A DNA stretch of 64,000 nt from contig OX485804.1 of the NCBI GenBank assembly GCA_950295325.1, positions 11,408,001 through 11,472,000 of the forward strand. Direction: 5' to 3'. Within the stretch, counting starts at the first letter, position 1, and each line of letters begins with the position of its first letter. This DNA comes from Polytrichum commune (taxonomy: Eukaryota; Streptophyta; Polytrichopsida; Polytrichales; Polytrichaceae). The position numbers and the translations under genes are program-made. The notes under the pieces are model-generated. The model ran no database searches and was not told the origin of the DNA. It saw only the letters and a program-made list of their open reading frames with translations. Positions 1-64,000 of the stretch are shown here, in pieces.

Positions 1-308
1 ATTGGACATTTTCAACCAACAATATAGGAACCTAGGGCCTTACTCTTGGGGGAAACATGTTCCAACCAACTTGTCTGCACCCATTCAAGATGTTCACCTT
101 TGAAAGGAGGCATTGGTCTTCAAGAGCCCCTCCGATTCTCACAATGGCCGTTTCGGGAACACACATAGAGTTAAACGAACTCAAATGTGAAACAACACCA
201 TAGTTCATGCCCGTGATAACATCACGGTTGTCTTTCCTTTTCTTTGTCCATGTTAATTGGAAGGTGCTACGAAACGTCGCCTGGAGGATTATGTCGAGTG
301 GGCGGGCG
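1..308. other. Intergenic, nothing recognised
   Basis: No open frame of note, RNA gene or bounded repeat is visible in this left edge. It ends at the left flank (GGCGGGCG) of the hAT-like element that follows. Confidence 0.5.
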
Positions 309-1348
309 TAGTGTTCAAGATTGAAGCCCTCATATGAGTTTCATTTTGAAGGGCTCTCAAATTTCAGCTCTTCAACTGAAGGGATGGTTCCAATCGAAGA
401 CATCTAGCCAAGTACATTAAAAGAAATAAAATACAAAACTCATATTAAACTTGTGCATGTTTTTTAGTGTAATGTGGAAGAATCAAGAATCAACCATCTA
501 TCTCCACGTCTTGTAGTGATAATGCCCTACGCCTATTATATTGAGGACTCCAAGTGACGTCTTCATTTTCAATTTGGGGTTGCATTGTGAAGGGCCGTTT
601 TGAGAGAGGCATATTTTGAAGGGCCGAATTGCGTTTGAAGGGCATTGAAGACTTCAGACCTTGGACAACTACCCAACTAATTCAAGTATTAGTTAACTAG
701 TTGCCTTTCGTAACTATAATTGTTCGTGATTTGACCTGCCAAAAAATGTAGTTACCTATAGTTGTTTTAATTTTGGTCTACCAAAGAATCTAGTTACCTA
801 CTATAGTTACATCTAGCTAACTAAAGTGGAGCGTAGCCTGTAATGTAATACCAGGACAAATCAAAGCATCTATGTCTTTTCCTGTTTCTTTTCATTCATA
901 ATTTAAAGTTTGGGACCTAATTCCATTTGTGACCTGAACTTAATCAACACCTAATGAGCACGACCTCATTATCTATAAGTAACTTAAAGTATAATGGGTT
1001 CAACCGTTGCAAGGAATGGTGGGTTCCATTCCTTCTTGAGATGGACTAGCATGGGTGACAAGCATTGATTCTAACATAAGGTCTCTTCGAAATGTTATGA
1101 TAATATATTTCATTTCATTTTTTGAGATAAATGAAAGAACTCGCCGGTTGGCTCCTTACATATTTTCAGACTCTCTAGTTATAGTTGTCTGAACATTTTT
1201 TAGTTAACTATAGTTGTTTTTGAATCCAGTCTTAAATTTTTCTACTTAACTATAGTTGTTCTTCAAATCGGTTTGAAAAATTTCCAGTTAACTATAGTTA
1301 TTTTGGCAGTTGTCCAAGGTCTGGAAGACTTGAATCTCGAACACTGGG
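309..1348. mobile_element. hAT-like MITE, interrupted by a second hAT element
   Basis: The left end reads GTGTTCAAGATTGAAG after two decayed bases. The right end is its near complement, CTTGAATCTCGAACACTG at 1331-1348. The flanks GGCGGGCG (301-308) and GGTGGCCG (1349-1356) match at 6 of 8 positions, as expected for an old 8 bp hAT duplication. The internal sequence is a diverged direct copy of the element at 30796-31187, which supports the boundaries. The extra length comes from the nested insertion at 655-1323. There is no coding capacity, so it is non-autonomous. The left terminal base pair is mutated, so the start is approximate. Confidence 0.6.
655..1323. mobile_element. Nested non-autonomous hAT element with TTAACTATAG repeats
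   Basis: The 16 bp terminal inverted repeats are perfect: CAGACCTTGGACAACT at 655-670 and AGTTGTCCAAGGTCTG at 1308-1323. They are flanked by a perfect 8 bp duplication, GAAGACTT at 647-654 and 1324-1331. The insertion splits the right end of the older element at 309-1348. Both arms carry many copies of TTAACTATAGTT-like sequence (about 700-830 and 1150-1300). By analogy with subterminal repeats of known hAT elements these may be transposase binding sites, which is inference. There is no transposase frame. A sister element with a related terminus and the same internal repeat lies at 18042-18688. Confidence 0.85.
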
Positions 1349-1603
1349 TGGCCGGGTGTTGGATAGTCGGTATCAAGGGGGGTGCAGAAACTGGTGGTAA
1401 GTTAAAGCATTGCCCCTTCACATCAGCAGCCGCTCCTAAATATCCATGGCTCCTTTTTTACAGTGTCAGCGGCAGTGTATCATATTGGCATAATGAGCTT
1501 ACTTACGACTCAGAGGAGCCTTGCTATATATATATAAGAAGATAGGTAAGGTATGTTGAAGTCTGAGGACTTGTAAAGTCAAAAGGAGGTACATATATAC
1601 TTA

Positions 1604-2190
1604 GGGCCGCTTCACACTATGGCCGTCCAAGTCGAGAGGCTGTGGGATTGAGTGGCCAAACTTTGATGAGAGTCCAAAGAAATGAGCTGAAAATAGTCAA
1701 TAAAATATAGTAAGTGGAGCCTTTGGCCAGGCATAGTGTGAAGCCTCCAAAGGCTAAGCCCAAAGTCCTAACCTTTGGCCATGAACTCCCACGGCCTCTC
1801 GACTTGGATGGCCATAGTGTGAAGCCTCCAAAGGCCGAGCCCAAATTCCAAACCCAAAGGAGCATCCCACTTTATTCCTTGCTCAAAATAACCCCTCCAA
1901 TCTAACGGTCAAGATCTTGCCAATGATTAATATTTTAATGAAAAAAAAGTTCGGCCTCTTGACGGAAGTTTGGGTCGAGCATTTTGCTCGACCCAAACGT
2001 TGCTCGAGAGGCCGAACTCTTGGCGCCATAACTTCCTAAAAGTGCTGCCACCTAGGCTCTTTTGGAGGCCACCTCCTTTGGACTTCGGCCTCTAGTGTGA
2101 AGGCCGAGAGGACGGACTTTGGACATTTCTGCATTTTCATTGGTCCAAATGCTTCTCCTCTCGAAGTTTGGCCATAGTGTGAGCCGGCCC
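1604..2190. mobile_element. PIF/Harbinger-like MITE (TTA target duplication)
   Basis: The left terminus GGGCCGCTTCACACTATGGC is mirrored at the right by GCCATAGTGTGAGCCGGCCC. TTA flanks both ends (1601-1603 and 2191-2193), the usual Harbinger/Tourist target duplication. Internally the motif CATAGTGTGAAGCCTCCAAA occurs twice (about 1734 and 1815) with flanking GGCC blocks, so the element contains a partial internal duplication. No protein is encoded. Small open frames on both strands are repeat translations. Confidence 0.75.
1949..2018. repeat. Long foldback hairpin inside the MITE
   Basis: Two inverted blocks fold on each other: an inner stem GTTTGGGTCGAGC pairs across a 5-base loop with GCTCGACCCAAAC, and an outer stem AGTTCGGCCTCT pairs with AGAGGCCGAACT. 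An unpaired stretch of about 8 bases per side separates them. It lies in the right half of the element at 1604-2190. Confidence 0.7.
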
Positions 2191-2193
2191 TTA

Positions 2194-4532
2194 CATACTT
2201 CATGTGGGGACTGCTTGCACTATATATAGTAAGAAGACGGGTCACTTTGACATGTGGCCAGCTACGACATCAAGAAAATTTTGTGTTGGAGTTTTGAGCT
2301 CCGCACTCGAATTTTGAGCCCCGCGTAATGTTTTGAGCTCCGCTTCAAGCACATGTTTACGATACGTGCCGTGACATTTTTATAAACTTCCTTATAAGGT
2401 TGAGGCCGATTCAACATTCCAGCCAAACGCCGCTACACTAATTTAGGGTTTGGGTTCTACTTCTAGAGTCGATTCATCTAAGATAGTCATTTACAGACTG
2501 TAATATAATAAGTCACTGCGTTTCGCCTGCACAATTAATGGATGAGTTTACGCAGACCCATCTAGCTAGCATGGCCCATGTAGCTAGGCTGTATATAATG
2601 TGTGACAGTACCTGTCACCCTAGTAGCCACTTTCCTTGGGTTCTAGTTGCAGGTAAAGCGACTCATGTCCTTGCAGCTTGTGTGTTGGAGGTGAAAGGAC
2701 AAGCTGGGTCAGTAAATCCATATCTTTCCTTGTCAGTTTAGGGTCATGTACCTTGTTAGTTGTGAGGAATTTAGGATCATAATCTAACTTGATTCAAGTG
2801 CCTACTAGTTTCTAAGGGTCGGCCCACCCTTCCCACCGTCAACCCCGAATGTCATGTCCTATGCGGCTATAATGTGGTCGTCACGATTTTGCTTTAATCC
2901 TTTTGATATCGATGCGGATGCATGGTGCCTGGATTGCTTCAACTAAGGTAGGGGTGGCAATTTCCGTGCGGGTCCTAAAGTCGACCCCTATGTCGGAAGC
3001 ACCTTTTTAGGTGCTTTCACTTGGGTTTACAAAAACACCTATCAAGGTGCTTTTACCGTTCACAGCGCTGCCAGCATTTCATTGGCTGCCAGCGGTCGGT
3101 TTTAGAAATCCACCCTATGGATATACCACATACCCTATGTGCGAGTGTTGATCACTCTACAAGGTTTCCTTTAAAATTTTGTAAGAAATCATAAACATGT
3201 TGGAAAATTTTGATTTTTTCATAGTTGCTCTTGCACCAGCTTTGTGGAGCGCTCAAAATTTATAAAAAAAATAGTTTCAGCATCCCAACTAGGCACATCC
3301 GAAATTTGGGCGGAAACTGTTACCCCTACCTTACTCTTCTTGTTTCATGTGAATTTTTTCTATGTTTTGCCATGTGGATAGTTTTGATTCAGCGTAGTTA
3401 GTTGTTTTTGGATTTATTCAAATGTGGGAGTGTGCTCTCAACTGGTGTACAATGGAAACGATCCATGAACGCCTGCTTGATATTTGTCACCTCCACAATT
3501 TAGAGACAACATATCTTAAACATGTCTTTTGTTGATCCCTATGTGCAAATGATGCCCAATTGATTTGAAAAATTTGCATGACACTTAAAGGCAACATATC
3601 CTGAACATCTACCGTTGGTATTTGTAATTGGACATGTGTTGGTGGGTGCAAATCCATGTGGAAGGTGCACAGTTGTGGCACTATTGCCTCAAATTGCAAA
3701 GCTTCCCCCAAGATTGAAAAATGATAGTTTCAACATTTGTGAGTTGATTTGAGTGAGTATATTGTCCCTCTTTTAAATAAGGGTAACATTTTTTATTTTT
3801 CATTTTTCATTTGGAGATGATTTGAGTGGAGGTTCGATCAAAAAGCTAGCCCCAAATTAATTTCTAAATTGCTGCCCTTCAAGACCAATATAAACATTCC
3901 TAGTACATCTCCGACATAACAAAACTTCAACATTTAAAATTTTGGATTGTGAGTAGTCGCCTCTAACTTGCACACATCTATATAGTTGGATTTGTTAAAA
4001 TCTTAAAGCTTCAACAACGGTAATTGAAATTGGTGTTACATTTTTTAGGCAAAAATGAGGAAAGTAGGCATGGGAAGTTAGGGGTTAAGGCTTTGATTTG
4101 AGTACGTAACCACATAAATTTAGTTAAGTTGTGTCTGCACCACTTGTTAAGAGATTGGCTTATATATGAGAATAGCTAACCTATATGAAAGTTAATCAAT
4201 CTCATGCTTGCACTGTTGAGTTCAGTTGATGATTCAAATGACAACTATCAAACTAGAAAGTTAGCTGACTCTTTGCACCTTGTGTTTAAATGAAATTGGA
4301 CTACATGCTTAGAATACGACAACCATTTTAGGCTAAATGGTCAACATAATTAGAAGACCTATATGACCATTCAATGAGCACGAGGATCATCACTTTGATA
4401 TTGAATATGATATTCATATGAGCATTGAAACTGATGATGAAAGCGGCTATGGTCTCGACTTGGAATTGCTAACCATCTCATACTAATTGTGTGCCATGCA
4501 AAACCGATCTAACTTACGGAGTGTGTTGTTGA
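2194..4532. other. Intergenic, no gene seen
   Basis: AT-rich DNA with only short unsupported frames (60-75 codons) and no splice-consistent series of exons. No bounded transposon was recognised here. Confidence 0.5.
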
Positions 4533-4735
4533 CATTGCAGGGAGATTTTTGGGCATAACTGGACAAAAGCCTAGCATTTCCAAGTCCAACCGGTTTACAT
4601 GTTGTGATCTTCTTGGTTTTTCTATATTAATTTGAGGGTATATTTCATAGATTCTTCTAAAATGATCGATAATTTTCCTGAAGTCTTGAACTATTTCTCA
4701 AACTCATCTGGTTCATCTATAACTAGTGGTACCTA
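4533..4735. mobile_element. Eroded copy of the 231 bp hAT MITE family
   Basis: The left end CATTGCAGGGAGATTTTTGG and internal blocks (ATGATCGATAATTTTCCTGAA, a CTCAAACTCATCTGGTTCATC-like block) align along the element at 31872-32102. The right terminal repeat is no longer recognisable and no target duplication could be matched, so the right boundary is approximate. Confidence 0.5.
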
Positions 4736-6654
4736 ATTTGGGTCCCCTACAATAATGTCAAGAAGCGTTTGCTGCACCAAAGTGGGAGCCAAGTATTGTC
4801 TCCCTCTTTCAGTATGACACGTTAGTGAAACACAAAAAAGTCGTATTATCGAGGTGTTGTCTTCTCATTAATATAACAAATGGCGTAAAGTTGTTGTATT
4901 ATTGAGGGATACAAAAACATAAGTAATACGAGCTTAAAAATATATACAACGAGTTTAAGCAATATGGATGTGGTACAAATTAATAAATTATAACTCCAAA
5001 CAAATGCATATATTCTCAAGGACTCTTGAAATAGGAGTCCAACCATCTCTCGTGTTGCCTACCCAAGTTAGCAAGTGTCATCTTATATTAATTCCCCACT
5101 AACTTTTGAAAATGAATAATTTCATTAACACCAAACTATAAAGAGTTTTTTTTTAAAAAGAAAAAAAGAAACAAGACAACAATCATGCATGGTGTTTAAC
5201 ATTAAGATACTGGTGATATTATATCACCCGTGTGTAAGGCAACATACTAGGCAGGAAGCCACTCTAACCCTAACCATGTCCATTCTACACTAGTAACCCT
5301 AATCATCATTAAGTTCCCAATGATAAGTGACATTCCCAAGTAATTCCCAAGTGCAAAAGGATGTATTCTAAATGTACGCAACACAAACGAAAGGAGTGTT
5401 TTAGCATTAACTAACTACCTCTTTAATGTGACAAAACGGAGCTTCTAAATGTCGCATTGTCGGGCGTCGTGGTTGTATAAAAGAGGGAGTTTTGTTCCTA
5501 AAATGCTTGGTTTCGCATAAAACACGGGTAGATCACTTAGTGCATTTTAAAAACGACGTGCGGCATAATATAGAGAGGATTAAAATCATTTGAAATAAAA
5601 ATTATAAAGGAATTCCAAATAATGAAGGGGCCATTAAATGTAGACAATCCCATTATAAGTAAGTTAGATGGACATAAAACATGAGCCATTATTTTTTTGT
5701 AAAATTAATATAAGGGCTAAAGATAAGGATCCTAGAAGGTATGTTTAGTATGGTATGTAAATGGGTTTGGGACTCACGGGGATGGATGATAATTGGGATT
5801 TTCGTCTGTCCAAAAATGGATGAAAAGGGAACGCGCCGTCGTTGGGGTCGTCTTCCCAACGCTTTTATTACTTTAAAGGAATATAGAGTACAAAAAATTA
5901 CAGTGACTTGGACAATATAAGTAATGAAAGGATGCAAACAAATGGGCATTTTTGAAATTTAAGTAATTATAGGGAGGCTTTAATTCAACCCTTGAAGGTA
6001 AATAGTCCCAAAACAAAAAACCCCCAGCCGCACGTGGTGCACAAAAATGCCTTAGAGTGATCTACCCATGGCATAAAATGTGTGGCAATATCGAGGGTGT
6101 TGTATAAATGAGGTTAGGCTGTATAGGGATTTACATAAAGACCCCCGGTCGATCTACGAGTGATAGTTGGCCTCAGTAGCTATCAACTGGCATCCTCAAA
6201 AAGGCCACTTAATTATGCAACCTAAAAGCCTGGTGTGTGTGTGTGTATGAGAGAGAGAGAGAGAGAGAGAGAGAACCTGCACACACAACTTGCATATATG
6301 CAAAAGGCCAAGTTCATAAACAAGTGATGATTCGAAGACACCAACCGTATTATGAGCGAGAGAGGGCCACATCTGTATAAGGTCACTAGTGTCGGTGGAC
6401 TTGCCTATTTGAAGAGTGAACTGTGAAGGATTGGGTGCATTTCTTCACTATAAATGTCGTCAAGGTCTAATTGCCAAATGGATCCCTGATGGGTAACTTC
6501 CTTGTAGGGATATGAACCACGTGTAATAAAATTAAAGGGTGGCTTTTTAGGGCGGTTACAAAGTAATATGCATATTCATGGGTATTTGGTATCATTGATG
6601 AATGATTCTTAAGTAAATTTATCATATATTTCAGAGCATATTTATAGTACCCTT

Positions 6655-6690
<36 letters not shown>

Positions 6691-8240
6691 TTCATTTTAT
6701 TTTATTTTATTTCATCCTTTATTTTTTGGGGGCATATGATTCTTAATGTCTTGCAAAGAGTGACCTCCTCGGGAGTGGATCACCACCGTAGGTATAAGAC
6801 ATATCAAGTTTGACACCTTGCAAGGCACCTCCTCCTAGTCATGACCCAACACCCAAACAATTACAATGTTCTCCCGCTTAAGTGTGCACTTTGAACTGGA
6901 GTCGTTGGTGGGCATTAATTGGTAGGTGCATACTTTACTCATATCGCTTTCTGGAGCCTCTGATTTGATGAATCGCAACGGGAAACGGATGAAACCCTAA
7001 GGCAACCCGCTTGACCGAAGCCCAATGATGTGAAATCATTATTGAATATGAAAGTGCTACCGACTTCAAAGGCATTGAAGCTCTACCCAGAACTGTCCTT
7101 GGCATCGATGAATAATTGTGTTGCTCTGATGTTCAAACGGAAGCTGAACAAATGTATGATTAATTACAACGATCGTGTGAGACGTTTCAACAAAACGTTA
7201 ACAAACCGGCATTGAATGTCAAGCGTAAAAAATCCATGCATTCGCGGAAAAAATGACTCTACATGACATGTTCAAACAACAAAGTATGAACCCTAGTCTT
7301 TGTCAAAGAAATTGCGCACTTAATCAGGATGCGTACTTAAATGGGTGGGTACTTAAGCGGGAGATTATTGTACCATTGATGAACTATCCTCCACGGACCA
7401 TTGTAAACATTACGGTATGTGGGTCTCATTCGGTCACTTACCTCAATTGAACATCCTTATTTGAAGGGTGTGTGGTTTGGTGTGGACATAACATTGCTCA
7501 ACCTTTGTAGACGGTTATGTGGCCTATTAGGATTATGAAGGTATTTATGTGCTTGGGAATATGTGCCGGGAGACCTAAATTCAACATCAAATCTTGGAAC
7601 CATGCTAGTGAAGCTTGCACACATGTCCTAGCACCTACTTCATTTATGCTTCCATATGCCACTATTGTAAGATTAAAAAAAAACAAAACTCCACAAACGA
7701 GTTGAATCATTTTACGGATCCTAAAAGTGAACACAAAGAAGACACATGTTTGAAAGAGATTCTAATTCATGCTTGATTGGAAAGACGGCAAAAAATCTTC
7801 ACTTCAAAAGCTTCCATTGAAATGTCGACAATGAATAAGATATTCATGTATAAAAGCTCCAAAAACTGTGAGGTGAATGTTTGTAGCCTCGATTTGGGTT
7901 TGCTAATCATTTTGTATTGATCGATTCAGTTCACTTGATTGATACCTTGAGAGAAGTGACGCTAAGAAGGAAAAGGAAAAAAACGTGCACATTGAACCCA
8001 CATACCTTATTTGAAGTTCTAATTTGAACAACTGCCAAGAAAATTTCCACTACCATCTTGTGTCACTGGATGGAGTGTGCGAATCTATTACTATGTTAGA
8101 CCTACATATTTTCCAAGAAAGTAGGCCAATCTTGGAGCAATGTAAGTCAATAACCAAGGACTCATGATATGCTTGAAGTGTTTTCGGGACTCCCGTCAAC
8201 ACCCACACTGCCGGAACTGAGATTTTCCTCTTCTCCTTCC
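4736..8240. other. Intergenic with microsatellites
   Basis: No supported gene. Simple repeats include a GT then GA run at about 6235-6274 and TA followed by GA at about 6656-6691. Open frames here (61-85 codons, for example 7030-7215 and 7498-7734) overlap one another on opposite strands and show no recognisable motif. Confidence 0.5.
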
Positions 8241-8248
8241 CATGGATA

Positions 8249-8897
8249 CAGTGATCGGGGAGATTTTTGAGCATAATCAGTTGAGGTCCTAGTGTTTGGT
8301 AGTCCAACTGGTTACATGTTGCATGACATTAAGTAGCAAGCCCGGATTGACCTTCTCAAGAGAGCAAAGGTGACACTAAGTTTGAGTTTTACTTCGGCTG
8401 TACTTAATTTGTTTGGGTGGTTACTTTCAATGCTTAGAATCGATTATGTCGGTTTCTAGGACAAAACTAATGCCAAGTGTTGGTAAAGGTTCTAATCTAG
8501 GCTAAATTACAATGTATACAAATCTAAATAACTGGTGAGATCAAAAAAGTAGTTGCCCTTTTTGAAAAAGTCTCCCGACACCTGCATTGAAAACCTCTCT
8601 GATACCGTTTTGAAGCTTCTATATTCAATTAATCATCCATTCATTCACCCTTGCTTTACAAGCTTTTCCCTTGTTGTTGAGGTGAATTTGCGGGGACTCC
8701 AAGGGTACCCTCCTAGCTTCGCTACTTAATGGCATGTGACATCCTCCGGTTTTCGTTTATTAAAGTGGGGTATAATATTCTATAAATCCCTTGACAATAA
8801 TCGGTAAGGTTCCCACAGTCTTGATGAACTTCAACCGGTGATTTCTCAAACTCAACCGGTTCATTTGTAACTACCTGCCCGTTCTCCCCGATCATTG
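8249..8897. mobile_element. hAT-like element carrying an internal insertion
   Basis: The left terminus CAGTGATCGGGGAGA is mirrored at the right by GTTCTCCCCGATCATTG. The flanks CATGGATA (8241-8248) and CATGGGTA (8898-8905) match at 7 of 8 positions. The outer parts align with the 229-231 bp MITEs at 9388 and 31872, including AACCGGTT-type subterminal motifs. The extra length comes from an insertion at about 8328-8730. No transposase is encoded. Confidence 0.75.
8328..8730. mobile_element. Insertion within the hAT element, short inverted ends
   Basis: Compared with the sister MITE at 31872, about 400 bases interrupt the conserved ACATGTTGACATCCTCC-like stretch. The insert starts ATTAAGTAGC and ends GCTACTTAAT, a 10 bp perfect inverted repeat. 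The flanks GCATGACA and GCATGTGACA resemble a damaged target duplication of about 9 bases. The superfamily is not clear. Confidence 0.45.
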
Positions 8898-8905
8898 CAT
8901 GGGTA

Positions 8906-9029
8906 CATGTACCTGTCCATGCTGAAATGTGGAGATTTGAAACAATGCCCATGGGCAAGGCCAGGCCGGGCAGGGCGGGCAGCGGTGGAAAATTTACTGC
9001 CAAAACGTCGTCATACACAGCTGCTGCAG

Positions 9030-9060
<31 letters not shown>

Positions 9061-9379
9061 AATATATATATATATATATTGAATGTGTTCACGTGGTGTG
9101 CAAGTTTGGGGCAATTCTGAAACAGTTGAAATCTAGTGAACAGCCTCATCAGTGGCACGAGCCTCGATGAGATCCTGTGCAGGATCTGTGAGTCAACTAA
9201 TGGACTCGACCATGCTGCTTGCTAGCTAGCTATATATATATATATATAGTGGGTGTGTGTTTGTGTATGCATGATCTACGTACCATTCCCTTAAGCTAAT
9301 TGTTGCCGTTAACTTAACTTAATTATCATTCTTGTTAATTTTTTTGTTGGTTGCATGACACTAGAAGGAAATCCGGTCA
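8906..9379. repeat. Intergenic with GAAA and TA microsatellites
   Basis: A GAAA run spans about 9030-9061 and is followed directly by TA repeats. A second TA run lies at about 9231-9248. Open frames crossing these are low-complexity artefacts. Confidence 0.6.
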
Positions 9380-9387
9380 CTTTGACA

Positions 9388-9616
9388 CTATGATCGGGGA
9401 GAATCGGTAGTTAGTTAAAGATGAACCAGTTGAGTTTGAGATATAACCGGTTGAAGTTCAAGATTGCAAGAGAAATACCGATCATTTTAGAGGGATTTAT
9501 AGAATATACCCCAATTTAATAAAGGAAAACCGGAGGATGTCAACATGTAATCACCAGCTGGACGTGCAAACACTAGGATCTCAACCGGTTATGCCCAAAA
9601 ATCTCCCTGATCACTG
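9388..9616. mobile_element. 229 bp hAT MITE with perfect target duplication
   Basis: A perfect 8 bp duplication, CTTTGACA at 9380-9387 and 9617-9624, encloses termini CTATGATCGGGGAGA and TCTCCCTGATCACTG. The body is an inverted-orientation relative of the 231 bp element at 31872-32102 and of the outer part of 8249-8897, with AACCGGTT-like motifs near both ends. It has no coding capacity. Confidence 0.9.
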
Positions 9617-9624
9617 CTTTGACA

Positions 9625-12600
9625 TAAGACCATGACATAAAAAAACTTTCGTGTTCAAGTTTTGAGCTCCGCGCGATACTTCTTACATGTGTGGGAGTTG
9701 TGTCACTTCATTGTCATGCAAAAGGTCCGTGATGGAATATTGTATATTTTAGTTTAGTTTTTATAGATCTTCTATATCTAGATCTAGGTGTAGATCTAGG
9801 GACACTAGTAGATAGTAGACAATATATAATAAACATTACCGCAGTAGACAGTAAACCGTATAAAGTAAAGAAGTTAGGCTTCATACTTTGACCATTGATT
9901 TGCCACTTTTCTCTATAGCATTTGGCATCATTGATCTACATGTGCTTATCAACCAAGTGATGTCACATTGTTGCCGTGATATTTTTTTTATATAATTTAA
10001 CGGCAAAGATACCCATATTATGATCGTATTGTTTGTATCACCATCACAAGCATAGTGTGAGTCCTAGGCAATCGTCTTATGTCCCGGGAGGTGCACCTTT
10101 CAATAAAATTTAGAAATATTTGCGTTCGCTAACCTTTTTAGAAGACTGTTATATATGCAATTTTTTGGGTTGTAACTTAGTGATATCATGCATATATTTT
10201 GAAGTAAGGCTATATAGGTGGAGATATGTATAAGCAAAAGAAAACATCTTGTTGTAAAGAGCGTAGGGGAGGCATACAAGAGTTACTTGGCCCATGAAAT
10301 GTAGATTGTCGTTGTCTATATATTATAGAAATGTAAAGTTTTTGTGGTCACAAGATGTATCACCTTCATAGAGATTAAGGTCATCTTCCTCTCTAGCCTT
10401 AAATCTAATGGCCCGAGTCCCTCCTTGTACATACAACATTAATGAATGTCTAGTGAACATCTCATAATGTTCAAATTTTTCCATCCCATTTTCTTTCATT
10501 TATGGACAAATGATAATTAAGGTCCTTAAGCTCTACCACACTATTACATTTTATCCTAGGCATATTAAGCCATCCCATACAAGAAAATTTCTATATCTTA
10601 CAATATGCATAGACTTAGTATATTTTGTACATTATCGTCTCTATAAAATCTCCTCCTACGCACTCACATATGGTTCCACATGTATCCTCTGAACCTTACG
10701 TCAATGAAAGAAACAATGAAAATTTGCCAATGTGGTAGATTTGTAGATTTTCCAATGACGTATGAAAGTTGCCTAGAATTCATGCCTTGGCCACACCAGA
10801 CACCGGTAGGTTTGCCTTCCACTTGCATCAGTGGGGCCAATGTAAAAGATAAGGGATGAGAAAGTGCTCCCGCTTGACGTGTTGGTCTTGTGTTGGGTTC
10901 TCCTACCTATGAGAGGATTCTACCACCCTGATGCCACTCCTAGAACGTTGGGAGAAGGCTCGGGAATCCTAACATTTAATGACCAACGTGAGTGCAATAA
11001 AATTCTCTTTTAATTGAGAGGGACGCTATTTTTTGCTCTCAACAAATATATCTGGACCAACTAATACCAATGGATGTGGCACACACCAACGTCTCGTCTG
11101 GCCATGCCTTCATATGCTTGTAACCATGAGACTCAAAAAAATAAAGTGATAGCAAGGAGGAGCGCAAGAGAGGTGAGGTGACGAATGCGATAGGTCTAAA
11201 TATTTTTGTTGAAGACAAAGGATACTTTTTTGAAGCATCTATTTAGTCCTCGCCTATGGACTATTTGTTGAAGCACGGCTGACATGCTCTTGCATGGGCT
11301 AGGCCCATTCTAGATACCCATTTGCAATCTCAAAAAACCTTAACTCCAATTTGTGGGGGTTAACAAATAATCCCATTGGCTTGCCAAATTATAGACACTT
11401 AATATGCATATCCATAAAGTGGCAAAAGGAAGGGTCTAAACCATGTGTTTTGGTAATCCCCCCCCCCTAGCAAAGTTGTTATTAATATCCTCTGTCAATA
11501 ACTCAAAGAAGATTGAGTTGTGGGTCAAGAAGAAAGAACTCGTAAGCTTGGGTCCAATCTTTGAGTGTGAGTCTATAGAGCACTTTGGGAATAGACATCA
11601 CTCTCCCTCGTGTGGGTCAAGGTGACAACACCCTCCTCCATTAAGCTGAATTAATGTCACCCTATTCTTATTCAAAGTGTAAATGCCTTTACTCAACGAA
11701 TAAACTCAATCCTAATTCTCACCCTTTAAAAACCAACTCAAGGGGTCCATGTTCCCTCTGTAAAACAAAGGGTAAGGTTTGAGGCTTTAAACTGACATTT
11801 AAAGAAATTTTTCTATTTTAGGAAGGTTAAGTAACTTTGGAAAATTTCAAAAAAAAATCCACAGATAGCTAATCTATACATAGTTTACCAAAAACATTTA
11901 GAAAAAAAAAATCATATACAACTGACATAAATTTTCAAAGTCGTCTTAAGGAAAGATCCTATACCGTCAACTAGGGGGGGTCTATTGATGCTAGATTGCT
12001 AAGTGAGAATTACCACAAAATCAAGCTTATTGCAAGTGAGGGTCTCCTATTAAATAAAGATGTTATCCCCATTTTGTGGATCACTTCTTACATTGCCTCG
12101 TTGAGCTGATAAATCCCGGATTAGCCATTGTAGTTGGCCAAAGTTGTGCTCTTCTAAAAGTGTTCTTGCATCCTTCTTACACCGCTATTATGAATGGTCA
12201 AAGTGGTGCTATTTTATACCTTATGTTGCATATGATTAACTGCCTTTAACAATGACTTACTTGATGGCAATGTTGCACTCACTTGTTGATGGCTTAAATT
12301 TTTATTTAAAGGTGCCACGAACGAGAAGGTGTTACTTTAAGGCCTCAATACCTTAACTTTAATGATAACTCTATCAGGTGTTTTGTCACACTGCTACATT
12401 TGGAAGCTAAGGTAGACAAACACCTATATTGGATTGTTAAATGATTGGGTGTGGATCTAAGAATTGACGCCAATAAGCCATATGATAGGAGATCAAATAT
12501 ATGCTTGAATTTATTAACCATTCTAGACACAAGTGCTAATCAACATAATTAGGGGGGGCCCTCCATACTCACATAATATCTCAAAGAGTTTGGACTTTGG

Positions 12601-12859
12601 CATTGACTAAGACATTCATACAAGCTCCAAAAATTATGGAGAAAGTGATAACAAGCACAATTTGGTTTTGCTCATCATCTCACACTAAGTGTGTGCTTCA
12701 CATCCTACGAGAAGTGGGTGCAAAGAGAAAAGTGTCTATTTAAGACCCACTTACTTGACATATACACCTTTCTCTGCCACACTGCAATGATTCATTTCAC
12801 CTTGACTTGACACAATATTAAAATAGTGAGTTAGCCAACATGAGAAAATATGCACTTCA
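9625..12859. other. Intergenic, no gene seen
   Basis: AT-rich sequence with homopolymer runs (C at about 11459-11467, A runs at about 11850-11910, G runs near 11975 and 12551) and no supported exon series, RNA gene or bounded element. Confidence 0.5.
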
Positions 12860-13546
12860 TTGTCCCCTGCTTGTATTCCAGGTTCAATTTTGGTACAATT
12901 GTTGCGCTTGAACAATGACGAGAAGGAGAGAGCGCCGGTGATTTCGAGTGCAATGCCAACAAGAGACTTGTTTACTTTGCAGCCACAGCAAACCTTGCAA
13001 ACTGGCGATCCAACTTTGGTTGGCGCCACACTGATGGAGGAGAAGAAGACAATGGCGGTGAAAGTGAAAGGATTTTTTAAGAAAGGCAACATAGACTCGG
13101 TGGAGGTGCACTGTTTATCTGATCTGCCTTCGTGAATCGCGAACATCGTGCATGAGTTCTAACCAGCGATCAATCGTCTCAAATGCAAAGTGGAGTATGT
13201 AATGCTCAGTTTCTCAAATTCCCAGTTCAATGGCAGAGGAGTGTAGATTCTGTATGCTGCCTTTGATCACATACTCATCATTGCTCAATATCTGACTTGA
13301 AGCTGCATACGAGTTGAGGTATGTTGCCACTCCTTCTTGAAAGACTTTGTAATTTGATCTGCTATTTGTTTGCTGCACAGTTATGAAATGTACGTATATG
13401 ACATTGGAATGCAAAGGGGTTCCAAGCAGAACCCAACTTCGTATGCAGTTCCACCTGCTGTCTGTATAGTAACAGAAGACAAGTGGCTTCAAGAGTCCAT
13501 TGTGGGTGCATTTATCAATCATGTCATGAGAAAATTGCCACCCTGA
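12860..13546 (+). pseudogene. Broken remnant of an unrecognised multi-exon gene
   Basis: This island is richer in GC than its surroundings. Its open part at about 12860-13135 reads like ordinary protein (segments RDLFTLQPQQTLQTGDP and KVKGFFKKGNIDSVEVHC) before a stop. Reading on in that frame gives plausible protein with further stops near 13134 and 13164. A GTATGT donor-like site lies at about 13320. A TTTGCTGCACAG acceptor at 13369-13380 is followed by a clean 54-codon last exon ending TGA at 13546, with segments YEMYVYDIGMQRG and CIVTEDKWLQESIVGAF. The family was not recognised. The stops suggest a pseudogene or an unsolved exon structure, and the two halves may not belong together. Confidence 0.35.
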
Positions 13547-13727
13547 CGCTTAACAACAAACTAATGTGCTCATTTCGTAGATCGAGAGTCTATGGTGCGA
13601 CATTGAAGCAACGTAGTTAACATAATTCTCCTGATGATAGTCAACTGATGCACCTCATAAAACGTGAGGTATGTACACTTATGATCAGGTTGGCCATGGC
13701 CATATTCCTCTTGCCAAAACTGTAGAG

Positions 13728-14416
13728 CAATGGTCGGGGAGAACCGACAGCTAGTTCATTATCAGCTGATGGATTTCCCCTCATGGCCGGTCCAAATTTC
13801 CAACCATCGGATGCAATCCGACTATAATTTCAATCCTCCGGCAATTAGCCGATGAACCAGAAAATGTCCTGGAAATGTAGCCGATTCTTCTTGTGAGTTA
13901 TTGAATTTCAACCGGAAGAAGTATTCAAATACTGGCCGATACCTTGGAAATGGTAACTGATACCCTCCGGGTCATGAGCATGGGTATCTGAGTGCAGGTA
14001 GGTATCGAGGGATGCAGGTCAAGGCTTCAAAGATGAAAGGCAACTTGCTCCGCGGCGGCGCCTCCATCCTCCGCCCAATGCGCGCTTCGCCTCCGCCTCC
14101 ATCCTCCGCAATTCCTGCCAAGGATATTAACTCTTCAAATTTAAAGTTTTGAGCATGCCTTTCTTTTCACTTATTCAAGATTTTGCACTAAGAAATGATT
14201 TCTAATAACTTTTCATACATTTTTTAAACAATTAGTGCCGATATGAATTCCATTTAATCGGATATTGGCCAATGAAATATGAAAATATAGGCAATTGGCC
14301 GATTGATTTTACAAAAGACCGGCTCTTGCCGATGTAAATTGGAAAAAATCCGGCCCTTCATAGCAACTACCGGCAATTAGCCACTAACTAAGGCTTCAAA
14401 AACTTCCCGAACTCTG
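13728..14416 (-). mobile_element. 689 bp hAT-like element, sister of 21674-22398
   Basis: A perfect 8 bp duplication, CTGTAGAG at 13720-13727 and 14417-14424, encloses termini CAATGGTCGGGGAGAAC and GAACTTCCCGAACTCTG-like. It is a high-identity inverted copy of the element at 21674-22398. A GC-rich tract of CATCCTCCGC/GCCTCC units sits in its centre (about 14050-14120) in an otherwise AT-rich body with repeated CCGAT/CCGGC motifs. It has no transposase frame, so it is non-autonomous. Confidence 0.9.
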
Positions 14417-14424
14417 CTGTAGAG

Positions 14425-16004
14425 TGTCTCATTGATAATTAGAGTATGATTTATATTATAACTGATGATTTGAATCTTTCAGTTAGTTTTCAGTAGATTT
14501 ATACTATGTTTGTGTGCGCTCATGAAGGTGGTAACTGAATCAATAGGTGGTATTGGGTCTGCCAAGGTGCAAATTTTGAAAGGTTGTGTCACAAAAGACC
14601 TCCTACATCTATGACATTTGATTCTTTTCAACATGTTGTCAAGGAGTCCAATAATCATCTTCAAGAACCACTCTCATCACAAGTGACACATCAAGAGGAA
14701 TCCAACAACATATTTTCAATCCAAGGTCCACCAGGGATCATTCACATTCCACAACCAAGTCCAACACAACTTCTAGCTACACAAGTTCCTACCGCAATGT
14801 CATGTACTTCACCAGCTCGGTGGCAACCCAAGTAGTTTATAGACATTATTATGTTAGGAGATCCAAACTAGGACCCAAGTCCAATTTGCATTTCGCCTCA
14901 AACTATTTTTTTCAAGACAACTAAATACTCTAGTCCAACACCTATGATTCTACAACTCATTATGGTTGAAAGTGCTTGTCCTTTGATTGCTAGCCTCCTA
15001 CACTTTGCTCACTCCACCCCTCAAATAAACAGTTGAAATGCAACAACTAATTTCCTTCTCCTTCTCCAACATGCTTCACCAACCTATACCCACAAGCACC
15101 CTCAATCTCATCAAGCATTAAGATAGTTTCTCTCCCCCCCTAATCCCCCAACGTACTCACACATGCTCAATACCAATACTCTTATAACCATGGTTTGCCC
15201 GCCATCATTACTCCACATGTCACAATCTATCACACTCACTTGGCTAACCCTATGTTCAATACGGTCCTCAACATCCAACACTTCTACCTCAACATAGTTA
15301 ACTCACATCCTCTCTAGGATACTTCAATCACCTTTTTCCACTAACAGAATGTCCCAACTCAACTCTCGAGCTCAATGCCTATCCCCTTCATTCAATGTCT
15401 CCCAACAGCTCCCCTCCCTCCCACAACATCTCAAACCAACAACCGCATTTACTCCCAAGGCCGTCCCCTTGACTTCCTCTGTGCCAATAACAACTACCAA
15501 CATGTTTCAATGGTCTTCGCCACCCCTATCCACCTATCCCCACCCATCTCCCCACACAACCTTAACTATTGGCTAGTCCACCACTTACCTTATGCCCCCA
15601 TTGCTTCTCCCATCCTTCCTGCACGTTATCCACCATACATACCGCATCTTCTCCACCTCATTTTGCCGAAAACTCTCACAACAACACTCTTTAACCTTCT
15701 CTACCCAACATATCACCACTCGATGCCTCCACCCATCTCCTCTTTCTTCAACTAGATCTCCACCATTACATCCCACACTACATCATGTAAATTACTCCTT
15801 TTTTCCACTCACAAGGAGTATGTCCTGCTTCCTTAATACACACTATTGTCCTCTCACTTTTACATGCTGCACAATCAACAATTCTCTCAAACTTCTTTGT
15901 CACCTACTCAATTCACCTCACAAGGGTTACATTCATGTGCACACTAACTCAACTCCTCTTCCACTCTATTGTCTACTTACTTGCATGCTCGCACCAACTT
16001 ACAA
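14425..16004. other. Strand-asymmetric C-rich, G-poor stretch
   Basis: From about 14600 the plus strand is rich in C, A and T and strikingly poor in G, and this resumes at 16680-16950 beyond an inserted hAT element. Proline-, serine- and histidine-rich open frames of 75-180 codons result on the plus strand (14584-14835, 15375-15755, 15592-16134), but several frames are open at once and none has a recognised domain. It may be a decayed proline-rich coding region or a low-complexity tract. Confidence 0.45.
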
Positions 16005-16012
16005 CTACACAC

Positions 16013-16671
16013 CAGAGCCCTACATTGGGTGCCCATACCCATGCCCATGGGTTTCAGGTGGCCATGAGTGCGATATTATTGTTCATAAGTGGGCATGGGT
16101 TCAATATTATTGTTCATGGGTGAGCATGGGCTAAAGCAAAGCATATTGGAAGGGGTCATTGAGTGAGGGTTGAGATCGTAGTTGTTGGCAACTTTGACGC
16201 ATGTATTGAGCTTGAGTTCAGTTTGTATGAGACATACAAGGTCACTGATCTTGAAAAAAATGAGATCATTGCAACGGTGAACTTAGCATTGCCAATGAAT
16301 CGGGATACCACTGCTAAAAGTATTATCTTGTGGTGGAAGCTGAAAGGAGCCCCCACATTCCCCATCATGTCGCGCGTGGCGCGTTCGGTTTTGTGCATCC
16401 CTGCATCCAACTCCAAATCGGAGTCAAACTTTTCGGATGCAGAGAATACGCTAATCAAGAAGCGCTCCGAGCTGAAGCCAACGATAGTGAATGACCTTTT
16501 ATTTGTCCGATCCAACCAAGACCTGGTGTAGGCGGGTAATACACATTACACAATTTTTTAGTACATGGGCGCAATTTGAATAGCATGGGTGGGCATGGGT
16601 GGGCATGGGTCATGCTATGTGTGGGCATGGTCTGGGTATGGGTGTAATTTAAAGGAAAATGTTGGGCTCTG
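16013..16671. mobile_element. hAT element retaining transposase C-terminus
   Basis: A perfect 8 bp duplication, CTACACAC at 16005-16012 and 16672-16679, encloses terminal inverted repeats that start CAGAGCCC and end GGGCTCTG, extending imperfectly as CAGAGCCCTACATT and AATGTTGGGCTCTG. Subterminal blocks are rich in ATGGGCATGGGT-type repeats on both sides (16030-16130 and 16560-16650). The element encloses one open frame with a hAT dimerisation domain, so it is an internally deleted derivative of an autonomous hAT transposon. It sits inside the C-rich tract. Confidence 0.92.
16163..16531 (+). pseudogene. hAT transposase C-terminal dimerisation fragment
   Basis: This 122-codon open frame ends in a clear hAT C-terminal dimerisation region: WWKLKGAPTFPIMSRVARSV, then CIPASNSKSESNFSDAEN, then KKRSELKPTIVNDLLFVRSN. 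In the family this domain (IPAS...SE..FS..GN, K.R..L.P..V..LLF.R.N) mediates transposase dimers. The RNase-H-like catalytic core, BED zinc finger and most of the usual 600-700 residues are missing, so it cannot act alone. The start codon is simply the first ATG, and the upstream residues look partly transposase-like. It lies wholly within the terminal repeats of the 16013-16671 element. Confidence 0.85.
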
Positions 16672-16679
16672 CTACACAC

Positions 16680-18033
16680 AACATGACCACCTTACTAGTC
16701 TCCATCCACAATGGTAATTCCTCCCCACCTTGAATTGCCAACAATTCTTCAAGCGGCTGACCCTTCAATTGATGAGGTAACATCCTCCAACCCTTTACAA
16801 CACATCCCCATTCTCTAGATTTCTAATACTCCAATCCCACCACCACCTCTTCCTCCCTACAATCTCCAACCACTTTATATTCCTAGTTCTAGAATCAAAG
16901 AGCTTACTCACCCCTTATCTCAAGAATGGAAACCCATAGCAAACTATGTCTAGTATGGGTATGAACCTCTTCAAGACCATTATTTTTATTTGATTTTTTA
17001 AATAAATAAATAAATAATTAATTAATTTCCCAGATTGAGAGGGCATTTCAACATTTTCACATGCATCAATTAGAACATCGAAGGCATGTCGAAGCTCACT
17101 TTGTAACTCCGCATCTTTATTAAATTATTTTCAACTTGCGATTGCATCAATTCAGTCTCCATGACAACGTCATTGCCACATGTTTGAATTGTCTTCTCCA
17201 ACACTACAAATTTTCTTGTCACCACCTTGTGCACTAGAATCATCTATCAATGTGTGATCATAATCACACTCCTCATCCTCCTTCATACTTCCAAATATGA
17301 CTTGAATAAGTGACCCTATCATACAAGTACAAATGTTGTATATTTTCTAGAGGTCCTCCATACATGTACATAACTACGAGTTATATTTTGTGTAGCATAT
17401 GTATATGTAGTACGGATGAGCTCAATTTGATACCCTTTTCATGCACTCACGTATACGTGTTATGAAGGGTGCACTCCTTGTGGCGAAGGTTCATAACTAC
17501 GAGAGCATTTGTGATACATTGTGTAATATGTGTGTTGCTCATATAACTACTACTAAGAAATCTGATACTAAAAGTTTTTTGTTGCTTGAATGATAGTGAC
17601 CATTTTTCGTACATGTTATATATGTAGAAGTATTTTTGTTGTACTTGTACTGATTCTCACCAAATTTTTTACATATTGTTATGAAACTTTGAAGAAAAGT
17701 ATCCTAGAACGTTGCAATTTTGCGTCCGTTTATATAGGGAGGGAACATGAAAGGTTGAGTAATGTCACGTTCTCTTTCTCTGTGAATAATCTTAGTTTGT
17801 GGCACTTTGATTCCACAAGAAAAGTGGGTGATGCAGATTGTTGATTCAATTTCAAGTGGAAGAGAGGGAGAAGGCTTTACTAAACTCAGAAGAATGTAGA
17901 GCTTCATGGGCTGAGCTGAATGTTATATTTTGATTCTTCATTAGCTTTCCTTGATTTCAAAATGATAAGTTATATGTGGTGGGACTTCATAATAGTGGTT
18001 GTGTGGCATAGATGATGGCATCATGTAACCTAT
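16680..18033. other. Intergenic, no gene seen
   Basis: The first 270 bases continue the C-rich, G-poor tract seen at 14600-16004. After a TAAATAAATAAATAA run near 17000 the DNA is ordinary AT-rich sequence with only short unsupported frames. Confidence 0.45.
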
Positions 18034-18041
18034 CAACCTTC

Positions 18042-18688
18042 CAGACCTAAAGTGGCACTAATTACACTAAATGGGGTATAGTGGTGCGAGAAACATCGTC
18101 TCAAAAAAGTTAGTTAACTATAGTGGTGTGAGAAGTGGCGCCTCAAAATAGTTAGTTAACTATATTTAACTATAGTGGGTGGACTGTATGGTAATAGTGC
18201 CCTATATATGCATATATCCCTGCCTTAGGCGACTCCGTCACGGAATTGCCAACTTTCTTAACAACTATAGTTAACTATAGTGGGGCAAGTGACGCTTATA
18301 TGAACTAGAATTGATAAAAAGGTGATACTCTATATTCATATTATCGGTCAAACACGGTAACGCCCGAAAATGGACTTTCATTGTGCAATGGTTCAGTTGG
18401 GTTGTTTGTTGTGGATTCGTATGGGTTCGAGTCCCTCGATGGCATTGGTATTTTTTTTTCCTGCAGCCTGCTGATGAGAGTCGGCATCGTAGTTAACTAC
18501 GGTATCATGTCGGCCTCATGGACCTATTTAACTATAGTGGTTGCAGAAGCGGGCCAGGTTGTGCAATAGTTAACTATAGTGATGAGCTATCGGATCGGCC
18601 TCATGGTCTAGTTAATTATAGTGATGCCCTAAACCAAGTACAAGAAAAGTAGTTAAAATAGTTAACTAGCGTAGTGGTATAAGGTCTA
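18042..18688. mobile_element. Non-autonomous hAT element with TTAACTATAG repeats
   Basis: A perfect 8 bp duplication, CAACCTTC at 18034-18041 and 18689-18696, encloses termini CAGACCTAAAGTGGCAC and GTGGTATAAGGTCTA. It shares the CAGACCT end and dense TTAACTATAGTG repeats with the nested element at 655-1323, so the two form one family. It has no transposase frame. It encloses a tRNA-like sequence at 18389-18434. Confidence 0.9.
18389..18434 (+). other. tRNA-like pol III A and B box sequence
   Basis: TGGTTCAGTTGG (18389-18400) matches the pol III A box at 11 of 12 positions, and GGTTCGAGTCC (18424-18434) matches the B box exactly. CAATG just upstream and CATTG just downstream could form part of an acceptor-like stem. 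Box spacing is short and no anticodon arm folds well, so this is a tRNA relic or SINE head rather than a working tRNA. It lies inside the hAT element at 18042-18688. Confidence 0.4.
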
Positions 18689-18803
18689 CAACCTTCTACT
18701 ACTAAGTAGGACATATATATAGGTTAGTACAAAAAGCATAGAGACTATTTGTCAGGGCCATGTTGTGCATATCGGAATAGAAACTCACAAACACATGAAT
18801 TAA

Positions 18804-19302
18804 GGGCCACTTCACACACGAGCCAAGAGCCACAGCTATGAAATGGTGAGAGCCCAAAAGAAAGTGTCCAAAGGCCATCCCAGCACACCTCCAAAATCAT
18901 GTAGTGTGGTCACGGATCCTCAAGTGTAGTGTGAAGTTATATGTGACCAGGCTCTCAACCAAATATTATTTCAGTGAATTTGTATTCAAATGGGTCCTCA
19001 CACATGATATAATAGAATAAATCAATGGTGTTGAGCATTCGGAGTGCCATAGTCTCCCAATTTTGTGTTCAGCCTACCTCCAAGAGGTGGTTTTTAAAAA
19101 CAGTCCACGTGACCATGAATAATGATCCATTACATGCTATGTAGGAATCCATGTAGACTTTACATCCATCTTGCATTTATATACTCCGTTGGTCCCTCAA
19201 GCGTAGTGTGAAGTGAACTTGGACTGCCTCCGCCTTTTCCACCAATGAGAATGCTTGAAGTGTAATGGTCATGGGCTCTCAGTCTCATGTGTGAAGTGGC
19301 CC
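18804..19302. mobile_element. PIF/Harbinger-like MITE (TAA target duplication)
   Basis: The left end GGGCCACTTCACACACGAG and right end CTCATGTGTGAAGTGGCCC are imperfect inverted repeats flanked by TAA at 18801-18803 and 19303-19305. Inner inverted motifs (GAGCC and TAGTGTGAAGT) extend the symmetry. It is related in its terminus to the element at 1604-2190 and has no coding capacity. Confidence 0.8.
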
Positions 19303-20343
19303 TAAGGTATGCACTATGGGCAGATCTATAGTGAAGGATTTAAAAATTTTAGGGTTAGCTTGAGCCTTAAGGAGACAAGGTTTACTAGACATGTCTAACC
19401 TCTCACACGATTTGTTGTCGGAGCACCTCTTCCAACTTAGACTTAAGCATTGCATGTTGTAAAATGCTATTGAATTAAGGTTTTAATGGATATCCCCCCA
19501 CAAGTAACCTCTCATCACTCTTTGATGTAACTCCCTACATGCTACTTAATAGATTATTTGAATAAAAAATAACTCTTACTACAATGGATTATGTTTACTA
19601 TAGGTCTAAGGTTGCATTCCTAATATCACCGATCCAAATCATTGCAAAATATAGACATATTATTTCTAAGAATGTTTTCGACCTTGAAATCAGGTTTCCA
19701 TGTTGATATTGAGTCTATACCATTAAAATTTTAAGCCTTTGTATCTTTTCCAGACATATTTCAAATAAGACAAACTTTGGTGCTTTGTAACTCCCTGCCA
19801 ATTGCTAATAGAAAATCATTCATTTATTGTTATGATCTATGCTCGATACTTAGGGGCAGTTTACACTATGGACCACGAAGTTGGACCAGGGCGCTGGAAG
19901 AGCGTTGATTGGCTGCTGAACTCGTCCTAGGCCACTTTGGTTTACAATAAGGAAAAAATGGCAGAGGGACCATGGAGGTCGAGGTCCCCAAAATACTATT
20001 TTCAAGCCCTAATAAATGCACTGATACGGTTCAATGGATTTTGCAGTGAGAGAGGCAAGGTAGGAAAAAGGCAGGGGCCAATGGCAAAGAAATGCCATTA
20101 TATTACTTTTTTGATGAATATTTTTGGGGAAAACTCTTCCCACCAGGGCAAGGCTCCCTTTTTCAACATCTATACGATGCAATGAATCCTTGATCATATC
20201 ATAGCCCATGAGACATACCATTTCTTCCATGCCCTACCCCTTAAACTTGCTCCCACATGTTTCATCAAACAATGTGGGACATCTAGAACATAAGAATTTG
20301 AGTGCAAATTTGTTTTTTTTAGTCTACCAACTGAAATGATTGG

Positions 20344-20420
20344 AATTTTGGGGCTTGTAATATATCGTTGGAAAGGTCTTGAATATATCTTTCCAACGGT
20401 ACATTACACGCCCCAAAACT
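20344..20420. repeat. Near-perfect miRNA-precursor-like foldback
   Basis: The arm TTTTGGGGCTTGTAATATAT followed by CGTTGGAAAG pairs, with a few mismatches, with CTTTCCAACG then GTACATTACACGCCCCAAAA across a 13-base loop. The stem is about 31 pairs. Its size resembles a plant miRNA precursor or a small foldback element. It lies in the inserted part of the element at 19853-21257. Confidence 0.6.
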
Positions 20421-20488
20421 CGTAAAAATTCAAGTTGAAAAAATGAGGAACATTTGTAGTCGTGTAGCGATTGTAAATCAAGGTGGTC

Positions 20489-20525
20489 AAAAGAACCGCA
20501 ATGGGAAAACAATTGCGGTTCTTTT
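20489..20525. repeat. 14 bp perfect stem-loop
   Basis: AAAAGAACCGCAAT pairs perfectly with ATTGCGGTTCTTTT across a 9-base loop. It sits about 70 bases after the larger foldback and just before the MITE at 20538. Confidence 0.7.
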
Positions 20526-20537
20526 TTGCATAGTTCT

Positions 20538-20845
20538 CTACTACATTAAATAGGATATTTAGTGTTTGATACACTAAATATGAACGCATACACTAAATAT
20601 CAATAAGCAACATCAAATGTAAACTTTGACACTAAATATCAACTAAGGTAATATGTGGAAGTTACATGTTTTAATTTAGTGTTAGTAAGGATATGAAAAA
20701 AAAATGATAAAAGGAGAATTCCAACATATCTTCTAGCATATCTTCTGACACTAATTATCAAAGAATTGAAAATTAGTGTTGAGGAAGGTATGGTGGTAAC
20801 AACATTAAGTTCAAACAAACCCTAAATATGCTATTTAGTGTAGTG
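20538..20845. mobile_element. CACTAAATAT-type MITE, copy 1
   Basis: The ends are inverted: CTACTACATTAAATAGGATA then TTTAGTGTT on the left, and its near complement ending TATTTAGTGTAGTG on the right. The body aligns with the copies at 22676-23008 and 61560-61905, sharing blocks such as GGTAATATGTGGAAGTTACA and GAATTGAAAATTAGTGTTGA. No target duplication could be settled. CACTA-like ends are suggestive only. Confidence 0.7.
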
Positions 20846-21257
20846 ACAATACAAGGTGCATGTCACATGTAAATTACATTAAACATGTACAAATTAAATT
20901 GCTCATTTTTTGTGAGAAATCTGTGAGAAGATTTGCAAGCCACATCTTTGACACATTTAACAAGAAGTGAAGCCCAAGAGAAGACAAGAGAATGGTCAAA
21001 CTTGATTTTCTTTTCTTTTCTTTTCTTTTCTTTTCTTTTCAAACTGCCCTTTCTGGACATGTATTACCAAAAAAATCAACACATTCACTTTTTGGTGCAT
21101 GGTCATTCTTCTTGGTCCACATTCAGTTTACACCTAATGAGGGGCCCAAGGCTTTCAAAACTAATTGTTTAAGAAAGTTGGACCATGAAGTCGGACCACT
21201 GAAAAAGGCCCTCTTCCATGGTCGGACTTCATGGTCCATGGTGATGTTAACCGGCCC

Positions 21258-21665
21258 TTTTTTCGTGACGACTTCAACACATCTCTCTTAATTAAGATAA
21301 GTGAGTATATTTTGATTTGGCCTCTGTAATTGTGGATTTTTCCTCTTGCCCCTTGACCAAATAGTTATACCTATAAAGTGGACTTTGACTCTCATCAGAT
21401 CTCACGGTTAGAAAGAAGCCGAGGACAAATCTGACACAAAATCTAGAATTTTGTACAACATTATTGAACATGTAAGTAACCAGAATTAGGGACTAATTAA
21501 AAAGGTCGAGAAATACAACCACTCGTAAGTTAAATATGGATATTGCTCAACTCCATGAATCTCTAAAGCTGATGCGCTTCAGAGCGATTGAGGAGAAGGA
21601 CGAGCGCATGCAGCATTCAAGTCAAGTGAAGAGAAGATCGATGGACAGACAGACATACAGTAGTG
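21258..21665. other. Intergenic, no gene seen
   Basis: Short spacer between the Harbinger-like element and the hAT element at 21674. Nothing recognised. Confidence 0.5.
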
Positions 21666-21673
21666 TTTTGTAC

Positions 21674-22398
21674 CAGAGTTCGGGAAGTTCTTGAAGCCTT
21701 AGTTAGTGGCTAATTGCCGGTAGTTGCTACGAAGGGTCGGATGTTTTCCCAATTTACATCGGCAAGAGTCGGTCTTTTGTAAAATCAATCGGCCAATTGC
21801 CTATATTTTCATATTTTCATTGGCCAATGTCCGATTAAATGGAATTCATATCGGCACTAATTGTTTAAAAAATGTATGGAAACTTATTAGAAACCATTTC
21901 TTAGTACAAAATCTTGAATAAGTGAAAAGAAAGGCATGTTTAAAACTTTGAATTTGAAGAGTTCATATCCTTAGTAGGAATTGCGGAGGATGGAGGCGGA
22001 GGCGAAGCGCGCATTGGGCGGAGGATGGAGGCGGAGCACTCTGTGGAGTAGCGGAGGATGGAGGCGCCGCCGCGGCACAAGTTGCCGTTCATCTTCAAAG
22101 CCTGGACCTGCATCCCTTGACACCTACTTGCACTCATATACCCATGCTCATGACCCGGAGGGTATCAGTTACCATTTCCCGGGTATCGGCCAGTATTTGG
22201 ATACTTCTTCCGGTTGGAATCCAGTAGCTCACAAGAAGAATCGGCTACATTTCCAAGACATTTTCTGGTTCATCGGCTAATTGCCGGAGGATTGAAATTA
22301 CAGTCGGATTGCCATCCGATGGTTGGAAATTTGGACCGGCCATGAGGGAAAATCCATCGGCTGATAATGAAGTAGCCGTCGGTTCTCCCCGACCATTG
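21674..22398 (+). mobile_element. 725 bp hAT-like element, sister of 13728-14416
   Basis: A perfect 8 bp duplication, TTTTGTAC at 21666-21673 and 22399-22406, encloses termini CAGAGTTCGGGAAGTTC and GTTCTCCCCGACCATTG. It is the inverted, high-identity sister of 13728-14416. The 36 extra bases lie in a central minisatellite of GCGGAGGATGGAGGCG units (about 21980-22075). Open frames over this tract (21981-22280, 21940-22137) are repeat translations. A TA run lies just outside the right end. Confidence 0.92.
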
Positions 22399-22675
22399 TT
22401 TTGTACGAATGGAAGTTACACTAATATATATATATATATACACACACCATGAAGCTGGATTAATTAATTAAGCCTGCTAGAAGTTGGAATGCTTGAATAA
22501 TGAAGTCAACCTTCCTCCTTCAATGTGTCTACGTAATCAATCTAATTGCGTCGAAGTTGGCATCAATCGGCCTCTGATTAATTGATGCAATTAATCCTGA
22601 GATGAAGAAAACAAGTGCTCTGAAGTTCATCACCTCTGTCCCATTATCTACGATTGTGGTAGTTGTGTAACCTTC

Positions 22676-23008
22676 GTTACACAAAATATGATATTTAGTG
22701 TTCAATACACTAAATACGAACGCATACACTAAATATCAATAACCCTCGGTAAGTAAGTAACATTAAATGTAAACTCAAACGCTAAATATCAACTATGGTA
22801 ATATGTGGAAGTTACATGTTCGAATTTAGTGTTAGTAAGGATATGAAAAGAAAAAAGGACATAACAAGGGAGGTGGCAGTATGGAAGGTGGCAACACATT
22901 TATGTCTAACACTAGTTGTCAAAAAGAATTGAAAATTAGTGTTGAGCATGGTAGGGTGGTAACAACACTAAATGTAGTCACACACTAAATACCATATTTT
23001 GTGTAGTG
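22676..23008. mobile_element. CACTAAATAT-type MITE, copy 2
   Basis: The ends read TTACACAAAATATGATATTT and AAATACCATATTTTGTGTAG, an inverted pair of about 24 bp with one mismatch. The body is collinear with 20538-20845. An adjacent 9 bp stem (TTGTGTAAC with GTTACACAA, 22663-22684) overlaps the left end. Confidence 0.75.
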
Positions 23009-26000
23009 GTATCATCTATCTAGGTGACATATGTGATGAACTTTAGAGCCCTTGTGAAAGAGGGCGCATAATATACAATGGACCACTACCAGCATGTGAG
23101 TCTAGGCAGTTGTCTTGTGCGCGTAAAATGAACAATGCAAATCTACCCTAGTGATAGATTTGTTAAATTTGCAATAATGCAGGACAAGTTTCCAATGATG
23201 CATGATAATTGTCTTAGAGTTACATGCTTGTAATTTTTTTTTCATACTTCATAATGATTTAGAATATTATAAATAATTAGGTTGGTGAGCTTTATGTGGT
23301 CAATCTTCCTAAAGGGCACATACATTTGAGGATTGAATGGCAGGGCATGTACTTATGTATGGACGATGGGAAAACACATGTTACAAAGAACTTGGAACAC
23401 TTCAAATAATATAGACATCATTCTAAGTTCATTTGTGCAGGGAATTGAACTCATCTGATCAGTTAGTAGACTCCTATAGCTTTTGCATCTCTATTCCAAT
23501 CACTACAAAGATCATGTGGTCATCCCACCAGACCATGAGAACATTATTCAGTATTTTCACACAAAAGTAGGAAAAAGTGGTTGAAGTCATTGTCGTACCC
23601 ATGTCATGGGGGGCTTACAAACATAGGCATGAGCATACATGCATATGGCAGGTACATACGGGGCATGGGGGGGGGGGGGGGCGGAGGCATATGGGCACGG
23701 GAGCATATGAAGTTGGGTTGACCTGGATATTAATTTATATGCATGGGAGCAATGGGGTGGAATGGACAAAAGGTTGCATGCATATCAAGTCATATGCACA
23801 GGTGCAACAAATTGTGACACCATGGGTCCAAGCTAGAACAGTCCAAGCTATACAACGGAAGATGTGATAATGGTGGTGGTGGTGGTGGCCATCGCCCCGT
23901 TGTTCCTTACCATTCTTGCTTTAAGGGCCACATGCCAAATTTCCAATTCCTTGATGATACATAGTGTCCATGTTACAAGTTCGATTTCACCTTATTTCGA
24001 TGCTTAGCAATTTTGTACAAATTATCCAATGCCCTAAGAAAGAGTTTCAACCTTAATGTCCCATATGGACATCACATGATCCAAATGTGAAAATTTGAAA
24101 GGGTGGTTGAGTATGCAAATGAAATCATTTTTTGCACAAACATCTTCTGGCAACAGATGGCATATGTACTACTTGTGACCAAAAAAGCATTATTATTTTT
24201 AATCACAAATGTCTTCAATACTAGTGTGCAACCACTGGTGGAATGCAATAGAATCACAAAATCCTTGAAAAAAGAAGGTTTGTATGTCCAAATGTACCTC
24301 TCAAAAGAAATTTTTTTGTCAGCAATTGATGTAATTTACACATGTCTTGGATCATATAATGTTCCAGAATTTATTGAACCTATTTAACCCCTACATGCTC
24401 AAGTCTTCACATTCCTTTTTGGGCACCTCTAACACCAATGTTGAGTTTTTTTGTTATGTAGCAAAATAAGCTATGTTTTCTTCAGATCCAATTATAAGGA
24501 TATGAACTATACTATCATATATGTTGTTTATGAAAATTTGAAGTCTATTGGATCACATTTTCTAGGTCAAGTTAACATATAAACATGGCCTTCATGTGCA
24601 GGGCAGCTTGAGAAAACTTTTTTATTTTTGTTTCATGACCAATTTGGTCATGCCACAAATTTTAGAAAGTTGGCAACATTGCCAAAATATGTTATTTGGA
24701 TGACATGTTAGCTACTCCAAAAAAATTGGGTTGTTTTAAGCATATTTAGATGAAGTCCATCACCCTCAATATTGGAGGGGCCACATGAGGTCATTTTGGG
24801 AGTATTTCCCTTTTTCATAGAGCAAGCAACATGTACACTCAGTTTTTTTCATATCCATCTAGTCAAGTTGTGCCTAAGCATAAGATGTGAATTAAATTAA
24901 TTCCAACAAATTGTGTCTATTATTTCAAAATAATTCAGCGTTTTTTTTTAATTATTTTGTGTTGGATTGGTTGTTAGCCCACGGTATGTATACCCTAAAA
25001 ACCTATTTGCTCCTAAATATCATAAGTTAGTATGTAATTTCATTCGAGCTATCATTTCTTTTCATATTATCCAAACATGGTTGTTACATGTGGTTTGTTA
25101 CAACTATGACTTTGTATTTAAACTACACCTTGATGGTGGTCCGTATAGTTTGGGAAGTGTTGGGTAGCTTGTTTGGAGTGATTGGCATGCCTTGGAACCT
25201 TGTGTGTAGGAGGTGGGTATGGTCCATTGGAGAGCTTGCCAGAGATGGAGTGTATTGTCTTACTTTGGCACTTGTGAAATTGGCAACAAGATGGTGCAGC
25301 AACTACAAGGGTATACTAGATAGGAAAGTTCATGAGGCACAATCTATTTCATGTTGTATAAATCTTACATATAGACATTTTTGTAGCTTGTAAAAAACTC
25401 TTAACAACAATAATTATGATGTGAGCCTTACTTGTCTTTATTAGGTCTCTACGAGGTTTCTATTGACTCACTCTTTGCAATAATTATTGATGGAACCTTA
25501 ATTGAATATATGTTGTGAGGGTATTCACCAACAACCTTAATTCAATTCACCAACAACCTTAATTCAATTAATGTAAGGAACTTTTATCTAAAGGGGATGC
25601 TATTTGATGTCCATGCGGCAACATGCACGGCCATCCACTAGCATGGCTGAAAATAGGGAACACATTAAAGACTGCTATGGTCAACTATGCTACAAAGAAC
25701 ACGTGCACATTTGCAGTTGTTTGTCCCACAAGGAACACTTCTAACTTTTTCGAATGATCCTTCAACATTTGTCAATGCATTATGACTTGCCTTTGTGATT
25801 GTAAATCTTTATTTTATACAAGAGCGTATTTCAAGCTATATTTGAAATCAATGTGAATGTCTTGTGTATCCTTCAAATCTGACTCATAGACGTGTTTAGA
25901 TTGTTTCTTTCATGTCTAATAAGGTGCAATTCAAAAGTGGATATGTTACAGTCCTTTAGGCCATTATTAATTATTGGTCAATTACCTCAAGTGAGCCTCC

Positions 26001-29000
26001 CTTCCCCTCCCACATGTCATAAAGCATGGGAATCACAAGATGAGAGCATAGAAGGGTGCAAGTTCATGGTTTAGAGTTTGTGCATATTTGATACGTGATA
26101 TTGCTCAAATTTCTAAATATAGTAGGATGTCACAATTGTAACAATGTCACCTAAACGTGAAGGACATCCTTGGCATGTCAATTATGCTTCATAGCATCAT
26201 ACTCCTTCAAGTTGATTGAAGCAAAAAATAATAACAAAAATAAAATAAAAATTGTACTACCTTACACGTTTAGTACCTTGTCTTCATCCATGACATTATC
26301 CCAAATTATAAGACAACACCAATTTCACTAACTACCAAACACTGAGAGGCTCATCTTTGTCTCCACTTTGCGACTACAGGGTCTTTTAAAAACTGATTAT
26401 AGTTGTGAATACATAGTACATGCATGCATACATAATACTTTTGAAGCCACTTATATAAGATGGGTAGTCATTAAGGGTGGGTATATACTAGGGTCCAATA
26501 GTAAGTGACTCTTATTGGTCGTAAGTGAAGCTTTGGACTCAAGGAGTTTACAATAGGGTCTGAGTTCAAATTGTTGAGCAAGGAAGTCATGTTGATGTGG
26601 CACTATTTTCTTGTCAAGTTTTGTCTGTCCCAATTAAAGAAATCATTCTTAGTTTGAGAACCTCATCTTTGATGTTGGATCCAAATTTTCAATCTTGTGT
26701 TACTTGAACTTAAAGTCTATTGAAGGGTGTTGTGGACCAGATTGCTCTGAACCTTGACTCTAAGGTAGGCAATCCCAAACCAACACATAACCCAAAACCA
26801 ACCCTATGACTCATTGTCATAATTTGCAAACCCCCCAACTGTGTGATTATGGTAAAATATTATTCGTTCTAGGTGCACATACTTTGTAGCATGATAAGAT
26901 AAGTTTCTAGTAGCAAGTCTTATGATAAATGCTAGATAACAAATAGCCAATAGATACTCCAACACTGAAGAATAATCATTTAAGGTCCAAAGCTAAGGTG
27001 CATGGAATGGTGCTTTGGACCCAAGTTTCTTGAACCTCAACCTAGGGTAGGCTTACCAAAAACCCTTATTATTATTATTATTATTATTATTATTTGGGGG
27101 GGGGGATTCTCTTATTTGAGAGCAAGAACCAAGTGTGTGTGGAACATTTAATTAGAAATCATGAACATAGAAATATTTCATGACCAAATAGTAATCTCAT
27201 GTGACAATATGACAATTTTGAGCTCATCTATTAATTTCTCAGTTTTGTATACAAAAGTTTAATTGATGGAAAAAAATAGACCTACCATGTATAATATGCT
27301 CATGAAAAGTTCATCAAAGTATTACACAGGAGATGCCCAAGTATTGCTTCATAGATGAAAACATATGAATTTCTAGGGGTATGGTATACTTGGATGGAAC
27401 AAACTCCTCATGTGAGAAAGCTTAGAGGGGTCTCTAGGTACACTTACCGCTCCCCAAGATTCATACTACCCAATTTATTATTATAAACTCGATGAAACCA
27501 TATCCGTCTCATATGCACAGTTTAGAAGACAAACTCTCATGTTCACCTTCCACATGTCAAGGACCCACCCCAAATGCTTGACACATTCCTCTAGAAATGT
27601 AGTAACTTGCAACAAGGGTCAAAGGGGTGTCATGCCTACGACCAAATCTAGATCTTAGCAAGTGCAAGAGATGCTCTTTGTCCACGAGGTGAATGTATTT
27701 GCTATCACTTGATCGAAATCCATGATACTTCGAGCCTGATGCCATCCTGCTCATGAATGGCTTACTTTTTCTCCATGGGCATCTCTAACATTCTTGAACA
27801 ACATGTGTTCAATTCTTGGGGGGGGGGGGGTAGTCATTGGTTGGAGTAGCAATATACGTGCGAACAAATGATAGGGTATTTTAAAAACATGGGGGCAAAA
27901 AAATATAAATGGACTTAAGAGTGATATAGGGTATCAAAAATGGCATTGGACATCTTTAAAGTACTATAGGGTATGGAATAATAGGTAATTTGGAATTATA
28001 AGTAATGCAAGCCATTTTTTTAAATACCCAAAGTATAAAATCACATAATGATAGCATGTGAAAAAAAGAAGAGAATTGAAAGTAATACCCCCCTAGAAAA
28101 TAGTGGTTGTTCGCACCTATATCCTTAAATTTTTAACACACTGCCCCCCCCCCCCCCGAGGTTCAATTCCTCCTATCATAACATATTAGTACTAAAATTG
28201 AGTTTTGTAGAAGGTTTGGAGTATTGTGTTGAGGTAACATTTCCCATGTGTTCAACAAACAAGACAATACTCCAAACTCTCCACATAGTTGCTATCTTTT
28301 GGTAATTATGATAAGATGATTAAGGAACACCCAAAAATAAATTCATAAGAAAAGAAAAGAAATATAAGGAACAACCAAATACACAAAATTACGGCAACCA
28401 AAACATTTTTTTGGGCAACCATAAGACATTTTCTCTACCCATCATGCTTATAAAAGAATCTGTACTTGGAAAAGATCATGGGTCATAGGGTACTCTACAA
28501 CTATGGACAATTGATACCTAGTCCATGATTAGGCCCATAAGCTTGCACATGAAATAAAATTTTCTGGACTACCTTGCCATTTCTTGTATTTTTAGAGTTG
28601 GACAAATGATAGAAAATTGGGGTCAGTGTCTTTGTATTGCCATTTTGGACACTACTACTCTTGGGCAGATCAGATTGCCACCCCAAAAGTAAATAGATTT
28701 AAAATTCAAAAAAAAATTACAAGTCATAGACAAAGTGTGTTCGCCTAATGCTTTAGCCTACACCATAGTTCAGATCCCACTCTATGTTGACATGTCGTCA
28801 ATTGTTGTAGATTGCCATGTTATGAGTTGTGAATTTCTTCTAAAACTTAGTTGGTGAACTAATTTGGGTTGGCCCAGTACTTAAGTTTTAAATAATATGT
28901 TATATGTCCTTATGGGATCCCCACCCCCTACAAGTCCAAAGGCAATGCATATCCTAACATTAACACAATGTACCAATGCCATATTTTTCAAGTTCCCAAA

Positions 29001-30787
29001 TGTATGATTGCCGTAGAAAGTGTTAGTTTTGAGTCTATGTACTTTAAAAATGTGAATTGGCCCTAGTACCTAGAAAGGGCATTTTCTCAAATCAATCGAA
29101 GTTCCTCATAATAATTGAACGTTTTGAAATGATTGGAGATGATCCTAATTAGATTTGTTTGACAACCTTATTGGCAACCTAAAGCACACACATGTTTCTT
29201 TGCACTTGACAACCTACAATATTGCAATGCGTTGTGCAAGGACCCCCAATATCATGCTAGAGATGTGGGTTTATTTGTCACATAAGATTTGGTTGCTTAG
29301 GTTACCCATGAACTTTAAAGCGCACAAAGAAGTACACATATTGATCTCTTGAGTGGAAGTACACTCTAACAAGTTACTCCGTCATCTTAGGGACTCTAGA
29401 GTTTGTGTAATCCAACCCTTGAAATGTCAAAGCTTTTAGCAGTTCTACATCAATTGTGCATTATCTTTTTTAATACCACTTAATGATATCTTCATTGAAT
29501 AAATTCCGAGTTACTTTGTGGGAGTGTCAAGGAATATGGTTTTCGAAGAGAGCAAGCTATCAACATCTACCGAAAAGTCATCAATCATGATGTACATTCA
29601 TGATTGATATATGATGTTATATATTATCAAAATATAATGTGTATGAGAAATTTAAGTTGTGCCATAAAAACGTTTAGGGGCTAACCTCCTTGAGGGGCAT
29701 CTCCCTTGTAGGTATATGAGCCATGTCTAATAGAGAGGTATTGAAACGATAAAATAGGTGGATATTCATGGAATATTTCAAGTATTTGATAAATGTCCTT
29801 GGTTAGTATGCTATAAATATGTTGATTTAAAATAAATTACTTCTTTTGGATTTTATTCCACCCTATATTATTTATTACGTTGATCTTAACATCTTCAAAA
29901 AGGGTGATCTCCTTGGGATTAACTTAGCTCCATCCTCTTGACTTGCCTCCTCATTCTCCTCCAGATTCAAATTTATCTAGACACAAAAAGATCAATCTTG
30001 CCGTGCATAAGCAATGTGCTCCTAATGTAGACACTTTCAATCTCCTTTCCATATACAATTTACGTCATTGACTCCTATCATTTGAAAGAAATGGTTAGCA
30101 CCTACAAATCATGAAGATTGTAGTTCCAAAGTTTGGAATAAGATCCAACATGCAAAAGTAATAAGAGATCAAAGTGACAATCATAAATTAATTATTTCCA
30201 TTATACTATATATTGATCGGAATTGTAGAATGATGTTTTTGTTATGATGTTTTCAATTTCATTGTAATATGTGTCTTTTTGGTATCTATTTTAAACTACA
30301 AGCCTTGCCAAATACCTATATGCACTCAAAAATAAATGTGCGATTAAGAGAGTGATTAAGAAGTAGTGTATTTTTCTCACATACTACCTCATACCCTACA
30401 TTACATAATAAATTATTATACATAAGGTTGGGACCGATGTTGGGATGGTATCATTTTCTTATGATACCGTTTGGATATCTATAAAATATGATGAGGATTG
30501 AAAATGGTATGTATATGTAAGGATAAATTTGCTTTTGAGATCATTCATATCTATATACCATGCAAGAACCCTCATATCTAGGTAAAATTGTCCTAGTATC
30601 AATACGGTTCAACATGGTATTTACTCAAACAATAAACTCGTATATAGGGAGTCTCTCACCTTGGTATACCCACCAAATATCAACACTTGACTGGTATTAC
30701 AAAATTGATGCATGGGTAGGTTCTTTGATGCCATTGTTGATGTTGATGATGGATCCCAAAACATCACTAAATTAAGCTCCCCCTCCT
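23009..30787. other. Long gene-poor stretch with simple repeats
   Basis: No supported gene or bounded transposon in about 7.8 kb. Simple tracts include a G run at about 23667-23681, TGG repeats near 23872-23888, TTA repeats at about 27066-27092, a G run near 27820-27830 and a C run at about 28143-28157. A short tandem duplication (AATTCACCAACAACCTTAAT) lies at about 25525-25570. All frames are short and overlapping. Confidence 0.5.
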
Positions 30788-30795
30788 GCACCCTA

Positions 30796-31187
30796 CAATG
30801 TTCAAGATTGAAGCTCTCATATGAGTTTCATTTCGAAAGGCTCGAAAGTCTCAGCCCTTCAGCTGAAGGGTTCGTTCAAATCCGAGACGTCAATCCAAGA
30901 ATATAGAAATGGAATACAAAACTCATATTAAATTTGTGCATGAGTTATATGGTGCATGTTTCTAGTACGATGTGAAGAATTAGGAATCAACCATCTTACT
31001 CCACTTCTTGTAGTGACAATGCCCTATGCTTGTTGGTTCATGTGGTGGGCAATTTATATTGAGGACTTGAAGTGATGTCTTTGTTTTCAATTTGGGATTG
31101 CATTTTGAAGGGTTGTTTTGTGAGAGGTATATTTTGAAGGGCCAAATCGTGTTTGAAGGGCATTGAAGACTTCAATCTTGAACACTG
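30796..31187. mobile_element. 392 bp hAT MITE
   Basis: Termini CAATGTTCAAGATTGAAG and CTTCAATCTTGAACACTG are inverted with one mismatch. The flanks GCACCCTA (30788-30795) and ACACCCTA (31188-31195) match at 7 of 8 positions. The body aligns with 309-654 plus 1324-1348, so it represents the uninterrupted form of that older element. It is non-coding. Confidence 0.85.
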
Positions 31188-31250
31188 ACACCCTACTTTA
31201 TTATTAGAAAAGCTACTTTGACTTTATTTCAGTCCCAGCTCCCGACCTAA

Positions 31251-31623
31251 GAGCATCTCCACCCTTGGGCAGAAAGGCAGGCTCTCGAAATGCGCTTTGA
31301 AGGGCTCCAAGCATGCACTAAATTTTTTTAGGGTGGCACTCCCCCACCGTTACGTGCATACTAGCTCTTCAAGCCGAAAATGTCAGGAATATTCCCTATA
31401 TTCCCAAAAGTGACACGATTCACTGAATCGCAAGTGGATGAGGCCCCGGAATGTGGGCGTAGCAAGAGCAACGCTCACCCGCGAGGATAGTGAGTGGAGC
31501 CAAAAGTTTGAAGAACCCTGGCAATCAAGGCCTCGGTGTTGGGGAGGGGTGGGGCAGGTTTTTCTCCAAGGCCGCGTTAAAGGGCTTGCCAAGTCCCTTT
31601 AACGCGGCAGGGTGATGATGCTC
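31251..31623. mobile_element. Harbinger-like MITE with GAGCATC ends
   Basis: GAGCATCTCCACCC on the left is mirrored by GGGTGATGATGCTC on the right, flanked by TAA at 31248-31250 and 31624-31626. Near the right end a 14 bp perfect stem, GCCGCGTTAAAGGG with CCCTTTAACGCGGC, spans 31571-31608. It is more GC-rich than its surroundings and has no coding capacity. Confidence 0.8.
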
Positions 31624-31871
31624 TAATGGAGAGGAAACTCGCACAGACTTGGCTTGCTAGTGCCGAGCTCCACCGTACCTGGGGCCCCATCAGAAGGGCA
31701 TGTTTCAAATTTGATTGATTTAAGAATCTGGAGGCCAAGCTCGGATGTTCATCAATACTATCCATTTTTCTCAATACTATCCATTTTGCACACGTGACCC
31801 AACATAACAGGGACATTATTCCCGCACAGTGCAGCAGCTTGCTGAGCAATGGTATAACCATGCGTTCACCT

Positions 31872-32102
31872 CAGTGTCCAGGAAGTTTTTAAGCATAATC
31901 AGTCAAGATCCTAGTGATTCTAAATTGAACTGGTAACATGTTGACATCCTCCAGTTTTGCTTTATTCATTTGAGGTGGTATATTCTTTTATATATTCCTC
32001 TAAAACGATCAGTAATTCTCCTGAAGTCTCGAACCTCAACCGGTTATTCCTCAATCTCAACCGGTTCATCTGTAACTAAACACGGGTTCTTCCCGAGCAC
32101 TG
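31872..32102. mobile_element. 231 bp hAT MITE with perfect target duplication
   Basis: A perfect 8 bp duplication, GTTCACCT at 31864-31871 and 32103-32110, encloses ends CAGTGTCCAGGAAGTTTTT and GGTTCTTCCCGAGCACTG. Two TCAACCGGTT motifs lie near the right end. It is a relative of 9388-9616, 8249-8897 and the eroded copy at 4533. Confidence 0.92.
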
Positions 32103-32110
32103 GTTCACCT

Positions 32111-35100
32111 ATATACTGGTCCAACATTGGTGTCAACCCCCCTCTGCAGGGACTGAAATGTACATACTAAACAACAACAGGTAGATAGGAAAAGTAGTAG
32201 AAAGTAGGTGTACCATCCCTCAACGAAGAAACTTCTGCTCTTTGCTTGCGACAGCTCATTCCATGAGAGTCCTTCTCAATTCTATTTGCCGATTTAATAT
32301 ATAGAAGAGCCCAGAGCAATCGACAAACCTACTCCTCCTTTGGCGATTTCTACGCTGATTTGATGTTGATATGCTAGCGTGCCGAAGAATGATCATTGTG
32401 ACAGTCCAGTAAATAATCTGGGAGTCTCAATCTTAATTAATCGAGACCAAAATTAGCCCTGGTGAGGAGGCTCGAATTTGTTGCAATTAGGTGTACTTTG
32501 TCCATCCCATTTTCCCTCATTACTGTACTTCTCATTTGGTGTTACCTCCTTTGTCCTTCTAAGGAAACTGATCATTGGGCCTCATGCTCCCCTTGCATTC
32601 AACCACACTAAAAATTAAACGAGCTGATGCCAATTTCCCACCAGTTCGTTACAGGAGGTGGTCATTTGGTGATCAACATTTTCACTCATAAACCTTGTCA
32701 ATGAGCTAGTGAGTTATTTATTAAGGAAGAGTCAACTTATCTTGATACCTCCCTCTGATATAATCACGCCCATTAGTAGATCATTAAATTGATGTACATA
32801 GTGGTCACTCTCATTTAACATACCTGAAAGTCTCGTTTACTCTTAACTCCACTTTATTATCTGAGCGACTTCTTGGTCAACCATTCTTTGACTTCATCGT
32901 AGTTGAACTTGAATTAGAGATGAGTGCGACGCTGGTTTATTATACATGTAACTTCTGAAATGTGTAACTAAGAACATGATCCTTTGGATAGTATTAGTAC
33001 AAAATGGCTCAGAAATGCAGATTCTGAGATCTCAAGGTCCGTGGGCTTTGTGTGGTCACTCTTGTTATTCGGACACCTATTTTTGAGTGGTTTAGAGTGG
33101 ATATATATGTATCATAATGAGATGGGACTATGTGGTCAAAATATATTGATGACTATAGTTTCAGTCGGTAACACTATACTTTTATTTTGGAATCTAAGAT
33201 GAAGTCTATATATTGTTTCTAAATGGATGAGGCAATTCTCAATTCGATTCAATGATCATTATTATATGTGAAGTTGGAGTTGATAAGGCCACACCCCTTG
33301 TGTATTCTCCTCCTTGAGATGTTGGGTGGTAAATGCAATTCATTTCATGAATACTATAATTTCTCTTTGTAATTGATGATATAGAATCCTCATCAAATTC
33401 TTTCCAAGTTGTTATGTGTATATATAAAGAAGTGTCACCTTCCAAGTCCGTGAAGCTCTTATCATCAATTAGAAAGTCACAATCCTAATGTAACTATTTT
33501 GTGTCATATATACAATCTCAAAATACCATATGTACCAATTTTGTGTGTAACAATTCCCACATTGGAATTCAGGATACATAAGATTTGTGGTGCAGTTGGT
33601 TTTTCTGGATCAAGGCGACACACCTCTTATATATGCATGAGTCGACTGGGCCCAAAGTGTGACATAGGCAAGGGCTAATTAAATGAGTCTGGTAGGACTC
33701 ATAGGAGTCAATAATTTTGATATAATAAAAGCTCTCCTGAGGTGGGAGGGATGTCAGTGCAGTGGTGGCTGTGTGCTCCTTAAGTATAACAATAAACGAC
33801 AGAGACTGATGGAAGTGACGATGATGATCATCATCATCGCTACTTAAGCTACTTACTTAACTTAAGTGTGAAGGTGATCGACCCCCCCCCCCTCCCCAGC
33901 CGCCATGAGTGGCAGACATAAGCAATATCTGATTCAGTCGGCCATGATACAACCACAACCGAAATGACAGACAGGTTACGGCGTTGATCCGGAGTAACCA
34001 ACGACACCATACACACCGCCAACCTTTCCACTTCACTGAGTCACTGCCTCACTCACTCGTGCAGGAAAGGAGACCTGGAAAGAGATTGAATACCTAACTA
34101 ACGATGATAATCATTGAGATTACTTACAGGCATGATGAGATCATGTTGATTGATCAGCTACAGACTACCTCCCCTGGACCCTCAACCCTCCCCTACCGGC
34201 CACCCTCAATCATCTCCTCCCGGCCATGACTCCCACCATTACTCGATCGAGTCAGCCATGAATACGACTCGGCCGCACGGGCGTCCTGATATGATGAGAT
34301 TGTGATCGCGTCCCTCATCATATCGTATCAAGACGGTGGTGGTAGTAGTAGTAGTAGGTGGTGGTGGACTTTCAAATTGGACCAGGATAGCCCCATGGGG
34401 AAGAAGGAGAAGTAGTAGGAGATAGCTCAGTTTCAATATTCTGGTTAGCCCTAGCAGCTGAGCTTCAATTGTTATAGGGGTAATGACAGCCAGGGCGGTG
34501 GAATTATGGAAGGATGGAAGGAAGGGGAGGAAACGGAGGAGATTTTAAAGAGATAGATAGAGAGGGGGGGGGGGGGGAGGGAGAGCATTCTTCTAGCTAG
34601 GGCATGCAGCAGGCAGGCGGGGACAGAATGATAAGAAGGCGCCGGCAACCCAGCTCCCTGCCACTGTCAGCTGCCTTGCCTCCTGCCTGCCTGCCTCCCT
34701 CCCTGACTGACTGATCTCGCATCATAAGCTTACCCTACCTGCTTCTGGTTTTGCAGTAGTGCAGATGATGCAGAAGTAGGTCCAGTGGTGTGACCTCACT
34801 CGCTCAGTGGTGTTACTTAACACTGCAGTGTAAGTAGTGTGATCATCACAGGCTGAGTCCGGAGCTGAGAGGGGCAGGGCAGCAGGAGGCCACAGATTGA
34901 GGGAAAAGGCCAGGGGCAGTGGCCATGGGTAGGTAACATAACATAAACAGGCTGCACAGAGAGTGCAGAGCAGGAGAGGCCCGGAGTGGCTGCACCTGGG
35001 AGACTGTGCAGGCAGGCAGGGCCCAGGGAGGCCGCAGGGATAGACAAAGAAGCAGGCTACACAAACCAGGAAGAGAGAGAAGAGAGAAGAGGAAGAAAGT

Positions 35101-35842
35101 AAGGAAGAAAGAGAGATTGAAAATAAGAAAGAAAGGTGAGACTTTGATGTATGGCAGAGCTGCTGCAGGAGTGAGCACGCCCCAGTTGCAGAGGGGCTAG
35201 AGAGAGAGAGAGAGAGAGAAGAGGAGAGAAGAGTACTTACTTACACCAGCCTTGGCGCTACCCACAGGCCTTCCACACGGGGGCAGCGGGCACGCACCCT
35301 TTGTTGCTGCTGCTCCTGCTGCACCTAAAGTATAACCTACTAACCTTCCTGTCTATCAATCTGGTTGGTACTTGGTTGGACCCGCGGAGCGAGCTATCTG
35401 CTCGTCCTTTCTTTCCTTTCCTTCCCTTCCTTCCTTCCTTCCTGCCTGCCTGCAGCAGGTGGTTACACGCCTCGTCTTGGGTGGCATGCGGGAGTACTAC
35501 TTACTACCCTTTCCACTTTTCAGTTTTCTCAGCAGCTGCTGCTGGCCCGAATTGGAGATTCGGGCTCACTGAGGGGAGCTTGGTGGGAGGGGTGGGAATG
35601 AAGAAGGAAGTGCTGGGGGTGGGGGAGCAGTTGCAGTTTGAGAAGAGCTTGTGGGAGGTGGTTGGGGCAGCAGCAGCACATGAAGAATATGGGGTGGGAT
35701 ATTATATGTTGTGTGGGTTTGGTGATAATGGCGATGCATGCTGAGGAGGAGCCGGAGAATGTTGATCAAATTAGACTATGTTGACGCGAGCATTAGCTTA
35801 GAGGAGTTGAGCAGCGAGCGAGCAAGAAATTGAGCGGGAGAG
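32111..35842. other. Intergenic and upstream region of the carboxypeptidase gene
   Basis: The left part (to about 33700) is plain AT-rich DNA with no gene. From about 33800 to 35840 GC content rises and many simple repeats appear: a C run near 33884, GGT/AGT repeats near 34331, a G run at about 34565-34578, CTGC/CTTC repeats, GA repeats at 35200-35218 and a CTTCC tract near 35405-35455. Open frames here (34846-35178, 35301-35744) are low-complexity. The region probably includes the promoter and 5' leader of the downstream gene. Confidence 0.5.
35696..35706 (+). promoter_or_regulatory. Possible TATA-like element before the carboxypeptidase
   Basis: An isolated AT tract (GATATTATATG) in a GC-rich upstream region, about 140 bases before the ATG at 35843. 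Its position fits a TATA box with a leader of about 110 bases. This rests on position and composition only. Confidence 0.25.
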
Positions 35843-38800
35843 ATGAAGATGTGGTGGCCCTGGATGTGTGGAGCGGTGGCGGTGGTTGTGTGCAGTTTGG
35901 CATTTGGGGGGGAGGGGGCTGACCCGTCGCAGATCGTGGACAGCTTGCCGGGGCAGCCTCGTGTGGGATTTAAGCAGTACGCGGGATACGTGACGGTGGA
36001 CGATGTCAAAGGGCGGGCATTTTTCTACTGGTTTGTCCAAGCGGATCATAAGAAGTCGGCCTCGTTGCCCGTCTCTTTCTGGTTCAATGGAGGTCCGCCT
36101 TTGAACTCTTTCCTCCTCGATCACAGTGAGGAGTGAACATGAGCTTATGCTCTACCGCCGTAGATTTGGTGGTGAAAGCCATGGTAGAATGGGCTATTTT
36201 CTTCGTGCAATTTCCTTCAGATCGCACGAAGTTCCGAGGTTACTTTGTGAAGCTGTTCTCCTCGAAAGTGCTGGTTGGAGGATTCCTACTGATCAATACA
36301 AGATAAACGTCACCAACATCTCAAAATGAATCTGTGGAGCGAAGGGTTTCAGATTGATCTCTTTCAGAATGTTTTCACGCAAATATATATGTCATCAATA
36401 GGTGGCTCCTGATGACAAGATGCAATTGATGATGTCACAGGCCCAGGATGCTCTTCAATAGGAGCAGGTGCAATGTCGGAGCTGGGCCCTTTCTTCAACA
36501 AGAACGAGGGCGCTGGACTGGTTCGCAACAAACATGCATGGAATAGAGGTACACACATTCATTGTTCAGGAGTATGATGATGAGAAACTATGTCGCAGTC
36601 GTGTATGCGAGCATGAAATTTCCTACTCTAGTTCCTCCCTGCCTGAGATTAATTGCATCACAGAGAGACTGTTGACGTTTCCGTGTAAATAGAAATTCAT
36701 CAGAACCGGCAGTAGTAGTGGGTTTCTGATTGTCCCCATGTTTGTTTATTAATTGTGATGATAAGCCAAGCTGGGCTACTTCCTGCTGGAAAGTTTGATC
36801 TTTATCAGTGTAGGTGTTTGAGTTGTCAACAGTTTCGAACATCGTCTTTGTGGATTCACCAGCGGGTGTGGGCTACTCCTACTCAAACACGACATCAGAT
36901 TATGATTACTTCGACGATGAACTCACAGGTAAATGGTTTGACACGTAAACCCCACCGAAATGTACCCAGTTCCAAAATAACAGCTCCATCGGTAACCAAG
37001 AAAAACCTTCCTGCAAGCATCATAAGTCGATTCATTACTGGTCGAATAGAATTGGTAAAATATCTTTTGTAACTGGGAATCGCATATTATTGCAGCTGTG
37101 GATTCTCTTGCTTTCGTCGTCGGCTGGTTCACCAAGTTTCCAGAGTACCGGCACAATGATGTCTACCTTCTCGGAGAGAGTTACACAGGTATATATATAC
37201 ACATCCATGCCCGTTAATCGATTGAATGGGTCAATCATTTTTGCTACCTTAAAAACTACCGAACTAGCAGGACTTACTCGGCGATTGATTACACAATATG
37301 GAAGGAAAATTCTTAAGAGTTCATGTGACGTGACCAATACAGGTCATTATGCTCCAAATCTGGCGAAGAAGATCCTGTTACACAACGAGGTGCCTGGCAG
37401 CTTCCACATCAATCTCAAAGGTTTTATGGTAAATTTATATATACCTTTGTTCTACAAATCAACTGACTATCCCCATAATTCTGTCAATGTTTGTGGGTGA
37501 CTGCATGCGTAAGTGTGAGTTGTTGTTCACAGATTTTGGACAAATGAATTGAGGTGGATAATATGTTGTGTCTGTGGAACCAGATAGGTAATCCTTGGAC
37601 AGATTCATACTACGACAACAAGGGGGCAGTCGATTTCTGGTACTACCACTCTTTGATCTCGGATGAAACGTACGCGGAGATTCAGAAGAACTGCGACTAC
37701 AAAGTGGAACCTGCAGTTGGATTCTCAAATAGTGCGGCTTGTCAAAATGCTGCCAACCATGCTTCCAATCTTGAAATGGCTGAGATTGACGCCTATAACA
37801 TTTATGCTGGAAATTGCAACTCGGCCAGTGTAAATGACTCCAAGGTCACCAAGGTAGGCTGGAACTCAGATTGTATATTATATGCAGTTATTGCATTGTC
37901 ACCTGTATCAAGGAAGCTGTCCAACATCAATAATGAATCTTCTAAGAAAAAACAATGCCAGAAGGTACTACTGTGAGCAGTTTTATATCAACTGTATACT
38001 AACAATCTAATGTGCCCAAAAACAAATCTGATTTTGCCCGGGAATTGTGATCTAACACATTGATGCTGTACAGACAAGACCAAGCTTCTTCCTGGGATTG
38101 AAAGACTCAAATTTCTGTTCCCCTGACACGACCACACCATACCTCAACTTGCCTGAAGTAAAAGCTGCACTTCATGCTCTACCTGGCATCAATTGGACGG
38201 AATGCAGGTGAGGAAATTTCATGGTCGTAGCTGCTGATGATGTATATAACTGAATGGAAAATTAAATACATGGCTACTCAGCTAATTCTGACGGGCGGAG
38301 TGCTGCTGGTTGTCATAATGTGCAGTTTGGTAATAAACAGTCAATACAGCGTGACAAGCGTCGTGCAGTCCATGCTACCTGTTTACAGATACCTTCTCAC
38401 GAAGAACCTTAAAATTTGGATATACAGGTAAATGATGAAATCTCCAGAGCCGTTTTAACATTTGTGAAAAATTGCATTGGACTCAACAAGCAGCTTGAAT
38501 TAGCGAATATAATACTGCAGGCAAGCTGTGAGCTGAAAACATCTGTACTTTTGCTTAATTACATTGCAGTGGAGACATAGATGGAGTGGTTCCCACGACG
38601 GGAACAAGATACTGGCTACGACAGCTTGGTCTTCCTGTTATGTCACCATGGTATCCTTGGAACCACACTACACAGGTATGATCATTTTACATTGGAAATT
38701 TTTCTTTCCACATTATACAAGATATGAATAAGATGATGTACGGATTTTCTACCCCGGGTTGTGGAATGCTGCTTGAGTTTGTATTTGAAAGAAGGAATGG

Positions 38801-39174
38801 ATCACTGTGGATAATGTTTCCATCCCTCAGCACAATCCTTAATTTTTCATAGAAATCTGACTGAATTCTAGAAGTAAAGACTACCTCATTTTAAATTTCA
38901 GAATGTAATCTTTTCTGATGTCCGTGATGTCAACTTAGAATGTAATCTGTTTAGAATCGCATATTGTCAAAAAGATCACGGGAGAATATTGACATGTGAT
39001 ACTTATATAGCGAGCTTGGTCATGTGGCAGGTAGGAGGATGGACACAAGTCTACAAGGGTTTAACATTTGTGACGGTGAGGGATGCCGGTCATATGGTTC
39101 CAGCTGACAAACCTTCACAAGCTTTGCAAGTTTTTAGAAGATTTCTAGCTGGAACACCACTTCCTAAGTTCTAG
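35843..39174 (+). CDS. Serine carboxypeptidase-like protein (S10), ten exons
   Basis: Splicing exons 35843-36092, 36441-36548, 36833-36928, 37096-37188, 37343-37428, 37584-37853, 38074-38207, 38341-38427, 38570-38675 and 39031-39174 gives 457 codons in one continuous frame; all nine introns are GT...AG with matching phases. The N-terminus has a hydrophobic signal peptide (about residues 1-26), so the enzyme should enter the secretory or vacuolar route. S10 motifs appear in order: NGGPGCSS (82-89, joined across intron 1), [10 protein letters not shown] (128-137), GESYTG with catalytic Ser180, SGDIDGVVP with Asp377, and DAGHMVP with His431. The family removes C-terminal residues from peptides, or acts as acyltransferases in some plant lineages; substrate cannot be told here. 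Length is normal and the triad complete, so it looks functional. Exon 8, the least conserved part, is the least certain. Confidence 0.93.
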
Positions 39175-40891
39175 CAATGAGGGTACTTTAGACAGTAGTC
39201 TGGAAAGTGTATGCAGTAGTTGTGGAATATATAGGCAGCAGGAGTCCAGGAGGTTCTGTTTCCTTGAAACCTCCCAAGTGGAGGTTTCTCTCTCAAACTC
39301 TACATATTTGGCTTTCACCCCATTCAAAACCTCAAAGGAGCACCATTCAAATAGCCACAAGGTCCAAGAAGTCACTTTCAATCAATTTTTCTCTTCAGAA
39401 AACACGGTTTCATGGGTACAATATTCCTAACTGTCAAGATGTTTTGAAGGGCTATTCGACCAATAAAACCATGTATTCTGAACCTCATGAGTTTCAAACA
39501 CTATCTAAATTGCGTGTTATCTTTGACATATGCTTCATCCACCAGGTTTTACTTTTTGTTTTTAATGAGATCTTACTTTGCACTTGCACATGCATGTTGG
39601 GCAGAGTCTCTTTTTAGATACAGGTTACCTGTAAAGCTCAACTTGAACCCAACAATGCTTTAAACTCATCATGCTTTGACAATTTATATTCTTAACCTTA
39701 TTGAAGAACCACATCATTTCAGGAATGCCACTTTTGAATGTATTCCCATCTCACTCCCATATCATGGACAAGAGGCTGTAAGACTTGTATGGCATGTAAG
39801 TGATAAAAGGTAGATGTGTGTTATTTAATCACTGTCCTCTCTGCACCCACTACTCATAGAATACAAAATATGCAATTAGTCCGAGATGATTAGCAAATCT
39901 AAACCATGCCCATAGATATTTGCCTTATAATTTCTGGAGCTCATATGAATATCTTATTCATTTTCAAAGTGTAGAATCCCCTGCTCTTTAAGTGGTCAGA
40001 TAGCTCCCCCTATTCATGTTGACTATTAGGCCTAGAATGGTTAGCATATTCTGAGAACATGGTCCAATCTCTTTTAAACAAATATCTCTTTGGTATTTGT
40101 TCTTAGATCCACACCTGAACTCATACGACTCAAATTTATGTGTCCAGATTATTGGTGTGCTGGAATCAGGCACGTCTACCTTAGTAACAGCAGATGATGG
40201 TCTTTGAATGTGTTGGTTGAGGATCGACCCAGCTTTTAGGATAAACTGATGACATTCATTTCCAAAGCACATGGTGCATGACATTGAGCAAGACATCAGA
40301 AACCCTCAAAATTAATAGTTGCTTCAACCCTCATTTTGAACAGGTGCATGCTCATACAAGATTTCATAGATCGGAGATTGGCAAATCAAAAGTGAGTGTC
40401 CTATTTCCTGAAGATAATAGGCTATGGTTAGATCTGTCATGCTTGTCGAGGCTCTGATAAGGAGGTAATGGACTTCAGTTCTTGATTTCAAACATTTTGG
40501 GACCAAGATATTATTTATGAAAGTTAAGATCGGGTGGAGATAAAAAGTGGTTACTTAGGCTCCCCAATGCAAAGAGCGTCACTACTAGCATATATGGTTC
40601 TTGTCCAGTTTCACCCCAGTAACTCCCAGGTGCGTGGGTCATACTGCAACTTGCTCCAAATAATGAGGGACAAAGTGTGCACATTGAGTGCATCGACTAT
40701 AAGGATCCATTGCAACTGGAAATAATAATAAATGAGGTCATTAAAAGCTCTGTGTAGATGTGCATGCAAGGTAATTTCACGATCGCCCACCTGGAAAACC
40801 TCAATTTTCCCATTTTTCAGAGTGAATAGGTTTAGGATACATTATGCATAAGGCCTCTGCATATTGATAACATACCTCAAACGAGGAAGAC
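39175..40891. other. 3' flank of the carboxypeptidase gene, then intergenic
   Basis: No gene is recognised. An AATAAA at 39462-39467 lies about 290 bases after the stop and could serve as a polyadenylation signal. The open frame at 39207-39617 has no recognised motif and probably reflects the 3' untranslated region and beyond. Confidence 0.4.
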
Positions 40892-41359
40892 CAAGAGAAC
40901 TAGCACAGCGGCCCATAACCATCAAACACAACATGGTCATGTACATGCTCTGTGGCCATACATCACAACATTTGTCAATTTTGTAATCTTCAAATCCAGC
41001 CTTTATTTCAAAATTTGCAAAAATTCTTTACTGCTTGCATAAAAACTCAAGAGAACTAGCAAATCGGCTCATAACCATCAAAGACAACATGGTCATGTAC
41101 ATGCTCTATGGCCACACATCACAAAATTTGTCAATTTTGTAATCTTCAAATCCAGCCTTTACTTCAAAATTTGCAAAAATCCTTTGCTGCTTGCATAGAA
41201 ACCCAAGAGAACTAGCAAATCGGCCCATAACCGTCAAACACAACATGGTCATGTACATGTTGTGTGGCCATACATCACAACATTTGCCAATCTTGTAATC
41301 TTCAAATCCAGCCTTTACTTCAAAATTTGCAAAAACCCTTTGTTGCTTGCATAAAAACA
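40892..41359 (-). repeat. Three tandem 156 bp units
   Basis: Units begin with CAAGAGAAC at 40892, 41048 and 41204, giving an exact 156-base period twice. 156 is 52 codons, so a minus-strand frame repeats its protein reading: FANFEVKAGFEDYKI and MYMTMLCL recur. The frame is open for about 1.7 units (41106-41378) and then broken by a stop at the unit junction. This could be a decayed repeat-protein exon or a chance open frame in a minisatellite. A CATGGC triplication (about 41358-41377) borders it. Confidence 0.7.
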
Positions 41360-44300
41360 TGGCCATGGCCATGGCCACGATATAGACGGCTAGTCAACCC
41401 ATTATACTAGCTGTCACTACTGATGCCAAAGTCTACATGAAGACTTTTGCTTGCCGAGACATTACTTATGCATTTTCACTCAAATCATAACTACATCATC
41501 ATAAGCTCATTCCAAGGGCCCACAAATTATACTTTACTCCCCACTACAATTAAATGTTGGTGGCACAACCACTTGGCCTACACACATGGAGCTACCAACT
41601 ACATACCACAGAAGGCGGCCTTCCCGTTTAGTGCTTGAAGTTCGGCTTCTGATTCATTTGAAGGAATTTGCTGGGCCACATAATTTCATACCCAATGCCC
41701 CATCGAATGTTCCAAGTGTAGGGTCAATGTTCGTTCAAAGTAGTAGACCTACTCCCTCCTTCGTCTACTTGGTCACGATCGATGTAACCATAGACTGCGC
41801 TTCATGGAGATAATCTAAAGCATCCTCACCTTCCAAAACAAAATGCTTGCCAACCCGGCCTTTTCTCACAATCTCAGTGCCAGACTGTGGGTGCAATAGC
41901 AGCGGGGGGGGGGGGGGGGGTGCAGTTCTCTACCACAATAGCATTTGATGCAAGGTGAGCACTTGATGAATACCCTGACCAACCAAAGATTGAGATTTGG
42001 CTTACAAACCCCTCCCAATATTTAGGCATTCTAGGAAGCAAACATCAATGCACAATTTAGTTGAAGAAGATCAAATTACAATTGATGCCAGAATCACCGT
42101 CACAACAAAACCTCCTAGCCACAATTTTCTACATCCTTGTTATTCACAAGGTACCAGGCCCCATTTGATGGCAAATTTTTACATCTCATTTTCTTGCCTC
42201 CCTACACCATTGACATTTCTTGCTTTCATTGATTTCTCCAAAACTTCAATCACTTCCAGCACAAATTTCAATGTCTTTTTTCTTTTTTCAAAAAAGCAAC
42301 AAACTCCAACAATGTCATGCTACCCATGACATAACCAACCAACAAAATTCATCGTGATCAATTCGTTCATTGACATCATGGATTATTTGCACAGATCAAG
42401 CATAAAAACATGAGTGAACCACATTGCCAAGAAATCTATCATCCCACCCTTTGCATTCTTCCCCTTTCCTTGGGATGAAGAGCTAGGGAGTCATGGCACA
42501 TCCCCGAATTGGTGCAAGTTGCCTTGGACACCTTTGGGTACATTTCCATGCATTACTAGTGAAAGGTTTTGCTCAAGCCTTTATTATCAAGAAAAGACAA
42601 TACTATGCATGGCTTCCAGATCATCGCAGTTTACAAAAAGTGTTTGCAAGGTCCTCACAGGGCAGCTTTGTCAAGCTTGGCACATGTTCACCTCAGGCAG
42701 GCATCAACCACTTTGATGGTTTAGTTGGGCCATTTTGAATATCAAGTGGGTACTCGTTTTCAAGGATTCAGGTAGGGCTACCTTAAGGTGACGCCTTCAT
42801 CAACAGGTCGCATAGCTCCTTCATTGTTTCCTCCAACACCATAACCATTTCCACAAGCTTCTTTGAGTCCAACCTGCATTCACCCCTCGAGAAGAACAAA
42901 GAAAAATACAAATACAAATACAAAATGTAGTTTTTTTGTAAGCAAACATTCAATTTGTGCACAAATTCTCATACACATCAAATCCCATGACATAGGATGT
43001 CATCTAACTTGCGTATAAATTTCACTTTACTGAAACTAATCCTCTTCACATGTGAATGTGGTTCAATCATTGTTCAATGTCATACTATAACAATCAAGTA
43101 TAATCAATGGACCATGGCCAACATAAACCCATCTGAACCTAAAAAATAAATAGAATAGGCATGAAGGTAGGCGTACAAATTTAACACTATCTTACCTTCT
43201 CTAAGATTGTGTGTCCCCCCAATGTGTGCCGTATGGTTCAAAGTTGTTGTTTATTTCAAAATTACTGAAGCTCTTATCCCATTGTTACGGCCTTGACCAC
43301 ATCCAAGGTATGGAGTCACTTCATCATCAGTTTCTATGTTCCCAGTTAAGTTTCGTGAAATACAAGCCATCGCCCAAAAATGAAGAGACATTACATCATT
43401 GTCTGTACGACAATGTATACATCACTAAATCAAGACTCGAATGAAAACACAAACCAGCAATGTGTCTCATAACAAAGCATCTTCCTTCCTGACACTTAAA
43501 TTCTTTTCCGTTCCCACATACGCTCAAACACTAATCATGCACTTGAAATGGGGTGATCATCCTTAGTATTCCAAAACGTGTGTTCTAATCAATCATCGGG
43601 ACTCATGTTTAGATGTCGTTTATGATCATCATCTGTGATCGACCCAATATTTGTGTCGATAATGCATCTCACTATTGTACGATCTTCATGGATCGGATAT
43701 AAAAATTGCCGAATGTTGCATTATTTTGGCGTGGACTAACAAATTTTTTCATGAGTTCAGCATTATAAAGGAAATATCTAAGGTCAATATTACGGATATA
43801 TAAGAAACATGAACTAAACACAAAATGGTCTCAAAAAATTAGCTGCCAAAGGACAAATTTTTTTTTTTATAAAAAAAACACAAGAATTTGAACAATGATT
43901 GATTATAAATATGTTTCACAACTTGTATTGGTAAGATTCAAGATTCCCTCGATTCGCCTCCTATTCATATTAGCCATAAATGGTAGAAATTTTGTGAACT
44001 ATCTAAAACACTAACCCAATATTCATTAAAATGAGAGGTTTCCAGTGAATTGGGAGTTTGTAAAGCAAACTATTACTCCAAGAATGATGTGAAAACCACT
44101 GGAAAGTTGTAGAGGTCAAGTAAAAACATAACATTTGATCAAGAAATATCAACTGGAAAGATCACAATGACCAAATTTTATTTATAATCTACATCGATTA
44201 GTTCAAAAACTTACATAATACCATGACGGGTGTGTTATAGTTGCCATGAGTACGATTCATGGCAGCATTGTGTCCTATATAGTATCCGCAAAATGCTATT

Positions 44301-44498
44301 ATCTATGTAGAATATACTTAGAATCTATAATGTGAGCAAAAACTACATGTGTGATTTACTCTTGAGCATCTCCATTGCCTTCATAATCTCTAGCCCTCTA
44401 CTGTAGCCATTATCAACTTTCTTGTACTGGCGTAGCTGTTGTAGCTTCTACATTTGTATGAACTTTCGGTCCCATGCATCAAGACATAGAGGATTGCA
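41360..44498. other. Intergenic, no gene seen
   Basis: It contains a G run at about 41905-41920 and short plus-strand frames, of which 42493-42738 (81 codons) looks the most protein-like but is not recognised. No splice-consistent gene or bounded transposon was found. Confidence 0.4.
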
Positions 44499-47400
44499 TC
44501 AGGTCGGTGGTCCGCCTTCGTGGGTCTTTGTCTTCCGTACACCTAAGGATTGGACACGTGGACGTGGAAGTGCCGGTGCTTGAGAAGGGACTTGGACTAT
44601 CTCTTCATGTGACACTTCGGGCACGGCAGATCCCATCCCTACCACAGAAATCAACTTTCCAAAATCCTCGAACAACTTCCTCTGCGGTACTCTCTCAGAA
44701 GCAGAAGGCGACCTACGGGAGGTAGTGGGATCCCTAGACCGGAGAGGCGAAGGAGAATAAGATTTACGCAAACGATGGGCCCCATTTGGTGGAGTATCCA
44801 CCACACCATCTTCCACGGGCTTGGTAGAAAAATCCATTGTAGAATTGGCAGTTGTTGCGGAGCAAAGAAAGTTACCGGTACTGAGAATTGCATTTTGACC
44901 ATACTCCAAGAAGAAATCATCCGATGCTACACATGGAAGGATAGCCCTCTGGGGAACCAAGGTCGATGGAAGAAAATTCGGGAAAAATAATACATTTACA
45001 TCAAATTCAAACAAATATCAAAGGACAATCACACATCAAGTATTGACTATACACAAACATAAAATATCCACAATATTAGATTGAGCCAACCTAATCAACA
45101 ACATAATTTTTGTAAATCATAATGCACTAAGTTTGAATATTACATGAATTACAAATTTACACATGATGGAAAATGATATCACGCGAGCTATATAAGCGAG
45201 GACCTATCCTAAGCTTGCAGAGAGTCTAACAACTCCCATCTCATACTTGCAGTTACGAGGGCACATCATGCACTTTTGTCATTTTCTTCAAAAGGGTTGA
45301 TGGACGAGAAATCGTCAATTCTAGAAGACTGACATCTTGAATTGACGTGTCATCGTTTAGAATAGAAGGTACAATCGGCACATTTATACTAGTGGATGGT
45401 GGTGCAAGAAGAATTTTGGGAGCCAGAGAAAGGAAAGATGTACTAGGATCATTCAAGTCATTGACATGGCCTGCAAATTGAAAACATTATGAAGATATTT
45501 GTGAGAACATCGTACATTTGGCCATTAAGTATTGAGAATTAAAATACAAAATTGATTTTGGAAATTAAAAATTCCATGGTTGATCCACTTGAGGTTCTGT
45601 TTCAACACAAAATGTATCTTGCCTACCGAACTCTACAACTATGTTCAAGTTATGATACAAATAAGGTTGAGCTGCTTTTAGAATCTATGCAATGAGACCG
45701 AGATATCATATAGGACAACCTGTAGAGGTGTGTGTGCCGGATGAAGGAGAATTGTGCGTGACTAACTCAACGGGCTCTACATTCATTAGACGGATGTCCT
45801 CATCGGGTGGAGTTGTTGTCATTGTGGACTGAGCACCAAGTATCGCCCCATCAATTTCCTGGACTTCAGCAATGGCTGGTGAGGCATGAGTCTCGAGGAA
45901 GCTCTCTGACGGAAGAATAGAAGGAGACACCACAATTGTATTCATAGGCGCAGGTGCAATCACAGGATGAAGAATTGGAGAAGGAAGTCCCATGACATAA
46001 GGAACAGGAGCTAGAACCACCGAAGGAGGAAGAGCGCGACCAGATTCAGCCAAGCTTGAATCCCCACTATGCATAGATTTTGAGGTCTAACCTTAGATCA
46101 TCAATGGGTTGGAGGTTGCATTTGGAAGCAAATAAACAAGTTGAAATATAGCTTTCAACTGGTTCATGATGGCATCATGATAGCTGTCTAACTTATTGTC
46201 ATCATGCATTGTTGAAGTTCATCCATTCGCTTGTTGGTTTGGGCATACATTGCAAAACTCTGTGCTCGGTCGTGTAGTCTCTCCTCTATCAAGATCTCAA
46301 TTTGAGCCTACATGTCGTCCCGGTCATCTATGGCCCTCTTCCGCTTCTTTTCTATTGTAAGTGGCGGTGACATGCTCAATGGCTGTATATTAACGGGCTA
46401 AAACGACGACGCCGACGATCCACGTACACTTTGAAAGAGATTCACAGGCGGCGTACATTGTTGTTTATGATCCTTATCAAACTCCATATTGTCCTCTTCC
46501 GATGATAAATTCATGCTCTCACGACGAGATATTTTTGTTTGACCCGGCGGAGTGTAAGGCAAATCCCGCTCATATTTAGACTTAGATTTCTTTCTTGATG
46601 ACAAAGGTGTAGATGACCCAACAGACTTACTACTATATTTTTCCTCATCCACAAAGTATTCCTTTGGCAAGAAATCATTTTTGTCCAAGGAATTAAACAG
46701 ATATGCAATATCAGCCCACTACTGAGACTCGTTTGAGGTCCCCACAACGAAGACGTTGAGACCCAATATTGGCAGATGAATCACAACAACAACTTATCGA
46801 AAGCTCACATTTGTCGAAGCGAATGATAACCAGGAGTCAAATTAGGTCACTAAAGAAATGACAAATGTAATATAACGTTGAGTCTACCTAAACAACTAAT
46901 ACCATTGCGGCACAAATGAACTTCGCTCTAACAAATAACGACATAACACCCATCCTACCAACGCAAAATCTTCTTAGAATATTCAAATAGAACTCCATCC
47001 TAAGTTTCATGTTGTGTATCATGTACTTCAACTCATTGTACGCCCTGGGCTTGTTGAAGACGTCCGTATCCGGAGCACGGTATGTTGGTTTTGGAGTATG
47101 GATTGAATTGTTTGTCTTATTCTGTAAAAATGAAACATACACAATCTCTATTGCTTTGCTCTTACTGGAAGACTAGTCTTCCATACGCTCATGCCTTGCG
47201 GGTCAATAGTCTACGTAATCAATCCGATAATCCTTCAGACCCTCGTGGCTCTCTACAAAATTTTGAACCTACACGTGCTCCACCATACCTAAGCAAATAA
47301 ACAACCAAACCGGGATATTTTCTAGCATATTATTTTTTCTTCTTGAAGGATGACATTGTTGCGTAGAAGTATGACATCATTGGCGTATTATTCCCCTTGT

Positions 47401-47600
47401 TGAGAACCACCGGTGTGAATCGGAAATTGATGATTCCAAAGTTTATATCACCTACGGTGCTATTCGTGAAACAAGTTTCCGGTCTTTGGTTTCCAACTTG
47501 TCTTCTCATTAAATTTCAACATCATGTCTGGGTCGCAGAGTTCCCCATGGGTAACACTAAAAATGACTTCACTCCACACATTCAAGACATCAACCGGAAT
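44499..47600 (-). pseudogene. Eroded relative of the DGQHS gene at 54-59 kb
   Basis: Read on the minus strand, pieces occur in the same order as in the 54337-59421 gene. Near 47430-47350 a frame gives INFRFTPVVLNKGNN, comparable to IKFEYSIFHSTYVPAKTEG in the other copy. At 47142-46888 come AYNELK and MKLRMEFYLNIL ending in FICAAMV, against YNELRD, MELRMEFYVSVL and FIYAAMV. Then follow a charged segment (46688-46398), a coiled-coil-like helix near 46370-46190 broken by stops, a proline-rich segment (46074-45706) and a serine/arginine-rich tail (45014-44499). Stops and frame changes are frequent. GC is lower than in the younger copy and no TACGAACG palindromes are present. The part matching the first exon was not found. 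Confidence 0.6.
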
Positions 47601-50600
47601 TGTTATAATCTTCAGCTCATTAGTAAGTTTGAAATTATCTTCAGTGTTTTTTTTCCTTTTATGTTTTCCACGATTTTACTACATCTAACAAAGCAAAGCG
47701 GCACTTCATTGTTTTCGTGAATTCTTGGTGACAACATAATCAAACTATTGGTTTTCATTTAGATTGTGCCAACCTCAATAATTACATCTTTTAACATGTG
47801 ACTAAACCGAATGATGAACGCGAATTAAAAGAATTCACTAATAGTGCCCAAATGCGCTCTCCTTAAATTTAACTGTGTTTCTTCTCATATCCGCATTACA
47901 CCAAGTATTCAAAAGCGTTCCAACTGGAGTAGCATTTTTTGAATTTTGTAGTTTTTCCATCTTCTCCAACCAAAAATATTTGTTGACCATGATGGTATCA
48001 TGGTTATAAAATGGTTGACACTGTTATAGTAAGCCAATATGCTCACTATAAATGCCTAATTACACTAGTAGGTTGAAGTTCTATATAGTTGCTTCGATAA
48101 TATTCAAAAGCTTTAATTCTTAAAGGTTCTTAGAAATTGATTCTAAAAATTTCTAAAAATATATATTTTTTAAAAACCATTTTTTTAATTTATAAATTTA
48201 TAAATTTTATTACATATAAAAAAATAAAAAAATACATTTCATAAAATTGAGGCATTTATAAAATATAAAATATTTATAGATTGTTTATACCCATATAAAT
48301 ATGGATTCTTAGATATTTAAAGAAATCATAAAATACCATCGCATCAAGCACTTAAAGTGCAAAATTAAAAATATACATTACATTTTATTCATAAATAATA
48401 TTAGACTAATATTTTCTAATTATCAAAACGTATTCGACTTAATATTATCAAAACATTAGATTATTTGAACACCAAATCCTCACTTTAGATTATTAATATT
48501 TTGTATTAGTATATATATATATTTCAATTATAACCGAAAATTTGTATTAATTGAATTATATATTATATATTTATATAGGTCTTGTAAGCCTATAATGTGC
48601 AACCTAATGTAAAGATAATTTATATAAAGTTCAATAATTTTTTCATGTTATTTATGAATATTTTTTTGAATATTTTTCCTTCATTTTCATATTAATCATA
48701 CTTGAATATAGTATACATGAGGCTCATGAATTAAAAAATAAGAAACAATTTTTATTTTTTTTACATGTATAATAAAATAATTTATTTATTAGACATAAAA
48801 TTTTAAAAAATGTATGACAAAACTAGTAGATGAAACTAGTAGTGTATAGTACATTATCGTAAAATTTTATTGTTATTATAGATTATGTAGAATTTAAAAT
48901 GTAGATTTTTTACAACTTTTGCTGTCAAACAATAAAATTTTGTCAGAAGCAAAAAAAATAACGTCTTAAAAAATAAAACAAAATATTCTAACTTTCGTAT
49001 TTTTTTTAAAACAATGTGCAAAAATAATTAAATGAAATTTCAGGAATTATTTTGTTAATAATCTATTTTCGTCTTGTTTTGATTTTTATAATTATTTGTA
49101 TAGCTTGTATATTTTCATTTTTCAATGTATGATTAAAAGTAGTATTAATATTTGTTTGATTGTTGTTAATTTAAAATACCAAGCTATAAATTGAACCATT
49201 AAATTTTTGCTGATAAAATAAATGTGAAAGTTATTATTGATAGATTTGATGACCTTCCTCCTGAACAAGAATATTTTCAATATTAGATAATCAAGGTTGT
49301 TTATTTGAATTTTGAAGAACTCTGAACTCTGAAAAATTTTCTTATAAAGATAAGAAGAAGAAAAATGTTCATATGGGTCATACAAATATAGGTTTCATTT
49401 AAATGATCATATGAAAAAAATTAGGAATCAAATGAAAATGTATGACTGCAAATAATAACTTCAATTATTAAATGACATTGTAAGAAATCCTATAATATTA
49501 TATAAGCATTTTTCTTTTTTAAATTATTTAATACTAATGTTATTTTTTATTTTTTTCCTTCGTAATAAGACCATAATAGAGAAAAGGAAGTGGATTTTTC
49601 CTTCCATAAATCTTCACAACAACATTTATGAAATGGAAAATGCGACTAGCATAAAGAATATTGAGATAGCTCGTGAGATTTATAAATCTAAATGTTTCAA
49701 TGACATTGAAAATAAAATTATTAAAAAAAATACAAGAAGATGACAAAGAAAAAAAATTATGAGTATATAAATTAAATATGATGGAAAATTTTTAAAAAAA
49801 TAATAATAATCAAAACGAAGAAAAATTTGTAACAAAGAAGACCAATTAGTTTTAAACTTCCATAGAATTCAATAAATTATTTTTTTATGATTGAATCATC
49901 AATATATCTTATGATGCAATTTTTATAATTGTACCATCTTACTTTTGACAATGTTTTATTATATGTAAGAAAATTTGAATGTGTGGTTTCTTTTTAATTT
50001 CTAAATACAAAGAAATTCATGAATTCGTGAAGAAAATTATATAAGGTAAAAGTAATGAGGGTTTTTTATATGAGGTTAGAAATGTTGTAATATTTCCAAT
50101 AAGATCTTAATACTATAATAGCCATCTTAAAAAAATAGACATAAAATTACAATATTATTTTCCATTCATAATGGATATTATCAAATGGTTTAAATGTTTT
50201 GAAAGTTATATATTTATTATCAAATATTTTTGTAAATATTTTGAAAGTTGTATATTTGTTCTTATAATTCATTATGTGACATCTAGTATATTATCTTTTA
50301 TGCACATTTTATTCCATGACATTTAGTATAATTACAAATTATATTAAAATATATATTATACTTATATATATGCAAATTATTGAAAACTTTAAAATTATTT
50401 TTATTCTTCTCTAAGATATTTTGTAATAAGTTAACAAAAATTTATCTATCTAAAGCACTATGAGGTTTTTTTTTCAAAGAATACATCGTTAGCATTGTTT
50501 GTTTACGCAAATCTGTTTATTTGTAATAGAATTTTCTAAACCAATATCAACTATAACAAAAATAGCTTAAGGGATACGCTGTTTGTCTCTATTTAAACTG

Positions 50601-51179
50601 CAATTCTTTAAACATTAAAGATAATTTGTGTCATCATTGCTTCCACTTCTTATAGAAGTAGATAACCACATTTTTTTGTTTTTTCTCTAACGTGATATTA
50701 TATTTTTTTGATAGCCAAATAATTTTCTTAAAGGTTGGATAAGAATATTATTAACATCTCCACCTATATTTGTGGCATCTTTGATATGCTTCTCCTTTGT
50801 CGTTCATAATAACGTTATTGTTGATGTTATCTTCACAATCATAAACATTACCATTTTCAAATAGTTTTATTGATACACTTAATTCAAACAAGGCCTCAAT
50901 TCCACCATGAATGCATCTATATACATACCAAAAAATTCTAACATAACACCTTATAAAATATCAGAAATTATTTTAATAAGGAGAAGTTGGTTTTTGCACA
51001 TGTACATTCTAATACACTACTTAGAAAAACATTAGACATACAAGGCGTAGGGAATCAATGATATCATACCAACGTCCTGGAACACATTGTAATTATATAT
51101 GTTATCCTTCCGAATGTGCTACATGATGACGAATGTGCTCCAATGGAATAATTTTTCTTTTAAAATGTCATTAGCCATG
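47601..51179. other. Extremely AT-rich block, no gene seen
   Basis: From about 48100 to 50600 the sequence is overwhelmingly A and T, with long A and T runs and TATATA tracts, unlike either flank. Frames present (49122-49385, 49537-49743) are lysine/isoleucine/asparagine-rich as expected by chance at this composition. No organelle gene was recognised. Confidence 0.5.
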
Positions 51180-52410
51180 ATCTTTTCTAATCGCTTATTA
51201 AGATAAAAATCTTTTGATTTTTTACTGAATTATACATGTAGTGTGTAATTATAAGCGGAGTTAAACGCCACACTAAGTAATCTATTCTACGACCTCGAAG
51301 TTGATGGTTGTCAATCTTCATCCACCGTTTCAGAGCTGCATAATAAGATTCAATATTTGTGTGTTTTGGTTTGAGTGTGAATTCCGATGGTGACCCACAA
51401 GATACATCTTTTTAAAATACAAATCATTTAAAAAAATCAATTTTTATATTTTTATAAGGAATATGATACAATAAAAGAGTAAACATCATAAAATAAATAA
51501 GGGAATGAGATTTGAAATTAAAATAGATAGGCAATGACAGTCAAAATTGACTTTGATGGTCATAGTGTACGTCAATGAATTGTTCTATTTTTTCCACATA
51601 TAAAAAAACTTGAACAATTTCTCCTTAATTATATGAACTTATTTCAAGAAATCCTCTTCTTTCTCCTTGTATTCAATAAGAAGATATGTGACAATATGCA
51701 TTTTTTTGTTAACTAGATCCTTCAACATATCCAAATTAGGTATATTTGACCAATTGTGGTTTCTCCAATTCTTCAAAACATAGAAAACACATAAATAAAT
51801 GAAAACCCCGTTTTCAAGCCATGTTCGCTTTATTGTATTCCTTAGATAATCTGCATCATAAACAGTGAAGGAAGACAGAAAAAAAACTCCTCCCTATCTC
51901 TATGGAGGTGCCTTCGTAATAGCTTTAGCCACATAATAAAATCTTCTTTTATCATTCAGCTAATGAGCACCCAAGCTATGGGAATTTCATTCTTCAGTCA
52001 TCAAACATCAATAATGAAAATTATGGATACTTCGATACATTGGTTCCAAATATTGCATCCATTGTAGTGGCTCTTTTGTGTCCATATTTGAACATCATTT
52101 ATTTTTGTTATGATGTTTGTATACCTAGAATAAAAAGAATAATTTATAACATCATCATTTTTATGCCATATGAAAAGGTCATCTAGGTATTTCAAAGCTA
52201 TATTTTTCACACTGTCTAATTCATTATGGTGGCGGCGTCATACTCCCATTTTCAATATGTTTTTATAATAAGCAATATCCTTAAGCTGAACAAAATCATC
52301 ATGTATGTCTAGGCATTTCATCTTCCTCCATTGAATTCAGTTTTGCATGTGCTCTTCATAAACTTGTTTAGTAGTAAATCCCTTACCCAATTGTGTCTTC
52401 AGCCAAGCTT
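51180..52410 (-). pseudogene. Decayed MULE-like transposase remnant
   Basis: Minus-strand frames, broken by several stops, include HTNIESYYAALKRWMK and GRRIDYLVWRLT near 51390-51260. This resembles the segment after the catalytic core in MULE/SWIM-type plant transposases (a TN..IES.....LK pattern, then RR.D.L). Upstream pieces fit the same kind of protein: TIKRTWLENG and VLKNWRNH near 51840-51740, and ALKYLDDLFIWHKNDDV near 52190. No terminal repeats were found and the reading is badly interrupted, so it is a fossil. The assignment rests on motif similarity recalled for the family, not on an alignment. Confidence 0.45.
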
Positions 52411-53290
52411 TCAATTCTTGTAACATCCCTGTCGAATCTGATAAGTCTATACCCAATCCAACGGTATAGATGTTTACATAAACTTCGCTTACTCAAACCC
52501 TTAAGAAACATTCTCAAATTGGACGACTACATCCTCTTAGGCATTTAGAGGTTAACGAGAACCCCTATTGATTGATGCATCTTGGTGTAGCACAAAAAAA
52601 ATTATGACATTGTCTCCAATAAAGATACAAAATACCAACATTGGGTTGATATTCACAACATCTTGGTGCACTCATGTCATATGGAGTGTTGATTGTCATG
52701 GTTGTAATTATATCTTTGGTTGGGTCTTAACACATATCGAGGGAGTAATACTAAACACATGCATTCTTTAAGTTGGTTGCAAATTTATCACAATTTAATC
52801 TCACTACATTGATTATTCCAATTAGTGTGTGTTGCTATTTGGAGTTATGCAATGCAATAACATCTTACTCAAGAGTTCAATCTTTACTCATGAAAGTTTA
52901 ATAGGTTGTTCGGACAGTAAATCACATTAATCACTTTCCTTGGTAAAATGCTACATTCTCATTGAATAGTTACAATATTGCATAACTCACATTAAATACT
53001 TATAGCATTGTGTAACTCCAAATAATAACACGCACTTATTGGGATATTTAGTGTAGACTAATTTAGGGTCTCTTGCCCTAATTTGAGAATTATTTCGCGT
53101 AAAACACTAATAATCAACATTCTCACCCTCTCCTCTCTTGATTTCACCATCTCCTTGATGGATGTTGCGAACATTCTTATGTTGAAACTATATTATTTTG
53201 AATTTTAATGTATATCTTCATAGTGGCCCACAATCGGAATCTATTTGAATGCACCATTGCATAGGTCTCTCAAAAGACATTGTGCATCAA
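52411..53290. other. Intergenic, no gene seen
   Basis: AT-rich spacer between the transposase remnant and the next MITE. Only short unsupported frames. Confidence 0.5.
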
Positions 53291-53293
53291 TAA

Positions 53294-53836
53294 GGGGCTA
53301 TTTACACCATGGACCATGAAGTCGTCCCAAGGACTTATAAAATTTGTGATTGATTGTTGAACAAGTCTTGGAACCACTTTGGTTTACACCAAGGAAAAAA
53401 TGTCAAAATGTCCATGGAGTTCGAGGCGTCCAAAAGCCATATTTTGAGGCCTACATTATCCACTGATATGATCCAATGGGTTTTGTGGTGGGAGAGGCAA
53501 AATAGGTGCTATGGTAGAAAAAAACAGGGGCCCATGGCAAAAAAATGTTGTTCTAATAAAAATTTAATGAAATTTTGATGGGGAAGAGAAGACGAAGAGA
53601 AGAGAAGCAAAAGAATGAACAAAGTTGATTTTATTTTTATTTTTTAAAACTGCCCTTTTTGGGCATATGTTAAAAAAATCAACACATTCATTTTTTCCGG
53701 TGCATGGTCAATTTACAACTAGTGAGGCCCAAAGGCCTTGTAAATAAATTTCTAAAATAATCAGACCATGGAAGTTGGACTGTGAAAAATTGCCATCTTC
53801 CATTCCGACTTCATCGTCCATGGTGTAAACCGCCAC
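53294..53836. mobile_element. 543 bp Harbinger-like MITE (TAA target duplication)
   Basis: The left end GGGGCTATTTACACCATGG and right end CCATGGTGTAAACCGCCAC are inverted with a few mismatches. TAA lies at 53291-53293 and 53837-53839. The symmetry continues inward through GACTTCAT-type blocks. The body matches the outer parts of 19853-21257, of which this is the uninterrupted form. Confidence 0.85.
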
Positions 53837-53839
53837 TAA

Positions 53840-54336
53840 GTCACATATAGAAAGAAAAGAAAAATTACGCCCGTACATTGTACCGGCATGAATGTGAGCC
53901 CGTTATCCAAATGCTTAACACATCGGACCATGTAACACTATATTCGGTAATTGGAGACTTTTTGTTGATTATGAGACTATATAAGGATGCGCATTTCAAA
54001 ATTGGACCAGTAATGACGACTAAAAATCCCATATGTATAATGGTATGCTACTATTATTATACATAAAGGCATGGAAGTGAACAAAAATGTGAGGCATACA
54101 TGAAAATAGTTGCGTATGAAATGACAACTCGTTATGAATGGAAGGGAAGGTGCGAAGAATGAATGGAAGTTTAATGAATTAATTGGGATTGAAATACAAT
54201 TATAATGGAAATACCATCAATGTCTTGAGTAACTTGGAATAGCATACTAGAAAGTAAGCACTTAAATATGTTCTACACCTAAGCATTTAGGGAGTCCGTC
54301 CCACTAGTACGCTTCTAGTCACACTAGTCCGACCCA
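53840..54336. other. Spacer downstream of the DGQHS gene
   Basis: Nothing recognised. It probably contains the 3' end of the minus-strand gene whose coding part stops at 54337. Confidence 0.4.
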
Positions 54337-55451
54337 CTATTTTTTTTTTGCGGCTAAGTCCATTTTTTTGGCGGCCTCCATGGCTCTAAAAATCTCAGGC
54401 CCATGACTGTATCCTTGTGTGTTGCCTGGACAGGAATATGTGTCGTTCTTGCATGTTTCAGGACGCGCTCCCGAATTGTACGAGGTGGTATTATAAGTAG
54501 AATACGAGGGCGTTTGCAAAAGGGAACGTCTTGAGCTTCTCCGGAGGGCCAGACAACGATCGGACTCGGAAGATGCGGCCTTGAGGGCGTGCCTATCCAA
54601 GGAGGACGTGGAGGAGGGCCGGGCACCAAGCGAGCGGGTAGCCACCTGCGAAACAACGTCATAGGAAGATAAAAATAGGAATGGAGTGGGAAAAATAATG
54701 AGGGCGGTTTGGGATGGGCGCTCGTAAAGAGAACGGCACGCACACGGAAGACAAACAAAACAAAAGCGGGAAAGGGGTTTAGGGTTGAGGAGGGCACCTT
54801 GGCTGTGGGGACGTCCATGCGGGGAACGGTAGGAACGAGGGGGGCGTCGACGGGAGCATCCGGAGCCGATGGAACTATTGCACTGTTGGATGGCGGGGGG
54901 GAGTCGAGGCGTGGAGGAACGGAGTCGGCGGGGGAGGTGTGGCAACGGGGGCCTTCCATGCGGAGACGCCGGCTCGGCCCACGACGAGCGACGGCGTCGT
55001 CCCTCGAGGGTGAGAGGTGTCCCAAACGAACGAGCGTCCGTTTCTCCTTGGAGAGGGGGGAGGGCGACGGGGCGTACGCGCGGGGGACAAGTGCTGGGGG
55101 CGGGCTGCCTCTGGATCCATGACCTCCGCTGGACGCTCCTCCTGAGACGACTGGGTCTGTTGGATGAGCTCCACGTCGTCGTCCCCGCCCAGGTCGAGTC
55201 TCTCCATGCGGACATCCTCCATGTGCGCAGACGGATGCCCTTCCTGGTCAGGGCTCTCCACAACCATCCCACGCGGACCTGCCGAGTCATTGGGGCTCCC
55301 CTGCATTTCCTCCACAATGACCATGTCAGTGTGTTGCGCAGTGTCATCGCCCCGCCTATCTAGAACCCTTGGGACGACGGTGAAAGAGGCCGTGTCGGTG
55401 TCTGTGGGCAGTCCTACCCTTGAAGGGGGAGGGGTGAGGACTGCCGGACCT

Positions 55452-55483
55452 GAAGATTCACGAACGCGCGTTCGTAAATCTTC
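55452..55483. repeat. Palindrome copy inside a coding exon
   Basis: A 32-base inverted repeat with arms GAAGATTCACGAACG and CGTTCGTAAATCTTC around a CG centre, one mismatch between arms. It lies in the third exon of the DGQHS gene and is read through as LRTRVRE in the open frame. The outer GAAGATT/AATCTTC pair is not shared with other copies. Confidence 0.9.
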
Positions 55484-56495
55484 GTCCTCCCTTAGCGCTG
55501 CCGTGATTGCATCGTGGGAGGTTGAGGCGGCCGCCGTCACTTCCGGGGGCAATGGACTTCCCGCCGGCGTTGGGTGTGGCGCTGTTTGGTGGGAAGGCCC
55601 TCCTTGGTACATGACTGGAGGTGGGGGCTGTGAGGGGTATCCTCCAGGGGGGGAAGGGGTAAGGTTGCTGGACCGGCGCAAAGAGGCTCTGCATGTTTCT
55701 GAGCATCTCGAAGATGGCGTCGGTTTTGGCCGCTGAATCCCTCAGCTGCTCTTGCAGCCTGGCCAGATGCTTCGCGCTCTCCTCCTGTGCTGCAGCCATC
55801 TCCTCCTTCATCTTCGCCTCCAGCTTGGCGTTGAGCTCAGCGACGGTGAGTGTCTCCTCCTTCACCCGCTTGTTCTTGTCGTAGTCCACGCCAAGCTCGG
55901 CCATGATGTCCATGTCCCCCTCGTCCTCGTCCGAGACCTCGATGATTGCTCCCGGCGGCAACTCCACGTATGGAGTCTTCTTCATCCTCCTCCTCGTGTT
56001 GCGGAAGAGGTCCAAAGATGGCCGCGAGCGTTGGTCGAGGATGTCCAGGGTTTCCATCTTCGGAACCACGGCGGGCCTTGGAGACTGTGACGTCGAGCAT
56101 CCGCCTGGCGTTCCGAAAGGCTCCGCAAGAGATGTTCTCGCCGGGAGGACGTCCAGGGTTGTCCCCGCGGACGACCCGGTGTAACCACCCGGCGTCCCTT
56201 GAGGGTCGGGAAGATCCGTCGTTGGCGGCAAGATCCGAAACGGGGGTATGTCGAAGGACTGCAAAATGGCGTCCACGTTGGCGGAGGGGGTGGGCTCGTC
56301 GTCCTCAGAATCGTGGAATGGTATGCCCTCGTCGGCGGGCATACTGAAGTCCGTCCTGGGGACAGAGATGTCCTTGAGGTCCATCGTCGACGCCTTCGCA
56401 CGGTGGATCTTGAAGTCTTCTTCGTCGATAGCGTCAACGAATGTGTTGACTACGAGACCCATCATCTGTGAGAAGAGAGCAATAAGGTCAAAAAA

Positions 56496-56668
56496 TACGA
56501 ACGCACGTTCGTAAACATCAAAGCGTAGCGTGCAACGAGTTTCAAGCATTACATTACGAAGGGGTTATGTTTACGAACGAACGTTCGTAAACATGAATGC
56601 GTCACGTGCAACGACTGTGAAACAATACATTGAGAAGTTGGTTAACTTTACGAACGAGCGTTTGTAAA
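56496..56668. repeat. Three palindromes inside one intron
   Basis: Copies at 56496-56513 (centre CA), 56569-56592 (GTTTACGAACG arms, centre AA, perfect) and 56647-56668 (centre AG, one mismatch) lie in the 222-base intron 56466-56687 of the minus-strand gene. The first ends 30 bases before the 3' splice site. The last begins 19 bases after the 5' splice site. Confidence 0.92.
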
Positions 56669-58045
56669 TGGAGTCTGGACAACTTACCATAGCCGCATAT
56701 ATGAATTTGGAGCCTCCACATACGTTGTATACCGTCTCTCCACTTATAACCAGACTCTGCAATACAGAGACGTAGAACTCCATCCTGAGTTCCATGGCGG
56801 GGAAGACGGTGTAGAGGGTCTCTTGCAGCAGATCCTTGGGAGGGGGATGCGGGATGCTGTAGATTTTCTTGAACGTGTGGTTTGCCTTGATAGGTGGTCG
56901 CCCATCCCTTAGCTCATTGTACGTCAAGAAAATCAGGCTGACTGCTCCCACCTACTTGTTGCCCCTGGCCTCGTTGATGGCCACGATCCCCTCCGTCTTC
57001 GCTGGCACGTACGTGCTGTGGAAGATGCTGTACTCGAATTTGATCTTCTGCTCGTACAGCTCTATGACCACAGAGAGCTTCTCTTGTTGACTATCCACAG
57101 CCAAACGTGTGGCTCCCTCTTGGCCGGCGATTTGAACTCCATGAACTTGGCCATGAAAGGGTTGTAGAAGGGAATGTCCTTCCCCCCCTGCCTTGACGCA
57201 CCCGGGATCCCCCTGAAATCGATGAGGGCAAAAGGGCAACCCCGTCGATCCTCCCTCACCTCGGCCCTGCTGATGGTGCCGTCCCACTTGGAAAATGTGA
57301 CCCTCTCCACGCCGGAGGTGATCACGCAAAACCTTGCCACTCCTTCGAATGTGGCGTTCCTCTTCCTCTCCAAAAATTTTAAGTACAGCATAACCTCATG
57401 GGGATCCGTGTCAGTTTTCTTAGTCCTTTTGTTCCCCTTCAACTTCAAAACCGAGGCGTGCTCCTTGACCAGACTGCGCATGGAGGCTCCGTTGATGTTG
57501 TAGTCGACCTTTAACATTTGCCATTGCGGCCAGATGATGTCGCCGTCGACTTCAAAGATTATGTACTCTGGTATGAGTACGCTCAACTCTCTCATGGCTG
57601 CAGTCTTCAGCTTCCGGTGGTCACACCACTCCTTGATAGAGTACGTGCCGGGCTTGTGCTTTGGCCTCTTCAAAAAGATCTTGGGATAGGGAAGGGTTCT
57701 TCCCACGGTGTTCCCAAGAACATGAATCGCACACCTCTTCAGCTCTGACTCCGTCAATCCCTGGAGGTGTCTAAAGAACTCCCTCAGTAGTGGGGGCGCT
57801 TCACTGGTTTTTTCCGTGCTGTACTTCTCCTCCGTGTCGGGGTTGACCAAATCGCCCGAGCTGTGTGCATCAAAAAACTGGGTCCACAAGTCCCATGTGT
57901 CCCTGTTGCAGCAGATCAGTCTGAGCTCACCCTTCAGCTCAAGCACAGACTTTGTGGTGGTGGACTTCATATCGATGGAAGAGAACTTGTCTACCATCGC
58001 GTCGCAAAATGCCTGCACAAAACAAGATGTCAGTATTGCACATAA

Positions 58046-58123
58046 TACGAACGCACGTTCGTAAATTGAGTCAGTAATTGATGTTTTCGTGAGTCCAACA
58101 CTTTACGAATGTTCGTTCGTAAA
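58046..58123. repeat. Palindrome pair at both ends of a 116-base intron
   Basis: Copies at 58046-58063 (centre CA) and 58102-58123 (centre TT, one mismatch) lie in the intron 58013-58128. The second starts immediately after the donor bases GTGAG. The first ends 33 bases before the acceptor. Confidence 0.92.
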
Positions 58124-59452
58124 CTCACCTTCCATTGAGGAGACTGGTTCTTGGCGTTCTCCCTCTCCTTTGGTGGGCATCCGTGTGCCACCCAGATGTC
58201 TCTCGCAGCCACTATGTTAGCCACCCACGAAGCCTCGAACACCTTGATTTTGTTACCCGAGTTCAGGAAGGTTGAAATCTTGCGTAGTTTGTCCCAATCG
58301 TCCGACCAGACCAAGAACGCCTTCCAGTACCACAGGTCAGCCTCCAGCTCGTGCTGGAAGTTGTCGTCCTTGAGGATCTGTTGCGACGCCTCCAAGCTAT
58401 GCTGACCATCTATAATCCAGAATTCTTCATTCTGGATTCGCGGCCAATCCATCTCTGTCGGTCGGGATGTCAGCCCTTTGGGCATGACGCAGATGGTCTG
58501 CCTATCCCACTTGACGTTGTTCATGAGGTTGTTGATCTGCCACTTTACCCCACCGCTCTCGCGAGACCTTACCACCCACTTATTGGGGGATTTTTCGCAC
58601 TTGAAGCAGTCCACGTTGAACGTGAAGTGGCGCCCCATGGGCCAGCAATCCTTCGAGTAATTATTGAAATCTCGTAGAATCTTCGTTGCCTTCACTGCAT
58701 CTGGATTCTCACCCTTCTTTAAAGGGGTTGGCATCAGGGGAGGAGAGCTCACCTCAACGCCCTCTGTTACCCCAGACCTCTCCATTTCGTCCCGGGACCT
58801 CTTTGATGGCGTGGAATGTCGGCTGGGACCCTCCGTCACCCTGCTCGCGGAAGGCACCGGCCTGGGTGCACTTCTCGATCCTCCTGCCCCGGATGCGGAT
58901 GGTTTTCATGGGCTCTTCTTCTTCTTGTTGGCTTCGGCGACCGCGCTATTGTACTTGGAGATATTCAAGGAAAGCGCGGCCAACTTCCTTGCTGTCCAGT
59001 ACGAGCTTAGGGCGTACTTCGTGAACAGGTCCTTGAGGAAGTGTTTGGCATCAGCCACTACGTTATTTTCTGCGTATGTGTAGGAGAAACTATGTCTCCT
59101 GTACTCTAACAGGAGGTTAATGTGATCCTTCTTATTTTTCATGTCTAAAATCACATAATCTCCTTGTGCCTCAATTGATTCTACTTCCCAAGTCTTCATC
59201 TGCACCCATTGCTCTGGCTGGTCCGGCGTTGTTTCCAGCTCGTAGGTGAAGCGAAGACAGAAAAGACCGTCTGATGTTTTCTCTGGCAGTGCCGTCCATT
59301 CCCCAATGAAGTCCTCCTTCGGGACATAATTATCGTTTCCGTTGGGGTCGGACACTGACTCTGGTAGCTGATCTATCTGCACTGCGAACATCTCAATGGC
59401 GCTCCTGCTCGGTCTAGCCATCTGCAGAGCACATAAACATTTAGTATTGTGT

Positions 59453-60024
59453 TTACGAACGAGCGTTCGTAATTGACAAGAAAATCATATATACTAATCA
59501 ATGAACGCTGGCTATGGATACCCGTGAGGAGTTTTAATTATGTCATCGCCGATTTCATTTACGAACGATCGTTCGTAAAGAATGTGGTTGCTAAGGTGTA
59601 TTTGACACAAGTTTACGAACGTGTGTTCGTATTGTTTGTAAACAAGTCCACGAGTTGTCCAGTGTTATCTAATTTCCACGAGGGTTGTTCGAATTTCTAT
59701 GAGCATCTTCTAAATAGGTGAATTAATACTTTAGTTCTTATTTACGAACGTGCGTTCGTAAATTATGCTACTTGGGAATGCAGACAATTACCATTAAGGG
59801 TTTGGGATATTATTATAGTTTGTGATTACGAACGTTCGTTCGTATTTTTGTATGTTTCATTTGGATTTGAGGATTTGAGGATGTACAGGGTATAGACGAA
59901 TATACGAACGTGCGTTCGTAAAAATGGAGGGTGAGGTGCGTATTTACGAACGCACGTTCGTATATGTTTGTGGGGTAAGGCATGTATTCACGCCACATTT
60001 ACGAACGAACGTTCGTAAATGTGG
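59453..60024. repeat. Cluster of eight palindromes upstream of the DGQHS gene
   Basis: Cores of TACGAACG, two bases, CGTTCGTA lie at 59453-59472, 59558-59579, 59614-59631, 59740-59763, 59827-59844, 59903-59920, 59945-59962 and 59993-60024, with centres AG, AT, TG, TG, TT, TG, CA and AA. Spacing is irregular (about 40-130 bases) and the DNA between copies is not repeated. The last is a perfect 32-base palindrome with arms CCACATTTACGAACG. The first ends 31 bases before the putative splice acceptor at 59422, so this stretch may be an intron or the promoter of the gene. Confidence 0.93.
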
Positions 60025-60539
60025 TCATCTGGGATTAGGAAATGGTATATTTATTTATATACATATATCCGTACATATACATATACGTGTATATGTTGTT
60101 ATGAATGTTGCGATCTGGCATTGTTCATGATCCTGCAACTCGTGATCAGATTGATGAAACACAAGTGAAAAATGGAATCAGAACAAAATTTGCGAGTCAG
60201 TGATTGATAGTTCAGAATGAAGAGGAAAGTGTTATTTCATACAAAACATGCCATACCTCATAATGCAGAAAACAAATCACAAGGAATTCATCAAACAACA
60301 ATTTCAGATTGTAAAGGACTGATTTGTAAAGGAAACCTGTACTCACATTGAATTGTTGCACAGTTTCCCTGCCTCCTACTGAGAAATCCAGAAATCCTCA
60401 CAAATGCACACCAAATTGTCTTTCAAAAGCGCTGAATTCGCTTTCAATTGTAATTTCACTTTGTCACACTCTCAAGCCTTCACAACTTATATGCAAATCC
60501 TACACAAACCCTGATGTACACAACTCACAACCTTCAGAA
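60025..60539. other. Intergenic, no gene seen
   Basis: Ordinary AT-rich sequence to the right of the palindrome cluster; nothing recognised. It could include upstream exons or the promoter of the minus-strand gene. Confidence 0.35.
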
Positions 60540-60805
60540 ATCTCAAGCTTTCTGAAACTCTCAAGCTCTCAAGCTTTCCCACTCTCAAGCTCTCAAGCTT
60601 TCCTACTCTCAAGCTCTCAAGCTTTCCAAAACTCTCAAGCTCTCAAGCTTTCTGAAACTCTCAAGCTCTCAACCTTTCTGAAACTCTCCACTTCTCAATC
60701 TTTCTAAAACTCAAGCTCTCAAGCTTTCTAAAACTCTAAACCTCTCAAGCTTTCTATAACTCTCAACCTCTCAAGCTTTCCTACTCTCAAGCTTTCCTAT
60801 TCTCA
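60540..60805. repeat. CTCTCAAGCTTTC minisatellite
   Basis: Irregular tandem copies of CTCTCAAGCTCTCAAGCTTT and shortened variants (CTGAAACTCTCAAGC). The plus-strand frame over it (60348-60707) reads as SLSSSQAF-type repeats and is not a gene. Confidence 0.8.
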
Positions 60806-61000
60806 AGGTTCTGACAACACAACAAAACAACATTCACAATGAGGCTCTAAAATTGGCAAGGGCTTCGCCGCACCTAAGAGCTCCTCTCCCCCTCTGCTCC
60901 AAATGACAAATGAGGAGGAGAGAGAGGGGCGCGGGGAGGTAGTCGGCGCCGCTAGGGTTTCCAAGCGGCAGCCACGTGGCTAGTGGCCACTAGCTAGGGC

Positions 61001-61170
61001 TGGGATGGGGGATGGGGGATGGGGAGGGGATGGGGGGGATGGGGGGGAGGGGATGGGGAGGGGATGGGGGGGAGGGGATGGGGAGGGGAGGGGAGGGGAT
61101 GGGATGAGGATGGGATGGGAGAGGGGGAGGGGGAGGGTATGGGGACGAGGGGATACCATGGGGACATGGA
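61001..61170 (+). repeat. G-rich GGGGAT tract, G-quadruplex candidate
   Basis: About 170 bases consist almost only of GGGGAT, GGGGGG and GGGGAGGG units on the plus strand, giving many runs of three or more G with short spacers. The glycine-rich frame at 61005-61199 is an artefact of this repeat. Confidence 0.8.
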
Positions 61171-61559
61171 GGGATGAGGGTTCAGGAAAAATGAAATAGG
61201 AGATGGGAGGAGCTTAGTTTAAGGACATAAATTTAACTTTGCGTATCCCCTTAGTACCTCGACATATGGATTCCTTGTAAACATATTTTAGAAAAGTATG
61301 TTCAGATAATTTGTATTTAACAATTCACGTCATTTAGTAGGTTTTCGATGAAGAATCCACCCCCAAGATGCAAATGTCGTTTTCATGAACGAGACATCTT
61401 TAAAGTTCTTCAATGGTTCCTCAAATACATATTACATATATAAATGACTCAATTTGAATTGTGGAGAGGGGCTATCTGATTCTCCACAAGAGGTGGATGA
61501 AAATTCAATTTTCAATACGATGTCATTAATTTAATGAGGTGTTAGCTTGAACCACCCTT

Positions 61560-61905
61560 AATATGATATTTAGTGTTAGATACTCTAAATACAAACGCAT
61601 AGTACACTAAATATCACTAACCCTATGAAAGTAATTACTATTCATTGTGAACTCAAACACTTAATTTCAACTATAATGGTAATATGTGGATGTCGCATGC
61701 ACAAATTTTGTGTAAGGAAATTAATATGAAAAAAAAATTAACAATGATAAAAGCATAAAGGACATGGTAGTAGGAAATGTGGTGGCCCATTTAATATGTC
61801 CAACAATAATTATCAAAGAATTGAAATTTAGTGTTGACCATGATTATAGTGTAACAACACTATATTATACAATCAAACACTAAATATCATATTTAGTGTA
61901 GTGTA
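61560..61905. mobile_element. CACTAAATAT-type MITE, copy 3
   Basis: Left AATATGATATTTAGTGTT and right ACTAAATATCATATTTAGTG plus TAGTG form the inverted ends. The body is collinear with copies at 20538 and 22676 but more diverged (GGTAATATGTGGATGTCGCA). The outermost left bases are decayed. Confidence 0.65.
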
Positions 61906-63290
61906 TTTTAGCCATGTGGTCGCATGTTTTGCTAGTAGTATCAATAATTGATAGTATGAGCTTCCCATAAATTAAGTTATTGCGATATGGATTATTTAGG
62001 AGTCGATATTGTTTGTGTATATAATGCATTGAAGTAACGATCTAAACCCTAAGCCCGCAAACCACATAGACAACTTTCACAAACTCTATACCCTAACCCC
62101 AAACCCTAAACCCTAAATCCTACATCTTTTTATCTTACCAACCTTTCTTATATATGGCCATGTTGTGGTCTATGCGCATCATGTCAAAATGGTCTACGAA
62201 TGTTGGTTCGATTGGAACTTGCCTTATTTGGGTCATAGCAACTATAATAATCTAGACTCATGCCAATAATTGTCATTTTGATATAAAACATTGGTTTAGG
62301 GGGTGAAGAGTGAATTTTGAAATGCTAGCCCTTTCACCTTAATAGTTTTGAGTGCAATTTGATCACAAAATACACACTTAGTCTTATTATAACATGAATG
62401 GTTTAAGACTTCAACTTAAATCAACAGTTTAAGCTATGGTCATGCACATACTTCTTGTTGCAAATAATACAAATATATAATTGTAAGTGCATACTATTGT
62501 ATGCACCATTCCAAATTAGTTATCCATTTCCACACCATGGTGGACCTAAAGTGAATTTCCAATAGGACGTCAAGTCATTTAATTAGGTGTCAACTTGAAC
62601 TAACAATCGAATACTAGTGCATTAAACTTTAATTTTCACCAATGATGAATTGCAACAATGAGTCATATTAATATGGGGCGATGTTTGGTGAGCCTCCAGT
62701 TCCAAATGTCCTCAATCTACCCAGCACAAGTCACTATGGATTAAACGATTTTTTATTGGTATTCATGCACTTGGTGACCATATTACAAGCATTTTTTTAT
62801 GTGAATCATATGATACCTATAATTTTAGGGGATTCCACAATATGTTCTTAGCCACTCTTACTTCATTGTGTGTGTGAATATATATATCACTTAGACCTTC
62901 ATCAATTCACTTGGACTTCACACCTTAGTCGCAAATAATTTAATACTCAATGTTAACCCATCAACCCATATATATAATATAATAACTCATATATAAAATA
63001 GTAAAATAGTAAAATATAAATTATACATATATATATATACATATACATACATACATACATATATTGCGCATGGATGGAATGACATATTGTTAGGTCAAAG
63101 TAGGCGGCAGGAATCCGCTTTTTAAATAGCATCCAAGGGATTTTGAACCATCGGGGGAAAGGTACTTAAAGCTCTTCCCCCCACAGAAGAGCTCTTTTCT
63201 GCGGCACATCCAAGTGTACGCTCCACAGACCTGACTGGAACGCGCTCAAACCATTTTCTTGTGCGCCAACCCCACACCTCCCAGGTCCAC
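61906..63290. other. Intergenic with short telomere-like and TA repeats
   Basis: No gene is seen. CCCTAAA-type units occur three times in a row at about 62090-62119, a very short interstitial telomere-like tract. TATATA and TACATA repeats span about 62965-63065. Confidence 0.5.
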
Positions 63291-63296
63291 TATAAA
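63291..63296 (+). promoter_or_regulatory. Possible TATA box
   Basis: TATAAA in the context CACTATAAACTGCAC, just left of the second palindrome cluster, in a locally GC-richer segment. If real, transcription would start near 63322 and run rightward through the palindromes. No gene is visible before the window ends. Confidence 0.25.
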
Positions 63297-63331
63297 CTGC
63301 ACATACCCGTATATACCGCCGCAAATACCGG

Positions 63332-63956
63332 ACGTTTACGAACGCACGTTCGTAAACGTGAGTTGGTAGCACATGCACAAGAGGTATATAGAGATGATGT
63401 GAATTGTTTACGAACGTGCATTCGTAAGTTGTTCACAACCGTACTCGACATTGAGTTACTTATAGACAGAACTAGGCACGAAAATTGTGTCGATTATATA
63501 CGAACGTACGTTCGTATATCTGCCTTCAAGACCCAGACGCGCATGAGTTCCCGTGTAACCGTTTTCTCCAACGGAACATCTGATGATGGGATATTTACGA
63601 ACGTGCGTTCGTAAATATCACCTGGGATTATTTTTCAAGAATCCATAAACATTCCTTAATTTATACACTTCCGTGCATTGGCCACGTTAACAATATGGAA
63701 GTTAAATACAAACGCTCGTTCGTATTTCTCACTACCATTTATGTCCACAGAGAATTATGTTTTCCAATTTTACGAATGCACGTTCGTAAATACCACCTGT
63801 CCACCGTCCACGCATCCACCAACAGACCTGTTAACGCAAGCATGTGTGGAGGACTACACCATGTTTAGGATAGATACGAACGCTCGTTCGTATTTGGCAC
63901 TACCATTTATGTCCATGGAGAAATGTTTTTTAATTTTACGAACGCACGTTCGTAAA
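63332..63956. repeat. Second cluster of eight palindromes
   Basis: Copies lie at 63332-63359 (arms ACGTTTACGAACG, centre CA), 63408-63427 (TG, one mismatch), 63496-63519 (ATATACGAACG, TA), 63590-63619 (GATATTTACGAACG, TG), 63704-63727 (AAATAC..., CT, one mismatch), 63769-63790 (CA, one mismatch), 63874-63893 (CT) and 63935-63956 (CA). The last four belong to two tandem copies of a larger unit. The cluster continues to the edge of the window, so more copies may follow. Confidence 0.93.
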
Positions 63957-64000
63957 TACCACATGTCCACCGTCCACGCATCCACCAACAGACCTGTTGA
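63700..64000. repeat. Tandem duplication of a two-palindrome unit
   Basis: The segment starting at about 63704 recurs about 167 bases later from 63874, including ACTACCATTTATGTCCA and CCACCGTCCACGCATCCACC. Each unit holds a CT-centred palindrome followed about 60 bases on by a CA-centred one. Small indels and substitutions separate the copies. The second unit runs to the window end. Confidence 0.85.

Follow-up and report, generated by a model that had tools for sequence, protein, structure and literature searches.

A short palindrome recurs in one part of a 64,000-nucleotide stretch of the Polytrichum commune genome, hereafter called the window. This raises the question whether such sites are units in their own right, as assumed by the original prediction of a mobile palindrome in unrelated DNA, or parts of a larger element in which they have a function. 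A scan of the window for TACGAACG-NN-CGTTCGTA, allowing up to two mismatches, identified 22 sites (15 exact and seven with one mismatch) between positions 55459 and 63954; 100 shuffles contained none, giving an expectation of zero. This agrees with the non-random family of at least 22 copies that had been proposed. The two central bases are indeed free (CA, TG, CG, AG, CT, AT and others). The palindromic consensus could also be confirmed, but its arms are longer than first stated, approximately ATTTACGAACG-NN-CGTTCGTAAAT. A genome-wide scan, as suggested with the original prediction, recovered 4,680 exact sites in the 408-Mb genome compared with none for the reversed control. The window yielded neither a tRNA nor any RNA family that reached the gathering score.

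Location of the palindromes within a large transposon

All 22 palindromes of the window are internal to a single transposon of 14,558 bp (C2:11461934-11476491), which runs from position 53934 to the equivalent of 68491, about 4.5 kb beyond the right window end (Table 1). They are therefore not MITEs, in line with the earlier view, and the left edge of the transposon accounts for their sharp left limit: as predicted, none was found to the left of 55.4 kb. Of these sites, eight precede gene 1 and another eight the transposase gene; five fall in predicted introns and one in coding sequence.

The element carries two divergent genes, gene 1 and the presumed transposase gene, whose product contains a DUF7869 domain (E 8.6e-39). 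DUF7869 was not mentioned in the literature searched, and no relatives of the transposase were found in viral contigs. The terminal inverted repeats comprise about 30 bp, the ends read AACACTA (AA, then CACTATA...), and the two 4-bp target duplications match exactly in nine of 11 paired copies.

Based on its size, inverted repeats and 4-bp duplications, the element fits a Sola-like cut-and-paste transposon. The Sola superfamily, known from the moss Physcomitrella, is characterized by 4-bp target duplications and terminal inverted repeats (PMC10741241, PMC9033089, PMC3627910), with repeats of 11-1124 bp and lengths from 2 to over 15 kb (PMC10741241). The present element thus shares with Sola its duplications, its inverted repeats, its large size and its occurrence in a moss. 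It also contains palindrome arrays and gene 1, whereas the available portions of these Sola accounts mention neither such arrays nor a gene of this kind (PMC10741241, PMC9033089, PMC3627910). The possibility raised against the original prediction, that each copy is the core of a longer known transposon, thus holds in so far as the sites are internal to a longer Sola-like element; the family-specific palindrome scheme itself was not found described in the literature searched.

Table 1. Positions of the transposon and its features, in window coordinates
Feature	Position	Strand	Remarks
Left target duplication copy, ATGT	53930..53933	.	Right copy after 68491, outside window
Left terminal inverted repeat, AACACTATATTCGG...	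53934..53962	+	Partner ends at window-equivalent 68491 (L010:4491)
In-window part of the 14,558-bp transposon	53934..64000	.	
Gene 1	55458..59421	-	Exons ~59421-58129, 58012-56688, 56465 to at least 55458
Single palindrome in open coding frame of gene 1	55459..55476	.	
Three palindromes, predicted third intron of gene 1	56496..56666	.	On a 76-bp tandem repeat
Two palindromes, predicted second intron of gene 1	58046..58121	.	
Cluster 1, eight palindromes upstream of gene-1 start codon	59454..60017	.	
Cluster 2, eight palindromes upstream of transposase gene	63337..63954	.	
Five further palindromes beyond cluster 2	window-equivalent 64041-64484		Outside window

Conservation across copies and related families

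In homologous copies of the element, the palindromes stand at aligned positions. Among diverged copies, the arms differ by 12-24% in cluster 1 and by 12-31% in cluster 2, compared with 42-54% and 37-56% for the spacers; between the closest copies, B and D, arms and spacers of cluster 2 are equally little diverged. The letters of the arms, beyond mere pairing, are conserved within the family. A non-autonomous copy lacking both genes (copy E) retains 42 palindromes.

Related families place different palindromes at matching positions, and five motifs could be distinguished (Fam1, Fam2, Fam4a, Fam4b and Fam4c), some of which differ by one letter per half-site. The Fam2 palindrome occurs at 10,011 sites genome-wide. 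The palindromes are family-specific: the Fam1 and Fam2 motifs are confined to their own elements in the 12 regions compared, while the Fam4a, b and c motifs partly cross-match at two mismatches. A repeated palindrome was present in all four upstream regions chosen by prediction and in none of 44 background tiles. As predicted beforehand, gene 1 was also found between the palindromes of Fam4c (E 2.5e-27); five of 50 Fam4c sites had no Fam4c transposase nearby, among the matches listed. Another motif, GGCCTCGGATCCGAGGCC, was considered for a third related family and rejected, as it is part of another transposon, one nested within copy A, and stands outside the five. This unrelated nested transposon has its own palindrome array and an ORF with a GNH motif.

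Gene 1, whose splice sites were judged by eye, is conserved. Its dN/dS is 0.02-0.13 for exons 1-3 in diverged pairs with measurable dS; several dS values in this comparison were saturated or undefined. Rows of gene-1 exon 4 that involve the window copy (6 stops) and rows of transposase exon 2 that involve copy A (32 stops) were misframed and left out. The window copy is interrupted by a stop near 58906 and a frame break near 57.07 kb, but gene 1 is open at the position of the stop in four other copies and at that of the break (~57.07 kb) in copy C. Neither a Pfam or NCBIfam match nor a recognisable DNA-binding domain in any domain library tried was obtained for gene 1, and no relatives were found in viral contigs or phage records. 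In one gene-1 fragment AIPR scored E 0.096, and gene 1 contains a GQH motif, which we take to be reminiscent of DGQHR/ParB-like proteins.

A candidate dimeric regulator encoded by the element

We consider it somewhat more probable than otherwise that the palindromes are sites of an element-encoded dimeric anti-silencing factor, comparable to VANC but in another superfamily. Judged from sequence, we infer that a protein binds the sites, that this binder is encoded by gene 1 and that anti-silencing results. The palindrome would be a two-fold symmetric site, with CG-NN-CG at its centre and half-sites of about 8-11 bp, occupied by a dimeric transposon-encoded protein, most likely the gene-1 product. 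An element has about 27 such sites, in the introns of gene 1 and ahead of both divergent genes, and the bound protein would keep these noncoding regions free of host silencing in its own family. Such relief would be limited to the own family because the palindrome differs from family to family, with site and protein changing together. The one site in coding sequence counts against this reading, as do the failure to find a DNA-binding domain in gene 1, the five Fam4c sites listed apart from a transposase, the equal divergence of arms and spacers between copies B and D, and the partial cross-matching of the Fam4 motifs.

An unlikely alternative is self-regulation without anti-silencing, in which the palindromes would be enhancers or operators for an element factor controlling its own two genes. 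The two main clusters directly precede these divergent genes and family specificity suits a private regulator, but sites are also present in introns, and copy E has kept and multiplied its palindromes without either gene. A plain transcription factor would give identical marks.

It is improbable that the palindromes serve transposition itself, bound by the transposase or by some accessory protein that would thereby bring the ends of the element together or cut it out, as TnpA does at its sites in En/Spm. Copy E, necessarily moved in trans, keeps its palindromes and the motif switches along with the transposase family, both as expected for such a role; on the other hand, the palindromes are distant from the ends (1.5 kb on the left, 4.0 kb on the right), and the inverted repeats show almost no variation across Fam1 and have similar counterparts in Fam2.

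A structural role as DNA or RNA hairpins or cruciforms, in replication, splicing or chromatin, appears slightly less probable still. It would be favored by flank complementarity beyond the consensus, which exceeded shuffles at four of 12 positions (10, 12, 13 and 14; uncorrected p 0.001-0.025) in 71 sites with unlike flanks, reduced from 180 sites at up to one mismatch and drawn from six stretches, so that they are not fully independent. This complementarity is unexplained by a plain binding site. However, excess pairing was absent at positions 17-20, the arm letters and not pairing alone are conserved within the family, and arm-to-arm template switching could equally yield paired flanks.

That the transposons exploit a host protein, with the palindromes as its binding sites, is very unlikely, given five differing motifs among related families and the absence of all five from the 53.9 kb of the window outside the element. 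Independently mobile palindromes, as originally predicted, can practically be dismissed: the immediate flanks of many sites are mutually unlike, but the same layout recurs inside homologous elements with inverted repeats, extra palindromes arose where the segment around them was duplicated in tandem, and the aligned copies showed no clean, solitary palindrome insertion flanked by a target duplication of its own.

If the palindromes do serve an anti-silencing factor, a different superfamily would have independently evolved sequence-specific anti-silencing by transposons, a strategy of which VANDAL elements in Arabidopsis are, to our knowledge, the main known case, and dimeric palindromic sites would be legible straight from genome sequence. 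The five families with related yet distinct sites would then provide a natural series for the joint change of a regulator and its DNA code, and dispersed palindromes in genome scans could mark such systems and lead to the underlying transposons.

Relation to known systems

In ParB-parS, a palindromic site is combined with a cognate protein. VirB is a ParB-like anti-silencer that offsets silencing in bacteria (PMC10653881). Our proposal resembles these systems in its palindromic site with a cognate protein and in the GQH motif of gene 1. However, a gene-1 profile gave no signal against KorB (rank 12 of 17) or P1 ParB (rank 16 of 17), a weak test with few sequences in the profile, and a ParB identity of gene 1 gained no support from it. 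By analogy, gene 1 might encode a eukaryotic, transposon-borne ParB-fold clamp that would load at the parS-like palindrome of its own family, spread along the element and evict the silencing machinery, with the transposon nested in copy A as another user of this principle, but we regard this as quite doubtful.

En/Spm (CACTA) elements contain a repeated CpG-containing motif and encode the protein that binds it, TnpA. A repeated CpG-containing motif is also found in the present element, and CACTATA... begins two bases in at its ends. It differs in the AA before CACTA, in its internal rather than subterminal sites and in duplications of 4 bp, not 3 bp, outside the AACACTA ends, which argues against CACTA membership.

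VANC proteins of Arabidopsis VANDAL elements act in sequence-specific anti-silencing (PMC5735166, PMC10398659), and their motifs lie in introns and upstream regions and differ between families (PMC5735166). The present element is not a Mutator-like VANDAL: no Mutator domain was found in the frames scanned, its presumed transposase has a DUF7869 domain instead, its target duplications are 4 bp, and its motifs, unlike those of VANDAL, are two-fold palindromes. Gene 1 is likened to VANC by motif layout, with DNA binding and demethylation as putative functions. As far as the available accounts of VANDAL go, both systems share short, family-specific noncoding motifs repeated in introns and upstream regions, divergence of these motifs among related families, turnover of the arrays by tandem duplication, and an accessory gene beside the transposase.

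The transposon that carries the palindromes

The motif TACGAACG-NN-CGTTCGTA occurs 22 times in the window between positions 55459 and 63954 (15 exact matches and seven with one mismatch), and none of these matches appeared in 100 shuffled sequences, confirming that the palindrome family is real. A scan of the genome (407.8 Mb in 64 contigs, seven of them 42-78 Mb), as called for by the original prediction, found 4,680 exact sites and none for a reversed control. The two bases at the centre vary freely, CA and TG being most frequent, and the fuller consensus is about ATTTACGAACG-NN-CGTTCGTAAAT.

The palindromes had been read as dispersed units in unrelated DNA, unattached to a longer element body. 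Instead, they are parts of a transposon (family Fam1): the cluster layout of the window recurs at other genomic places, and alignment of these copies revealed common ends. Inverted repeats mark both ends (AACACTATATTCGGTAATTGGAGAC... and ...GTCTCCAATTAACGAATATAGTGTT), with 997 genome-wide matches at up to two mismatches (control, 0). Among the 11 copies with both ends paired, nine show exact 4-bp duplications: ATCG, TTAG, TGGC, GTAT, AACA, TTGG, TTGT, ATGT (window copy) and TATG (copy E); an exact 4-bp duplication is absent at C2:51.1 Mb and in copy A. Duplications, repeats and size agree with Sola, and the element is termed Sola-like; passages of PMC10741241 and PMC9033089 describe these shared features and report Sola from Physcomitrella, and a section of PMC3627910 describes Sola2 duplications. 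Searches of open-licence papers turned up none on such palindromes in these elements.

Copy A hosts a different transposon-like insert with ends unrelated to those of Fam1 (GACGACACTTGTATGTGAGCGTAGAGC... plus its near-complement), a perfect palindrome of its own, AGAGGCCTCGGATCCGAGGCCTCT (36 sites in the insert at up to two mismatches of the 16-base core; 559 exact sites genome-wide) and an ORF with a GNH motif, for which no Pfam match exceeded the cut-off. A related transposase fragment abuts this copy, as if families inserted close to one another.

Features and coordinates (C1 and C2, contigs; L numbers, fetched genome regions)
Feature	Location	Strand	Remarks
Fam1 transposon, window copy	C2:11461934-11476491 (window 53934 to 68491)		14,558 bp
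Gene 1	window 59421 to at least 55458	-	GT-AG introns placed by visual inspection
First frame beyond window end	L010:768-2438	+	
Second frame beyond window end	L010:2450-4090	+	presumed transposase
Copy E	C1:639066-648563		9.5 kb
Fam2 palindrome	L054		53% transposase group
Fam4a palindrome	L053		AGTTTCCTCTCG-GC-CGAGAGGAAACT
Fam4b palindrome	L056		AGGATCCACTCG-AT-CGAGTGGATCCT
Fam4c palindrome	L057		ACTTTCACTCG-AT-CGAGTGAAAGT
Further recurrent palindromes	C1:2213-2310 kb, 2447-2502 kb; L054:1-1200		GACTTCCAT-NN-ATGGAAGTC and GCTGTCCCGGGACAGC
Insert nested in copy A	C1:2246925-2261922 (L012, L021, L022)		~15 kb
Related transposase fragment	C1:2261990-2263503 (L022:4990-6503)		abuts left end of copy A
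Very A+T-rich stretch	window 48001-52000		G+C 0.20 and 0.27 (2-kb windows) vs ~0.40 around
Tandem repeat	window 40891-41358		156-bp unit, three copies, 91% matches
Two arrays between the palindrome clusters	window 60541-61173		CTCTCAAG-type and GGGGATGGGGA-type

Genes and placement of the sites

The second plus-strand frame matches Pfam DUF7869 (E 8.6e-39) and is presumed to encode the transposase; of 1,862 first-look candidates across the genome, 79 were scored, all at 90-100% identity. Gene 1, which had no significant match in any of the libraries tried, is broken twice in the window copy, with a stop near 58906 and the frame disrupted near 57.07 kb; the former site is open in Fam1 copies A, B, C and D, the latter in copy C. 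Purifying selection has acted on both genes: dN/dS of gene-1 exons 1-3 is 0.02-0.13 for pairs of diverged copies whose dS, frequently high, could be measured, and 0.09-0.43 among B, C and D, which resemble one another; the transposase gives 0.14-0.27.

Eight of the 22 sites lie upstream of the gene-1 start (cluster 1) and eight upstream of the transposase gene (cluster 2, with five further sites beyond the window), predicted gene-1 introns account for five (two in intron 2, three in intron 3) and a coding frame for one; all are well away from the element ends, at distances of 1.5 and 4.0 kb. When cluster 1 of five copies was aligned, the palindromes formed islands amid poorly alignable spacer. 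Between diverged copies, arms differ by 12-24%, spacers by 42-54% and centres by 44-75% in cluster 1, and by 12-31%, 37-56% and 21-57% in cluster 2, values that include misaligned and gained sites; the closest copies hardly differ in either arms or spacers (B-D, cluster 2: 2% and 2%). The palindromes multiply by tandem duplication, in units of 76 and 166-168 bp (window copy) and 49 bp (copy B); copy E has tandem repeats of ~160 bp that advance in steps of 33-34 bp.

Apart from a 49-residue remnant (E 1e-5), neither a transposase nor a gene-1 frame was found in copy E, but it holds 42 palindromes (up to two mismatches) spread over both clusters. The sites therefore appear to be important in cis, the proteins being provided by other copies.

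Related families with their own palindromes

A Fam2 element adjoining copy C carries a decayed gene-1 relative (identity 24% for exon 1, 41% for exon 2, with six stops, and 42% for the initial part of exon 3) and 10 exact sites of another palindrome, TTTGGGTCG-NN-CGACCCAAA, some directly after stretches matching exon 2 and that part of exon 3. Genome-wide, this motif has 10,011 exact sites (control, 0).

With a distant transposase fragment as query (45-64% identical to Fam1), 102 of 1,604 candidates were scored; by identity to this query they fell into groups at 96-98, 87-93, ~82 and ~53%. The Fam1 anatomy led us to predict palindromes clustered 2-4 kb upstream of the transposase domain, and such a cluster was present in all four regions inspected, one per group, the second pair having been chosen after the first was seen. 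At least three copies of one palindrome (8-base arms, gap 0-4) occurred in 4/4 predicted regions vs 0/44 background 2-kb tiles.

Across 12 regions compared, the Fam1 and Fam2 motifs are confined to their own elements; those of Fam4a, b and c lie one or two letters apart per 8-letter arm and partially cross-match at two mismatches. All five family palindromes have a CG-NN-CG centre, and four have TTT...AAA outside; they thus combine a common frame and a variable part. Two further palindromes recur several times each in other repeats near these elements.

Fam4c has 211 sites (22-base pattern). Of 50 listed, 45 have a listed Fam4c transposase within ~14 kb and five have none nearby; the 45 form a near cluster at 2.1-2.5 kb, in three of four elements, and a far one at 10.5-14.1 kb. 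We predicted that gene-1 exons 1-2 occupy a gap of 1.55 kb within the far cluster. This region (L058) contains a single frame of 494 codons; its second part matches exon 2 (28.6% identity, E 2.5e-27), carries INGQH in place of IDGQH and is followed by a GT splice site and then a palindrome.

A putative binding system

Several features suggest a dimeric, element-encoded protein that would bind the palindromes: their two-fold symmetry around a constant 2-bp spacer, the conservation of their letters, the many noncoding copies, family specificity and persistence in a copy lacking the genes. That some element-encoded protein binds there we consider probable. A hairpin role is possible: flanks outside the consensus are complementary at 4/12 positions (uncorrected p 0.001-0.025), but this signal is modest and template switching could produce it. 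Under the binding reading, exon 1, the part that varies most between families (23% identity between Fam1 and Fam2, 79-81% within Fam1, and no recognisable counterpart in the L058 frame), may be the reading head. Through its GQH motif gene 1 resembles ParB/DGQHR proteins; comparison with KorB and P1 ParB gave no signal (ranks 12 and 16 of 17), one fragment scored E 0.096 against Pfam AIPR, and such a kinship appears unlikely.

For the palindrome system as a whole, we lean slightly towards an anti-silencing role, and VANC is the nearest worked-out case. Passages of PMC5735166 describe that VANC21 binds YAGTATTAY, enriched in VANDAL21 noncoding regions including introns and upstream regions, that VANC6 works via other motifs, and that VANC motif arrays turn over as tandem repeats; according to a section of PMC10398659, host RNA-directed methylation aims at the same VANDAL regions.
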